This document shows, piece by piece, positions 1-52,664 of a stretch of 52,664 nt of DNA (its first letter is position 1; each line of letters opens with the position of its first letter). The DNA lies in assembly GCA_903927005.1 (NCBI GenBank), contig CAIYLH010000012.1:1-52664 (forward strand), written 5' to 3'. A program made the position numbers and the translations under genes. The DNA is from an uncultured Pseudomonadota bacterium (GTDB taxonomy: Bacteria > Pseudomonadota > Gammaproteobacteria > Steroidobacterales > Steroidobacteraceae). The notes under the pieces were generated by a model, which was not told the DNA's origin, ran no database searches, and worked only from the letters and a program-made list of their open reading frames with translations.

Positions 1-200
1 AAACCGCGAGGGGGTGTCCTCGTCCGTGCACGGGAACGAGTCATCGCCACGGCACGCGCGGGCAAGCCGGACACCTCGTCCGCGCAAGGCTAAGGATAGC
101 GCGTGTCGGGGCGGCGGCATGAGCACCAGTTTCCGACTAGTGCCATACGCGCTCGTCACCGCTGCATGAGGCGGCACAACGGAAGCGCACGTACCCCAAC
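1..200. other. Left-edge region, no confirmed gene
   Basis: Frame 1 of the plus strand is open from the window edge to a TAA at 91-93 and could be the last 30 codons of a gene entering from the left. Its third-position G/C (about 70 percent by count) is lower than in the clear genes here, so this is weak. The remaining bases to the folD stop codon hold nothing I recognise. Confidence 0.25.
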
Positions 201-1091
201 TCAGGTGCCGGCGAGTTTCGACTCGTCGTTATCGATGATCCCCACCGTCCGCTCAGCGGAGCGAAGGGTGTTGTAGAGCAGCATCGTGACAGTCATCGGG
301 CCGACGCCGCCCGGCACGGGCGAGATCAATGAGGCCTTCTTCCGGACGCCCTCGAAGTCCACGTCGCCGACCACGCGACCGTCTGGCAGGCGGTTGATGC
401 CGACGTCGATGACCACTGCCCCCGTGCGCACCATCTGCGGCACGATCAGGTTCGGCACACCCGCAGCGACCACGAGAATGTCAGCCATCAGCGTGAACAT
501 CGCGAGGTCGCGCGTCAGCTTGTGACAGATGCAGACCGTCGCATCCTGCTGCATCAGCATCATTGCGACCGGCTTGCCGACGATATTGCTCGCACCGACA
601 ACGACGACGTTGCGGCCGGCGATCTGAACGTTCTCGTGCTCGAGCAGCTTCTGCACGCCATATGGCGTGCAAGGCGGAAAGACGGTGGTGCCGGTCAGCA
701 GCCCACCGACGTTGTACAGATGGAAGCCGTCCACATCCTTGTCCACCGAGATCCGCTCCAGCACGCGACTGATGGAGATCTGCGGCGGCAGCGGCAACTG
801 CACCAGCACGCCGTGTACGGTGGGATCTGCGTTAAGGCGATCGATTTCCGCGAGCACCGTCTCCTCGTCGATATCGACCGGCAGCTCAATGCGCTCGGAC
901 TTGATGCCGACGTCCTCGCACGCTCGAACCTTGTTGTTGACGTATAGGCGCGAAGCCGGATTGCTGCCGACCAGGATCACAGCAAGGCCGGGGCGTAACC
1001 CGTGGCTGGCAAACAGGCGGTCGACCCGGCCGCGGTACTCGGCTCTGAGTTTACGGGCAACAGCCTTGCCATCAATGATACGCGCGGTCAT
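201..1091 (-). CDS. folD: Bifunctional methylenetetrahydrofolate dehydrogenase/cyclohydrolase FolD
   Basis: Cytosolic enzyme that oxidises 5,10-methylene-THF to methenyl-THF with NADP and hydrolyses it to 10-formyl-THF. The 296-residue product has the usual length. Visible FolD features are the YVNNK active-site block (Tyr50, Lys54), VQLPLP with Gln98, KDVDGFH with Asp121, the Rossmann segment VVVGASNIVGKP near 163-174, and the C-terminal signature PVPGGVGPMTV near 258-268. I chose the ATG at 1091 because it opens the conserved MTARIIDGK start; an in-frame extension to 1208 adds 39 residues unlike the family. It lies downstream of the AraC gene on the same strand with a 113-base gap. Next to demethylating enzymes it could oxidise THF-bound C1 units, but FolD is also a housekeeping gene, so that link is inference. 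Confidence 0.97.
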   Translation of the reverse strand: MTARIIDGKAVARKLRAEYRGRVDRLFASHGLRPGLAVILVGSNPASRLYVNNKVRACEDVGIKSERIELPVDIDEETVLAEIDRLNADPTVHGVLVQLPLPPQISISRVLERISVDKDVDGFHLYNVGGLLTGTTVFPPCTPYGVQKLLEHENVQIAGRNVVVVGASNIVGKPVAMMLMQQDATVCICHKLTRDLAMFTLMADILVVAAGVPNLIVPQMVRTGAVVIDVGINRLPDGRVVGDVDFEGVRKKASLISPVPGGVGPMTVTMLLYNTLRSAERTVGIIDNDESKLAGT

Positions 1092-1204
1092 TAGCAGTCT
1101 CGGGGTCGGGTCGGGAAGGGCCGCAATTCTAACCGCGACGGGCCGGCCGCACAGCGCTGATGACAATGGAATTTCCGAAGGCGCCTGCGCCTGGCGCCGC
1201 GCCG

Positions 1205-2221
1205 TCAATTGACCTGCGATACCCCATGGCGAGTGCGCTTGGGCGAAACGCCGAAATGCTGGCGGTAGGCGGCCGTAAACGTGCTGTGGTGGCGGTAGCC
1301 GCTCTGGCGGGCAATCTCACGGACCTGCAGGTCAGTACCCGACAGCAGCGCTTGTGCGTGCTCCAGCCGCAGGCGTCGTACGTAGCCGGAGGTCGTCTCA
1401 CCGTAGTGACGGCGGAACCCGGCGCACAGCTTGGCGGGATTCAGCCCGACCCGTCTTGCCAGCGCGGCCAACGTCGGCGGGGCGACGAAGCTCTGGTCGA
1501 GGATTCCGCGCACCTGCGCGAGCCTGCGCAAGTCGCGCTCATTGCGGACAGGGCCCGGCGAGGCCCCGATCAGGCGGCCGTTGCGCAGCGTGACGTGCAG
1601 CAACTCGTGCGCCTTGCCGATCGCGTACAGCCAATCGATCCCGTCGCGGCACTCCAGACCCACGATGTCGCGCAACACCGGCAGCGTCGCCGCAATCTGC
1701 TCACCGAGACGGAACTGGGGCGTGGCGGTGGAACCGTGACCCTCGGCAAGCCCGGCCAGTAGCCGCCCGACCTCTGCCCCTCCCACCCCCTGCAACCAGT
1801 GACGGTCACAGTACAGACTGACCCAGGTCTCACGCAGCCGGTCCGGCACGCCGAGACGCTCGGCGACGTCATCGCAACCCACGGGCTGGTACCAGAGCAG
1901 GCAGGACGCCTCACCGACCGAGACCTCACCCCACTGGCCTGCCAGCACCAGCGAACCCGACAGGCGGTAATGGAACTCGACGATGTCCTGGCCCGAGAGG
2001 CGGCTCGCAAACTCGTTCTTGCAGCCGACGTCGACCACCGCCATCACCATGCCCGGCGAGACCACATAGGTATCGCAGCGATTGGCGGGGTCGGCGACAT
2101 TGAAGCGGAGTCGGTCACGATAGGCGGCATAGCGGCGCATGAACGCCTGATCCGGCGGCACGGGCATCTGCGCGGCACCGACGCCGGCCGGCGGCGACAG
2201 CCAGGACTCCGCAATCTCCAT
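1205..2221 (-). CDS. AraC-family transcriptional regulator
   Basis: A 338-residue DNA-binding regulator. The last 100 residues form the double helix-turn-helix domain of AraC/XylS proteins: ALARRVGLNPAKLCAGFRRH is the first HTH region and REIARQSGYRHHSTFTAAYR the second, followed by the typical FGVSPKRTR end. The N-terminal 220 residues contain no recognised effector domain; they are not the DJ-1-like domain of GbdR. The gene is divergent from the DMGDH-like flavoprotein at 2442, so control of that gene is the natural guess. Two CCTAAG hexamers lie 21 bases apart in the shared intergenic region. Confidence 0.92.
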   Translation of the reverse strand: MEIAESWLSPPAGVGAAQMPVPPDQAFMRRYAAYRDRLRFNVADPANRCDTYVVSPGMVMAVVDVGCKNEFASRLSGQDIVEFHYRLSGSLVLAGQWGEVSVGEASCLLWYQPVGCDDVAERLGVPDRLRETWVSLYCDRHWLQGVGGAEVGRLLAGLAEGHGSTATPQFRLGEQIAATLPVLRDIVGLECRDGIDWLYAIGKAHELLHVTLRNGRLIGASPGPVRNERDLRRLAQVRGILDQSFVAPPTLAALARRVGLNPAKLCAGFRRHYGETTSGYVRRLRLEHAQALLSGTDLQVREIARQSGYRHHSTFTAAYRQHFGVSPKRTRHGVSQVN

Positions 2222-2331
2222 CGTCCGTACCCCCCCCGTCGCAGGCAGCCCTTAGCGGCCGCGCAGCCGCGAGGTTGCGACGCCTGCGGGGACACTGTCA
2301 ACCGCGCCGCCGAGCGACGCCGACACTCGCG

Positions 2332-2358
2332 CCTAAGAAATCGCGAGCCATCCCTAAG
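2332..2358. promoter_or_regulatory. Direct CCTAAG repeats, possible AraC-type operator
   Basis: CCTAAG occurs at 2332-2337 and again at 2353-2358, a start-to-start distance of 21 bases (two helical turns). This is the geometry of tandem AraC-family half-sites, and it lies between the divergent araC-type gene and the flavoprotein gene. The hexamer is short, so chance is a real alternative. I saw no other clear signal in the 220-base gap 2222-2441. Confidence 0.25.
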
Positions 2359-2441
2359 TTCGCCGGCCACCGCCGCCCCCCCGGCTCCGGTACCGTGGGC
2401 GCAGACGCCTCCTTTAAATTCCCCGCTCGCGAGTGCAACCC

Positions 2442-4859
2442 ATGAAGTCCCATGCTCAGGCTGTCGTCATCGGTGGCGGTGTCGTCGGCTGCAGCGTCCT
2501 GTACCACCTGACCAAGCTCGGCTGGCGCGACGTCGTGCTGTGTGAGCGCAAGGAACTGACCGCAGGCTCAAGCTGGCACGCCGCCGGGCAGTTCCACGCT
2601 CTGAACAGCGAAGGCTCGATGTCACGCCTGCAGTCCTACACGATCGGGCTGTACAAGGAGCTACAGGAAATCTCCGGGCAGGACATTGGCCTGCACCTGC
2701 CCGGCGGACTCAACGTCGCTGCCACCCGTGAGCGCTGGGACCTGCTGCGCGCGGATGTCGCCCGCCACAAGACGCTCGGCCTCGACACCCGTCTGGTCGG
2801 ACCGGAGGAAATCCGTGAGCTGTGTCCGATCATGGACACGCGCGGCGTCTATGGCGCGATCTTCGATCCGATGGAAGGCCACCTGGACCCGTCGGGCACC
2901 ACCCATGCGTATGCGAAAGCGGCGCGACTCAACGGTGCCGAGATCTATCGCAACACCCGCGTGCTCGAACTCAAGCGCACGCCGCGCGGTACCTGGCTTG
3001 TGGTCACCGAGCAGGGGAACATCGAGGCGGAGCATGTCGTCAACGCCGGCGGGCTGTGGGCCCGGGAAGTCGGCCACCTGGTCGGCGTCGAACTGCCGCT
3101 GATCCCGATGGAACACCACTATCTCATCACCGAGGACCTGCCGGAGCTGCGCGATGCGACGCGCGAGCTTGCCACCGTCGTCGATCTAGACGGCGAGATG
3201 TACATGCGGCAGGAGCGCAAGGGCATCCTGCTCGGCGTGTACGAAACCCCAAGCAAAGCCTGGGCGGTCGACGGCACCTCTTGGGACTACGGCGCCACCG
3301 AGCTGCTGCCACCGGAACTGGATCGCCTGACTGGCGCGCTGGAGAAGGGATTCACGCGCTTCCCGGCGCTCAACGCCGCCGGCATCCGCAAGATCGTCAA
3401 CGGCCCGTTCACGTTCACGCCGGATGGCAATCCGCTGGTAGGTCCGGTCCCTGGCGTACCGAACTTCTGGGCCGCGTGCGGCGTGATGGCGGGGTTCTCG
3501 ATGGGTGGCGGCGTGGGCCTGGTGCTCGCCAGCTGGATGGCGAACGGCGAGCCGGAGGGAGATGCCTTTGCACTCGACGTCGCCCGCTTCGGCCCTCATG
3601 CAACACGCCGCTACGTGCTCGACAAGGCCAGCGAATTTTATTCGCGCCGCTTCCGGATCGCTTACCCGAACGAATACTGGCCGGCAGGCAGGCCCTCCAA
3701 GACATCCGCCGTCTACGACCGGCTGGTCTCGCGACGGGCCGTGCACGGCGTCAGTTACGGCTTGGAATATCCGCTGTATTTCGCACCCAAGGGCGAACCG
3801 GCCGAAGAGAATCCGAGCCTGCGCCGTTCGAACGCGTTCGGGCCGGTCGGCGCGGAATGCCGCACAGCACGCGCCACGGCAGGTGTACTCGACGCCAGCT
3901 CCTTCAGTAAGTACGAGATCGCAGGCCCCGGTGCCGAGGCGTTCCTTGATCGACTGATGGCCTCCCGCCTGCCCTCGATCGGACGCATCAAGCTCACCCC
4001 CATGCTGGCGCCAAGCGGCCGACTGATGGGTGACCTGACTTCGATCCGACTCAGTGCCGAACGCTTCATGGTGTTCGGCTCCGGCTACCTGCAGGCCTGG
4101 CACATGCGCTGGTTCGAGCAGCATCTGCCGACTGGCGGCGTCACCCTGCAGAACCTCTCCGACGATTGGGGCGCACTTGCGATTTTCGGGCCTCGTGCCC
4201 GCGAGGCCCTCGCCCGCATCACCCGTGACGATGTGAGCCACACCGGCTTGCCGTTCATGACCGCCCGCATGATGGATGTTGGACTCGCACGGGCACTGGT
4301 CGCGCGAATGTCGGTAACGGGCGAGCTCGGCTACGAGATCCACCTGCCGCAGGTGCAACTCGGTCCGCTGTACGACCTGCTGATGGCCTCCACCGCCGAC
4401 CTTGGCGTCATCGACGTCGGCATGTACGCGCTGCTGTCGATGCGCATCGAGAAGGGTTTCGGCATCTGGACGCGGGAGTTTTCGCGTGACTACACGGCGC
4501 GCGAAAGCGGCCTTGCACGCTTCGTCGCGTACGACAAACCGGGGTTCATCGGCCGCGACGCCGCGCTGCGCGAGCGCGATGCGACGCCAGCACGGCAACT
4601 GGTGCTGCTGGAGGTCGCGGCCACCGACGCGGACGCCAGCTTCTATGAGCCGATCTGGGCTGGCGACGAACGCATTGGCTTCATCACCTCGTCCGCCTAC
4701 GGCCACACCTGTGGCCGTAGTCTGTCGATGGGTTACGTCGCAAGCGCCCACGCGGCAGGGGGCACCAAGCTCGAAGTGACCGTTCTGGGCGAGCGGCGGG
4801 CCTGCACGGTACTCGGCGAAGTGCCGGTCGACCCGCAGGGCTCACGGATGCGGATGTGA
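2442..4859 (+). CDS. DMGDH/sarcosine-dehydrogenase-like FAD oxidoreductase with GcvT domain
   Basis: An 805-residue flavoprotein of the dimethylglycine dehydrogenase/sarcosine dehydrogenase type, which oxidatively demethylates tertiary or secondary N-methyl amines and passes the C1 unit to THF. The N-terminal DAO domain has the dinucleotide motif VVIGGGVVGCSV (residues 8-19) and LTAGSSWHAAG, whose His46 matches the histidine that binds FAD covalently in DMGDH and SARDH. From about residue 430 onward there is a GcvT-type folate-binding half, including TGELGYEIHLP. I chose ATG 2442; a GTG three codons upstream is also open. The mttB-like gene follows after 22 bases, so the two are probably cotranscribed. 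The substrate cannot be read from sequence; dimethylglycine, sarcosine or a related N-methyl amino acid are likely. Confidence 0.9.
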   Translation: MKSHAQAVVIGGGVVGCSVLYHLTKLGWRDVVLCERKELTAGSSWHAAGQFHALNSEGSMSRLQSYTIGLYKELQEISGQDIGLHLPGGLNVAATRERWDLLRADVARHKTLGLDTRLVGPEEIRELCPIMDTRGVYGAIFDPMEGHLDPSGTTHAYAKAARLNGAEIYRNTRVLELKRTPRGTWLVVTEQGNIEAEHVVNAGGLWAREVGHLVGVELPLIPMEHHYLITEDLPELRDATRELATVVDLDGEMYMRQERKGILLGVYETPSKAWAVDGTSWDYGATELLPPELDRLTGALEKGFTRFPALNAAGIRKIVNGPFTFTPDGNPLVGPVPGVPNFWAACGVMAGFSMGGGVGLVLASWMANGEPEGDAFALDVARFGPHATRRYVLDKASEFYSRRFRIAYPNEYWPAGRPSKTSAVYDRLVSRRAVHGVSYGLEYPLYFAPKGEPAEENPSLRRSNAFGPVGAECRTARATAGVLDASSFSKYEIAGPGAEAFLDRLMASRLPSIGRIKLTPMLAPSGRLMGDLTSIRLSAERFMVFGSGYLQAWHMRWFEQHLPTGGVTLQNLSDDWGALAIFGPRAREALARITRDDVSHTGLPFMTARMMDVGLARALVARMSVTGELGYEIHLPQVQLGPLYDLLMASTADLGVIDVGMYALLSMRIEKGFGIWTREFSRDYTARESGLARFVAYDKPGFIGRDAALRERDATPARQLVLLEVAATDADASFYEPIWAGDERIGFITSSAYGHTCGRSLSMGYVASAHAAGGTKLEVTVLGERRACTVLGEVPVDPQGSRMRM

Positions 4860-4881
4860 TGGCCCCCAGGAGACTGCCAGC

Positions 4882-6435
4882 ATGACGGACCCGACCGAGA
4901 CGGCGCCGCGCCGCGCGCGCCCGAGTGGCCGCGACGCACGCCGCAGCCAGCGCGCGCTCGCGCCTGTGGGGCCCGCCTACCTGACCCGACAGATCCCACC
5001 CTACGAGCTACTCGGCGAGGAAGGACTGGCGAGCATCGAACGGCACGCCGACCGCATCCTCGAGGAAATAGGACTGGAGATTCGTGGCGACGACGAAGCG
5101 CTGCAGTTGTGGCGCGCCGCCGGGGCGACGATCAGCAACGGCTGCCGGGTGCACGCACCTGCGGGTCTTGCGCGTGAGCTCGTGCGCCGCACCACGCCAC
5201 GGGAGTTCACGCAACACGCGCGCAACCCCGCTCGCAGCGTGCGCATCGGCGGCGCGAACACGGTGTTCGCGCCGGCCTACGGCGCGCCGTTCGTGTCGGA
5301 CCTGGATCGCGGCCGGCGCTACGGCACGCTGGACGACTTCCAGAACTTCGTGCGACTGGCCTACGCCACGCCGTGGCTGCACCACTCTGGCGGTACGGTC
5401 TGCGAGCCGGTCGATGTGGCCGTCAACAAGCGCCACTTCGACATGCTCTACGCGCACATGCGCCTGTCAGACAAGCCCTTCATGGGCTCGGTCACCACCG
5501 CCGCGCGCGCGGCCGACTCCATCGAGATGTGCCGGATTTTATTTGGCGCCGAGTTCGTCGACCAGAACTGCGTCATCCTCGGCAACGTCAACGTGAACTC
5601 GCCGCTCGTGCTCGATGGCGAGGCGAGCCGGGTCATCCGCGTCTACGCCGCCGCGAACCAGGCGCCGGTATGCGTGCCCTTCATCCTCGGCGGCGCGATG
5701 GGACCGGTCACCACGGCCGGAGCACTCGCGCAGTGTTTCGCAGAGGCGACCTTCTGCGTGGCGCTGGGCCAGCTCGAGCGTCCCGGGTCGCCCGCGATTC
5801 TCGGCAATTTCCTCTCGTCGATGTCGCTCAGAAGCGGCGCACCGACCTTCGGCACGCCCGAGCCTGCGCTCGCCTACCTTGCGATCGGCCAACTGGCCCG
5901 ACGACTGGGCGTGCCGTTGCGCTGCGGTGGCAATTTGTGTGCATCGAAGGTCGCTGACGCGCAGGCAGCGTCAGAAAGCGCGAACTCGCTGTGGCCCTCG
6001 TTCATGGCGGGCGCGAACTTCATGCTGCACTCCGCCGGCTGGCTCGAGGCAGGGCTTGCGATGTCCTACGAGAAGTTCGTGATGGACGCAGACCAGCTCG
6101 GCGCCTTCCACACATTCGCCCGTGGCATCGCGCTGGATGACAACGGCTTCGGGATGGAGGCGTTCCGCGAGGTCGGGCCAGGCAAGCACTACCTGGGGTC
6201 CGCGCACACGATGGCGAACTACCAGAGCGCGTTCTACGACTACGAACTGGCCGACAACACGCCTTACGAGCAGTGGAGCCAAGAGGGCTCGAAGGACCAG
6301 CTGCAACGCGCCAATCACCGCTGGAAGGCACTACTGGCGGCCTACCAGATGCCAGTGATGGACGAGGCGCGCAACGAGGAACTGTGCGCGTACATCGAGC
6401 GCCGCAAGAGCGCGATGCCCGACGAAATCGGCTGA
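4882..6435 (+). CDS. MttB-superfamily (trimethylamine/betaine) methyltransferase, non-pyrrolysine
   Basis: A 517-residue member of the trimethylamine methyltransferase MttB superfamily (TIM-barrel enzymes that move a methyl group from a quaternary or tertiary amine to a corrinoid protein). Family traits include the basic N-terminus SGRDARRSQR, and repeated motifs also seen in the second copy at 6471-8075: GGAMGPVTTAGALAQ, MAGANFMLHSAGWLEAGLAMSYEKFVMD split over two stretches, and GPGKHYLGSAHTM. The frame contains no internal amber codon, so this is not the pyrrolysine-type MttB but the class that includes glycine betaine (MtgB), proline betaine and carnitine methyltransferases. A Shine-Dalgarno AGGAGA precedes the ATG by about 8 bases. 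No corrinoid-protein gene is in the window. Substrate unknown; a betaine is likely. Confidence 0.9.
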   Translation: MTDPTETAPRRARPSGRDARRSQRALAPVGPAYLTRQIPPYELLGEEGLASIERHADRILEEIGLEIRGDDEALQLWRAAGATISNGCRVHAPAGLARELVRRTTPREFTQHARNPARSVRIGGANTVFAPAYGAPFVSDLDRGRRYGTLDDFQNFVRLAYATPWLHHSGGTVCEPVDVAVNKRHFDMLYAHMRLSDKPFMGSVTTAARAADSIEMCRILFGAEFVDQNCVILGNVNVNSPLVLDGEASRVIRVYAAANQAPVCVPFILGGAMGPVTTAGALAQCFAEATFCVALGQLERPGSPAILGNFLSSMSLRSGAPTFGTPEPALAYLAIGQLARRLGVPLRCGGNLCASKVADAQAASESANSLWPSFMAGANFMLHSAGWLEAGLAMSYEKFVMDADQLGAFHTFARGIALDDNGFGMEAFREVGPGKHYLGSAHTMANYQSAFYDYELADNTPYEQWSQEGSKDQLQRANHRWKALLAAYQMPVMDEARNEELCAYIERRKSAMPDEIG

Positions 6436-6466
6436 TCGCGCGGCGCCTTGTGGCGCCGCGCGATCA
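6433..6466. terminator. Perfect 15-bp hairpin between convergent mttB-like genes
   Basis: The arms at 6433-6447 and 6452-6466 are exact reverse complements (TGATCGCGCGGCGCC on the left) with the 4-base loop TTGT. The left arm begins with the TGA stop of the plus-strand gene, and the minus-strand gene stops 5 bases beyond the right arm. There is no U-tract on either side, so it is not a textbook intrinsic terminator. It probably serves as a bidirectional transcript end or 3-prime stabiliser. Confidence 0.75.
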
Positions 6467-6470
6467 TCGT

Positions 6471-8075
6471 TCAGGCGCGCTTGCCTGCCAGGTCGACGAC
6501 GCCGGCGACGCCCTCCGCCGGAGCACTCATGGCGCTGCGCGGCAGCTTCACCGGGAAGCAGGCGCGGATGTCGGCATCCACCTCTTCGCTGATGTGGCTC
6601 GGGAAGTTCGCAGCAAGAATCTCGCGGACCTTCTTGGCGGCCCGCGCCACCACGTCCAGCGATCCCTGCTCGATCCACTCGTTCGGGCTGCGACGATCGC
6701 CGACGGCCGGGTAGATGTACTCGGTCTGCATCAGCTCGAGCGTCTGGCTGGAGCCGAGGTAGTGACCGGGACCATTGAGACAGACGTCCTTGATGGTCTC
6801 GAAGGAGAGCTTCTCCTCGTTGACCTCGATGCCCTTGATCGTGCGCTGCGCCATGCCGATGGTGTCGTTGTCGATCACCAGGCTCTCGAGCGAGTAACCG
6901 AGCAGGCTCGCGTGCATGCCGGCCGATTCGTAGATCAGGTTGGCGCCGGCATTGCCGACCAGCGCGTGATTCAGGCCCTTCTCGGCGCCCGCCTGGCCAT
7001 CCGCGGTCTTGGCATCGGTCATGCCCGAGGCCGTGCCGCCCGTCAGATCGTAGAAGTGCGCCATCTGCCCCGCGGCGGACGACAGCAGCGCCTGCTCAGG
7101 GCTGCCGCCGGACATCGCGCCGGTACGCAGGTCGGAGACGAAGCACCAGGTACCAAAGATCGCCGGGTGGCCCGGCTTGATCGCATTGACGTAAACGAGG
7201 CCGGCCAGACACTCGGCCACTTCCTGCGCAAGCGCGCCGGCAAGCGCGGCAGGCGCAGTCGCGCCCGCCTGACCGGCCGACAGCAGCAGAATCGGCATAC
7301 CACCCTCCACCGCCACTTCGAGGCAGCGGCAGGCGTCGGTCGCGAACTTCATCGGCGGCACGACAAAGCAGTTGGACTGGCTGACGAACGGGCGCTCGCG
7401 CCACTTGGCCTCGCTGCCTGCGATCTTGTGCAGCATCTCGAGGGAGGCCTTCAGATGCTCAGGCTGCACCCAGCTCGAACCGACGTGCTTGGTCGTGCTC
7501 GACACCGCGGCATAGCAGGTGTTGAAGTCCATCTCGTACGGATCAGGGATGTCGCGCGGCACGACCGCACGCTGGAAGAAGTGAATGTGCTCCATCTGGT
7601 CGACGATGCGACCGATGTCGTACAGGTCCTGCAGCTTGGACTCGCGGTAGGTACCGGCGGCATCGACCATGTTCACCGCGGCGCCCGCCGTGCCGAAATA
7701 GACCTTCTTGCCCCACGGCTCCAGGTCAAAGCGCGGGTTCTGGGCATACAGCGGGAAGTGCCGGCCCGCCTTCGCGAGGGTGTCCTCGACCAGCGCTTTG
7801 GGAAACAGCAACCGGCCGTGCTCACTGACTGTGCAGCCGGCGCGGGTGAGGATCTCGACACCGGTTTCCGGCGCGTCGGCAAGGCCGATCTCGGCCAGCA
7901 GCCGCAGCGCAGTACGGTGGATGTCGAGCATGTCCTGGTCGCTGAGCGGACGGTAGCGACCCGAGCTCATCCCCGGGGTGACCGGGCGCAGATGGTCCGG
8001 CAGGGGACCGGCACGCAGTGCACGTCTGGCATCACGACCGGAACGACGCGCTTTAGTCTGACACTCGTCACTCAA
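6471..8075 (-). CDS. Second MttB-superfamily methyltransferase, non-pyrrolysine
   Basis: A 534-residue MttB-superfamily protein, paralogous to the one ending at 6435 and convergent with it. It shares the N-terminal RRSGRDARR element, ATAPAALAGALAQEV (matching the GPVTTAGALAQ region), GANLIYESAGMHASLLGYS and GPGHYLGSSQTLELM. No amber codon interrupts the frame. I chose the TTG at 8075 because GGGAGC lies a suitable distance upstream and the protein then begins with the polar, basic N-terminus common in the family; an ATG at 8177 would add 34 low-complexity residues. A 14-base palindrome (8088-8101) sits directly upstream. The substrate is probably a different methylated amine from that of the first copy, but this is not visible from sequence. 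Confidence 0.9.
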   Translation of the reverse strand: MSDECQTKARRSGRDARRALRAGPLPDHLRPVTPGMSSGRYRPLSDQDMLDIHRTALRLLAEIGLADAPETGVEILTRAGCTVSEHGRLLFPKALVEDTLAKAGRHFPLYAQNPRFDLEPWGKKVYFGTAGAAVNMVDAAGTYRESKLQDLYDIGRIVDQMEHIHFFQRAVVPRDIPDPYEMDFNTCYAAVSSTTKHVGSSWVQPEHLKASLEMLHKIAGSEAKWRERPFVSQSNCFVVPPMKFATDACRCLEVAVEGGMPILLLSAGQAGATAPAALAGALAQEVAECLAGLVYVNAIKPGHPAIFGTWCFVSDLRTGAMSGGSPEQALLSSAAGQMAHFYDLTGGTASGMTDAKTADGQAGAEKGLNHALVGNAGANLIYESAGMHASLLGYSLESLVIDNDTIGMAQRTIKGIEVNEEKLSFETIKDVCLNGPGHYLGSSQTLELMQTEYIYPAVGDRRSPNEWIEQGSLDVVARAAKKVREILAANFPSHISEEVDADIRACFPVKLPRSAMSAPAEGVAGVVDLAGKRA

Positions 8076-8087
8076 GGTATAGCTCCC

Positions 8088-8101
8088 GTGCCCGCGGGCA
8101 C
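8088..8101. promoter_or_regulatory. Palindrome upstream of second mttB-like gene
   Basis: GTGCCCGCGGGCAC is a perfect 14-base palindrome immediately upstream of the ribosome-binding site of the minus-strand mttB-like gene. It could be an operator or a 5-prime leader hairpin. GC-rich palindromes are not rare in this genome, so the functional claim is weak. Confidence 0.3.
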
Positions 8102-8221
8102 TCGCTGAAATGGGGGCCGGCCGAATCGCCGGCGCACCAGCTGCCGGGGGGCGAAAATGCGCCGCCCCGAATGCCACTGGCGATCCAAGCGTCGCACGAC
8201 CCCGGTTCCGGAAAAGAACAG

Positions 8222-8242
8222 ATTTTCTACCGATGAGAAAAT
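8222..8242. promoter_or_regulatory. AT-rich inverted repeat in divergent mttB/lyase intergenic region
   Basis: ATTTTCT (8222-8228) and AGAAAAT (8236-8242) are exact inverted arms around a 7-base centre. The site is the only AT-rich patch in the 312-base gap between the mttB-like start (8075) and the lyase start (8388), so it marks the probable promoter/operator of one or both. Its TTTTCTACCGAT resembles TTTCTTACCGAT at 10363-10374 upstream of the TonB receptor. The rest of the gap contains GC-rich hairpins around 8140-8170 but nothing I can name. Confidence 0.4.
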
Positions 8243-8387
8243 TTTAGCCCGAGCTGGGGCCGGAGCTGACGCAGAAGCCCCGGCTGACCGCGGCTGCAGA
8301 CCCCTCTTGCCCCACCGGCCGGGCTAAGCATAGGTTGCCGGTCTCAGGCCCGTACCACCGGCCCATACCACTCGACCGGGAAGCCCC

Positions 8388-10154
8388 ATGCACACAACCC
8401 GCTTTGCCCAGGACCCGCACTCCCCCCTGCTCGTGCTGATCGGCGCGCTGCTGTTGTCGCTGCCGGCAGTTGCGGGCTATCGCGCGATCACGCCGACCCA
8501 GGCCGATCACACTGTCCTACTGACGGGGCGGGGTCTGAGCGTAGAGCAGGTCGTCGCCGTCGCGCGTTTCGGGGCACGCGTCGCGCTCAGTGCCGAGGCG
8601 GAACGCGAGCAAGCCGACAACTACGGGTTGCTGCTGGAAGCAACCGCCGAGGGCATCCCGGTGTACTGGTTCAACCGCGGCTCCGGCGACCAGCGCGAGA
8701 CGGTGATCTTCGAAGGCGACGCCCTGTCGGCCGCGAACAAGGCCACCGTCGAGCAGGTGCAGTTCGACAGCTTCCGGCAGGCCTCCCGCTACGGCGTCGG
8801 CCCGGAAGTGGAGGACGAGGAGATCGTCCGGGCGATGATGGTCGTGCGCGCCAACACCCTGGTGCACAACGCCCCCAGCCCGCAGCTCGCGCGGATGCTG
8901 CTCGAATTACTGAACAAGCGCATTACCCCGGTCGTGCAGTCGCGCGGCACGGTGGGCGAGGCGGATCTTGCCCAACTGGGCAACGTTGGCGGCACGATGA
9001 TCGGGGTTGGCGAGGCGTACCTCGGGGGCGAGCGCATGGCGGCCGCGGCAGCGCTGCGCCGGGCGGGCCTGCAACCGCTAAAGCCGTTTGCTGCCGACGA
9101 CAACGCCCTGACCAGCAGCAATGCCTACGCCGTCGGCCAGGCGGCGCTGCTGGTCCACGACGCCGAACGGGCGCTGGAGTGGACCGACGTCAGCTACGCG
9201 ATGGCGCTGAACGGTATGAACAGCAGCATCACCCCGCTGAGCCTCGGCGTGCAGCGCGATCGGCCGGATCCGTGGCTCAACTGGCATGCCGCCCGGACGC
9301 TTGCGATGCTGCGTGGCAGCTACCTGTTCGAGGTCGACCCGACCCGCATCATCCAGGATCCCGAAAGCCTGCGAGCCTCGTCGATCCGGCAGGCCTCGGC
9401 CTGGCAGGAATGGGCACTGCTGCGCGACGCGGTCGCGTTCCAGATCAACACCTCGGACCACAACCCCGCGGTTGCCCGCGGCCTGGGACCTGAAGACTCC
9501 TGGGAACTTGCCACGCCGCAGCTGATGCATTTCTACGTCAAAGGCGGGCCGCTGAGCCATGGCCAGCACGGCTACATCCTCTCCAACGCCAACTGGGATC
9601 CCTACCCGCTTGCCAACCGGATCGAGAGCTTCACCCTCGCGCTCGCCAACATGGACATCGCGGTGACGCTGCGGATCGAGCGCTTCCGTAACACGTTCTT
9701 CACCGGGGTCGGTGTCGGCGATGTACTGAAGGATTACGTGCGCGACGATGACGGCTACGCCCCGGTCGACCTGCAGCAGGAGATCCAGACGCTGACCAAC
9801 CCGGTGGCGCCCTCCGGCAGCGCCCTCGTCGGCACGGCCGAGGACCTGCAGGCGCAGACGCGGCTGAAGGTGCAGCGCGCCCGCCAGGTGGTCGACCTCA
9901 CGCTGGAACTGCTGGCGTTCGACGTGCTGGAAAACGCCCTGTGGATGGACGTGCGGCACGCGCAGACCCCCGAAAGGCAGTTTGGCTCTGCCCCTACCGC
10001 CGCCTGGCAGGCGCTGCGCCGGCTGGTTGCCCGGCCCACCCCCGCGCGTCTGGGGTCGGACCAGCAACGGACAGTGGCATTCCTGCGGACTGTGGCTGCA
10101 ACCGGCTTTGCGGCCGGCGGACCGGCCCGACCGGACCTGCAGCCAAGCCGATAA
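8388..10154 (+). CDS. Exported aromatic amino acid lyase (HAL/PAL) family protein lacking the MIO triad; ergothionase-like candidate
   Basis: A 588-residue protein of the histidine/phenylalanine ammonia-lyase superfamily. Recognisable family blocks are VYWFNRGSGDQ (residues 92-102, equivalent to VYGINTGFG, with the catalytic-base Tyr93 kept), QINTSDHNP (352-360, equivalent to NSATDNP), IQDPESLR (322-329) and SHGQHG (390-395). The block that normally supplies Ala-Ser-Gly for the MIO cofactor (GSVGASGDLAPL) reads GTVGEADLAQL (187-197), so the triad is gone. Ergothionase, which eliminates trimethylamine from ergothioneine, is a known MIO-less member of this fold. Residues 13-30 form a hydrophobic signal-like segment, weakly charged at its start, suggesting export or anchoring. 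Flanking betaine genes support a trimethylammonium substrate, but a pseudoenzyme is possible. Confidence 0.85.
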   Translation: MHTTRFAQDPHSPLLVLIGALLLSLPAVAGYRAITPTQADHTVLLTGRGLSVEQVVAVARFGARVALSAEAEREQADNYGLLLEATAEGIPVYWFNRGSGDQRETVIFEGDALSAANKATVEQVQFDSFRQASRYGVGPEVEDEEIVRAMMVVRANTLVHNAPSPQLARMLLELLNKRITPVVQSRGTVGEADLAQLGNVGGTMIGVGEAYLGGERMAAAAALRRAGLQPLKPFAADDNALTSSNAYAVGQAALLVHDAERALEWTDVSYAMALNGMNSSITPLSLGVQRDRPDPWLNWHAARTLAMLRGSYLFEVDPTRIIQDPESLRASSIRQASAWQEWALLRDAVAFQINTSDHNPAVARGLGPEDSWELATPQLMHFYVKGGPLSHGQHGYILSNANWDPYPLANRIESFTLALANMDIAVTLRIERFRNTFFTGVGVGDVLKDYVRDDDGYAPVDLQQEIQTLTNPVAPSGSALVGTAEDLQAQTRLKVQRARQVVDLTLELLAFDVLENALWMDVRHAQTPERQFGSAPTAAWQALRRLVARPTPARLGSDQQRTVAFLRTVAATGFAAGGPARPDLQPSR

Positions 10155-10493
10155 AACCGCCGGGACGGGGCTGGGCGGTGACGCCCCCCCGTTCAGCCCT
10201 CCGCGGCGCCCCCAAACCCGTACCGCCCCCCCGGCGCGCCCCAGCGCCGGTTACGGAAGGGCCCACCGCCGCTAATGTTGCGTAGCCGCAACGTTCCGGG
10301 CTGGATCGCTGTCCAGCCGTTTACCGCATCGCAAGAGACGGAAATTACAGGGTATTAAAAAATTTCTTACCGATCCGGCAAAATAATGGCATTTGCTTAG
10401 CGGCAACAGCTCAGAGCAAACTCGGGCCTCAGTTACTGCTGCAGAGTGCCTGTGGCGTCTGAATGCGATTTCACACTAATGGGGGATAGACGC
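10155..10493. other. Intergenic region with tandem hairpins and AT-rich promoter candidate
   Basis: No gene is visible in these 339 bases. Two hairpins lie back to back: 10274-10295 (AATGTTGCG, loop TAGC, CGCAACGTT, one G-U pair) and 10299-10318 (GGCTGGA, 6-base loop, TCCAGCC). They may end the lyase transcript, although no U-tract follows. Next comes an AT-rich stretch around 10335-10395, in contrast to its surroundings, which probably holds the promoter of the TonB receptor. TTTCTTACCGAT at 10363-10374 resembles a sequence in the upstream divergent region. Confidence 0.45.
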
Positions 10494-13166
10494 TTGAAAC
10501 CTAATCACAAGCTGACGTGCGCGATCATTGCCGTACTCGGTGCCCAGTCTGGCATCGCGCTCGCCGCGCCGTCGGATTCGCTCGAGATCGCCGAAATCGT
10601 TGTCACTGCACAGCGCCGTTCGGAAAACATCCAGAACGTTCCTATCACGATCCAGGCGCTCAGCGCCGAGACGCTGAGCCAGATCAATGTCTCGTCGTTC
10701 GACGACATCGTGAAGTACCTGCCCAACGTCTCGCTGGCCACCAACGGCCCGGGCCAGGGCAACGTCTTCATGCGCGGCCTCGCGCTCGGTTCGTTCGGCA
10801 CGCAGTCGTCCGGTACGATCGGCGGCTTCCCCAACGTTGCCGTCTACCTCGACGAACAGTCGGGTCAGATCCCGAGCCGCAACCTGGACATCCTCGCGAT
10901 TGACCTTGAGCGCGTCGAAGTGCTCGAAGGCCCGCAGGGCACCCTGTTCGGCGGTGGCGCGCAGGCCGGTGTGCTGCGTTACATCACCAACAAGCCGAAG
11001 CTCAACAAGTTTGAGGGCAGTGCTGAGGCCAGCTACGGCGTCACCGCCCACGGCGACCCGAATACTGCACTGAGCGCGGTCCTGAACCTGCCGCTGATCA
11101 ACGACAAGCTCGCCCTGCGCGCTGTGATCTACAGCGACGACCGTGGCGGCTACATCAACAACGTGCCGAGCACGTTCACGCGTCGTGCGACCGACTACGG
11201 CATCTACTACGCCGGCTACATCGATCCGACCACGGAACACTACGCGCCGCCTCCTGGCAGCCCGGTCATCAACAACTACGCCATCGCGAAGAATGCGATG
11301 AACCCGGTCAAGTACCAGGGCATGCGCGCCTCGCTGCTGTGGCAGATCAACGACGACTGGAGCGTGCTGCTCGCTCAGAGCTACCAGAACATGCAGGCCG
11401 ACGGCGTGTTCTACCAGATGCCGAAGGGCTCGGAAGGCCAGTCGCTGAACCCGCTCGAAGTGACCGTGTTCAACGACGCGTTCGACAAGGACAAGTTCAG
11501 CAACACCTCGCTGACGATCAACGGCAAGATCGGCGCGATGAAGGCTGTGTACTCGGGCGGCTACCTGGTCCGCACGATCGATCAGGTCAACGACTACACA
11601 AACTACTCGCGTGGCGTTTACGCCGACTACTACCAGTGCCATGGCTATTACTCGGGCGGCACGCCGCAGTGCTTCTCGCCGAGCGCCACCTGGCGCGAAC
11701 TCGAGAAGAACACCCACCAGAGTCATGAGTTCCGCGTCAGCACGCCGGACGAGTGGCGCATCCGCGGCGTCGCGGGCGCGTTCTACGAAGACTTCAAGAT
11801 CACCGACGACACGGCCTGGTCATACAAGTCCATCCCGACCTGCGTCACTGGCGGCGATCCGTACTGCTTCCGCAACGTCGAGCCGGCGCCGGGCTCACCG
11901 GTCGGCAACCCGAACCCGCGCAACGACAACGTCGCGTTCTTCGAAGACACGTTCCGGTCGTACACGCAGTCCGCGTTCTTCGCATCGGTTGACGTCGACC
12001 TGATCCCGAAGGTCCTGACGTTCACCGCCGGCACGCGCCACTACGACTACAAGATGGACTTCGGCGGCACCGTGGTCAGCAGCTTCGGCTGCTTCAACTA
12101 CGCCAGCGTCGCAGTTCCGGGCGCGTGCCATAACGGCGCCGTGGGCTGGAGCCCGTCGGACCCGGAGCGCAGCGCGGAGTACAAGGGCTTCAAGAGCCGC
12201 GCCAACCTGACCTGGCACATCACGCCGGACACGATGGTGTATGCGACCTGGTCGCAGGGCTACCGTCCGGGCGGCTTCAACCGCTCGTCGGGCTACGTCG
12301 CCAAGAGCACGACCGAACTGTGGGCAGTCGGCAATGCCGCGGGCAAGACCCCGGGCACGCCGATGCAGCAGTTCATCAAGCCGCTGACGGTTTCGCCGGA
12401 CGAGCTGACCAACAAGGAAATCGGCTTCAAGACCGAATTCTTCAACCACCGGATCCAGCTGAACGGCTCGCTCTACCAGGAAGACTGGAAGAACGTGCAG
12501 AGCGGCATCTTCAACCCGGCCCTGTTCGGCAACACGACGTTCGGCGTCAATGGTGCCGACTACCAGGTCAAGGGTGTGGAACTGCAGCTGACGGCGCGCG
12601 TCACGGCGGGACTGACGGTAATCGGCTCGGGCTCCTGGAACCAGAGCAAGCAGGTCACCTCGCCGTTCCTGGTCAACAACAACCCGGAAAGCGCGCACTT
12701 CGGCGAGCAGATCACCTCGGAGCTCGGCCCCAACGGGTCGCCGCTGGACATCGTCAATACGTTCGGCGCCGCCGGCGTACCGACGGCCTTCTCGCCGCCG
12801 CTGCAGTTCAACCTGCGCGCGCGGTATGACTGGGCCATGGGCGACTACTCGGCGTTCTGGCAGGTGGGCATGAACCACGTCGGCCATTCGTTCAACAACT
12901 CGAACACCGACCCGTCACTGGACGGCGCCGCCAACGAGGCGGCTGGTATTCCCGTCACCACGACCACGTGGCGCTACGAGATGCCGGCTTACTCGAACTG
13001 GGACGGCTCGGTCGGCATTGCGAAGGACTCGTGGAGCGTGCAGATCTTCGGCCAGAACCTGACCGATGAGAACAAGTCGACGTTCACCTCGTCGTCGCAG
13101 TTCATCAAGGCAGAAGTGCCGATGCGTCCGCGCGTTCTCGGCCTGAAGTTCGGCATCAAGTTCTGA
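10494..13166 (+). CDS. TonB-dependent outer-membrane receptor
   Basis: A roughly 890-residue outer-membrane beta-barrel receptor for energised uptake of an unknown ligand. After a signal peptide ending near GIALA, a TonB-box-like EIVVTAQRR precedes the plug domain (VPITIQALS, LPNVSLATNG, VEVLEGPQGTLFGGG). Barrel signatures include YATWSQGYRPGGFNRS and a C-terminal aromatic residue (FGIKF). I preferred the TTG at 10494, which has GGGGGA 7 bases upstream and opens directly into the signal peptide; an ATG at 10479 and a GTG at 10446 are in-frame alternatives with poorer ribosome-binding sites. Cysteine pairs lie in predicted surface loops. It follows the exported lyase in the same direction, so the two may act on the same compound. 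A U-tract terminator follows. Confidence 0.93.
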   Translation: MKPNHKLTCAIIAVLGAQSGIALAAPSDSLEIAEIVVTAQRRSENIQNVPITIQALSAETLSQINVSSFDDIVKYLPNVSLATNGPGQGNVFMRGLALGSFGTQSSGTIGGFPNVAVYLDEQSGQIPSRNLDILAIDLERVEVLEGPQGTLFGGGAQAGVLRYITNKPKLNKFEGSAEASYGVTAHGDPNTALSAVLNLPLINDKLALRAVIYSDDRGGYINNVPSTFTRRATDYGIYYAGYIDPTTEHYAPPPGSPVINNYAIAKNAMNPVKYQGMRASLLWQINDDWSVLLAQSYQNMQADGVFYQMPKGSEGQSLNPLEVTVFNDAFDKDKFSNTSLTINGKIGAMKAVYSGGYLVRTIDQVNDYTNYSRGVYADYYQCHGYYSGGTPQCFSPSATWRELEKNTHQSHEFRVSTPDEWRIRGVAGAFYEDFKITDDTAWSYKSIPTCVTGGDPYCFRNVEPAPGSPVGNPNPRNDNVAFFEDTFRSYTQSAFFASVDVDLIPKVLTFTAGTRHYDYKMDFGGTVVSSFGCFNYASVAVPGACHNGAVGWSPSDPERSAEYKGFKSRANLTWHITPDTMVYATWSQGYRPGGFNRSSGYVAKSTTELWAVGNAAGKTPGTPMQQFIKPLTVSPDELTNKEIGFKTEFFNHRIQLNGSLYQEDWKNVQSGIFNPALFGNTTFGVNGADYQVKGVELQLTARVTAGLTVIGSGSWNQSKQVTSPFLVNNNPESAHFGEQITSELGPNGSPLDIVNTFGAAGVPTAFSPPLQFNLRARYDWAMGDYSAFWQVGMNHVGHSFNNSNTDPSLDGAANEAAGIPVTTTTWRYEMPAYSNWDGSVGIAKDSWSVQIFGQNLTDENKSTFTSSSQFIKAEVPMRPRVLGLKFGIKF

Positions 13167-13218
13167 TAGACGACCCTGTCCTCGGCCGCGCTCTACGGCG
13201 GCCGATTGCAGTAGACTC

Positions 13219-13249
13219 AAAGGCGGGCAGCGATGCCCGCCTTTTTTTT
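13219..13249 (+). terminator. Intrinsic terminator after the TonB receptor
   Basis: AAAGGCGGGC (13219-13228), a 6-base loop and GCCCGCCTTT (13235-13244) give a 10-bp stem running into a tract of eight T bases (13242-13249). This is a canonical Rho-independent terminator. It ends 10 bases before the ATG of the TPR-sulfotransferase, whose Shine-Dalgarno region abuts the T-tract. Confidence 0.92.
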
Positions 13250-13259
13250 GGATGAGAAA

Positions 13260-15260
13260 ATGGACCCCACCACCCGCCCTGAGCCCTCGCCGGTCGAACT
13301 AGAGATCCAGCGGATCCACGGCCTGATGGAAAAGAGCCTCTTCACCGACGCTCTCGACGCGGCCAACCGTGTGGCGGCGCAGCACCCGAAGAACCGCGAC
13401 GCGCTGTACATGGTCGCTGTCTCACAACGATACCTGCAGCGTGTCCCGGACGCGCTTGCCACTCTGGCGCGGCTTGAAGCCGTGCACCCCCGTTTCAGCC
13501 GTCTGTATCAAGAGCGCGGCCACTGCTACATCGCGCTGAAGGATGCCGCTGGAGCCATCGAGGCATTCCTGCGCGCGGTCAACCTGAACCCTGCGCTGCC
13601 GGCCAGCTGGTCGAAGCTCGAGGTGCTCTACCGGATGACCGGCCAGCCCGACAATGCGCAGATGGCGGCCGAACATGTCGCGACGCTGGCGAAGCTCGCG
13701 CCGCAAATCGTCGCCGCCACTGCCTTTTTCTCGGACGGCGACCTTGCCATCGCGGAGCAGATCGTCCGCCAGCACCTTGTCGCGCACGGCGACGATGTCG
13801 AGGGCATGCGACTGCTGGCACGCATAGGGCTCGAACTCGACGTCCTCGACGACGGCGAGCTGCTGCTCGAGAGCGTCCTGCAGCTGGCCCCGGGCTATCA
13901 CGCTGCGCGTTACGACTACGCCCGCGTTCTGCTACGCCGCCACAAGCACGGCGCCGCCATCGAACAGCTTGAGACACTGATCAAGATCGACCCACAGAAC
14001 CGCTTCTACCGTACGACCTACGCGACGGCGTTCGTCGGCGTCGGCCAGCACGAGCGGGCGCTGGAAATCTTCCGTGAGCTGCTCGCCGACGCGCCGCGCG
14101 CGGCAGATCTGCACCTGTCGGTGGCGCACACCCTCAAGACCCTTGGCCGGGCGCAGGAAGCGATCGAGTCCTACAAGGCTGCCGCTGCGACGCGGGCGGA
14201 CTTCGGCGACGCTTACTGGAGCCTCGCGAACCTGAAAACGTACGAGTTCAGTGACGAGCAGATCGCCACGATGCGGGCGGCTGAGGCGGCGGACGCGACC
14301 CAGCTCGTCGACCGCTACCACCTGTGCTTCGCGCTCGGCAAGAGCCTGGAGGACCGTGGCCATTACCAGGAATCGTACGAGTATTACGCCCGTGGCAATG
14401 CGCTCAAGCAGTCAGAGAGCAGCTACCGCGTCGCCGTGGTGGAGCGCAACACACGCGAGCAGATGCGTGTGTGTACGCCACAGCTGTTCAGCCACTTTGC
14501 CGGCAGCGGCAATCCCGCCCCGGATCCCATCTTCATCATCGGGCTGCCGCGCGCAGGCTCGACGCTGCTCGAGCAGATTCTGGCCTCACACTCGATGGTT
14601 GAGGGGACGGCGGAACTCGCCGACATCCAGCGCATCGTGCTGGAGCTCTCCGGCCGTGAGATGACTGACGAGGAGTCACGGTACCCTGCGATTCTGCCCG
14701 AGCTGACGCCGCAGGATCTGCGCCGCCTGGGCGACCAGTATCTGGCCGATACCCAGACCTACCGCACCGGCAAGCCGTTCTTCATCGACAAGATGCCCAA
14801 CAACTTCCGCCACGTGGGCCTCATTCAGCTGATCCTGCCGAACGCGAAGATCATCGACGCGCGTCGTGAGCCGATGGCCTGCTGCTTCTCGAACTTCAAG
14901 CAGCTGTTCGCCTCCGGACAGGAGTTCACCTACAGCCTCGAGGACATCGCGCGCTACTACCGGACCTACGTCGAGCTGATGGGGCACTGGGACCGCGTAT
15001 TGCCGGGGCGCGTGCTGCGTATTCAGCACGAGGACGTCGTCGACGACCTGGAAGGAAACGTCCGCCGGATCCTCGACTACTGTGGACTGCCGTTCGAGCA
15101 GGCCTGCGTCGACTTCCACACGAACACGCGCAGCGTGCGGACCGCGAGCTCCGAGCAGGTGAGAAAGCCCATCTTCCGCGAGGGCCTCGACCAGTGGAAG
15201 AACTACGAGCCCTGGCTCGGCCCGCTCAAAGATGCGCTGGGCGACGCCCTGCCGCGCTAA
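13260..15260 (+). CDS. TPR-repeat sulfotransferase family protein
   Basis: A 666-residue protein with an N-terminal tetratricopeptide-repeat solenoid (about residues 10-370) and a C-terminal sulfotransferase domain. The PAPS 5-prime-phosphosulfate loop is IFIIGLPRAGSTLLEQIL near residue 423, and the 3-prime-phosphate motif is IIDARREPMACCFSNF near 530. The family transfers sulfate from PAPS; in other Gram-negatives such TPR-fused proteins often lie beside TonB receptors, but their acceptors are generally unknown. I chose ATG 13260 because an earlier ATG at 13233 lies inside the terminator hairpin; GGATGAG provides the ribosome-binding site. Expression may depend on readthrough of that terminator or on a promoter I cannot see. 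Confidence 0.88.
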   Translation: MDPTTRPEPSPVELEIQRIHGLMEKSLFTDALDAANRVAAQHPKNRDALYMVAVSQRYLQRVPDALATLARLEAVHPRFSRLYQERGHCYIALKDAAGAIEAFLRAVNLNPALPASWSKLEVLYRMTGQPDNAQMAAEHVATLAKLAPQIVAATAFFSDGDLAIAEQIVRQHLVAHGDDVEGMRLLARIGLELDVLDDGELLLESVLQLAPGYHAARYDYARVLLRRHKHGAAIEQLETLIKIDPQNRFYRTTYATAFVGVGQHERALEIFRELLADAPRAADLHLSVAHTLKTLGRAQEAIESYKAAAATRADFGDAYWSLANLKTYEFSDEQIATMRAAEAADATQLVDRYHLCFALGKSLEDRGHYQESYEYYARGNALKQSESSYRVAVVERNTREQMRVCTPQLFSHFAGSGNPAPDPIFIIGLPRAGSTLLEQILASHSMVEGTAELADIQRIVLELSGREMTDEESRYPAILPELTPQDLRRLGDQYLADTQTYRTGKPFFIDKMPNNFRHVGLIQLILPNAKIIDARREPMACCFSNFKQLFASGQEFTYSLEDIARYYRTYVELMGHWDRVLPGRVLRIQHEDVVDDLEGNVRRILDYCGLPFEQACVDFHTNTRSVRTASSEQVRKPIFREGLDQWKNYEPWLGPLKDALGDALPR

Positions 15261-15263
15261 AGA

Positions 15264-15665
15264 TCACTCGACCGGTCGCTGCGCCACGCCGTCGTCGAGC
15301 GCGTAGTAGTCGAGCTTGTCGGCCACGTAGATGTGCTCACGGATCGACAACCCGGTGACCGGACCATCGAGCGTACCGGCCGCAATACTGGTCGACTGAT
15401 CGTTCGGCGGCAGCCGACGCCAGAACAGGTTGCCGCCACAGCGCGAACAGAAGCCGCGCTCGGCGAGCTCCGACGAGCGGTACCAGCGTAGCGTCTCGGA
15501 GGCGGTCAGTCGCAATGCCATTGTCGGCGCCGCAGTCGCGGCCATGAAGTGCCCGCTGGTCTTGCGGCACTGCGAGCAGTGACAGGCGACGATGTGCCGC
15601 AGCGGGCCGTCGATCTCGTAGCGCACCCCGCCGCAAAGGCAGCCGCCGGTCGTGATCGAACTCAT
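15264..15665 (-). CDS. GFA (glutathione-dependent formaldehyde-activating) family zinc protein
   Basis: A 133-residue CENP-V/GFA-fold protein. The zinc-binding cysteine pattern is complete: GGCLCGGVRY (Cys9, Cys11), CHCSQCRK (Cys28, Cys30, Cys33) and FCSRCGG (Cys73, Cys76). The founding member Gfa binds S-hydroxymethylglutathione, but most family members lack a shown substrate. It is the last gene of a minus-strand operon after an enolase-superfamily gene (24-base gap) and ends 3 bases from the convergent TPR-sulfotransferase. A formaldehyde-handling role would suit the demethylating enzymes nearby but is inferred. Confidence 0.88.
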   Translation of the reverse strand: MSSITTGGCLCGGVRYEIDGPLRHIVACHCSQCRKTSGHFMAATAAPTMALRLTASETLRWYRSSELAERGFCSRCGGNLFWRRLPPNDQSTSIAAGTLDGPVTGLSIREHIYVADKLDYYALDDGVAQRPVE

Positions 15666-15689
15666 GCGCTCGCCCTCGAGCCGACTGCC

Positions 15690-16877
15690 CTAGCCCGCCG
15701 GCTGTCCCGCCATGTCCAGATGCAGCGGCTTGTCGGTGTACGGGAATTTGGCGATGTATTCCTCGTTCAGCTCGACGCCGAGGCCTGGCTCCGTCGGCGG
15801 GATGATGTAGCCCTCTTCCCAGCGCATCGGCTTCTTGAGGATGTCCGAGTGGAAGCCCTCCCAGCGCTCGATGCTTTCCTGGATCAGGAAGTTCGGGCTG
15901 CAGGTCGCCAGCTGCACGTTCGCAGCGCCCACGATCGGGCCGCAATACAGATGCGGCGCGATCTGCACGTGGTGCACTTCGGCCATGCCGGCGATCTTCT
16001 TGGCCTCGAGCAGGCCGCCGACGCGACCAAGATTCATCTGCAGGATCGCGGCGGAGCCTGCGCTGAGCAGTCGCGCGAACTCGTACTTGGTCGCAAGCCG
16101 CTCACCAGTGGCGATTGGGATCGTCGTGCCGCGTGCGACCTTCGCCATCTCCTCCGGCGCATCCGGCGGCACGGGCTCCTCGAACCACAGCGGATCGTAC
16201 TTCTCCAGCCGGCGCGCGAGCCGGATGGCACCGGCCGCCGTCATCTGGCCGTGCGTTCCGAACAGCAGGTCGGCCCTGGAACCGACCGCCTCGCGCAGCA
16301 ACTTGCAGAACCGCTCCGACAGGTCGAGCGCTTCCAGCGACAGCTGCCGGCCGTCAAACGCCGTATAGGGACCCGCCGGATCGAACTTGATCGCGGTGAA
16401 GCCCTGGCTGACGTACTCGACCGCCCGCTCCGCCGACAACTCCGGGTCATGGTAGACATCGACCTTGTCACCGGGACGCGCGTAGATGTAGGTGTACGAG
16501 CGCAGCCGCTCGTGCACCTTGCCACCGAGCAGGTTGTAGACCGGCTGACCGGCTTCCTTGCCGATGATGTCCCAGCACGCCATTTCCAGCGCGCTGAGCA
16601 CACCCATCATCGTCAGGTCCGGACGCTGGCTGAACCCAGCCGAATAGACCCGCCGCCACATGCGCTCAATGTTGTGGGGATCCTCGCCCGCCATGTAGCG
16701 GTGGAAGACATCCTCGATCATCTGCGCAACAAGATGCGGCGCGAACGGCACGCAGTAGGCCTCACCGACGCCCGAGACATTGCCGTCCGTCGTGATCTTC
16801 ACGAACACGAAGTACCGGCCGCCGTAATGCGGCGGCGGGTTGCCGACCACGAACGTCTGGATGTCCTTGAGCTTCAT
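15690..16877 (-). CDS. Mandelate racemase/muconate lactonizing family (enolase superfamily) dehydratase
   Basis: A 395-residue enolase-superfamily protein resembling galactonate/sugar-acid dehydratases. The N-terminal capping domain (to about residue 125) is followed by a TIM barrel with the Mg ligands expected for the DgoD-like group: LLFGTHGQ near 207, WFEEPVPP near 233 and IATGERLA near 258. A catalytic-type histidine appears in APHLYCGPI. The typical reaction is base-assisted dehydration of an acid sugar to its 2-keto-3-deoxy form; the exact substrate is unknown. It starts 10 bases after the ALDH gene ends, so the two are cotranscribed, in an operon with MFS and GFA genes. Confidence 0.88.
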   Translation of the reverse strand: MKLKDIQTFVVGNPPPHYGGRYFVFVKITTDGNVSGVGEAYCVPFAPHLVAQMIEDVFHRYMAGEDPHNIERMWRRVYSAGFSQRPDLTMMGVLSALEMACWDIIGKEAGQPVYNLLGGKVHERLRSYTYIYARPGDKVDVYHDPELSAERAVEYVSQGFTAIKFDPAGPYTAFDGRQLSLEALDLSERFCKLLREAVGSRADLLFGTHGQMTAAGAIRLARRLEKYDPLWFEEPVPPDAPEEMAKVARGTTIPIATGERLATKYEFARLLSAGSAAILQMNLGRVGGLLEAKKIAGMAEVHHVQIAPHLYCGPIVGAANVQLATCSPNFLIQESIERWEGFHSDILKKPMRWEEGYIIPPTEPGLGVELNEEYIAKFPYTDKPLHLDMAGQPAG

Positions 16878-16887
16878 GCGCCGTTCC

Positions 16888-18321
16888 TCAGGCCTCGTAG
16901 AACCCGTTGATCACCTTGAACTCAGTGAAGTCGAGCAGGCCGTAGACGCCCCACTCGCGGCCGTTACCGGACTGCTTGAAGCCGCCGAACGGCGAGCTGT
17001 AATCCTGGCCAACGCCATTCAAGTAGACGCTGCCGGCACGCAGGCGACGCGCAACGCGACGCGCCTTGTCCAAATCCTGCGTCTGCACGTAGGCGGCGAG
17101 CCCGTAGGGCGTGTCGTTGGCGATGGCAATCGCGTCCTCGAGGTCCTTGAACGGGATCATCACCAGCACCGGCCCGAAGATCTCGTCGCGCGCGATGCTC
17201 ATCTGGTTGTTGACCCCGGCGAACACGGTCGGGCGCACGAAGTAGCCCTTGGTGATCCCCTCCGGACGGCCCGGGCCGCCGGCGACGACGCGGGCGCCCT
17301 CGGCGATGCCGTTCTCGATGCACTTCTGCACGCGCTCGAACTGGATCTTCGAGGAGAGCGGGCCGAGATGGTTGCCCGGCAGGGTCGGGTCGCCGACCTT
17401 GATGCTGTTGGCGACCTTGGCTGCCATCTCGACCGCCTGGTCATAGACCGAGGCCTCGACCAGCATGCGGGTCGGCGAGTTGCAGGACTGGCCGGTGTTA
17501 CCGAAGCAGTGCAGCACGCCGCGCTTGATCGCCTTCTCGAGGTCGCTGTCGGCAAAGACGATGTTGGGTGACTTACCACCGAGTTCCTGCGCGACGCGCT
17601 TGACGGTGTCGGCTGCGGCCTTCGCCACCTGGATGCCGGCGCGGGTGGAGCCGGTGAACGACACCATGTCCACGTCCGGGTGCACCGCCAGCGCGCTACC
17701 CACCGCGGGACCTGTGCCGTGCACCATGTTGAACACGCCGGCCGGGTAACCGGCCTCATGCACGAACTCGGCGAACAGCTGCGCCGACAGCGGGCTCTGC
17801 TCGCTGGGCTTGAGTACAACCGTGCAGCCGGACAACAGGGCGGGAGCCACCTTGGCCGCGACCTGGTTCATCGGCCAGTTCCACGGCGTGATCAGGCCGC
17901 ACACGCCAACCGCCTCGCGTACGACGTTGCCGCGGGCGCCGCTGCGCACTTCCCAGTCGAGCGCACGAGCCGCCTTCACGGTCTGCTTGATATGCCCGGT
18001 GCCGCACTCGGCCTGCGAGTTAAACGAGAAGTCCTTCGGTGCGCCCATCTCGATGGTGATCGCCTCGGCCATCTCGCCGTAGCGACGCTCGAACACGGCC
18101 AGCAGCTTCTCGATCAGCGCGATGCGCTCGTCGAGCGTCGTGGCGCTGTACGAAGGCAACGCCAGCGCGGCAGCCTCGATGGCGAGGTTCGCGTCGGCGG
18201 CCGTGCCCATCTGTATCTGGGCCACGGTCTCTTCGGTGGCGGGATTGATGACGTTGAACAGGCCGGCGTCGGCGACGGGCGCAACAAAGCGGCCATTGAT
18301 GTAGTGCTGCAGGGTCTTCAC
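16888..18321 (-). CDS. NAD(P)-dependent aldehyde dehydrogenase
   Basis: A 477-residue class-3-type aldehyde dehydrogenase of ordinary length. It has the NAD-binding PWNWPMNQ region, the catalytic glutamate in QELGGKSPN and the nucleophilic cysteine in TGQSCNSP near residue 279. I chose the GTG at 18321 (protein start VKTLQHYINGRF, read as Met), with GGAG 8 bases upstream; the frame stays open to 19053 but that extension overlaps the MFS gene in another frame. It lies between an MFS transporter gene and an enolase-superfamily gene on the minus strand, which suggests a role in carboxylic or sugar-acid catabolism. Betaine aldehyde or similar is possible, but nothing visible fixes the substrate. 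Confidence 0.92.
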   Translation of the reverse strand: MKTLQHYINGRFVAPVADAGLFNVINPATEETVAQIQMGTAADANLAIEAAALALPSYSATTLDERIALIEKLLAVFERRYGEMAEAITIEMGAPKDFSFNSQAECGTGHIKQTVKAARALDWEVRSGARGNVVREAVGVCGLITPWNWPMNQVAAKVAPALLSGCTVVLKPSEQSPLSAQLFAEFVHEAGYPAGVFNMVHGTGPAVGSALAVHPDVDMVSFTGSTRAGIQVAKAAADTVKRVAQELGGKSPNIVFADSDLEKAIKRGVLHCFGNTGQSCNSPTRMLVEASVYDQAVEMAAKVANSIKVGDPTLPGNHLGPLSSKIQFERVQKCIENGIAEGARVVAGGPGRPEGITKGYFVRPTVFAGVNNQMSIARDEIFGPVLVMIPFKDLEDAIAIANDTPYGLAAYVQTQDLDKARRVARRLRAGSVYLNGVGQDYSSPFGGFKQSGNGREWGVYGLLDFTEFKVINGFYEA

Positions 18322-18413
18322 GAGTCCATCTCCATTGCTAGGCGGCCACGGGCAGATGCCTGGGCCACAGGGGGTCGATGCGCCCCACGACGCCGAAGCG
18401 CCGCGGACGCCCG

Positions 18414-19730
18414 TCAGATCTTGATACCGGTCGCGCGCTCTTGGTCCCGCACGAGTCCCCGGGCCGACCAGAAATAGTGAAACGTGGCCCAGAAGCCGAC
18501 TGGAGCCAGGCACAACATCGCCAGGCGCAGCGAGGGCGCATCGCCAAAACCGTCCGCCGAGAACCAGACACTCAGGCGCCCGATCAGGATCGGCGCAATC
18601 ACGAGGTTGCCGACGTTGGCGACAAACAGCGTCGCAGCGCAGAACATCGCGCGCATCCTCGGCATGGCGAGGTTGTTCAGGATTCCGAAGCACGGGCCGA
18701 TGTAGAAGTAGATCGATGGGATGAAGACCCAGAACAGAGCTTTGGCAACGGGCAGCGAGTGGGTCCAGTAGATGCCGATGGCGGCGAAGGTCGCGACACC
18801 AATGATGGCCCCCATGAACCAGACGATCCGGCGCGGATCGTTGAAGGCAGGCTTGGCGAGCAGCCAGCCGGTCGCGATGGTTGCGAGACTGCCGGCATAG
18901 AGGTGCATGTTGCCGGTGACATCGCCCGCCTGGCCGGCGTCGAGATGGTAGGTGCGCTGCAGGAACGCCGGCGTCCAGTAGATCAGGCCCCAGCCCCACA
19001 ACGCCGTCAGCGCGCTGGCGAGCATGACGTGGACCGCCGAACGCTGCTGCCACAGGAACTTACCCGTCTCCAGCACGCCGGGCGCGGCCTCTTCGGAACT
19101 GTGGTCGAGCTGACCGCGCTTCGGCTCGCGGATCGTCAGATAGACCAGCAGACCCACGACGAGACCGGGAGCACCCAGCACCCAGAAGACCGCGTGCCAG
19201 CCGTATTTGACGGCGATGGCTCCGGCGAACTGGTACGACAACCAGGCCCCGAGCGGCGCGCCGAGCGAGAAGATGGTCAAGGCCATCGGCCGGCGGAATG
19301 CAGGGAAGTAGTCGGACAGGATCGAGTTGGCGCCGGGCGTGCCACCCGCCTCGCCGACCCCGACCCCGATGCGGCTGATCGCGAACTGCAGCGAGGTCGT
19401 CGCCGCGCCGCACAGCATCGTCATCGCCGACCACACGGCCAGCGAGATCGCGACGATGTTGCGACGATTGAATCGGTCGAGAAGATAGGAGAGCGGGAAG
19501 CCGAGGAACACGTAGAACAGCGCGAGCGGCCAGGCCGTCAGGAACGCCACACCCTCGTCAGTGAGGTGCAGGTCGGCCTTGATCGAGTCGAGCACGGTCG
19601 ACACGACATAGCGGTCGGCGATACTTAACGTATAGACGAGCACCATCATGGCCAGGACGTACCAGCGGACGACCGCTGAGGTGGTGTTCTCGACGTCGCT
19701 TGTCTTAAGCGTCGTGGCTGCGCTGCTCAT
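18414..19730 (-). CDS. MFS transporter (Spinster-like)
   Basis: A 438-residue inner-membrane permease with about twelve hydrophobic segments. It shows the major-facilitator loop-2 motif in modified form (GFPLSYLLDRFNRRN) and the helix-4/5 signature SRIGVGVGEAGGTPGANS of the Spinster-like subfamily. I chose ATG 19730 (MSSAATTLKTSD); upstream in-frame codons to 19832 encode an unlikely basic leader. It is the first gene of the MFS-ALDH-dehydratase-GFA operon and probably imports the operon's organic-acid substrate by proton symport. It is divergent from a beta-hydroxyacid dehydrogenase across a gap with a 21-base palindrome. Confidence 0.92.
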   Translation of the reverse strand: MSSAATTLKTSDVENTTSAVVRWYVLAMMVLVYTLSIADRYVVSTVLDSIKADLHLTDEGVAFLTAWPLALFYVFLGFPLSYLLDRFNRRNIVAISLAVWSAMTMLCGAATTSLQFAISRIGVGVGEAGGTPGANSILSDYFPAFRRPMALTIFSLGAPLGAWLSYQFAGAIAVKYGWHAVFWVLGAPGLVVGLLVYLTIREPKRGQLDHSSEEAAPGVLETGKFLWQQRSAVHVMLASALTALWGWGLIYWTPAFLQRTYHLDAGQAGDVTGNMHLYAGSLATIATGWLLAKPAFNDPRRIVWFMGAIIGVATFAAIGIYWTHSLPVAKALFWVFIPSIYFYIGPCFGILNNLAMPRMRAMFCAATLFVANVGNLVIAPILIGRLSVWFSADGFGDAPSLRLAMLCLAPVGFWATFHYFWSARGLVRDQERATGIKI

Positions 19731-19851
19731 CGTTCCTAGGCCCCCTAAACGACGATAACCCGTCCCGCCCGGTCGGGCAGTCGGTCGGGTCAGGCGGTAC
19801 AGCTTGCCCTGAACCATCATAACCCGAGGCAATCCGCGGCCACCCCCTGAA

Positions 19852-19872
19852 TTAAGCCCTTATAGGGCTTAA
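19852..19872. promoter_or_regulatory. 21-base perfect palindrome in divergent MFS/dehydrogenase region
   Basis: TTAAGCCCT (19852-19860), centre TAT, AGGGCTTAA (19864-19872). The arms are exact. It lies in an AT-richer patch between the MFS operon (starting at 19730, minus) and the dehydrogenase (starting at 20021, plus). Size and position fit the operator of a dimeric repressor controlling both. I saw no promoter hexamer pair with convincing spacing; TTGACT at 19900 lacks a matching -10. The rest of the 290-base gap is unremarkable. Confidence 0.5.
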
Positions 19873-20020
19873 AGACTTTTGTTCCAACGCCCAAAAAATT
19901 TGACTTGTTCCCGCTTTTCTCCAGCCGCTAGCCTCGCGTACGAATTCGGCTGCCGGCAGGTAGCCGCCGCCCCCTGCGTAGGCGCCGCCGGCACCCCCCC
20001 TCACCACAGGTTTTCCGCAC

Positions 20021-21001
20021 GTGAACAACACCCGCATTGGTTTCATCGGCCTCGGCAACGTCGGCGCGAGCCTCGCCGGCAACCTGCTGCATCAGGGCGT
20101 GGACCTGACCGTCCTGGACCTGAACCCAGAGCTCGTCGCCAAGTTCGTCGCCGACGGCGCCAAGAGCGCCGCCTCCCCCAAGGAGATGGCCGAACGGGTC
20201 GACGTGATCATCACCTGCCTGCCCTCGCCCGCCGCGACCGCAAGCGTGATGGAAAGCCCGGACGGCATCCTCGCAGGCCTGAGCGCCGGCAAGATCTGGC
20301 TGGAAATGAGCACCACCGACGAGGCCGAGGTGAAGCGGCTGGCACCGCTGGTCGAGGCCAAGGGCGCGACCGCCATGGACTGCCCGGTGTCCGGCGGCTG
20401 CCACCGCGCCGCCACCGGCAACATCGCGATCTTCGCGGGCGGCGAGCGGGCCGCGTTCGAGCGGGTGCTGCCGATCCTGTCGATGCTCGGCTGCCAGATC
20501 CTGCACACCGGCCCGCTGGGCTCGGCCTCGGTGCTCAAGGTCATGACGAACTACCTGTGCACCGTGCATCTGGTGGCGCTGTCCGAAGCGCTGACCACGA
20601 TGAAGGTTGCCGGCATGGACATGAACACCACCTACGAGGCGATCCGCATCTCCTCGGGCAATTCGTTTGTCCATGAGACCGAGTCGCAGGTGATCCTGAA
20701 CGGCAGCCGCGACATCAGCTTCACGATGGACCTGGTGATCAAGGACGTCGGCCTGTTCGACACCATCGCGCGCAACCTGAAGGTACCGCTGGAGCTGTCG
20801 CCGCTGGTGCTGAACGTGTTCAAGGATGGTCAGCATCGCTACGGGCCGCGCGAGCTGTCGCCGAACATTATCCGCCGGCTCGAGGACGCCACCGGCGTCA
20901 AGGTGCTAGGCGTGGGCTTCCCCGCGCAGATGACAGACAACAATCCCAAGGAGCCGGGCTACGAGGTCGTGCCAAAGAACCGCGCCCAGCCGGCGGCCTA
21001 A
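20021..21001 (+). CDS. Beta-hydroxyacid dehydrogenase (3-hydroxyisobutyrate dehydrogenase family)
   Basis: A 326-residue NAD(P)-dependent dehydrogenase. The N-terminal Rossmann motif is IGFIGLGNVG (residues 6-15), the substrate-binding DCPVSGG lies near 121, and the catalytic lysine is in VLKVMTN near 173. The family oxidises beta-hydroxy acids (3-hydroxyisobutyrate, tartronate semialdehyde, gamma-hydroxybutyrate) and also includes imine reductases. The gene starts with GTG. It is divergent from the MFS operon and convergent with a LysR gene, so it may belong to the same sugar-acid pathway. Some members act on 3-hydroxy acids bearing amines, so a carnitine-like substrate cannot be excluded, though no evidence here supports it. 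Confidence 0.9.
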   Translation: MNNTRIGFIGLGNVGASLAGNLLHQGVDLTVLDLNPELVAKFVADGAKSAASPKEMAERVDVIITCLPSPAATASVMESPDGILAGLSAGKIWLEMSTTDEAEVKRLAPLVEAKGATAMDCPVSGGCHRAATGNIAIFAGGERAAFERVLPILSMLGCQILHTGPLGSASVLKVMTNYLCTVHLVALSEALTTMKVAGMDMNTTYEAIRISSGNSFVHETESQVILNGSRDISFTMDLVIKDVGLFDTIARNLKVPLELSPLVLNVFKDGQHRYGPRELSPNIIRRLEDATGVKVLGVGFPAQMTDNNPKEPGYEVVPKNRAQPAA

Positions 21002-21017
21002 GCCGCCGGTCCGCGCC

Positions 21018-21044
21018 GCCGCTACCGCATCAGGCGGTAGCGGC
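21018..21044. terminator. Hairpin between convergent dehydrogenase and LysR genes
   Basis: GCCGCTACCGC (21018-21028), loop ATCAG, GCGGTAGCGGC (21034-21044). The 11-bp stem is perfect and the loop carries the LysR stop codon (TCA on the plus strand, 21030-21032). No U-tract follows. It probably marks a bidirectional transcript end. Confidence 0.6.
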
Positions 21045-21944
21045 TGTTGCGACCGTGCTCGCGAACCAGTCCATGAACACGCGCACGCGCGGGCTGTCGC
21101 GCAAGTCCTGCCGGCAGATCAGCCCCCAGCCACCCGGGCAGCGAACCTGATGGCTCATCGGACGAACCAAGCGGCCATCGGCCAGCTCCTGCTCGGCAAA
21201 CGGCCCGTTGACGAGCGCAACACCCGTGCCGTCGAGCGCCATCTGCAGCGCGATCGCGAGCGTGTCGACGACCACGCGGCTGTCGGGCACGAAATTCAAG
21301 TTAGCCGACTCGAACCAGATGTCCCAGTTACGCGTCTCGGAGTAGATCACGATCAACGGCAGCGACTGCAGGTCGCGCGGCTCGGGATGCTCGGGCAGGC
21401 GCGCACGCACCGCCGGTGTGCATACCGGGAACAGCGAATAGTCGAACAGCGGCAGCCAGTGATACCCCGGCCCCGGCGGGACCGGGCTGTAGATCAGGCC
21501 CACGTCGCCCAGCGACTCGTCGAAATCCCACTCCGCGGCGCAGGTGGACAGCATCAGGCGCACATCCGGATGCGCGGCCAGGAACAGCGGCAGCCGCGGC
21601 GCGAGCCAGCGGATCGAGGCGGTCACATAGGTCTGCACGCGCAGCGGCCGCTCGGCCTGCGAACGGCGCAGCGTCTCGGAGCCTTCGATCAGCATGTCGA
21701 GCGCTTTGCGCACGAACGAGTAGAACAGCTTGCCCTCGGGCGTCGGCACGATGCTGCGCCCCTCGCGCGAGAACAGCGCGACGCCCAGGTCGTTCTCCAG
21801 CAGCTGGATCTGGTGGCTGACGGCCGGGTGAGTGACGCACAGCTCGTCGGCGGCCTCGCGCACGCTCTGGCGGCGGGTCGTCGCCTCGAAGCCCTTCAGG
21901 GCGTTGAGCGGTGGCAGCCTGCGCAAATCAATCTTGGCGGACAA
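21030..21944 (-). CDS. LysR-family transcriptional regulator (GcvA-like)
   Basis: A 304-residue LysR-type regulator. The N-terminal winged HTH reads LPPLNALKGFEATTR, then REAADELCVTHPAVSHQIQ, then LFSREGRSIVPTPEGK, typical of the GcvA subgroup. A periplasmic-binding-protein-like effector domain follows from about residue 90. The gene is divergent from the GMC oxidoreductase at 22097 across about 150 bases, so it probably controls that gene and itself. The effector is unknown. Confidence 0.93.
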   Translation of the reverse strand: MSAKIDLRRLPPLNALKGFEATTRRQSVREAADELCVTHPAVSHQIQLLENDLGVALFSREGRSIVPTPEGKLFYSFVRKALDMLIEGSETLRRSQAERPLRVQTYVTASIRWLAPRLPLFLAAHPDVRLMLSTCAAEWDFDESLGDVGLIYSPVPPGPGYHWLPLFDYSLFPVCTPAVRARLPEHPEPRDLQSLPLIVIYSETRNWDIWFESANLNFVPDSRVVVDTLAIALQMALDGTGVALVNGPFAEQELADGRLVRPMSHQVRCPGGWGLICRQDLRDSPRVRVFMDWFASTVATAATA

Positions 21945-22096
21945 GGGACCTCCTCACGGACGGCGGCTTTGCTCCCGCCGGCCGGGGGCACCGCAGGTCG
22001 GCAGCCCGGTAGACTAGCAGGACGCCGCCCGATCACCCAGTCGGGGGGCCCGGAACCGGCGCGGTGGCGCGCAACTTCAAGTTTAAGGACCAGATC

Positions 22097-23707
22097 GTGA
22101 CCGAATACGACTACGTGATCGTCGGCGGCGGCTCAGCAGGCTGCGTACTTGCCGCCCGCCTGACCGAAGACGGCCGCCACCGGGTGCTGCTGCTGGAGGC
22201 GGGTGGCTCGGACCGCAGCCCGTGGATCCAGATGCCCATTGGCTACGGCAAGACGTTCACCGATCCTGCCTTCAACTGGCTGTACCAGACCGAGCCCGAT
22301 CCGGGTCTGGGCAACCGTGCCGCGCTCGCGCCGCGCGGCAAGGTCCTGGGCGGATCCGGCTCGATCAACGCGATGGTCTATGTGCGCGGCCAGCGCGGCG
22401 ACTTCGACGACTGGGCCGCGGCCGGCAACACCGGCTGGGGTTACCGCGACGTGCTGCCGTACTTCCGCCGCATGGAGGACCACGTCGACGGAGCGTCGGA
22501 GTATCGCGGCGCCGGCGGCCCCATGCATGTCATCGACATCAGCCGCGACGTGCATCCGCTCTGCAACCGGTTCCTGCAGACCTGCGACACGCTGGGGATC
22601 CCGCGCACAGCGGATTTCAACGGCGCTCAGACCGAAGGCGCCGGCATCTGGAACATGACGATCAAGAACGGCGTGCGCGTCTCCACGTCCACCGCCTACC
22701 TGCGGCCGGCACGCAAGCGCACCAATCTGCACGTGGTCACCCACGCCCAGGCAACGCGCATCCTGCTCGAGGGCCGTGAGGCACGCGGCGTCGAGTACCT
22801 GCGCAACGGCACCCTCCATCAGGCGATGGCGCGCTGCGAGGTCATACTCAGCGCCGGCGCCGTCAACTCGCCGCAGCTGCTACAGCTGTCCGGCATCGGC
22901 GACCCGGCGCTGCTGCAGTCACTCGGGCTGCCAGTCGTGCAGGCCGCGCCACGCGTCGGCCAGGGACTGCAGGACCATGTCGCGGTCTCCTACTACTACC
23001 GCTCGAAGGTGCCGACGCTCAACGACGAGCTCTCGCCCATGCTCGGCAAGCTGCGAGCGGGCATTCGCTACGTGCTCACCCGCAAGGGGCCGTTGGGAAT
23101 GAGCGTCAATCAGGCAGGCGCGTTCGTGCGCAGCCGGCCGGGCCTCGAGCGCCCCAACCTGCACATCTACTTCAACCCGCTGAGCTACACCGCGGCCACC
23201 GGCGCGCGCCGCAAGCTGACCAACCCCGATCCGTGGTCCGCGTTCCTGCTGTCGTTCAACACCTGCCGACCGACGAGCCGCGGCTCGGTCACCATCAACG
23301 ACGCCAACCCGCTGGCCGCACCGGCGATTCAGACCAATTTCCTGGCGACCGCCGAGGACATCGCGGACGTTTACGACGGCGCGCGCTTCCTGCGCCGGAT
23401 CGCAGAGGCTGCCCCGCTGAAGGACATCATCGAACGCGAGTACCAGCCGGGAGCGGCGATCACGACCGATGACGAGGTGCTGGCGGACTTCCGTGCGCGC
23501 GCAGGCTCCGTCTATCACCTGTCGTGCACCTGCGCGATGGGCCCGGATCCCGCCACCTCCGTGGTAGACCCCCAGCTGCGCGTCCACGGCGTGGGCCGCC
23601 TGCGCGTCGTCGATACCTCGGTGTTTCCGGCCGTGACCTCCGGCAACACCAACGCCCCCACCATCATGGTGGCCGAAAAGGCCGCTGACCTTATTCTCGC
23701 CGGCTGA
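22097..23707 (+). CDS. GMC-family FAD oxidoreductase (choline dehydrogenase-like)
   Basis: A 536-residue glucose-methanol-choline oxidoreductase. It has the FAD motif DYVIVGGGSAGCVLAARL (from residue 5), the GMC signature GKVLGGSGSINAMVYVRG and the second signature GAVNSPQLLQLSGIG. The C-terminal active-site region is SVYHLSCTCAMG followed by SGNTNAPTIMVAEKAA. I chose the GTG at 22097, which has AAGGA 7 bases upstream; a GTG at 22064 is also in frame. The family oxidises alcohols to aldehydes or acids. Choline to betaine aldehyde would suit the neighbourhood, but BetA-like annotation is often over-applied. The HD-domain gene follows after about 25 bases. Confidence 0.9.
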   Translation: MTEYDYVIVGGGSAGCVLAARLTEDGRHRVLLLEAGGSDRSPWIQMPIGYGKTFTDPAFNWLYQTEPDPGLGNRAALAPRGKVLGGSGSINAMVYVRGQRGDFDDWAAAGNTGWGYRDVLPYFRRMEDHVDGASEYRGAGGPMHVIDISRDVHPLCNRFLQTCDTLGIPRTADFNGAQTEGAGIWNMTIKNGVRVSTSTAYLRPARKRTNLHVVTHAQATRILLEGREARGVEYLRNGTLHQAMARCEVILSAGAVNSPQLLQLSGIGDPALLQSLGLPVVQAAPRVGQGLQDHVAVSYYYRSKVPTLNDELSPMLGKLRAGIRYVLTRKGPLGMSVNQAGAFVRSRPGLERPNLHIYFNPLSYTAATGARRKLTNPDPWSAFLLSFNTCRPTSRGSVTINDANPLAAPAIQTNFLATAEDIADVYDGARFLRRIAEAAPLKDIIEREYQPGAAITTDDEVLADFRARAGSVYHLSCTCAMGPDPATSVVDPQLRVHGVGRLRVVDTSVFPAVTSGNTNAPTIMVAEKAADLILAG

Positions 23708-23731
23708 TCGCCGCGCGCCACGGAGCCCTGC

Positions 23732-24313
23732 ATGTCATTCACCGCCAGCTTCCGCCAGATGAAGGATGGGACCCGTGCCGACTACGAAATGCTCGCCGCC
23801 CTCGAGCATGAATACGCGCTCGCACTTCCAGAGCGCATCCTCGCTTCGCTGAAGAAACTGGACGGTGGCCTGCAGGGCTATCCCGTCAGTCGCTACACCC
23901 ACTCGCTGCAGAGCGCGACGCGCGCCCTACGTGATGGCGCAGACGACGAACTCGTCGTCGCAGCCCTGCTGCACGACATCGGCGACGACCTGTCTCCCTA
24001 CAACCACGCGGCGATCGCCGCCGCGATCCTGCGGCCGTACGTCCGTGCCGAGGTGACCTGGATCGTCGAGCAGCACGCCCTGTTCCAGAGCTACTACTAC
24101 GCCCATCATCACGATCGCAGCCGCAACGGCCGCGATCGGTACAAGGACCACCCGTGGTTCGAGGCCTGCGTGAACTTCTGCGAGCGCTGGGATCAGGCCT
24201 CGTTCGATCCTGAGTACCCGACCGAGCCGCTGGAGCGGTTCGAGCCGCTGGTGAGGGCGATCTTCACGCGCCCTGCTCACGATGTGATCTTCGTAGGCCC
24301 GGCCGGCGCGTGA
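23732..24313 (+). CDS. HD-domain protein, possible PhnZ/TmpB-like mixed-valent diiron oxygenase
   Basis: A 193-residue HD-domain protein. Likely metal ligands are His57 (RYTHSLQ), His81-Asp82 (LLHDIGDD), His92 (YNHAA), His115 (VEQHALF) and Asp154 (ERWDQ). This set suits a dinuclear-metal HD fold like PhnZ and TmpB, the oxygenases that cleave hydroxylated aminophosphonates, TmpB giving glycine betaine from a trimethylammonium phosphonate. The PhnZ glutamate expected about seven residues before the first ligand is not at that spot (Tyr50). It follows the GMC oxidoreductase closely and converges on potI. I cannot decide between oxygenase and phosphohydrolase. Confidence 0.8.
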   Translation: MSFTASFRQMKDGTRADYEMLAALEHEYALALPERILASLKKLDGGLQGYPVSRYTHSLQSATRALRDGADDELVVAALLHDIGDDLSPYNHAAIAAAILRPYVRAEVTWIVEQHALFQSYYYAHHHDRSRNGRDRYKDHPWFEACVNFCERWDQASFDPEYPTEPLERFEPLVRAIFTRPAHDVIFVGPAGA

Positions 24314-24321
24314 GCGCTGTC

Positions 24322-24346
24322 GACTCAGCCCGTCGCGAGCTGAGTC
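24322..24346. terminator. Hairpin between convergent HD-domain and potI genes
   Basis: GACTCAGC (24322-24329) and GCTGAGTC (24339-24346) are exact inverted arms around 9 bases. The potI stop codon is inside the left arm. No U-tract follows, so it is a probable but non-canonical transcript end. Confidence 0.5.
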
Positions 24347-25155
24347 TCGGCAAGTCGCTGCCGTTCGCCGCGACGCACGATGTAAGCCGCCGCCAGTACG
24401 CAGGCACCCACCGCAGCAATGATCAGGCTGGCCAGCGCGTTGATGTCGGGGCTGACCCCAAGCTTGACCTTGGAGTAGATGATCATCGGCAACGTGCTCG
24501 AGCGCGGGCCGGACACGAAGCTCGAGATCACCAGATCGTCGAGCGACAACGTGAAGCTCAGCAGCCAGCTGGACAGCAGCGCCGGCGCGATGAGCGGCAG
24601 CGTGACGTCGACAAACGCCTGGAACGGCGTTGCGCCGAGATCCATGGCGGCCTCTTCCAGCGACCGGTCGGCGGTCTGCAGCCGCGACTGCACAGTCACC
24701 GTGACGTAGGCGGTACAGAACGCGACGTGCGCGAGCACCACGGTGGTGATGCCGCGTGTCGGCCAGCCGATCAGCTGCAGCATCGAGACGAACAGCAGCA
24801 GCTGCGTGATGCCGGTGATGATCTCGGGCATCACCAGCGGCGCGTTCACCATGCCGGTCAGCAGCAAGCGGCCGCGAAACTTCGTAAACCGCACCAGCGC
24901 TACAGCCGCGAGCGTACCCAGCAGCAGCGCACCGGTCGAGGAGAGCGCGGCGATTTCCAGCGACAGGCGCGCGGCGTTGAGGATCTGCCGGTTCTGCAGC
25001 AGCTCGGTGTACCAGTGCGTCGAGAACCCGCCCCAGACACTGGCCATCGCCGAGGCGTTGAACGAGTAGCCGATCAGTACCGCCATCGGCAGGTACAGGA
25101 ACGCTATCCCGAGGCAGAGGAACGAGATCAGCAGTGGTGAAGCGCGGTTTTCCAT
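24325..25155 (-). CDS. potI: ABC transporter permease, PotI/PotC type
   Basis: A 276-residue inner-membrane permease of a polyamine/opine/betaine-type ABC importer. It has about six hydrophobic segments and the cytoplasmic EAA loop LEEAAMDLGATPFQAF, which docks on the ATPase. Its start overlaps the potH stop in a TGATG junction (one shared base), a sign of coupled translation. The cognate ATPase is probably the PotA encoded at 37739-38899. No periplasmic binding protein is encoded in the window, so the substrate is not fixed; quaternary amines are likely given the neighbours. Confidence 0.93.
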   Translation of the reverse strand: MENRASPLLISFLCLGIAFLYLPMAVLIGYSFNASAMASVWGGFSTHWYTELLQNRQILNAARLSLEIAALSSTGALLLGTLAAVALVRFTKFRGRLLLTGMVNAPLVMPEIITGITQLLLFVSMLQLIGWPTRGITTVVLAHVAFCTAYVTVTVQSRLQTADRSLEEAAMDLGATPFQAFVDVTLPLIAPALLSSWLLSFTLSLDDLVISSFVSGPRSSTLPMIIYSKVKLGVSPDINALASLIIAAVGACVLAAAYIVRRGERQRLAETQLATG

Positions 25156-26081
25156 CAGCCGTGCTCGAGCTGGCCGACACGAAAGTGCTGGTGCACTGCG
25201 ATTGGCCCGACCAGCAGCACCAGGAACGCAATCGAGACCGCGGCGGCCACCGGCCAGTCGTGGTTGGCGAAGAACTCATCCCACAGCACGCGGCCGATCA
25301 TCAGATTGTCCGGCCCGCCGAGCAGCGCCGGGATCACATACTCACCAATCGCCGGAATAAACACGAGCATGGAGCCTGCGACCACACCGGGCATCGACAG
25401 TGGCAGCGTCACATCGATGAAAGCGCGCCACGGCCGGCTGCCCAGGTCGGAAGCGGCCTCGAGCAGCGTGTGATCGAGCTTCTCCAGCGTCGCGTACAGC
25501 GGCAGCACCATGAACGGCAGGTAGGAATAGACGATGCCCAGGTACACGGCAAAGGTCGTGCGCATGATCTTCAGCGGCTCGTGGATCACGCCCAGCCACA
25601 TCAGCGCAGTGTTCAGCAGGCCATTGTCGCGAATGATGCCCTCCAGGGCATAGACTCGCAGCAGGAAAGACGTCCAGAACGGCAGAATGATCACCAGCAT
25701 CAGGATGCTCTGGGTAGCCTTCGACGAACGGGCCATGGCATAGGCCATCGGATAGCCGATCAGTAGGCACAGCAGGGTCGAGAAGAAGGCGGTCTTGATC
25801 GAGTAGAGATAGGAAACGACGTAGACTTCGTCGGTCAGCAGGTACTTGTAGTTAGCCAGGCTGAAGACGAGGTGCAGCTTGTGATCCGGCGTCACCGAAA
25901 AAACATTACTGAACGGCGGGATCCGCAGGGCGGCCTCGGCGAAGCTGATTTTCAGCGCGAAGCCAAACGGGATCAGGAAGAAAACGAACAGGAACACCAG
26001 CGGCGGCAATATGATCAGCCACCGACCATGCCGTTCCACGAACCCTCGCAGGGATCCGTGCTGCCGATGCATTTTTTTCAT
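25155..26081 (-). CDS. potH: ABC transporter permease, PotH/PotB type
   Basis: A 308-residue inner-membrane permease, first gene of the potH-potI pair. The N-terminal membrane helix LIILPPLVFLFVFFLIPFG and EAA loop LLEAASDLGSRPWRAF are typical, as is the large loop between the first two helices. I chose the ATG at 26081 (MKKMHRQ; a second ATG is at 26072). The open frame runs to 26840, but that part is antisense to the TetR-Rieske gene. The promoter is shared with that regulator in a 122-base divergent gap holding two palindromes. Confidence 0.92.
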   Translation of the reverse strand: MKKMHRQHGSLRGFVERHGRWLIILPPLVFLFVFFLIPFGFALKISFAEAALRIPPFSNVFSVTPDHKLHLVFSLANYKYLLTDEVYVVSYLYSIKTAFFSTLLCLLIGYPMAYAMARSSKATQSILMLVIILPFWTSFLLRVYALEGIIRDNGLLNTALMWLGVIHEPLKIMRTTFAVYLGIVYSYLPFMVLPLYATLEKLDHTLLEAASDLGSRPWRAFIDVTLPLSMPGVVAGSMLVFIPAIGEYVIPALLGGPDNLMIGRVLWDEFFANHDWPVAAAVSIAFLVLLVGPIAVHQHFRVGQLEHG

Positions 26082-26135
26082 CGTTGCCGTTGCCGCCACG
26101 CGCCCGTCCCCCTCGGTTCGCTGATGTCGCTGTGC

Positions 26136-26150
26136 CGTGCAGTCTGCACG
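26136..26150. promoter_or_regulatory. Palindrome, candidate operator of the TetR-Rieske regulator
   Basis: CGTGCAG (26136-26142), one central T, CTGCACG (26144-26150): exact 7-base arms. The 15-base length and location between potH and the divergent tetR-type gene fit a TetR-family operator. Confidence 0.5.
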
Positions 26151-26178
26151 ACCGCCCAGCGCTCGGGAAGGGAGCGGC

Positions 26179-26190
26179 CGCTCGCGAGCG
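26179..26190. promoter_or_regulatory. Second palindrome near the TetR-Rieske start
   Basis: CGCTCGCGAGCG is a perfect 12-base palindrome ending 13 bases before the regulator's ATG. A repressor bound here would block transcription or initiation. Its high G+C makes chance occurrence more likely than for the other site. Confidence 0.35.
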
Positions 26191-26203
26191 TTAAGGCCAT
26201 CGC

Positions 26204-27754
26204 ATGACCACGCCGCGCCGCCCCAAGGGACAGCCCGATACGCCGAGCGCACCGCGGGCGTCGCGGGCACTCCAGCGCCAGCGACTGATCGACGCCTGTA
26301 TCTCGGCGCTGCACGTCCACGGGCCATCGAAGACCACGGTCGAGAAAGTGGTCGCAATCGCCGGCATGTCACCCGGCATCGTGCGCTTCTACTTCGACTC
26401 CAAGGACGCGATGCTGGTCGCGTCGCTTGAGTTCCTGGCGGCAGAGTTCGAGTCGCGGCTGCTCGAGCCGGTGGCGGCACTGGCGCGCGACCCGGTCGAA
26501 GCGCTGGAGCAGCTGGTCGAGCTGTACCTCGGCCCCGAGCTTGCCAGTGCACGCAAGGTGTCGGTCTGGTACTCGTTCTGGGGCGAGGCCAGCTCGCGGC
26601 AGGAGTACTTCGACATCTGCGGCACGCGCGACAGCAAGTTCGAATCGCTGGTGCGCGACCTGGTGGCAACGCTGATCGAGCGCGACGCCCTGCCCCACCT
26701 GGACGCGGACGCGGTGGCGCTGGGTCTGATCGGCGTGCTCGAGATGCTTTGGCAGGGATTTGCCTTCCAGACCGAATCCACCATCGATCGCGCCACGGCG
26801 CGACGTCGGGCGATGGCCTACCTGCGATCGGTGTTCCCAAGCTCCTTCACCCGCCGCCGCGGCAGCGCCATCGGCGGGCCGTTGCCGGCAAGCGCCTACC
26901 GGACCGCCGCGCAGCTAGGCGCGGAACTGGAGGCGCTGTTCCGCGGCGCGTGGCAGTTCGCCGGACTCAGCAGCGAGCTGGCCACTGCCGGCGACTACGT
27001 GACGCTCGACGGGCCGGTGGAAAGGGCACTGGTCGTACGTGGCCATGAGGGTGTCCTGCGGGCATTCGCCAACACCTGCCGACACCGCCCCCACCCGCTC
27101 GCGCCTGCCCTATCGGGGCATCTGGACGGCGCCATCGGCTGCGCACTGCACAACCTGGGCTACGAGCTCAGCGGCGAGCCCCGGGGGGCCACCGCCGGCG
27201 GCCCGCTGGAGTCGCTGCAGCTGGCCGTCGTCGACGGCCTGCTGTGGGTCCGCGCCGGCACGCCGATGCCCGCTCCGCAGGCACTGGCCACCGCCCACGC
27301 CGAGGTCAGCTCGCTCGGCACCCCGTCGCGGACGGAAATCGTGGTCGCGGCTGACTGGAAGGTCCTCGTCGAACACTGGCTGGAGCGACCGGCAAGCCCC
27401 AGCCCGACCGGCGCCGAGTTCGAGGCCAGCGGGCAGACGTGCAGCAGCTTCGTGGCGCCCCACCAGTTACTCGTATCCGGACCGGATGGCCTGTTGGTAC
27501 TGCAGGCCGTCCCAGCGGCCGCCGGCCGCACCCGCCTGCGTATCCACGACTTCCCCCGCCACGCCGCCGGGGCGACGAGCGCGTCGCGTCCACCGCTGGC
27601 AGCGGAAGTCGCACTCGCCGAGGCCGTGCAACGCGGCATAGAATCCCCCGGCTACGTGCCCGAGGTGCTGGCAGCACCTCCCCCGGCACTGGCCGATTTC
27701 CGACGCTCGATCGCCCGACTACTGCCGGGTGGCAGCCGCAATTCTGGAGACTGA
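26204..27754 (+). CDS. BetI-like TetR regulator fused to a degenerate Rieske oxygenase domain
   Basis: A 516-residue fusion. Residues 20-212 form a TetR protein resembling BetI: HTH TTVEKVVAIAGMSPGIVRFYF (44-64, written in part), a VWYSFWGEAS helix and a final GLIGVLEMLWQGF helix. Residues 234-515 match a Rieske oxygenase alpha subunit, closest to the enzyme at 30469-31623: GDYVTLD, VLRAFANTCRHR and C-terminal VQRGIESPGYVP against its VQRGLESPSYTP. The [2Fe-2S] ligands are all present (Cys292, His294, Cys313, His316). The mononuclear-iron histidines of the enzyme (YHVPIGH) are replaced by PASPSPTG after ADWKVLVEHWLE. The likely role is ligand or redox sensing rather than catalysis. AAGG precedes the ATG. 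It ends 2 bases before the ALDH ATG. Function is inference; the fusion is seen directly. Confidence 0.9.
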   Translation: MTTPRRPKGQPDTPSAPRASRALQRQRLIDACISALHVHGPSKTTVEKVVAIAGMSPGIVRFYFDSKDAMLVASLEFLAAEFESRLLEPVAALARDPVEALEQLVELYLGPELASARKVSVWYSFWGEASSRQEYFDICGTRDSKFESLVRDLVATLIERDALPHLDADAVALGLIGVLEMLWQGFAFQTESTIDRATARRRAMAYLRSVFPSSFTRRRGSAIGGPLPASAYRTAAQLGAELEALFRGAWQFAGLSSELATAGDYVTLDGPVERALVVRGHEGVLRAFANTCRHRPHPLAPALSGHLDGAIGCALHNLGYELSGEPRGATAGGPLESLQLAVVDGLLWVRAGTPMPAPQALATAHAEVSSLGTPSRTEIVVAADWKVLVEHWLERPASPSPTGAEFEASGQTCSSFVAPHQLLVSGPDGLLVLQAVPAAAGRTRLRIHDFPRHAAGATSASRPPLAAEVALAEAVQRGIESPGYVPEVLAAPPPALADFRRSIARLLPGGSRNSGD

Positions 27755-27756
27755 CC

Positions 27757-29253
27757 ATGACGAACACACTCAGCACCCGTGACTGGCACGAGCGCGCAGG
27801 CGCCCTGCGCTACGCCACCGGACACTTCATCGATGGCGGCCACGAAGAGGGTCGCCCCGGGGAGTCCTTCGTCGTCACCAACCCCGCCACGGGCGAGCCG
27901 CTGTGCGAGGTCGCCGCCGGCACCGCCGCGGATATCGATCGTGCCGTCGCCTCAGGCCGGCGCGCGTTCAAGAGCGGCGTCTGGCGGCGGATGGCGCCGC
28001 GCGACCGCATGGCGGTACTGACCCGCTTCGCAGGCCTGCTCACCTCGAACGCCGAGCGCCTTGCGCTGCTCGACACGCTGACGATGGGCAAGCCGATCAG
28101 CGATATGCTGAACATCGACGTGCCGTCGGCGGCGCAGACCTTCACCTACTTCGCCGAACTGATCGACAAGATCGACGGCGCCGTGACCTCGACCGCCTCC
28201 GACGCGTTCCACTACATCACGCGCGAGCCGCTGGGCGTCGTCGGCTGCATCGTGCCGTGGAACTATCCGCTGCTGATGGCCTCCTGGAAGGTCGCCCCGG
28301 CGCTCGCCGCCGGCAACTCGGTCGTGCTCAAGCCCGCCGAACAGTCGCCGCTATCCGCGCTGGTGATGGCGGAACTGTTCATCGAGGCGGGCGGCCCGCC
28401 GGGCGTGTTCAATGTCGTCAACGGCATGGGCGAAGCGGTAGGCTCAGCGCTCGCGCTGCACATGGACGTCAACAAGATCGCCTTCACCGGCTCGACGGAA
28501 GTCGGCAAGCTGATGCTGGTCTACGCCGGTCAGTCGAACATGAAGCGCGTGAGCCTCGAGTGCGGCGGCAAGTCGCCGCAGATCTTCCTGTCGGATCTGG
28601 GCGATATCGACCGCGCCGTGACCTACGCGATCAACGGCATCTTCGGCAACATGGGCGAGGTCTGCAACGCCGGCTCGCGCCTGCCGCTCGACCGGCCGAT
28701 CGCCGACGAGTTCATCGCCCGCTTCGTCGAACGCGGCCGCGATGCCTACAAGGCCGGCGATCCGCTGGATCCGACCACCAACCTCGGCCCGCTGGTCACC
28801 GGCTCGCATTGCTCGCGGGTGGTGAGCTACATCGAATCGGCCAAGCGCGAAGGCGCAAAGCTCGAGTTTGGCGGCAACCGTCCGGACCGGGCGGGCAGCT
28901 ACGTCAACCCGACGCTGTTCTCAGGCGTGAACCCCAGCATGACCATCGCGCGCGAAGAGATCTTCGGGCCAGTCGCCGCCGCCATCGTGGTCGACGGCAT
29001 CGATCAGGCCTTGAACATCGCCAATGACTCGATCTACGGACTGGCCGCATCCGTCTGGACGCGCGACCTGAACACGGCGCACAAGGCCGTGCGCGAGCTC
29101 GAAGCCGGCGTCATCTGGGTCAACTGCTTCGACCACGGTGACATGACGCAGCCGTTCGGCGGCTACAAGCAGTCGGGCCAGGGCCGCGACAAGTGCCTGG
29201 AAAGCCTGCTCGGCTACATGCAGACCAAGTCCGCCTGGATCCATCTGGGCTGA
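27757..29253 (+). CDS. Aldehyde dehydrogenase, PuuC/KauB-like (amino- or betaine-aldehyde)
   Basis: A 498-residue NAD(P)-dependent aldehyde dehydrogenase. It has PWNYPLLMASWKVAPALAAG, the catalytic glutamate in LECGGKSPQI and the nucleophile in GEVCNAGSR near residue 302, plus the C-terminal GGYKQSGQGRDK. The pattern is closest to enzymes for omega-amino or guanidino aldehydes (PuuC, KauB) and to betaine/trimethylaminobutyraldehyde dehydrogenases. ATG 27757 has TGGAGA upstream and begins 2 bases after the TetR-Rieske stop, so the regulator and this enzyme are translationally coupled. It could oxidise the aldehyde made by the AruI-like decarboxylase at 42712-44313, but that is inference. Confidence 0.9.
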   Translation: MTNTLSTRDWHERAGALRYATGHFIDGGHEEGRPGESFVVTNPATGEPLCEVAAGTAADIDRAVASGRRAFKSGVWRRMAPRDRMAVLTRFAGLLTSNAERLALLDTLTMGKPISDMLNIDVPSAAQTFTYFAELIDKIDGAVTSTASDAFHYITREPLGVVGCIVPWNYPLLMASWKVAPALAAGNSVVLKPAEQSPLSALVMAELFIEAGGPPGVFNVVNGMGEAVGSALALHMDVNKIAFTGSTEVGKLMLVYAGQSNMKRVSLECGGKSPQIFLSDLGDIDRAVTYAINGIFGNMGEVCNAGSRLPLDRPIADEFIARFVERGRDAYKAGDPLDPTTNLGPLVTGSHCSRVVSYIESAKREGAKLEFGGNRPDRAGSYVNPTLFSGVNPSMTIAREEIFGPVAAAIVVDGIDQALNIANDSIYGLAASVWTRDLNTAHKAVRELEAGVIWVNCFDHGDMTQPFGGYKQSGQGRDKCLESLLGYMQTKSAWIHLG

Positions 29254-29262
29254 ACACGGCCG

Positions 29263-29290
29263 GCACTGGGCGTCAGCTGACGCCCAGTGC
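29263..29290. terminator. 28-base perfect palindrome between convergent ALDH and Rieske genes
   Basis: GCACTGGGCGTCAG (29263-29276) followed directly by its reverse complement (29277-29290). The minus-strand Rieske stop codon lies inside it. It would fold as a 12-bp stem with a small loop and has no U-tract. Probably a shared transcript end. Confidence 0.65.
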
Positions 29291-30448
29291 AGCGCGGATC
29301 CACTGCTGGAACCGCCAGACGTCGTACTCCTCGGGCATCAGCATGCCCTGCACGTGGGCCGCCGCGTGCAGGCCGCGCTGGGTCATCTCGCAGACCGCCG
29401 CGTCCTCGCTCATCACCTGCGCCGAGAATGCGCACGCGCGCATGATGTCGACGGCCGGATCCGCCAGCGTCTCGCGCGGGAACAGCCACTCGATGCTCAG
29501 CTCCGTCTCCTCGGGGCCCAGCGGCAGCAGCCGCGACGAACGCACGTGGTCGGCGTGCAGCACCAGGTAGTGCGACGGCAGACTGGTCATGTAGTGGTAG
29601 CCGAGCTCGCGCTCCTCGTTGGTCAGCGCCGGGAACTCATGGCCGAGCGAGCAGCCATCAACCGTCCAGGTGCGCGCACCGGCGCGCAGCCCGCCGCGGT
29701 ACAGCGGGTCCTCACTGCCGGCATGCGCCTGCCACGCCGGGTCATCGCGCGATTCCATGATGCCGCGCTTGTAGATCGGCACCAGACTCGACAGCGCCGG
29801 ATGCACGCCGGGGCAGTGCAGGCACTCGTTGTAGTTTTCCCAGAACACCTTCCAGTTGCAGGCGACCCGCTGCGTCAGCCGATGGCCGACCACGAGGTCC
29901 TCGAGCGGCCAGTGCTCGAACTGCTCGGTGTTGGCGTTGAAGTTGTCGCCGAACGCCTGACCTGAGTCTGCGAGGTTCACGTAGACGAAGCCGCGCCACA
30001 CTTTCAGCGCGACGCCGTACAGCGAGGTGCCGGCGATATCTACATGGTGCGGCCGGCCGGCGCTCGCCACGCGGGCCAGCTCGCCGTTCAAGCGGTAGTT
30101 CCAGGCGTGGTAGGGGCAGGTAATGCCGCCCGCCGGCAGCCGGCCTTCAGGCTCGCTGCATAACGCCGCGCCACGGTGACGGCAGGTGTTGTAGAACGCC
30201 CGCAGCTCGCCCGCCTCGTCGCGCACGATGAGCAGCGGCTGCGTACCGAGGGTGAAGGTGCGGAACGAGCGCGCCTCCGGCAGCGTCTCGGCACGGCACA
30301 GATAGATCCAGTGACGATGCCAGATGGCCTCCAGCTCGCGCCGGTGGTGCTCCGGGTCGATGTACCAGCGGCTGGGCAACGTGCGCTCAAGCTGCTTGAG
30401 TCCGTTGAAGCCACCCGTGGTCGGGTCGAGGTGAAGGTCGGCGGCCAT
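29273..30448 (-). CDS. Rieske non-heme iron oxygenase alpha subunit (betaine-demethylase-like)
   Basis: A 391-residue oxygenase of the ring-hydroxylating/betaine-demethylating type. The Rieske ligands are Cys89, His91 (NTCRHRG) and Cys111, His114 (CPYHAW). The catalytic domain keeps the bridging and mononuclear-iron motif NWKVFWENYNECLHCPGVH with His211 and His216. GbcA (glycine betaine), stachydrine and carnitine oxygenases are the best-known relatives with this look. The ATG has AAAGGAG 6 bases upstream. It follows the second Rieske gene after 20 bases in one operon. No reductase component is encoded nearby. Substrate: probably an N-methyl quaternary amine. Confidence 0.9.
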   Translation of the reverse strand: MAADLHLDPTTGGFNGLKQLERTLPSRWYIDPEHHRRELEAIWHRHWIYLCRAETLPEARSFRTFTLGTQPLLIVRDEAGELRAFYNTCRHRGAALCSEPEGRLPAGGITCPYHAWNYRLNGELARVASAGRPHHVDIAGTSLYGVALKVWRGFVYVNLADSGQAFGDNFNANTEQFEHWPLEDLVVGHRLTQRVACNWKVFWENYNECLHCPGVHPALSSLVPIYKRGIMESRDDPAWQAHAGSEDPLYRGGLRAGARTWTVDGCSLGHEFPALTNEERELGYHYMTSLPSHYLVLHADHVRSSRLLPLGPEETELSIEWLFPRETLADPAVDIMRACAFSAQVMSEDAAVCEMTQRGLHAAAHVQGMLMPEEYDVWRFQQWIRAALGVS

Positions 30449-30468
30449 CCAGCGCTCCTTTAGGGCAA

Positions 30469-31623
30469 TCAGGCGAAGCGATCCGGGGCCTGCGGCAGGC
30501 GGACCTCCGGAATCCGGCTCTCGAGCAGATCGTGAAACTCGGTCATCCAGGTCTCGATCGCCGACAACGGTCCCGGCGTGTAGCTCGGCGACTCAAGTCC
30601 GCGCTGCACCCGCGCGCACAGCCAACGGTCCTCCCCGTTGACCTGGGCATTGATGCGCGTACCCAGCGCCCGCAACACCCGCATCTCACGCCTGTCATCC
30701 GGGTGGCCGAAAATCGCATAACGGATCCGGCACTTGCCCGGCCCTCGCGGCAACACCTGGAAGAAGTCGATCTGCTCGGGAAAGATGTCTATGCCGAGAT
30801 TAGGCAAGGCGCTGTAGAAGCGCCAGCAGCGCCTCTCCGGCTCAGGCAGGTCGGTGACGACGCGACCCACCAGCCCCTGGTAGAAGCGCTCGCTCCAGCG
30901 CGCCGAGGGCTGCTCTTTCAGCCAGCTCGTGCCGCGTGCGATACCGGGGCTGCCCTTCTGGTCGTCGTAGTCGGGTGTGAACATCCGGTTCAGGCCCGGA
31001 TGGCCGATCGGGACGTGATAGGACTCGAGGTAGTTGTCCATCGCGACCTTCCAATCGACATCCCAGTCCTCATAGCCGACCGGCCCCAGCGGCTGCATCT
31101 CCTCGATCCGGTAGGGCGCGAGCTCCTCCAGGAATGGCTGCCAGCGCTCCGCCAGCGGCGGTGGGTCGTCGGCAAGACAGACAAATACCAGCCCGAACAT
31201 CACCTCCACCCGCACCGGCTTGAGCGAGTGCTCGGCCCGGTCAAGGCCTGGGAAGCTGTCGCGGCTGGGCACGCCGACCAGCGCGCCTTCGTAGCTGTAG
31301 CTCCAGCCGTGGTAGGGACAGACGATCGCGCCAGGGCAGTGGCCGGCGTGATCCAGGATCCGCGCACCGCGATGCCGGCAGACGTTGTGGAATGCACGCA
31401 GCACCCGCTCGCGGTCGCGCAGCACGACGATGCTGTCCGGGCCCATGTCAAAGGTCACATAGTCGCCGGGGTTCGGCAGCGAGTTCACGTGGGTCGCGAT
31501 CTGCCAGCTCGGCCGCAGGATCCGTTCCAGCTCCAGGCGGGTCATGTCCGGGTGGTTATAGACCCAGGCGGGCAACGCGCGGCGGGGTAACGAGGCGGCG
31601 CCCGGCGGCAGGACATTGACCAT
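30469..31623 (-). CDS. Rieske non-heme iron oxygenase alpha subunit, second paralogue
   Basis: A 384-residue Rieske oxygenase. Cluster ligands are Cys82, His84 (NVCRHRG) and Cys102, His105 (CPYHGW); the iron site is VDWKVAMDNYLESYHVPIGH with His203 and His208. The C-terminal VQRGLESPSYTPGPLS is shared with the degenerate domain of the TetR fusion at 26204-27754, making this the probable parent type of that sensor. I chose ATG 31623 (MVNVLPPG), preceded by AAGGGA; an upstream ATG at 31701 would add 26 atypical residues. It is the first gene of the two-gene operon and is divergent from the aminotransferase at 31923. Two alpha subunits in tandem may act on successive substrates or as a mixed oligomer. 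Confidence 0.9.
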   Translation of the reverse strand: MVNVLPPGAASLPRRALPAWVYNHPDMTRLELERILRPSWQIATHVNSLPNPGDYVTFDMGPDSIVVLRDRERVLRAFHNVCRHRGARILDHAGHCPGAIVCPYHGWSYSYEGALVGVPSRDSFPGLDRAEHSLKPVRVEVMFGLVFVCLADDPPPLAERWQPFLEELAPYRIEEMQPLGPVGYEDWDVDWKVAMDNYLESYHVPIGHPGLNRMFTPDYDDQKGSPGIARGTSWLKEQPSARWSERFYQGLVGRVVTDLPEPERRCWRFYSALPNLGIDIFPEQIDFFQVLPRGPGKCRIRYAIFGHPDDRREMRVLRALGTRINAQVNGEDRWLCARVQRGLESPSYTPGPLSAIETWMTEFHDLLESRIPEVRLPQAPDRFA

Positions 31624-31644
31624 TCGGATCCCTTCCCTAGGTTC

Positions 31645-31658
31645 TATACGGTCATGCA
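31645..31658 (-). promoter_or_regulatory. TATACGGTCATGCA motif near Rieske operon start
   Basis: This 14-base motif matches the reverse complement of the site at 31825-31838 (TATATGGTCATATA) at 11 of 14 positions. It lies 22 bases upstream of the Rieske ATG, a position suited to repression. Confidence 0.35.
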
Positions 31659-31824
31659 ATTTACGCCGGAAAGCGCGCTTTAGGCAAGCTCCTCTGGACA
31701 AACATTCGCGCCTGAGGTAAGCGCATTTAATGCAGACAAGCTATTGTTTTTATTATTTTTATTCTAAGTGTTCGACTCTCGTCGCCAGCACCTCAGAATG
31801 CTGCAGCGCGATGCCGCAGCGAAC
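31659..31824. promoter_or_regulatory. AT-rich divergent promoter region
   Basis: The middle of the 299-base gap between the Rieske operon and the aminotransferase operon includes a strongly T-rich run near 31745-31775 and an 11-base palindrome GCATTTAATGC at 31723-31733. It stands out from the GC-rich surroundings and probably carries both promoters. I cannot assign exact -35/-10 pairs. Confidence 0.4.
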
Positions 31825-31838
31825 TATATGACCATATA
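31825..31838. promoter_or_regulatory. TATATGACCATATA palindrome near aminotransferase operon
   Basis: Arms TATATG and CATATA are exact inverted repeats around AC. A degenerate copy lies at 31645-31658 on the Rieske side, so one regulator could control both operons. Confidence 0.45.
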
Positions 31839-31922
31839 AATTTTCATGGACTCAAGGCTTGTGGCGATGCTAGCGTGCAAGCCACGATCCCTTGATTTCC
31901 TGCCCCTTTCTGGAGACCGGCC

Positions 31923-33248
31923 ATGCCCCGCGACCTGACCAAAAGCAACGCGCACTGGAAGAAAGCGGTCACCAAGCTGCCGCTCGGCGTGGCCTCGAAC
32001 TTCCGTTACTGGGGCGAGGACAAGACGATCTACGTCAAGCAGGGCCGCGGCGCCCGCATCGAGGATCTGGACGGCAATCACTACGTCGACTACCGCCTCG
32101 GCTACGGCCCGGCGATCCTCGGCTACGCCCATCCGGAGGTCGACGCGGCCGCGCGCGAGGGCATGGACGTCGGCGGCGTGTTCGCGCTGAGCACCGAACG
32201 CGAGTACCGCGTCGCCGAACGCATCTCGAAGATGGTCCCGGCCGCCGAACTCGTGCGCTATTCCAACTCCGGCACCGAGGCGGTGATGGCCGGCCTGCGG
32301 CTCGCACGCGCCTACACCGGCAAGGACGACTACATCCTGCTCGAAGGCAGCTACCACGGCCTGTTCGATGCGGCCATGTGGTACACCCCGATGGAGAAGT
32401 GGAGCCAGGTCGGCGAGCCGGAAGTGAAGCCCTACAGCGAGGGCATCCCGCTGGGCGTACGCGGCTTCGCCCACTTCGTACAGGCGAACGACGCCAACCA
32501 GCTCGAAGAGACGTTCAAGCGCAATGCCGGCAAGATCGCCTGCCTGCTGATCGAGCCGATCATGGGCAACTGCCTGGGCATCGCCGCCGAGCCTGAGTAC
32601 CTGAAAGCCGCACGCGAGCTGTGCGACAAGTACGGCGTGCTGCTGTTCATCGACGAGGTCAAGACGGGCTTCCGGGTCGCCCGCGGCGGCGTGCAGGAGC
32701 TGTACGGCATCAAGGCCGACATCTGCACGATGGCCAAGGCCGTCGCCAACGGCTATCCGATCTCCGTGCTCGCTGGCCGCGAGGACATCATGCGCAAGCT
32801 CGGCCGCGGCGTCGCCCACGGCGGCACCTACACCGCGCACTCAGTCTCGATGGCCGCCGCCGAGAAATGCCTCGAGATCCTCGATGAGACCGACGCGCTG
32901 GAGCGCATCGCCGCCTACGGCAAGAAAATGATGGCGGGCATGTCGAAGATACTAACGGCTCGCAGCATCCCGCATAGTTTCGTCGGCCACCCGTCGATGT
33001 GCGGCCTGTACTTCGACGCCGAGCCGCCGCGCAACTACCGCACCTGGAAGAGCAGCGACTACGCGTTCTACGACGCGATGGCGCAGGTACTGCATGACGA
33101 AGGCGTGCTGTGCGAGCCCGATTCGCGCGAGCCGTGGTTCATTTCGGCCGCCCACGACGACAGCTGCCTCGCCGACACGATGCGTGGCTTTGAGATCGCT
33201 GTGGATACGACGCTGAAAAGCCGTGCTGCCGAGAAGGTTCCGGCCTAG
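31923..33248 (+). CDS. Class III PLP aminotransferase (glutamate-1-semialdehyde aminomutase-like)
   Basis: A 441-residue fold-type I, class III aminotransferase with the look of HemL-like proteins. Visible elements are RYSNSGTEAVMAGLRLARAYTG, EGSYHGLFD (the aromatic/His PLP-stacking region), LLFIDEVKTGFR (Asp bound to the PLP pyridine) and the PLP lysine in CTMAKAVANGYP near residue 271. Such proteins outside haem synthesis act as omega-aminotransferases or aminomutases on amino acids and amines. A TGGAGA ribosome-binding site precedes the ATG. It starts an operon with two FAD oxidoreductases, a GcvT-like protein and PotA, so an amine or amino-acid substrate is likely. Confidence 0.9.
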   Translation: MPRDLTKSNAHWKKAVTKLPLGVASNFRYWGEDKTIYVKQGRGARIEDLDGNHYVDYRLGYGPAILGYAHPEVDAAAREGMDVGGVFALSTEREYRVAERISKMVPAAELVRYSNSGTEAVMAGLRLARAYTGKDDYILLEGSYHGLFDAAMWYTPMEKWSQVGEPEVKPYSEGIPLGVRGFAHFVQANDANQLEETFKRNAGKIACLLIEPIMGNCLGIAAEPEYLKAARELCDKYGVLLFIDEVKTGFRVARGGVQELYGIKADICTMAKAVANGYPISVLAGREDIMRKLGRGVAHGGTYTAHSVSMAAAEKCLEILDETDALERIAAYGKKMMAGMSKILTARSIPHSFVGHPSMCGLYFDAEPPRNYRTWKSSDYAFYDAMAQVLHDEGVLCEPDSREPWFISAAHDDSCLADTMRGFEIAVDTTLKSRAAEKVPA

Positions 33249-33261
33249 CCCGGCCGCGCAC

Positions 33262-34866
33262 ATGGCCACCACCAACAGCAAGCGCCACGACGTCATCGTC
33301 ATCGGCGCCGGTCACAACGGACTGGTTGCCGCCTGCTACATGGCGCGGGCCGGTCTCGATGTTCTGGTCGTCGAACGCAACGACTACGTCGGCGGTGCCA
33401 CCGTCAGCCGCAACCTGTTCGAGGACTACACCTACTCGAACTGCTCCTACGTCTGCAGCCTGCTGCGCCCGGAGATCATGCGGGCGCTGGAGCTGCCGCG
33501 ATTCGGGCTGCAGATCATCCCGTACGACGGCGGCTGCACGATGATGAACGATGGCAACCACCTCGCGTTGTATGACAACCACGATGCCCTGCGGCGCGAA
33601 ATCGCCCGCCACTCCAAGCGCGACGCCGAGGCCTACGATCGCTACTCGCGCGACGTGATCCGGCAGTGCAAGTTCATCCGTCCGCTGCTGATGCGCGAGC
33701 CGCCGGACCCGACCTCGTTCAAGCCGCGCGACCTTACCGAACTGCTTTACCTCGGCCAGCGTTTTCACAACATGGGCGAGGAGCGGATGTACGACACGCT
33801 CCGCTTCTGGACGATGTCGGCCGCCGACTTCCTGGATGAGTACTTCGAGAGCGAGATCGTCAAGGCGCACTTCGCCGGCAGCTCGATCATCGGCACGGCC
33901 CTCGGGCCGCGCTCGCCGGGCAGTGCCTACGTGCTGCTGCACCACTACATGGGCGACATCGACGAAACGGTCGGCGCCTGGGGCTTCGCCCGCGGCGGCA
34001 TGGGCGCAGTCAGCAGCTCACTGACCGCCTCACTGCAGGCCAGTGGCGGCGCCGTGCGTACCTCGGCACCGGTCGAGCGCATCCTGGTGCGCAACGGCCG
34101 CAGCTGCGGCGTCGCGCTCACCAGCGGTGAGGAGATCGCCGCGAAGGTGGTCGTCTCGAACATGGACGTGAAGCGCACGTTCCTGGACTCGATGGATGCC
34201 GAACACCTGCCGGAGGAATTCCTCAAGGCCGTGCGCCGCTTCAAGATCCGCGGCTCGTCAGGCAAGCTCAACATCGCCCTCGAGCGACTGCCGCAGTTCC
34301 CGTCCATCCCCGATGGCGCACCGTCCATCCGTGGCGATCTGCACATCACCGACACGATCGAGATGATGGAGCGGGCCTACGACGACTGGAAGGAAGGTCG
34401 CTGGTCACAGGCGCCCTACGTCGACATGCTGATGCCCTCGCAAATCGATCCGACCATGGCGGCTGACGGCAAGCACTACATGTCGGTGTTCGTGCAGTAC
34501 TGCCCCTACGAGCTGGCCGATGGCCCTTGGACCGACGACAAGCGGCAGGCTTTCGGCAATACGGTGATCGACGCCATCGCCCGTCACAGCCCCGACTTCA
34601 AGAGCCTGATCCGCCATGCCGAGGTGCGTACACCCTGGGACATCGAGCAGGAAGTTGGGCTCACCGAGGGCAACATCTTCCAGGGCGAGCTGACGATGGA
34701 CCAGTTGATGTTCAACCGGCCGGTGCCGGGCTATGCGCAGTACCGTACGCCGGTGAAGGGTCTGTACCTGTCCGGCTCCAGCACCCACCCCGGTGGCGGC
34801 GTGATGGGCGCGCCAGGCGCGAACTGCGCCCGCCGTGTGCTCACCGACCTTGGACGGAGCGCCTGA
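33262..34866 (+). CDS. FAD-dependent amine-oxidase/phytoene-desaturase-like oxidoreductase (PYROXD2-like), first copy
   Basis: A 534-residue flavoprotein of the CrtI/PYROXD2-like group. The FAD motif is DVIVIGAGHNGLVAACYMARAG (starting near residue 10, in part), followed by the second-half signature YLSGSSTHPGGGVMGAPG that closes the FAD site. I chose ATG 33262 (MATTNSKRH); a TTG-like extension to 33223 would overlap the upstream gene. It begins 13 bases after the aminotransferase and ends 2 bases before the second, related flavoprotein, which indicates coupled translation. With the GcvT-like protein downstream, oxidation of an N-methyl amine is a reasonable guess; no carotenoid genes are present to support a desaturase role. 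Confidence 0.88.
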   Translation: MATTNSKRHDVIVIGAGHNGLVAACYMARAGLDVLVVERNDYVGGATVSRNLFEDYTYSNCSYVCSLLRPEIMRALELPRFGLQIIPYDGGCTMMNDGNHLALYDNHDALRREIARHSKRDAEAYDRYSRDVIRQCKFIRPLLMREPPDPTSFKPRDLTELLYLGQRFHNMGEERMYDTLRFWTMSAADFLDEYFESEIVKAHFAGSSIIGTALGPRSPGSAYVLLHHYMGDIDETVGAWGFARGGMGAVSSSLTASLQASGGAVRTSAPVERILVRNGRSCGVALTSGEEIAAKVVVSNMDVKRTFLDSMDAEHLPEEFLKAVRRFKIRGSSGKLNIALERLPQFPSIPDGAPSIRGDLHITDTIEMMERAYDDWKEGRWSQAPYVDMLMPSQIDPTMAADGKHYMSVFVQYCPYELADGPWTDDKRQAFGNTVIDAIARHSPDFKSLIRHAEVRTPWDIEQEVGLTEGNIFQGELTMDQLMFNRPVPGYAQYRTPVKGLYLSGSSTHPGGGVMGAPGANCARRVLTDLGRSA

Positions 34867-34868
34867 GC

Positions 34869-36458
34869 ATGACCAGCCCTACGCCCACCTCCATCGTCGC
34901 GCGCTACGACGTCATCGTCATCGGCGCCGGCCACAACGGCCTGGTCTGCGCAACAACCCTCGCCCGTGCCGGTCGCTCGGTACTGGTCGTAGAGGCGGCC
35001 GCCGAGGTGGGCGGCATGGCCATCACCCGCGCCTTCGCGCCCGGTTACCGCGTCTCCGCCTGTGCGCATTTGCTGCACCAGATGCCGCTGGCCCTGGTGC
35101 GCGACCTGAGCCTGGCCGAGCATGGGCTGGAGTTCGCCGCGACCGGCCTGCCGACGACCTCGCTAGGAGCCGACGGTGCCACGCTGCAGCTCGCAACCGG
35201 CGGCACGCCGAGCGCCGCGTTCAGCCCCAACGACGCCGCCGCCTGGCCCGCCTATCACGCGAGGCTAGGCCGCTTTGCAAGCTTGCTGCACGGCATGCTC
35301 GCAGCGCCAGCACCACGCCTTGGCACCGAGGGCTGGTCCGACAAGCTGGCGCTGGCCAAGGTCGGCCTGAAGCTGCGGCTGCTCGGACGGCGCGACATGC
35401 GCGAGTTCCTGCGCATCGTCGGCATGAATGCCTACGACCTCTTGGAGGATGAGTTCAAGGCGCCGCTACTCAAGGGTGCGCTAGCCTTCGACGCCGTGCT
35501 CGGCACGAACTTCGGCCCGCGCGCCCCTGGTACCGTCCTGTCGCTGCTGTACCGCCTTGCGGCCGAGTCCGCCGCCGGCAGCTCGCCGCTCGCCCAGCCC
35601 CGCGGCGGCCTCGGCGCACTCACCGCTGCGCTCGCGCGTTCCGCCAAGGCCGCCGGCGTCACGATCCGCACCAACGCGCCCGTCGCGCAGATCACGGTGG
35701 CAGGCGACCGCGCTACTGGCGTCGTGCTCGCCAATGGCACGGAAATCGCGGCCGACCGCGTGGTTTCAAGCGTGAACGCCAAGACCACGTTCCTGAACCT
35801 GCTCGGCACCGAACACCTCGACACCGGCTTCGTCCGCCGCGTCGACCACATCCGTAGCCGCGGCATCGTCGCCAAGCTGCATCTGGCGCTGGACCGCGCG
35901 CCGGCGTTCACCGGCGTCGCCCGCGACGCGCTCGGTGGGCGGTTGCTGGTGTCACCGTCCCTGGACTACCTCGAGCGGGCCTTCAACCCCACCAAGTACA
36001 GCCAGTTCTCGGCCGCCCCGGCACTGGAGATCACGGTGCCGACCATCAACGATCCTGCCCTCGCACCCGCCGGTCACCACGTGCTGTCGGCCATCGTGCA
36101 GTACGCCCCGTATGCAATTACCGGCGGCTGGACCGAGCCGTCGCGCCGCGCGTTCACCGACGCGATCCTGGCGACGCTGGAGGCGCAGGCACCGGGAATT
36201 GGCGCGAGCGTCGTCGGCTGTGAACTACTCACGCCGTTGGATCTGGAACAGGAGTTCCACAGCGCCGGCGGCCACTGGCACCACGGCGACCTCGCCCTCG
36301 ACCAGTTCTACATGGTGCGGCCAGTGCCCGGCGCCACCCAGTACGCAACGCCCATGGCCGGACTTTACCTGTGTGGCGCGAGCTGCCATCCCGGCGGCGG
36401 CGTCATGGGACTTGCCGGCCGCAACGCCGCCGTGCGCATGCTCGAGAAGGGAGCCTAA
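34869..36458 (+). CDS. FAD-dependent oxidoreductase (PYROXD2-like), second copy
   Basis: A 529-residue paralogue of the preceding flavoprotein. It starts with RYDVIVIGAGHNGLVCATT and ends with LCGASCHPGGGVMGLAGRNA, matching the first copy's FAD-binding ends. The middle (substrate-facing) portions differ clearly, so the pair could be a heterodimer or two enzymes of differing specificity. ATG 34869 lies 2 bases after the previous stop, and the GcvT-like gene starts 2 bases after this one. The open frame extends back to 34527 within the first copy, but that part is out of frame with it and is not the real start. Confidence 0.88.
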   Translation: MTSPTPTSIVARYDVIVIGAGHNGLVCATTLARAGRSVLVVEAAAEVGGMAITRAFAPGYRVSACAHLLHQMPLALVRDLSLAEHGLEFAATGLPTTSLGADGATLQLATGGTPSAAFSPNDAAAWPAYHARLGRFASLLHGMLAAPAPRLGTEGWSDKLALAKVGLKLRLLGRRDMREFLRIVGMNAYDLLEDEFKAPLLKGALAFDAVLGTNFGPRAPGTVLSLLYRLAAESAAGSSPLAQPRGGLGALTAALARSAKAAGVTIRTNAPVAQITVAGDRATGVVLANGTEIAADRVVSSVNAKTTFLNLLGTEHLDTGFVRRVDHIRSRGIVAKLHLALDRAPAFTGVARDALGGRLLVSPSLDYLERAFNPTKYSQFSAAPALEITVPTINDPALAPAGHHVLSAIVQYAPYAITGGWTEPSRRAFTDAILATLEAQAPGIGASVVGCELLTPLDLEQEFHSAGGHWHHGDLALDQFYMVRPVPGATQYATPMAGLYLCGASCHPGGGVMGLAGRNAAVRMLEKGA

Positions 36459-36460
36459 GC

Positions 36461-37669
36461 ATGGCCGCCAACAACACGCCCGTACCGCATTACCTCAAGC
36501 CCCTGCTGGACACGCCGTTCCATGCGCGCGCCCGGGTCCTGTCGCAGAACGACAGCTTCGTGCCCTGGGCCGGCTACTCCACCGTCGATGTGTTCACGAC
36601 CGCCGAGCAGGAATACTTCGCGATCCGCAATGCCGCGACGCTGTTCGACCTCACGCCGATGGTGAAGTACCGCATCAACGGCAGCGACGCCGAGCGCTAC
36701 CTGAACCGGCTCGTGACGCGCGACGTCCGCAAGCTCAAGGTCGGCCGCGTCAGCTACGTGGTCTGGTGCAACGACAGCGGCCATCTCATCGACGACGGCA
36801 CGATATTCCGCTTGGGCCCGCAGGACTTCCGCCTGTGCACCGCGGAGCGCCAGCTCGACTGGCTGCTGGATTCAGCCATCGGCTTTGACGTGCGCGTCGA
36901 GGAGGTCACCGAGGACATCGCAGCGCTCGCCGTGCAGGGCCCGACGTCCTGCTACATCCTGAAGAAATTCGGACTCGCAGGCGTCGAGCGGCTCAAGCCC
37001 TTCGAACTGGCCGAGTTCGATGCGGCGGGCCGGCCCGTCATGGTGTCGCGCACCGGCTTTACCGGTGACCTGGGTTACGAACTCTGGATGCGTCCTGAGC
37101 ACGCCCTGTCGATCTGGGACGACCTGATGGCGGCAGGCCGCACGCGCGGGCTGCGGGCGATCGGCTCGCAGGCGCTGAACATGGCGCGCATCGAGGCGGG
37201 CTTCCTGATGCCGAACGTGGACTTCGTCTCGGCCGAACACACCATCCGGATGAACCGCGACCGGACGCCACTTGAGCTTGGGCTCGGCTGGCTGGTGGAC
37301 TTCGACAAGCCGCACTTCAACGGCCGCCGGGCCCTGCTCACGCAGAAGGCCAGCGGCCTGCGGCGACTGCTGGTCGGACTGGACGTCGATGGCAACAAGG
37401 CCGCCCACAACGCCCTGCTGTACGCCGACGAAGCCGGCAACCACGAAGTCGGCAGCGTGACCTCCGCGATGTGGTCACCGACCTGCAAGCGCAACCTGGC
37501 GCTCGCGATTCTCGACGCACCGCACCATGCCATTGGCTCGAAGGTGTGGGCTGACATCTACCTGAACCGCGAACTCGTCTGGGAGCGACGCATGGTGGCC
37601 GCCCACGTGGTCGAACGGCCGTTCTTCGCGCCGGATCGACGACGCCAGACCCCGCCGGCGGACCGCTGA
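36461..37669 (+). CDS. GcvT-like aminomethyltransferase family protein
   Basis: A 402-residue folate-dependent GcvT/YgfZ/DMSP-demethylase family protein. The signature is SRTGFTGDLGYELWM, followed by IGSQALNMARIEAGFLMPNVDF and the C-terminal barrel with GSVTSAMWSPTCKRNLALAI. In the glycine cleavage system and in DMGDH this domain takes a C1 group onto THF; the stand-alone family also contains DmdA. With two flavoproteins just upstream it may be a split equivalent of the flavin-GcvT fusion at 2442-4859. GAAGGGAG precedes the ATG. PotA follows after 69 bases. Confidence 0.88.
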   Translation: MAANNTPVPHYLKPLLDTPFHARARVLSQNDSFVPWAGYSTVDVFTTAEQEYFAIRNAATLFDLTPMVKYRINGSDAERYLNRLVTRDVRKLKVGRVSYVVWCNDSGHLIDDGTIFRLGPQDFRLCTAERQLDWLLDSAIGFDVRVEEVTEDIAALAVQGPTSCYILKKFGLAGVERLKPFELAEFDAAGRPVMVSRTGFTGDLGYELWMRPEHALSIWDDLMAAGRTRGLRAIGSQALNMARIEAGFLMPNVDFVSAEHTIRMNRDRTPLELGLGWLVDFDKPHFNGRRALLTQKASGLRRLLVGLDVDGNKAAHNALLYADEAGNHEVGSVTSAMWSPTCKRNLALAILDAPHHAIGSKVWADIYLNRELVWERRMVAAHVVERPFFAPDRRRQTPPADR

Positions 37670-37738
37670 TGCGCGCGGTCCCCGGCGTCGGTCAAATCGG
37701 TTACGCTCAAGGCGCGACACCGACATGTACCGAAGGAT

Positions 37739-38899
37739 GTGGGGACCTTTGAGTTGATCACTTCGCAGCGACCCAACCTCGCGGAACGCCCGTGGCTGAA
37801 TTCCGCGGCAAAGCCGCAGATCGTGCTGCAGGGCGTCGGCAAGAACTACGGTGGCGTCACCGCGGTCGGCAGCGTCGACCTCGCGATCCACAAGGGCGAG
37901 ATGTTCGCGCTGGTCGGCGCCTCCGGCTGCGGCAAAACGACGCTCTTGCGCATGCTGGCGGGCTTTGTAGCCCCCACCTCCGGCCGCATCACGATCGACG
38001 ACCTCGACATGACCGACGTGCCGCCCTACGAGCGGCCGGTCAACATGATGTTCCAGTCGTACGCGCTGTTTCCGCACATGACGGTCGAGGACAACGTCGG
38101 CTACGGACTCAAGCGCGAACGCCTCGACGCCGCGATCCGCACGCGCCGCATCACCGAGGCACTGGAGATGGTCCAGCTCGGCGGGCTCGGTCGCCGCAAG
38201 CCCCATCAACTCTCTGGCGGCCAGCGCCAGCGCGTCGCGCTCGCACGCGCGCTGATCCGCCGCCCGAAGGTATTGCTGCTCGACGAGCCGCTGAGCGCGC
38301 TCGACAAGAAGCTGCGCGAGAGCACCCAGTTCGAGCTGATGGACCTGCAGCACGAGGTCGGCATCACGTTCATCGTTGTCACGCATGACCAGGACGAGGC
38401 CATGGCGCTCGCCAGCCGCATCGCGGTCATGGACAAGGGCGCAGTCGTCCAGGTGGGCACGCCCGCCGAGGTCTACGAGTTTCCCAAGACCCGCTTCGTC
38501 GCCGACTTCTTCGGCAACGCCAACCTCATCGAGGGCGTCGTCGTCCGGCAGGAGCAGGAAACGCTGGTCGTACAGGCCGCGGAGCTTGGCGCCGAGCTGC
38601 TGGTAAAGGACGCCGGCCGCTATCACCCCGGCCAGAAGGTCTGGGTTGCCGTGCGGCCTGAAAAGATCCGCATCAGCAAGACACCGGAGTCAGGCGCCGG
38701 CCGCAACCTGCTCAGCGGCGTCGTCTGGGAACTGGGCTATCTCGGCAACCGCTCGGTCTACCAGGTGAAGACCGCCAGCGGCAAAATACTCAGCGCATTC
38801 GCCCAAAACGAAAGGCGCACGCTTGACTGGTCCATCGACTGGGGCGACGAGGTCTACCTGAGTTGGGACGCGGAAGCATCGGTGCTGCTCGAGTCCTGA
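37739..38899 (+). CDS. potA: ABC transporter ATP-binding protein, PotA type
   Basis: A 386-residue importer ATPase. Walker A is GASGCGKTT (residues 60-68), the ABC signature LSGGQRQRVALARAL begins at 158, Walker B is LLLDEP (179-184), and a TOBE domain follows (VAVRPEKIRI). The GTG at 37739 is the longest start; a TTG at 37754 has a better spaced GGGGA upstream and may be the true one. It probably pairs with PotH/PotI encoded at 24325-26081, 11 kb away. Its place in an operon with flavoproteins and GcvT ties the transporter to N-methyl amine breakdown. No substrate-binding protein gene is present. Confidence 0.92.
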   Translation: MGTFELITSQRPNLAERPWLNSAAKPQIVLQGVGKNYGGVTAVGSVDLAIHKGEMFALVGASGCGKTTLLRMLAGFVAPTSGRITIDDLDMTDVPPYERPVNMMFQSYALFPHMTVEDNVGYGLKRERLDAAIRTRRITEALEMVQLGGLGRRKPHQLSGGQRQRVALARALIRRPKVLLLDEPLSALDKKLRESTQFELMDLQHEVGITFIVVTHDQDEAMALASRIAVMDKGAVVQVGTPAEVYEFPKTRFVADFFGNANLIEGVVVRQEQETLVVQAAELGAELLVKDAGRYHPGQKVWVAVRPEKIRISKTPESGAGRNLLSGVVWELGYLGNRSVYQVKTASGKILSAFAQNERRTLDWSIDWGDEVYLSWDAEASVLLES

Positions 38900-38983
38900 A
38901 GTCTGCAGCAATGGTGCGTCGCGGCCGGAAGGTCGGCGGCGCTGTCGGCACGAACACAGAACCATGTCCGGGGGAGATCGACC

Positions 38984-41509
38984 ATGACGACATCCACGAT
39001 CGATAGAACGTTGATACGCCTGGCCGTCGCGGCGGCATGCGCAGGCTCCGCGTTCCCCGCAGTAGCCGCAGACCGCCAAACCGGTCAACTCGAGGAGATC
39101 GTCGTCACGGCGACGCGTCATGAAGAATCGCTGAGCAAGGTCGCGATCAGCCTGACCGCGATCACTCAGGAGACCCTCGACACGAAGGGCATCAAGGACT
39201 TCCAGGACGTCGCGCGCTTCACCCCAGGCGTCGCTGTCGACAACTCCGGCACGAACGCAATCTCGATCCGCGGCATCGCCTCCTCCGGCGGCGCCGGCAC
39301 CACCGGCATCTACATCGACGACACGCCGATCCAGATGCGGGCGCTGGGTTTCAGCCCCGACGACACCCTGCCGAAGACCTTCGATATCGACCGGGTCGAG
39401 GTGCTGCGCGGCCCACAGGGCACGCTGTTCGGCTCAGGTTCAGAAGGCGGCACGGTTCGCTACCTCATGAACCAGCCTAGCCTGACCAAGGAATCGACCT
39501 ACGCGCGCACGGAGCTGTCGTTCACGCGCGGCGGCGAACCCAGCTACGAGGCCGGAGTCGCCCACGGCGGACCGCTGATCGACAACGTGCTCGGCTATCG
39601 CGCCAGCATCTGGTACCGCTACGACGGCGGCTGGATCGACCGGGTTGACCCGCAGACGCTCGCGCTCACCGACAAGCACGCCAACCGCGCCAACACGATG
39701 GTCGCTCGCCTTGCGTTCACCTGGCAGCCGGCGGATGGCGTGCTGATCACGCCCAGCGTGATGTACCAAAACTCCCGCAAGCACGACCTGTCGACGTTCT
39801 GGAATGCGTACTCGGACATGAGCGCCGGCCACTTCAACAACGCCACCCCGGAGCGGATCCCGACGCCGGACGAGTTTTACCTGCCCGCGTTGAAGATTGA
39901 GGCAGACATCGGCCATACGAAGCTGGTGTCGAATACGTCCTACTACCACCGGCGCGAAGAGACGGGCTACCAGGGTACCGTCTACAACCTCGCCTACTAC
40001 CAGTCGCAGATGTGGGTGAACGGCACCTGCGGCGACGAGTCGTCGCCCCCCTGCTCCTGGTATCCACTGCTGGACGGCAACGGCGTGCACATGCCGCCGG
40101 GCTTCGCCGGCTACTCGACGCCGAACAAGATGACGAACGCCCAGGACACCTTTACCCAGGAAGTACGCTGGCAGTCGAACGACCCTTCCAGTCGCTGGAA
40201 CTGGACGGTAGGCGGGTTCTGGTCGATCTCGAAGGCGCGCAGTCTTGAGGAACTGAAGGACGCGCAGATCGTGCCGCTATGGAACGCGCTGTTCGGCGTC
40301 AACCCCGTGGACTTCTTCGGTGGCAATTTCTACACCTGCAACGACGGCAATCCGGACGGCCTCACGATCCCGAACTGCGACATCTACACCAACGACAACA
40401 CCGTGCGCGATCGCCAGATCGCCGCCTTCGGCGAGGCCTCGTACGCGGTGACCGATCGCTTCAAGCTGACCGTCGGCGGCCGCGTGGCGAAGATGAAGTT
40501 CAGCCTTGATCACCGTGGCGATGGCTTCGAGAACTACGGACCTGAGTCTGCGCACGCAGAGCAGAGCGAGACCTCGTTCACCCCGAAGGTGGCACTCGCC
40601 TTCCAGGCGGACCCGGCGAATCTGTACTACTTCACCTACTCGAAGGGCTTCCGCCCTGGCGGCGGCAACTCACCGCTGCCGGACTACTGCAGCGGCGACA
40701 ATGGCCTGAACCAGACCGGCTATCCGGACGGCGCACCGCTGACCTACAAGTCGGACACGACCCAGAGCTATGAGGTCGGCGCCAAGAACAACCTCAGCAG
40801 TCGGATGCGCATCTCAAGTAGCGTCTACTACATCAAGTGGAAGAACATCCAGCAGAGCGTCTACGTACCGTACAACTGCGGCCTGCAGTTCACGGACAAC
40901 CTCGGCACCGCGATCGCAAAGGGCTTCGACCTGCAGGCTGAAATGGTGCTCGGCGCCGGCTTCTCGCTGGATGCAGCAGTGGGCTATACCAGCGCGCGCT
41001 ACTCCGAGGCGACGCCGCTGGGCAAGCCGCTGCTGGTGAATACCGGCGACGCGATCTCCGGCGAGGGCGCCGCGAACGGCAGCCCTGCCACCGGTGCGCC
41101 GTGGACGGTCGCACTCGGCGGTCAGTACAACTTCTCAATGGCCGGGCGTGACGCCTACCTTCGCCTCGACTGGGAGTACGCCAGCAGGAACAACTGGCCG
41201 GCGGCGAGCCAGGATCCTGGCACGACCGAGCGCCCGTCGGCGCAGTACAACCCGTACGTCTACTCGCTGGGCTCAACGAGCTTCGCCTCGCTGCGCGGCG
41301 GGGTGACGTTCGGCAATGTGTCGGTGGCGGCGTTCATCGACAACCTGTTCGACTCGCGCACGATCACCAACTACCAGCTGGGTCAGTCGGACGCCAATAT
41401 CCCGACCGACGCCGGTGGCAGCTACCTGTACCCGCAGCCGACACCGCAGCAGAACGCCTACACGTTCCGCCCGCGGACCATCGGCATCACGCTGACATAC
41501 CGCCTGTAG
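38984..41509 (+). CDS. TonB-dependent outer-membrane receptor, second
   Basis: An 841-residue TonB-dependent receptor. The signal peptide ends near FPAVAA, followed by EEIVVTATRHEESLSKV (TonB box and plug start), VEVLRGPQGTLFGSGSEGG and the barrel motif YFTYSKGFRPGGGNS. The C-terminus is ITLTYRL. GGGGGAG lies 7 bases before the ATG. It follows PotA after 84 bases and may be the outer-membrane partner for the same uptake route, with specificity unknown. Confidence 0.94.
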   Translation: MTTSTIDRTLIRLAVAAACAGSAFPAVAADRQTGQLEEIVVTATRHEESLSKVAISLTAITQETLDTKGIKDFQDVARFTPGVAVDNSGTNAISIRGIASSGGAGTTGIYIDDTPIQMRALGFSPDDTLPKTFDIDRVEVLRGPQGTLFGSGSEGGTVRYLMNQPSLTKESTYARTELSFTRGGEPSYEAGVAHGGPLIDNVLGYRASIWYRYDGGWIDRVDPQTLALTDKHANRANTMVARLAFTWQPADGVLITPSVMYQNSRKHDLSTFWNAYSDMSAGHFNNATPERIPTPDEFYLPALKIEADIGHTKLVSNTSYYHRREETGYQGTVYNLAYYQSQMWVNGTCGDESSPPCSWYPLLDGNGVHMPPGFAGYSTPNKMTNAQDTFTQEVRWQSNDPSSRWNWTVGGFWSISKARSLEELKDAQIVPLWNALFGVNPVDFFGGNFYTCNDGNPDGLTIPNCDIYTNDNTVRDRQIAAFGEASYAVTDRFKLTVGGRVAKMKFSLDHRGDGFENYGPESAHAEQSETSFTPKVALAFQADPANLYYFTYSKGFRPGGGNSPLPDYCSGDNGLNQTGYPDGAPLTYKSDTTQSYEVGAKNNLSSRMRISSSVYYIKWKNIQQSVYVPYNCGLQFTDNLGTAIAKGFDLQAEMVLGAGFSLDAAVGYTSARYSEATPLGKPLLVNTGDAISGEGAANGSPATGAPWTVALGGQYNFSMAGRDAYLRLDWEYASRNNWPAASQDPGTTERPSAQYNPYVYSLGSTSFASLRGGVTFGNVSVAAFIDNLFDSRTITNYQLGQSDANIPTDAGGSYLYPQPTPQQNAYTFRPRTIGITLTYRL

Positions 41510-41518
41510 TCGGCAGGT

Positions 41519-41543
41519 CGCCGGCTGATTCGATCAGCCGGCG
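41519..41543. terminator. Hairpin between convergent TonB receptor and aruH genes
   Basis: CGCCGGCTGAT (41519-41529), loop TCG, ATCAGCCGGCG (41533-41543); the stem is perfect and contains the aruH stop codon. There is no U-tract. It is probably a bidirectional transcript end. Confidence 0.6.
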
Positions 41544-42715
41544 GCGAGTGTCGCGCAGAAGCGGCGGATGCGCGCGCCCGCATCCACGAGGGAAGGCTCG
41601 TCGGCTGCAAAGCAGGCACGCACGAACCCTTCAGTCTCACGCCCGAACGCCGCGCCGTCGAGCAACGCCACCTTCTCAGCGTCGTACAGCTGGCGCACGA
41701 ACTGCGCGGTCGTAAGGCCGGTGGGGCGCACGTCGATCAGCATGAACATGCCCGCATCCGGCCAGCACAGGCGGATACCAGGCACGTCCTTGAGTTCACG
41801 GAAGAACAGGTCGCGACGCACGCGGCAGTAGTCACGAATGGAGGCCTCCGCCTCCTCGCGCATCGCAAGTGCGGCAATCGCCGCCTCCTGGATGAAGCCC
41901 GGCAGGCCATACAGCATGCACAAGGCGACGTTCTCGGCATGCACGATGAAGTCCGCCGGACCCACGACCCAGCCAATGCGCCAGCCGGTCATCGCATGGC
42001 TCTTGGAGAGACTGCCTATGGTCAGCGTACGCTCCGGCAAGCGGACCGCGAGACTAGGCACGCGCCCGCCCTCGGCAATGCCCGCGTACACCTCGTCAGA
42101 GACGATCCAGATGGCGTGGCGACGAGCGATGTCGGCAATGCCGTCGCAGTCGGCCTCGGACAGCACGACACCCGTCGGGTTGTTGGGTGTCGCGATATAG
42201 ATCGCCCGAGTGCGCGGCGTGATCGCAGCCTCAAGGGCGACGAGGTCCGGGTGAAATCCGGCGCTCGCAGGCGCCGGAACTCGTACCAGCGTCGCGCCTG
42301 ACGCACCGATCGCGGCCGGGTAGGTCGTGTACATCGGATCGAGCGCAATGACCTCGTCACCGTATCCGGCAAGACACAGCGAGGAGACGAACAATCCGTT
42401 CTGCGTACCGGCGAGCACGGCCGCGTTATCGGCGGTGACGAGCTGGCCCGTCCGCGCCGTATGCATCGCGGCGATGGCGGCACGCAGCTCCGGTTTACCG
42501 ATGGTCTCGGTGTAGTGCGTGTCCCCAGCGCGCAACGCCTTGACCGCGGCATCAACCACAGCCTGAGGGGTGTCAAGGTCCGGATCGCCGACGCTCATGA
42601 CGAGGACGTTCTCGCCGCGCGCCAGCGCATTGCGCGCCTCCCAGTGCAGCGCCCAGGGGTCGTTGCCGCCCTCGTGGGCGACCCAGTCGACGAGCGACGA
42701 GAAGCGGCGGGTCAT
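41534..42715 (-). CDS. aruH: Arginine:pyruvate transaminase-like aminotransferase (AruH type)
   Basis: A 393-residue class I aminotransferase. It matches AruH in several stretches: LLxSVGDPDxDTP-type start (LVMSVGDPDLDTPQ), GDTHYTETIGK, IVSDEVYAGI, SLSKSHAMTGWRIGWVVGP with the PLP lysine near residue 237, ENVALCMLYGLPGFIQ, and GMFMLIDVRPTGL. AruH moves the alpha-amino group of arginine to pyruvate, giving 2-ketoarginine. The gene overlaps the AruI-like gene by 4 bases, as expected for the arginine transaminase pathway. Given the methyl-amino-acid neighbours, an N-methylated cationic amino acid is a possible substrate; the sequence alone does not tell. Confidence 0.85.
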   Translation of the reverse strand: MTRRFSSLVDWVAHEGGNDPWALHWEARNALARGENVLVMSVGDPDLDTPQAVVDAAVKALRAGDTHYTETIGKPELRAAIAAMHTARTGQLVTADNAAVLAGTQNGLFVSSLCLAGYGDEVIALDPMYTTYPAAIGASGATLVRVPAPASAGFHPDLVALEAAITPRTRAIYIATPNNPTGVVLSEADCDGIADIARRHAIWIVSDEVYAGIAEGGRVPSLAVRLPERTLTIGSLSKSHAMTGWRIGWVVGPADFIVHAENVALCMLYGLPGFIQEAAIAALAMREEAEASIRDYCRVRRDLFFRELKDVPGIRLCWPDAGMFMLIDVRPTGLTTAQFVRQLYDAEKVALLDGAAFGRETEGFVRACFAADEPSLVDAGARIRRFCATLAAG

Positions 42716-44313
42716 TCGAATGCCTCTGCGCGCACTTCAACCACAACGATCTGGCGGCGCGCCGCGAAATCCTTCATTGCCCGCTCCAGCGATTCGAGGC
42801 TATCCACGACACAGTGGCCGTAGCCATAGGCACGCGCGAGATGGCCGAAGTCCGGCGGCCCGACGTCCACGCCCTCCGGCTCGATGTCGACCGCGATCAT
42901 GGAGCTCTTGATCTCGCCGTATCCGTGATTGTTCCAAACGACGATCGCGCTCCAGGCGCCCACGTCGCGCGGCACGGCAAGCTCGCCGAGCGAGAACTGG
43001 ATGCCGCCGTCACCGACAATGCAGACGATCGGGCGGTCTGGCGCCGCAAGGCCCGCGCCGGTCGATGCGGGGACGGCGTAACCGAGCGTGCCGTAGCCGG
43101 TGGAGCTGTTGAACCAGGAGCCTGGCGACGGCGCGCCATAGCCGAGGTTGCCGGCGTACACCGGCTGGGTGGAGTCGCCGACCAGGATCGCGCCTGGCAC
43201 GGTGCGGCGAATCACCTCAAGGAAGCCGACCTCGCGCTGCATTGCCGGCGTCAGCGCCGCGAAAGCGGCGCTGCGTGTCGCCGCGGCCCGGGCCGGGCCG
43301 TCGCCCGCGGCCGCCGCAACCGGCAGCACCTTGAGCAGCGCCGCGAGGGTTGCGCCGGCGTCGCCGCGCAGAGCCAGCTCCGGACGCAGGTTGCGCTGCA
43401 GCTGATCGTGGTCGATGTCGATGCGAATCAAACCGCGGGGCTGTGGGAAGTCGGAGACGACGTACATGTCGTAATCGGTCTGGCCGAACTCGGTACCGAT
43501 CGCCAGCACCGCGTCGGCGCCTGCGATCAGCGCCCGCACCGGCTCCAGCGAAGGGCTCATCGGTACTGCCAGCGGATGATCCGGCGGCAGGATGCCACGC
43601 GCATTCACCGTCATCACCACCGGCGCGCCGAGCCGCTCAGCCAGGGCGCACACCTCGGCGGCGGCACGCACGGCGCCCCCACCGGCGAGGATCACCGGGC
43701 GGCGGGCTGCCGCGAGTCGACTGACCGCATCGGCGAGCGCCGCCGCCGGCGGCACCGGCAGCTCAGGGACCGCAAAGCGGCTCGCCGGCGGCAGGTGGGA
43801 GGCATCCTCGGCCAGCAGGTCACGGGGAATTTCAAGGTAAGCCGGCTGCGGTCGACCAGCGCGGGCTGCGCGGAACACCCTTTCCAGGGCCGGCGGCAGA
43901 TCCTCGACATGATCGATACGCTGGGCATGCCCGGCGACGAGCCCCGCCAGCCGCAGTTGATCGGGCATCTCGTGCAGGAAACCCTTACCGGTGCTGATTT
44001 CACCACGCCGGTTCTCGCTGGAGATGACCAGCAGCGGCACGGAATCAGCCAGTGCCTGGCCCATGGCCGAGGCAATGTTGGTCAGTCCCGGCCCGGTGAT
44101 CGTAAAACAGACGCCGAGGCCGCCGGAGACGCGCGCGTAGCCATCGGCCATGAAGCCGAGGCCCTGTTCGTGGCGACCCGCGACGTGGCGGATCCCGGAG
44201 GCGGCAAGACCCCGGTAAAGCTCCAGGTTGTGCACGCCGGGGATGCCAAAGACGTGCTTCACGCCCTGAGCTTCCAGCGCTTCAATCAGGTAGGTCCCCA
44301 GTGTCTTCTTCAT
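42712..44313 (-). CDS. aruI: ThDP-dependent 2-keto acid decarboxylase, AruI-like (2-ketoarginine decarboxylase)
   Basis: A 533-residue thiamine-diphosphate enzyme. The N-terminal PYR domain has the catalytic glutamate in GRHEQGLGFMADGYAR (Glu49), and the C-terminal PP domain has the cofactor motif GDGGIQFSLGEL ending in NNHGYGEI. Gene order and the 4-base overlap with the AruH-like gene mark it as AruI, which decarboxylates 2-ketoarginine to 4-guanidinobutyraldehyde. Acetolactate synthase or benzoylformate decarboxylase are less likely given this partner. The ALDH at 27757-29253 could take the aldehyde further. It is divergent from the BKACE operon. Confidence 0.85.
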   Translation of the reverse strand: MKKTLGTYLIEALEAQGVKHVFGIPGVHNLELYRGLAASGIRHVAGRHEQGLGFMADGYARVSGGLGVCFTITGPGLTNIASAMGQALADSVPLLVISSENRRGEISTGKGFLHEMPDQLRLAGLVAGHAQRIDHVEDLPPALERVFRAARAGRPQPAYLEIPRDLLAEDASHLPPASRFAVPELPVPPAAALADAVSRLAAARRPVILAGGGAVRAAAEVCALAERLGAPVVMTVNARGILPPDHPLAVPMSPSLEPVRALIAGADAVLAIGTEFGQTDYDMYVVSDFPQPRGLIRIDIDHDQLQRNLRPELALRGDAGATLAALLKVLPVAAAAGDGPARAAATRSAAFAALTPAMQREVGFLEVIRRTVPGAILVGDSTQPVYAGNLGYGAPSPGSWFNSSTGYGTLGYAVPASTGAGLAAPDRPIVCIVGDGGIQFSLGELAVPRDVGAWSAIVVWNNHGYGEIKSSMIAVDIEPEGVDVGPPDFGHLARAYGYGHCVVDSLESLERAMKDFAARRQIVVVEVRAEAFE

Positions 44314-44336
44314 GCGTCATCCCCCCTGCGGAGTAT

Positions 44337-44360
44337 CCCACGCCGCCGACCCGGCGTGGG
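44337..44360 (-). promoter_or_regulatory. Leader hairpin upstream of aruI
   Basis: CCCACGCCG (44337-44345), a 6-base centre and CGGCGTGGG (44352-44360) form a perfect 9-bp stem between the aruI start codon and the palindrome at 44380. It would lie in the aruI leader RNA. No attenuator companion was seen. Confidence 0.35.
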
Positions 44361-44379
44361 CCGCGGCGCTGTGGTGTAA

Positions 44380-44400
44380 ATATTATGGGCGCGATAATAT
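44380..44400. promoter_or_regulatory. 21-base AT-rich palindrome in the aruHI/BKACE divergent promoter
   Basis: ATATTAT (44380-44386), centre GGGCGCG, ATAATAT (44394-44400): exact arms. It sits in the middle of the 115-base gap between aruI (minus) and the BKACE operon (plus). TATTAT and TAATAT inside the arms also resemble -10 boxes on either strand, so promoter and operator may coincide. Confidence 0.55.
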
Positions 44401-44428
44401 GACTTAACGAGCCTCGGAGGGGAATCTG

Positions 44429-45328
44429 ATGAATACCGATGTAATGATCACCTGCGCAATCACCGGTGACGACACCAAGGTGACCAAGAGCCCGCATTGC
44501 GCGGTCACCCCGACCGAGATTGCGGCGGCCGCGATCGACGCGGCCAAGGCCGGCGCCGCCATCGTCCACATTCACGTGCGCGATCCTGAAACCGGCTCGT
44601 TCAGCATGGAAACGAAGCACTACCGCGCGGTCGTCAAGGCAATCCGCGAAAGCGGCACCGACGTCATCGTCAACCTGACCTGCGGCATGGGTGGCTACAT
44701 CGCCGTCGGCGACAACGGTCTGGCGGACACGCCGGCCCCGGGCAGCGACTTCTGTTCGCAGGAAGATCGCATGCGCCATGTCATCGACCTGTGCCAGGAA
44801 GGCCTGTACCGGCCGGACGTCTGCACGCTCGACTGCGGCAGCCTGAACTTCGGCGACGGCAACCGCGCCTACGTTTCGACCCCGAACTACCTGCGCAAGG
44901 GCGCGGCGATCTGCAAGGACCTGGGCGTTAAGCCCGAGTTCGAAATCTTCGACAGCGGCAACCTGTGGTTCGTCCGGCAGATGATCAAGGAAGGCCTGGT
45001 GCTGCCGCCGCCGCTGATCCAGCTGTGCATGGGCATCGCCTGGGGCATGCCGGCCGACACCGGCCACCTGCTGGCGCTGGTCAACACGATGCCGGCAGAT
45101 GCTGTCTGGACCTCGTTTGCGATCAGCCGGATGCAGATGCCGTGGGTCGCGCAGTCGGTACTGGTCGGCGGCAACGTCCGCGTCGGCCTCGAGGACAACC
45201 TGTACCTGAGCAAGGGCGTCTACGCCAGCAACGCCCAGCTTGTGACCAAGGCCCGCGGCATCGTCGAGGCGATGGGAGCCCGGATCCTGTCGACAGCCGA
45301 AGTCCGCGAGCGACTGAAGATCGGCTGA
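44429..45328 (+). CDS. BKACE-family beta-keto acid cleavage enzyme (3-dehydrocarnitine-cleaving type)
   Basis: A 299-residue BKACE (formerly DUF849/Kce) enzyme. The zinc ligands lie in VHIHVRDP (His47, His49), with the family N-terminus ITCAITGDD and the late acidic pair in VGLEDNLYLS. These enzymes condense a beta-keto acid with acetyl-CoA to give acetoacetate and a new CoA ester; known substrates include 3-keto-5-aminohexanoate and 3-dehydrocarnitine. The next gene encodes a small hotdog thioesterase, which is the arrangement of the carnitine pathway (dehydrocarnitine to betainyl-CoA to glycine betaine). GGAGGGG lies 6 bases before the ATG. Confidence 0.9.
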   Translation: MNTDVMITCAITGDDTKVTKSPHCAVTPTEIAAAAIDAAKAGAAIVHIHVRDPETGSFSMETKHYRAVVKAIRESGTDVIVNLTCGMGGYIAVGDNGLADTPAPGSDFCSQEDRMRHVIDLCQEGLYRPDVCTLDCGSLNFGDGNRAYVSTPNYLRKGAAICKDLGVKPEFEIFDSGNLWFVRQMIKEGLVLPPPLIQLCMGIAWGMPADTGHLLALVNTMPADAVWTSFAISRMQMPWVAQSVLVGGNVRVGLEDNLYLSKGVYASNAQLVTKARGIVEAMGARILSTAEVRERLKIG

Positions 45329-45339
45329 CGGTGACTGCG

Positions 45340-45819
45340 ATGGCTGGCACCACGATTTACCGCACGGCGATTGCGCCGGAGTGGATCGACTACAACAACC
45401 ATCTGCGTGACGCCTACTACGGCGTGGTCCTCAGCATCGCCATCGACGAGCTGATGGACCACCGCCTCGGGCTCGACCCCGCGTACCGCGCGCGCACCCA
45501 GTGCACGCTGTACTCAATGGAGATGCACATCCACTGGCTGCGCGAGGTCAAGGCCGACGCGCAGCTGGAAGTCGACGCCCACGTACTGGCGTTCGACACC
45601 AAGCGCCTGCACTTAGGCTTGGACATGCGCGTTGCTGGCAAGCCAGAGATCGCAGCCGCCGCCGAATACATGCTGCTGCACTACCGGCAGGGCGACACCC
45701 CCGGCGTCGCGGCCTTCCCGCCGGAGGTCGTGGCGAAGATCGAAGCGCTGCAGGCCGCCTCTGGCGGCAGCGAGTGGGCCGGCCCCCGCTCACGCGCACT
45801 CACCCTAAGTAAGCGCTGA
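45340..45819 (+). CDS. 4HBT hotdog thioesterase, betainyl-CoA thioesterase-like
   Basis: A 159-residue acyl-CoA thioesterase of the 4-hydroxybenzoyl-CoA type. The start IAPEWIDYNNHLRDAYY carries the catalytic region of the family, equivalent to YNGHM. I chose ATG 45340, which has GGTGA upstream; a GTG at 45331 is an alternative. It follows BKACE directly, as does the betainyl-CoA thioesterase in carnitine degradation, and lies 1 base before the CoA-ligase gene. The longer open frame back to 44965 overlaps BKACE and is not coding. Confidence 0.85.
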   Translation: MAGTTIYRTAIAPEWIDYNNHLRDAYYGVVLSIAIDELMDHRLGLDPAYRARTQCTLYSMEMHIHWLREVKADAQLEVDAHVLAFDTKRLHLGLDMRVAGKPEIAAAAEYMLLHYRQGDTPGVAAFPPEVVAKIEALQAASGGSEWAGPRSRALTLSKR

Positions 45820-45820
45820 C

Positions 45821-47884
45821 ATGACCGACAATCCCCTCTCACGGCTGCTGTCGCCGCGCTCCATCGCGCTCGTCGGCGGCGCGTGGACCGATGCCGTGGC
45901 CGCTGCGAGCCGGCAGGTCGGTTACACCGGCGAACTGCTGCGGGTCCACCCAACCCGGCAGTCCGACGGCACGACGACCTACTACCGCTCCGTCGACGAC
46001 CTGCCGAGCGCACCGGATGCCGCATTCCTCGCGGCCCCGGCCGGGGACATCCCCGAACTAGCAGGCCAGCTTGCCCGTAAGGGCGCCGGCGGCTTCGTCT
46101 GCTTCGCCTCCGGATTTGATGAAACCGGCACCGACGAAGGCCGCGCACTAACCCGCGATCTGCTGGCGAACGCAGGCTCGCTGCCATTCACCGGACCGAA
46201 CTGCTACGGACTGGTCAACTTTTTCGACAAGGTCGCGCTGTGGCCCGACCAGGTCGTCGGCGGCGCGCGCGGCGACCGCGGCGTGGCGCTGCTGTGCCAG
46301 AGCGGCACGATCGCGCTGACGCTGATGTTCAACCAGCGGTCGCTGCCCGTCGGCTACGTGATCAGCGTCGGCAACCAGACCCGGCTCGCGCTCGAAGACA
46401 TGATCGAGATCCTCTCGGACGATCCGCGGGTAAGCGCGTTCGGACTGTACGTCGAGGGAATCAAGGACGCCGGTCGCTTCACCCAGGCGGTTGCCAAGGC
46501 ACGTGCCGCCGGCAAGCCGATCGCCCTGGTGAAGGCCGGGCGTACGGAAGCGGCGGCCCGCACCGCCGCCACCCACACAGGCTCCATGGCCGGCGCTGAC
46601 GCGGTATTCGACGCGTTCTGCCGCGACGCCGGCATCGCCCGCTGCGAAACCCTCGCAACGCTGGTCGAAACGCTAAAGGTGCTGCACGCCGGCGGACCGC
46701 TGCCTGGCCGGCGGGTGCTCGTGATGGGCGCCTCGGGGGGCGACATGGCGATGACCGCCGACGTCTCGCGCAACCTGCAGCTCGAGTTCAGGCCGATGAC
46801 CGCGGCGACCACGACTGAAGTCCACGCCGCCGTCGGCCCGCGGGTCACGATCTCGAACCCGTTCGATTTTCATACCTACATCTGGTTCAACCGCCCGAAG
46901 ATGCGCCAGCTGTTCACGGCGGTGCTCAACACCGACTACGACGCGGTCGCATTCATGCTCGACTGCCCGCCCGTGGACCGCGCCAACGTCGACGCCTTCG
47001 ATGGCCCGATCCGCGACTACGTCGCCGTCGCCCAAGCCTCGAAGACGCGCGCGATGATGCTCTCGTCGCTGCCTGACACCTTCTACGAGACGATCCGCGA
47101 GCACTGCACCGTGCATGGCGTCGTACCCCTGCAGGGCCAGCGCGAGGGCCTCGAGGCGCTCGCCAATGCCGCCGCCATCGGCGAGCGGTGGCGCACCGCC
47201 CCGCCGGTACAGCTCGCCCGGCCCACCGCCGTGCCCGCACGCGTACGCACACTGACCGAAGACGCCGGCAAGGCGGCCCTCGCTGCGTTCGGGCTGCCGG
47301 TGCCGAAGGCGCGCACGGTGCCCTGGGCCGACGCAGCTGACGCTGCCATCGAAATCGGCTTCCCGGTCGTGATCAAGGCAGTCAGCGCCGACCTCGCCCA
47401 CAAGTCGGACGTCGGTGGCGTGGTACTGAACGTACGCACGGCAGCGGACGCCGATGCCGCCGCGCAGCGCCTGTCAAAGCTCAGCGAGCGCGTGCTCGTC
47501 GAGCAGATGGTCACCGATGGCGTCGCCGAGATCCTGGTCGGCGTCATCGTTGACCCGCAGTTCGGCCAGGTGCTGGTGCTGGGCGCCGGCGGCGTGATGA
47601 CCGAACTGTGGCATGACAGTACGAGCCTGCTGCCGCCATTCACGGCGGCCTCGGTCGAGGCGGCACTCGGCCGCCTGAACATATCGAAGCTGCTGGCCGG
47701 GTTCCGCGGCAAGCCGGCAGGCGATGTGCCGGCGCTGGTCGAGGCGGTACTTGCGGTCGCGCGCTATGCAGCCGCGAACCTCGAGACGCTGGTGGAGCTC
47801 GACGTCAATCCGATCATAGTCCGGCCATCCGGCCACGGCGTTGTCGCTGTCGACGCGCTGGTACGCATTGCGGAGAAAGCATGA
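45821..47884 (+). CDS. NDP-forming acyl-CoA synthetase (acetate-CoA ligase family)
   Basis: A 687-residue fused-subunit NDP-forming acyl-CoA synthetase: CoA-binding domain (about 8-130), succinyl-CoA-ligase-like domains (about 150-460) with the phosphohistidine His252 in AATHTGSMAGAD, and a C-terminal ATP-grasp domain (about 480-685; FPVVIKAVSADLAHKSDVGGV). It makes a CoA ester with release of ADP (or GDP) and phosphate. Carnitine-type pathways usually use AMP-forming CaiC or CoA-transferase CaiB, so this could be a replacement activating enzyme for a betaine acid. It overlaps caiD by 4 bases (ATGA). Substrate is inferred only from neighbours. Confidence 0.88.
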   Translation: MTDNPLSRLLSPRSIALVGGAWTDAVAAASRQVGYTGELLRVHPTRQSDGTTTYYRSVDDLPSAPDAAFLAAPAGDIPELAGQLARKGAGGFVCFASGFDETGTDEGRALTRDLLANAGSLPFTGPNCYGLVNFFDKVALWPDQVVGGARGDRGVALLCQSGTIALTLMFNQRSLPVGYVISVGNQTRLALEDMIEILSDDPRVSAFGLYVEGIKDAGRFTQAVAKARAAGKPIALVKAGRTEAAARTAATHTGSMAGADAVFDAFCRDAGIARCETLATLVETLKVLHAGGPLPGRRVLVMGASGGDMAMTADVSRNLQLEFRPMTAATTTEVHAAVGPRVTISNPFDFHTYIWFNRPKMRQLFTAVLNTDYDAVAFMLDCPPVDRANVDAFDGPIRDYVAVAQASKTRAMMLSSLPDTFYETIREHCTVHGVVPLQGQREGLEALANAAAIGERWRTAPPVQLARPTAVPARVRTLTEDAGKAALAAFGLPVPKARTVPWADAADAAIEIGFPVVIKAVSADLAHKSDVGGVVLNVRTAADADAAAQRLSKLSERVLVEQMVTDGVAEILVGVIVDPQFGQVLVLGAGGVMTELWHDSTSLLPPFTAASVEAALGRLNISKLLAGFRGKPAGDVPALVEAVLAVARYAAANLETLVELDVNPIIVRPSGHGVVAVDALVRIAEKA

Positions 47885-48666
47885 GCACAATCAATGGTGG
47901 GGTCCGTACCGAGCGCAACGGCGGCGTCCTGGAAGTCACGATCGACCGGCCGAAGGCCAATGCGATCTCGCTGGCCACGAGCCTCCAGCTAAACGAGATC
48001 TGGACTGAGTTCCAGAAGGATCCCGCCCTCAGGACCGCGATCCTGACCGGCGCGGGCGAGAAGTTCTTCTCGCCCGGCTGGGACCTCAAGGGCGCCGCGG
48101 ACGGCGAGGCGAGCGACTCCGACTGGGGCGTCGGCGGCTTCGGCGGCCTGAACCATCCGCGCAACCTCGACAAGCCGGTGATCGCCGCGGTCAATGGCAT
48201 TGCCTACGGCGGCGGCTTCGAGCTCGCCCTCGGTTGCGACCTGATCGTGATGGAAGAGCATGCGCGCTTCGCGCTGCCCGAGATCAAGGTCGGCGTGCTC
48301 GCGGATGCCGCCACCATCAAGCTGCGCCGCCGCATCCCCTACCACATCGCCGTCGAGATGCTGATGCTCGGCCGGCCGATGGATGCCGCCGAAGCCAAGC
48401 ACTGGGGACTGGCGAACTGGGTCGTTCCGAGCGGTGGCGCAATGGCCAAGGCGCGCGAAGTGGCACAGATGCTGGCTGAAGGCCCGCCGCTGCTGTTCCC
48501 CGCGATCAAGCAGCTGCTGCAGCACACCGAGGTGGTCGCCGAGCATCCGGCGTTCGAACTGCATGACGCACTGGGCGCCGTGCAGCGCGTGCTGCGCTCC
48601 GACGACCTGCTCGAGGGCACGCGCGCGTTCGCCGAGAAGCGAAAGCCGGAGTGGAAGGGGCGCTAA
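47881..48666 (+). CDS. caiD: Carnitinyl-CoA dehydratase/crotonobetainyl-CoA hydratase-like crotonase
   Basis: A 261-residue crotonase-fold protein. It resembles E. coli CaiD over its length as I recall it: DRPKANAISLATS, ILTGAGEKFFSPGWDLKGAA, NLDKPVIAAVNGIAYGGGF with ELALGCD following, FALPEIKVGV, and the diagnostic C-terminus FAEKRKPEWKGR. CaiD hydrates crotonobetainyl-CoA to carnitinyl-CoA. It is placed between the NDP-forming ligase and the dimethylarginine hydrolase; its stop overlaps the next ATG by one base (TAATG). A related trimethylammonium enoyl-CoA substrate is also possible. Confidence 0.85.
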   Translation: MSTINGGVRTERNGGVLEVTIDRPKANAISLATSLQLNEIWTEFQKDPALRTAILTGAGEKFFSPGWDLKGAADGEASDSDWGVGGFGGLNHPRNLDKPVIAAVNGIAYGGGFELALGCDLIVMEEHARFALPEIKVGVLADAATIKLRRRIPYHIAVEMLMLGRPMDAAEAKHWGLANWVVPSGGAMAKAREVAQMLAEGPPLLFPAIKQLLQHTEVVAEHPAFELHDALGAVQRVLRSDDLLEGTRAFAEKRKPEWKGR

Positions 48667-49448
48667 TGAGCGCCACGCGCTTCACGCGCGCGCTGCTCAG
48701 ACTGCCGGGGCGCAACTTCGCGGCCGGCGTCACGACCTCGCGCGAGGGCGCGCCGACTTTCGAGGCCACCCTCGCACAGCACGCAGGCTACCTCGCAACA
48801 CTGCAGTCGCTTGGACTGCAGACGCGCGTGCTGCCGGCGGATGAGCGCTTTCCTGACGGCACGTTCGTCGAGGACACCTCGATCGCCACCGCCCATGGCG
48901 TGATCATCACCCGCCCGGGTGCCGCCTCCAGAGCCGGCGAGCCCGACGCGATCGCCGCAGCGCTTGCCGTGGACTATCCCAAAGTCGCGCACATAGAGGC
49001 GCCCGGAACGGTCGATGGCGGCGACATCTGCGAGACCGACAGCGGCGTCATCATCGGCGTCTCGCACCGCACTAACGCAGCAGGCGCAGAGCAGCTCGGC
49101 CGCTGGCTCGCAGGGATCGGCATAGCGTCCACGACCGTCGACATCCGCAACTGCGCCACGCTGCTGCACCTCAAGAGCGGGATTTCCTATCTGGGCGACG
49201 GCCGCCTTGCGGTGGCCCCAGGCCTGCCGGACTGGCCGGCGCTGCAGGCCTACGAGCGAGTGACTCTCGCGCCCGAGGAAAGCTACGCGGCCAACTGCGT
49301 GCGCATCAACGACCACGTGCTGGTTGCTGAGGGCTATCCACGCTTCGTCGACGCCCTCGTTCGGCTCGGCTACCAGCCGCTGCCGCTGCCGATGTCGGAG
49401 TTCCGCAAGATGGATGGCGGCCTCAGCTGTCTGTCGATTCGCTATTAA
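48666..49448 (+). CDS. Dimethylarginine dimethylaminohydrolase (DDAH) family protein
   Basis: A 260-residue guanidine-modifying hydrolase. The DDAH catalytic set is visible: FPDGTFVED (Asp64, Glu69, Asp70), DGGD (117-120), LLHLKSG (His168) and the nucleophile in KMDGGLSCLSIRY (Cys255). DDAH hydrolyses N-omega-methyl and asymmetric dimethyl arginine to citrulline and methylamine or dimethylamine. Length and C-terminal cysteine position match the Pseudomonas enzyme. Being the last coupled gene of a carnitine-type operon divergent from aruHI is unusual and suggests a shared role in methylated cationic amino acid use. The related arginine deiminase-type activities are less likely given the motif set. 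Confidence 0.9.
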   Translation: MSATRFTRALLRLPGRNFAAGVTTSREGAPTFEATLAQHAGYLATLQSLGLQTRVLPADERFPDGTFVEDTSIATAHGVIITRPGAASRAGEPDAIAAALAVDYPKVAHIEAPGTVDGGDICETDSGVIIGVSHRTNAAGAEQLGRWLAGIGIASTTVDIRNCATLLHLKSGISYLGDGRLAVAPGLPDWPALQAYERVTLAPEESYAANCVRINDHVLVAEGYPRFVDALVRLGYQPLPLPMSEFRKMDGGLSCLSIRY

Positions 49449-49466
49449 AACCGCTAGCATCGGGGG

Positions 49467-50744
49467 ATGAACACCTCCCGCTGCCTGTCGAATATCGCCG
49501 CCCTCACGTTGGGGCTGCTTCTTTCCTGCTCCAGCCTCGCGGCAGCGCCATCGGGGCCGCTGCTGCCGACCGCAACGCCGGAATCGGTCGGCTTGTCGGG
49601 CGAGCGCCTGGCGCGCGTTGATCACTACCTCGAACAGCAGATAGCGGCAGGTCGCACGGCGGGTGGCGTCGTGCTGATCGCCCGTCGTGGCAAGGTCGTG
49701 CACTTCAAGGCATTCGGCTCGGCCGACCTTGCCAGCCACCGGCCGATGCGTACCGACGACTGGTTCCGACTGTTCTCGATGACCAAGCCCGTCACGGCAA
49801 CCGCGCTGCTGACGCTGTACGAGCAGGGCAAGTTCCAGCTGACCGATCCGCTGTCGAAGTACCTGCCGGCATTCAAGAGCGTCAAGGTCTACACCGGCAA
49901 GGGCACTAACGGCGAACTGCTGCTGGAGGAGCCGAAGCGCGCGATCACGATCCAGGATGTGTTCCGCCACACGGCAGGCTTCAGCTACGGCTACTTCGGC
50001 GAGTCGGATGTCGACAAGGCCTATCGCGAGAACGGGGTCGACTACTTCAAGAGCGACTCGGTCCAGCAGCTGACCGAACGGCTCGCGAAGATGCCGCTGG
50101 CCTACCAGCCCGGGGCCCGCTTCCAGTACAGCTTCTCGCACGACGTACAGGCCGCCTTGATCGAAGTCTTCTCAGGCATGCCGGTGGCCGAATACTGCCG
50201 CAAGGTGATCTTCGAACCGCTGGGCATGAAGGACACGGCCTACGGCGTGCCGGAGCGCGTTGCGGCGCGTTTTCCGACGGGCTACAGCCCGACGCCCGAG
50301 GGCAAGCTCGCGCCCGCGGCGAACCCCGAGCGCTACGCGCATTTCACCGACCATGCGATGGGCGGCGTGGGACTGTCGTCAACGCCGGCAGACTACCTGC
50401 GCTTCGCGCAGATGCTGCTCAACGGCGGCGAGCTGGGCGGCGTGCGGATCCTCGGACGCAAGACCGTGCAGATGATGACCACCGACCAACTGATCGATGC
50501 CGGCATCACCGAGGGCTACCCCGGCTACGGCTTCGGGCTCGGAGTCGGCGTACTCACCAACTCAGTGCGCAACGGCAACTTGAGCTCCGCAGGCCAGTTC
50601 GGCTGGAGCGGCATCGCAACGACGACGGTAGTGATCGATCCGAAGGAGCAACTGATCGCGTTGTACTTCGAGCAGTACCTGCCGGAAGACCGCGACCTGC
50701 TCGACTACTTCACGACGCTGGTCTATCAGGCGCTCGTCGACTAA
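49467..50744 (+). CDS. Exported serine hydrolase, class C beta-lactamase/EstB-like
   Basis: A 425-residue beta-lactamase-fold hydrolase. The nucleophile motif is SMTK (Ser104 to Lys107), with the second-motif tyrosine in FQYSFSHD near residue 220 and a GWSG element replacing HxG near the C-terminus. The N-terminal signal region LGLLLSCSSLAAA allows either signal peptidase I cleavage or lipidation at Cys21 (a weak lipobox). Family members are esterases or D-amino acid peptidases more often than true beta-lactamases. It starts 18 bases after DDAH; whether it belongs to that operon is unclear. Confidence 0.9.
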   Translation: MNTSRCLSNIAALTLGLLLSCSSLAAAPSGPLLPTATPESVGLSGERLARVDHYLEQQIAAGRTAGGVVLIARRGKVVHFKAFGSADLASHRPMRTDDWFRLFSMTKPVTATALLTLYEQGKFQLTDPLSKYLPAFKSVKVYTGKGTNGELLLEEPKRAITIQDVFRHTAGFSYGYFGESDVDKAYRENGVDYFKSDSVQQLTERLAKMPLAYQPGARFQYSFSHDVQAALIEVFSGMPVAEYCRKVIFEPLGMKDTAYGVPERVAARFPTGYSPTPEGKLAPAANPERYAHFTDHAMGGVGLSSTPADYLRFAQMLLNGGELGGVRILGRKTVQMMTTDQLIDAGITEGYPGYGFGLGVGVLTNSVRNGNLSSAGQFGWSGIATTTVVIDPKEQLIALYFEQYLPEDRDLLDYFTTLVYQALVD

Positions 50745-50857
50745 GGACAAGGCGCCTTAATCTCTTAATTTTCTATTCATTTTATTATTCATTACACACC
50801 TAACTCATTGTTTATAAATATATAGATTAATTCATATAATTAGTCTATTTTGTATTC
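50745..50857 (+). promoter_or_regulatory. AT-rich island upstream of the YjjJ/HipA gene
   Basis: About 100 bases from 50758 to the start codon are strongly A/T-rich, unlike any other comparable stretch in the window. They contain TATAAAT- and TATAATT-like hexamers at 50810-50845. AAGGCGCCTT at 50749-50758 is a perfect 10-base palindrome at the island's left edge. The island probably holds the promoter and may mark a junction of acquired DNA. Confidence 0.5.
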
Positions 50858-52204
50858 ATGAGCAGCACGGTCACATCTGCGGTGGTCGCCGTTCTGGGAC
50901 GAGGCCCGGCCGCGGCCGCGCAGCTCGTCCAGTCGCTGGGCGTTTCGCAGGCGACGATCTCGCGGGCGGTGGCTGAACTTGAGCGGCAGCAGCAGGTGCT
51001 GCGCACCGGCACACGCCGGGGAACACGCTACCTCCTGCGTCGCGCTCGAGCAGAGCTCGGTTCACAGTGGCCGATCTTTCGCCTCGACGCGGACGGCACC
51101 CCTCAACCCTGCGGCACGCTGAACGCCGTCGCACCTGAGGGTTACTACGCTGCCGCCGGCCCGGGTCGTCTATCCGGGCTCTACACAGCCCTGCCGTACT
51201 ACCTCCTAGACGCGTGGCCGGCTGGCTTTCTGGGGCGAACGATCCCCACCCGTCACGCTGATCTGGAGCTACCGGCCCGCGTCGGCGACTGGACCGAGGA
51301 CCATTTCCTCACGTACCTGACGCGACGAGCAAACGACAGCAGCGGCGACCTCGTCGTGGGAGCGGAGGCCCTCGATCGACATCTGACGGGGGTGGATGCA
51401 CCCCTCGTCGTGACGAGGGAGGAGCGCCACATCGCGTATCCCGAGTTCGCAACGGCCGCCATGAGCGGCGCACCACCGGGTTCATCCGCACACGGCGAGC
51501 ACCCCAAGTTCACTGTCTGCCTCGCAGCTGGGGCCCGCCGCACGCACGTACTGGTCAAGTTCTCCCCGCCGCGTTCCAGCGCCGTCGGTCAGCGCTGGGC
51601 CGACCTGCTGCGGGCCGAGCATCTCGCACACGGCCTCCTCAACGAGAACGGGATCGCCAGCTGCACCTCGCAGCTACTCGAGCACGGCGAACGCGTCTTC
51701 CTCGAATGCGAGCGCTACGACCGGATCGGCGCCACCGGCCGTCGCGGAGTCGTATCGCTGCATGCGCTCGACACGGCCCGCTATGGACGACTCGACAACT
51801 GGACAGCGGCCGCCGACCGGCTCTTCGCCGACGCCCTGCTGTCTGAGGAAGGTGCCGAGCGAATCCGGCTGCTGGATGCGTTCGGCGCGCTTATCGGCAA
51901 TACCGACCGGCACTTCGGCAACTTGAGCCTGTTCGATGATTACGCCAACGCGCTACGCCTCGCACCGGTCTACGACATGCTGCCGATGGTATTCGCCCCT
52001 CATGACGGACAAGTGCTTGCCCGCGCGTTCACGCCGCCGCCCGCGCGCGCGGCGTGGCTCGCCAGCTGGGCAAGCGCGCGGCGCCTCGCTGAAGAGTACT
52101 GGGAGCGCCTGCGGTCCGACGCCGGCCTCAGCAGCGAGTTTCGCGCAGTGTGCGCAGCAAGCCTGCAAGCGCTGCAGGCTGCGCCTCACCGCAGCGGCGC
52201 CTAG
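50858..52204 (+). CDS. yjjJ: HipA-family serine/threonine kinase-like protein, YjjJ type
   Basis: A 448-residue HipA homologue of the YjjJ/HipH class. A winged-HTH segment at the N-terminus (LVQSLGVSQATISRAVAELER) replaces the separate HipB partner's DNA-binding role. The HipA-like kinase portion has HVLVKFSPP (ATP-binding lysine), and the catalytic loop FGALIGNTDRHFGNLSLF followed by LAPVYDMLPM with the metal-binding aspartate. YjjJ is about the same length. No hipB-like gene lies beside it. It is preceded by an AT-rich island and followed by a broken toxin gene, so this end of the window is distinct from the catabolic region. Confidence 0.88.
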   Translation: MSSTVTSAVVAVLGRGPAAAAQLVQSLGVSQATISRAVAELERQQQVLRTGTRRGTRYLLRRARAELGSQWPIFRLDADGTPQPCGTLNAVAPEGYYAAAGPGRLSGLYTALPYYLLDAWPAGFLGRTIPTRHADLELPARVGDWTEDHFLTYLTRRANDSSGDLVVGAEALDRHLTGVDAPLVVTREERHIAYPEFATAAMSGAPPGSSAHGEHPKFTVCLAAGARRTHVLVKFSPPRSSAVGQRWADLLRAEHLAHGLLNENGIASCTSQLLEHGERVFLECERYDRIGATGRRGVVSLHALDTARYGRLDNWTAAADRLFADALLSEEGAERIRLLDAFGALIGNTDRHFGNLSLFDDYANALRLAPVYDMLPMVFAPHDGQVLARAFTPPPARAAWLASWASARRLAEEYWERLRSDAGLSSEFRAVCAASLQALQAAPHRSGA

Positions 52205-52244
52205 CCGGGCAGGTGCCCGCCCAGCCGCTTAGCGTGGCCGCGGC

Positions 52245-52430
52245 CTACAGCCGCATCTCCGCGGTACTGAACAAATAGGGCCGTTCCCTATCTTCGATGT
52301 GCCGGTGATCGCCTTTGCTCCGCTCATTGTCATAGCCTACCAACCGCTGTCCCGAACGCCCGTAGAACAGGCTGTACTTCAAGCGATGCCAACTTCCAGG
52401 AACTGATTCAGGCACTTCCCAGATCTTCAT
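52245..52430 (-). pseudogene. TumE-family (DUF6516) toxin fragment
   Basis: About 62 codons on the minus strand match the core of TumE-type toxins: IWEVPESVPGSWHRLKYSLF, then YGRSGQRLVGYDNE, KGDHRHIEDRERPYLFS. A full TumE protein is about 110-120 residues and continues with a leucine/aspartate-rich ADF-containing tail; here the frame stops 6 residues after PYLFS. Upstream in-frame codons to 52631 do not look like the TumE N-terminus. No TumA antitoxin is present. I regard it as a remnant; recognition is from motif memory only. Confidence 0.55.
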
Positions 52431-52431
52431 T

Positions 52432-52664
52432 TCGACGGAAGCGCAGGGACGCGCTGACCCCGCTGCGACAGTTGCGCCAGCACAAGGAGCTGCGGCCAAG
52501 TGTTTAGGGCTCATGCCGCGCGCGTTGCCGGGCTGCAGTGGATCGCTCGATATCTGTACGAACTGGGCAATTTCTCGCGTACGCCGCAGCAGGTGGCGCA
52601 AGTTAAATCGCGCCAATGCGCGAGACTCCAAGTCCGACAGTGACTCGCACGCTGCGCTTCAAGG
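52432..52664. other. Right-edge region, unassigned
   Basis: Both strands contain short open frames, for example minus-strand codons upstream of the TumE remnant and a plus-strand frame ending at a TGA near 52643, but none resembles a known protein. It may be decayed mobile or toxin-antitoxin DNA. No repeats or attachment-site structure could be identified. Confidence 0.3.

Follow-up and report, generated by a model that had tools for sequence, protein, structure and literature searches.

TetR regulators usually sense small molecules through one helical domain. The window analysed here, a stretch of DNA of 52,664 nucleotides, holds a gene whose product continues beyond such a regulator, in the same reading frame, into a second half that resembles a Rieske oxygenase (Table 1). 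The locus raises the question of whether this architecture is real, where its second half came from and what it could do for a repressor. The initial annotation had explained the gene as a duplicate of the neighbouring oxygenase, RO2, turned into the sensory domain of a regulator; parts of that account are correct, while origin and sensing were oversimplified and the DNA region named as target was wrong. The architecture itself is real, conserved and unusual.

Table 1 Features of the window around the fusion gene
Feature	Position	Strand	Basis
Pair of ABC permeases, oriented divergently from the regulator gene	24325..26060	-	
TetR-(pseudo)Rieske oxygenase fusion protein, 516 aa	26204..27754	+	Stop-free ORF, Pfam, BLASTP, profile-profile comparison
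TetR_N DNA-binding domain, residues 28-73	26285..26422	+	Pfam PF00440, E 1.3e-6
TetR_C_6 BetI-type effector/dimer domain, residues 97-211	26492..26836	+	Pfam PF13977, E 3.7e-13
Rieske domain, residues 250-336	26951..27211	+	Pfam PF00355, E 3.8e-9
First metal loop, C292-R-H294-R-P-H297	27077..27094	+	C292 and H297 in 44/44, H294 in 7/44
Second metal loop, C313-x2-H316	27140..27151	+	Both residues in 44/44
Reduced catalytic domain of the former oxygenase, residues ~345-510, lacking both iron-site His	27236..27733	+	Alignments
Aldehyde dehydrogenase, starting 2 bases after the regulator's stop	27757..29253	+	
RO2, Rieske oxygenase, ligands and iron site intact	30469..31623	-	Nearest solved relatives are quaternary-ammonium demethylases
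Second, weaker proposed operator, 2 mismatches, near the RO2 start, 180 bp from the first	31645..31658	.	
Proposed operator, exact TATAYGNNCRTATA (TATATGACCATATA)	31825..31838	.	Cross-genome comparison
Class-III aminotransferase, oriented divergently from RO2 and lying downstream of the proposed operator	31923..33248	+	

The fusion protein, its family and its neighbours

The fusion gene is a single frame with no internal stop and, as first annotated, it joins a BetI-like TetR regulator to a Rieske domain. TetR_N scores 28.5 bits (Pfam cut-off 24) and TetR_C_6 50.1 bits (cut-off 27), and the Rieske match found in the proposed domain-profile check also lies above its cut-off; Ring_hydroxyl_A has no Pfam match in this protein at E up to 1. 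The claimed homology of the second half to RO2 was borne out by BLASTP (E 4e-20, 25% identity over 361 columns with 84 gap positions) and by comparison of profile against profile (probability 100, E 1.5e-41).

Structure prediction, which had also been proposed, gave an AlphaFold model with a mean pLDDT of 88.5 and a pTM of 0.60, a value low enough to make the mutual placing of the TetR and oxygenase halves unreliable. A second model, of the homologue at locus L055, has a mean pLDDT of 86.9 and an identical layout. Among the best 50 Foldseek rows for the first model, the top solved matches are quaternary-ammonium demethylases (3vca, 4qur and CntA, 6y8j), with a TM-score by query of about 0.48 and identities of 14-21%. 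The pocket region of the TetR half is intact and contains the invariant aromatics W122, Y123, F125, W126, W183 and F188. Its best NCBIfam model is betaine_BetI (TIGR03384, residues 22-209), at 83.3 bits and so below the equivalog cut-off of 201.3.

Relatives come mostly from metagenome assemblies. Of 296 genomes searched from the order, 81 had matches, in many cases limited to the TetR half, and the contig scan retained 80 of 272 loci as encoding a relative. The distinct fused proteins number 49: 44 of the window's kind, here called A-type, three in which the Rieske part is damaged (L078, L080 and L081) and two called B-type (L036 and L037). Counts on 44 exclude the latter five and include four short members (L041, L058, L063 and L075). 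In L078 the first metal loop is gone and the second Cys has become Y. In L041 an in-frame TAG (8931-8933) lies just after the Rieske part with the frame open beyond it, which is either a nonsense change or an assembly error. Pfam found TetR_C_6 and Rieske in all 37 A-type proteins scanned, TetR_N in 36 and Ring_hydroxyl_A, at E 0.001, in 14. No place in the plasmid records covers 80% of the window protein, and none covers 80% of a B-type protein.

A-type genes have so far always been found beside genes of a quaternary-ammonium-type pathway. Of 51 related loci, 45 have an ABC permease gene divergent from the regulator and five have one on the same strand, while one has none. RO2 is present in 40 of these loci, on the strand opposite to the regulator in 35, and is divergent from the aminotransferase gene in 38; RO1 occurs in 11. 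RO2 is missing from 11 loci, several of which are cut short, but L073 and L079 lack it despite their length. Two further genes of the window were noted. The HD-domain protein at 23732-24313 has short PhnZ/TmpB-like matches (E 7.6e-6 to 3.9e-5), and the 416-aa ORF at 18378-19628, with no Pfam match at E 0.001, has relatives (34-54% identity) at the corresponding position of several related loci.

Metal loops and origin of the oxygenase half

All Rieske ligands (C292, H294, C313 and H316, in the pattern CxH...CxxH) are present in the window protein, so the annotated retention of four [2Fe-2S] ligands holds for this protein; it does not hold for the A-type family, in which the canonical first His, H294, occurs only here and in L038, L052, L071, L072, L073 and L028. 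What is invariant in all 44 members is the set C292, H297, C313 and H316, accompanied by P296 in 43, whereas the remaining His and Cys of the oxygenase half are conserved in 1 to 18 members. A normal Rieske cluster is unsupported as a family trait, and the proposed redox sensing through such a cluster is likewise unsupported, since the first His is absent from 37 of 44.

In other oxygenases the frequencies are reversed, with His at the H294 place in 137 of 138 and at the H297 place in 13 of 138 (12 of them independent, as one row belongs to a B-type fusion). In these 13, as in eight of nine intact fusions, the second kind of His stands beside a normal His pair. It follows that the His at +5 need not be a ligand, and that it predates the loss of the first His; in the A-type proteins it may have replaced that His as a ligand, though not necessarily so. 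A Rieske cluster reportedly tolerates mutations of its His ligands, a lead that we take from the title of one study.

The loss of both His of the mononuclear iron site, also part of the initial reading, is confirmed in the window protein, which has no H-x4-H after the DWK motif and an E as the aligned acid. No H-x4-H is found within 35 residues after DWK in 38 of the 41 A-type members that extend that far; in the three exceptions it is two residues out of register (L071 and L072) or elsewhere (L027). L071 and L072 combine the out-of-register motif with the first Rieske His and are near-basal among A-type proteins. Together with L073, which likewise keeps H294, they are placed near the A-type base in one TetR tree, and the three may be intermediates.

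The B-type proteins, in which a TetR is joined to a full-length Rieske oxygenase, bear directly on the order of events. Nine are known from nine genomes (L036/L168, L037, L118, L119, L120 and L169-L172). The class sample yielded them in 3 of 369 genomes and the family sample in 5 of 217 (both searched with an E limit of 1e-60), and the order sample in G077. In the phylum sample the B-type query had matches in 22 of 398 genomes, and none of the matches listed extends to the TetR half. The pattern CxH...CxxH and the two iron-site His are present in all nine proteins and the carboxylate motif in eight (not L120), and TetR_N, TetR_C_6, Rieske and Ring_hydroxyl_A all exceed their Pfam cut-offs in the four scanned. 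In L118 and L119 the fusion gene directly adjoins a second, separate oxygenase gene. At L158 (1-2100, minus strand) a TetR gene and a motif-intact oxygenase gene are separate and overlap by ATGA, an arrangement that looks like the one expected before a fusion.

In a tree of TetR halves, from which L184, L162 and L035 were left out in addition to the seven distant TetRs dropped from an earlier tree, A-type, B-type and L158 lie together on one side of a branch (100/98) against 16 other TetRs. The same branch (100/99) was recovered when two rhizobial TetRs were added; a grouping of A-type and B-type strictly alone, without L158, is not rejected (p-AU 0.235). In the tree of Rieske halves, which has long branches and several rows of odd composition and uses 12 of 41 A-type rows after removal of 12 fast-changing ones, the A-type halves form one clade (100/100) within the group of RO2 and B-type and outside that of RO1. 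They stand, weakly (46/49), beside eight of the nine B-type rows, with L120 placed elsewhere.

These trees do not favour the proposed origin by duplication of the parent enzyme. RO2 is disfavoured as that parent, as a clade of A-type Rieske halves with RO2 is 18.5 log units worse (p-AU 0.054). Because nine relatives retain intact ligands and their TetR halves group with those of the A-type proteins, fusion probably preceded disarming, which is likelier than a neighbour's duplicate having become a sensor.

A palindrome between RO2 and the aminotransferase gene

The initial annotation placed the DNA target of the regulator in its own upstream region (26082-26203), where a shared palindrome could not be found. 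In 45 such regions the best matches to the palindrome described below differ from it at 3 to 7 positions, just as they do in shuffled copies, and there is no other conspicuous inverted repeat in common, so an operator there was rejected. A conserved palindrome lies instead in the promoter region between RO2 and the aminotransferase gene. In 39 such regions (the window and 38 loci), TATAYGNNCRTATA is found exactly in 22, with at most one mismatch in 35 and with at most two in all 39, a count that is not independent because the pattern was derived from those same regions. The weight of the palindrome lies in its exact symmetry and in the contrast with the rest of the loci: 62 sites with at most two mismatches fall in the 9,156 bp of these regions and 20 in the other 642,938 bp, divided by mismatch (0, 1, 2) into 24, 25 and 13 against 2, 2 and 16.

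Two sites lie 29-32 bp apart in 14 regions, and 178-182 bp apart, one by each gene start, in the window, L041, L043, L044 and L060. Within the window alone the two matches are unremarkable, being equalled in 13 of 100 shuffles. In the window's own genome the five places with at most one mismatch equal the control, and the only exact match is the one at 31825-31838; the weight of the palindrome rests accordingly on the comparison between genomes.

Five loci whose regulator no longer has an oxygenase half (L082 and L084-L087) keep the palindrome, and no copy with at most two mismatches was found in the clusters of Shinella and Rhizobium sp. SL42, which have the same kinds of genes and another TetR. 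Given this retention with domain-less regulators and absence with a different TetR, the A-type protein likely binds the palindrome, although the site could belong to another regulator, which would count against the role proposed below. The two rhizobial clusters (L203 and L204) are catabolic clusters of similar kind carried on plasmids, with a plain TetR and generic annotation only.

Possible roles of the appended half

We consider it reasonably probable, from sequence comparison and structural models, that the A-type protein is a repressor of the quaternary-ammonium cluster in which a catalytically dead, probably metal-binding oxygenase module acts as an auxiliary sensor. The TetR half would bind the palindrome and block RO2 and the aminotransferase operon, and a pathway compound in the ordinary TetR pocket would release it. 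By comparison with its relatives, the C-terminal half appears to stem from a whole oxygenase that was fused while ready for catalysis and then lost its iron site and much of its substrate domain. The remaining Rieske-fold module, with its invariant C-x4-H...C-x2-H, probably holds a metal or a [2Fe-2S] cluster, and could set the strength of the repressor according to iron, oxygen or redox state. Such a module would be helpful and not essential, as several lineages have dropped it.

That same loss is an argument for a different explanation, in which the oxygenase half is a decaying leftover with no regulatory role, the TetR works alone and the conserved residues reflect folding or solubility. 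Stand-alone A-type TetRs nest among the fused members in the TetR tree, which indicates that the oxygenase half was lost repeatedly, and a clade restricted to the 25 fused rows is rejected (p-AU 0.004, for a grouping already visible in an earlier tree before testing). The stages of loss differ. L031/L080 retain a remnant of the beginning of the Rieske domain, L032/L081 and L083 a Rieske-like piece that lacks the metal loops, and L079 the last helix alone, while the tails of L033 and L084-L087 contain nothing that can be recognised; L041, a related copy, ends after the Rieske part. The gene cluster and the palindrome persist through such losses, and the same proposed operator is found where the domain is gone.

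Substitution rates can be read either way. In 12 close pairs (Nei-Gojobori), dN/dS ranges over 0.10-0.38 in the Rieske part and 0.22-0.45 in the tail, two to several times the value of 0.04-0.18 for TetR (11 pairs where computable), as a leftover would predict; it nevertheless stays well under 1 in all 12 pairs, and by this measure the appended half is constrained, though less than TetR. The four Cys/His that are invariant amid near-total drift around them, and the retention of the domain by most members, also speak against mere decay, and we regard the leftover explanation as rather unlikely.

A disarmed half that binds a quaternary amine in its former active site and signals to the TetR half, close to the betaine sensing first proposed, would suit both the nearest folds, which are those of quaternary-ammonium demethylases, and the adjacent genes, which resemble such a pathway. 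The substrate part is, however, the most eroded of the protein: it is the most shortened, by big deletions, and the fastest changing (the tail values above), and Ring_hydroxyl_A still matches in only 14 of the 37 members scanned. The intact TetR pocket, rich in invariant aromatics, moreover makes a second pocket unneeded, and we think a sensor of this kind improbable.

Still less probable, by analogy with the Rieske-type ferredoxin ThnA3 of tetralin regulation, is a redox reporter fed by the reductase of RO2, through which the repressor would sense oxygenase turnover. The ThnA3 precedent (PMC3771892) and the Rieske fold with all four canonical ligands in the window protein fit this idea, but the first His is absent from most relatives, and no reductase was noticed near the gene in an unsystematic look. 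Finally, a sequencing or assembly artefact joining two genes, such as the frameshift that the initial annotation had allowed for, has no supporting point and a negligible probability, being ruled out by 44 distinct homologues that have this architecture and come from many assemblies, with TetR_C_6 and Rieske in every one scanned.

The auxiliary-sensor reading stands as the one we prefer. More tentatively, and as something possible that we would not yet call probable, the two types may form a new class of one-component regulator: B-type proteins would be trigger enzymes that demethylate and control genes, A-type proteins a dead enzyme turned metal sensor with a rearranged C-x4-H...C-x2-H, and one clade would keep the steps between them. 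Living relatives appear to display the stages, from separate overlapping genes (L158) through an intact-looking fusion and a dead-enzyme fusion to remnants, which opens the question of how enzymes become sensors to direct test, and the conserved palindrome is a ready target for binding tests. In agreement with the initial annotation, no description of a TetR-Rieske regulator was found in the literature searched, which consisted of titles and the openings of abstracts, with most subscription papers outside it. If the Cys/His set holds a cluster, the protein would represent a transcription factor with a Rieske fold, a kind not described in that literature.

Comparison with known systems

The A-type proteins resemble BetI-type repressors in having TetR_N and TetR_C_6 in register, and the window's regulator, as in BetI systems, stands beside choline-dehydrogenase-like, aldehyde dehydrogenase and ABC genes. 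In contrast to BetI, the window protein is below the BetI cut-off (83 against 201 bits) and carries an oxygenase-derived half of 300 residues. The proposed operator here is TATAYGNNCRTATA. Residues 225-510 share fold and sequence with stachydrine demethylase, the carnitine monooxygenase CntA and GbcA, whereas the A-type proteins differ from these demethylases in their lack of a mononuclear iron site, their shortened substrate domain, their added N-terminal TetR and the altered first metal loop of the family. With the B-type proteins they have in common the domain order and the grouping of the TetR halves, although the TetR itself differs (about 35-41% identity) and the B-type keeps the Rieske ligands and the 2-His site.

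Two regulatory systems offer partial parallels. In RsrR, of the Rrf2 family, the state of a [2Fe-2S] cluster sets DNA binding (PMC5015018). The A-type proteins, in which four invariant Cys/His may hold a cluster, would share this idea; RsrR, however, is not a TetR and has no Rieske oxygenase fold. In the thn system, ThnA3 blocks transcription of the thn genes if the inducer serves poorly as a substrate (PMC3771892), and the likeness lies in a Rieske protein of an oxygenase system that feeds back on transcription; ThnA3 and ThnY are, however, separate proteins that work with a LysR activator, whereas in the A-type proteins the Rieske-derived half and the DNA-binding domain are one chain.
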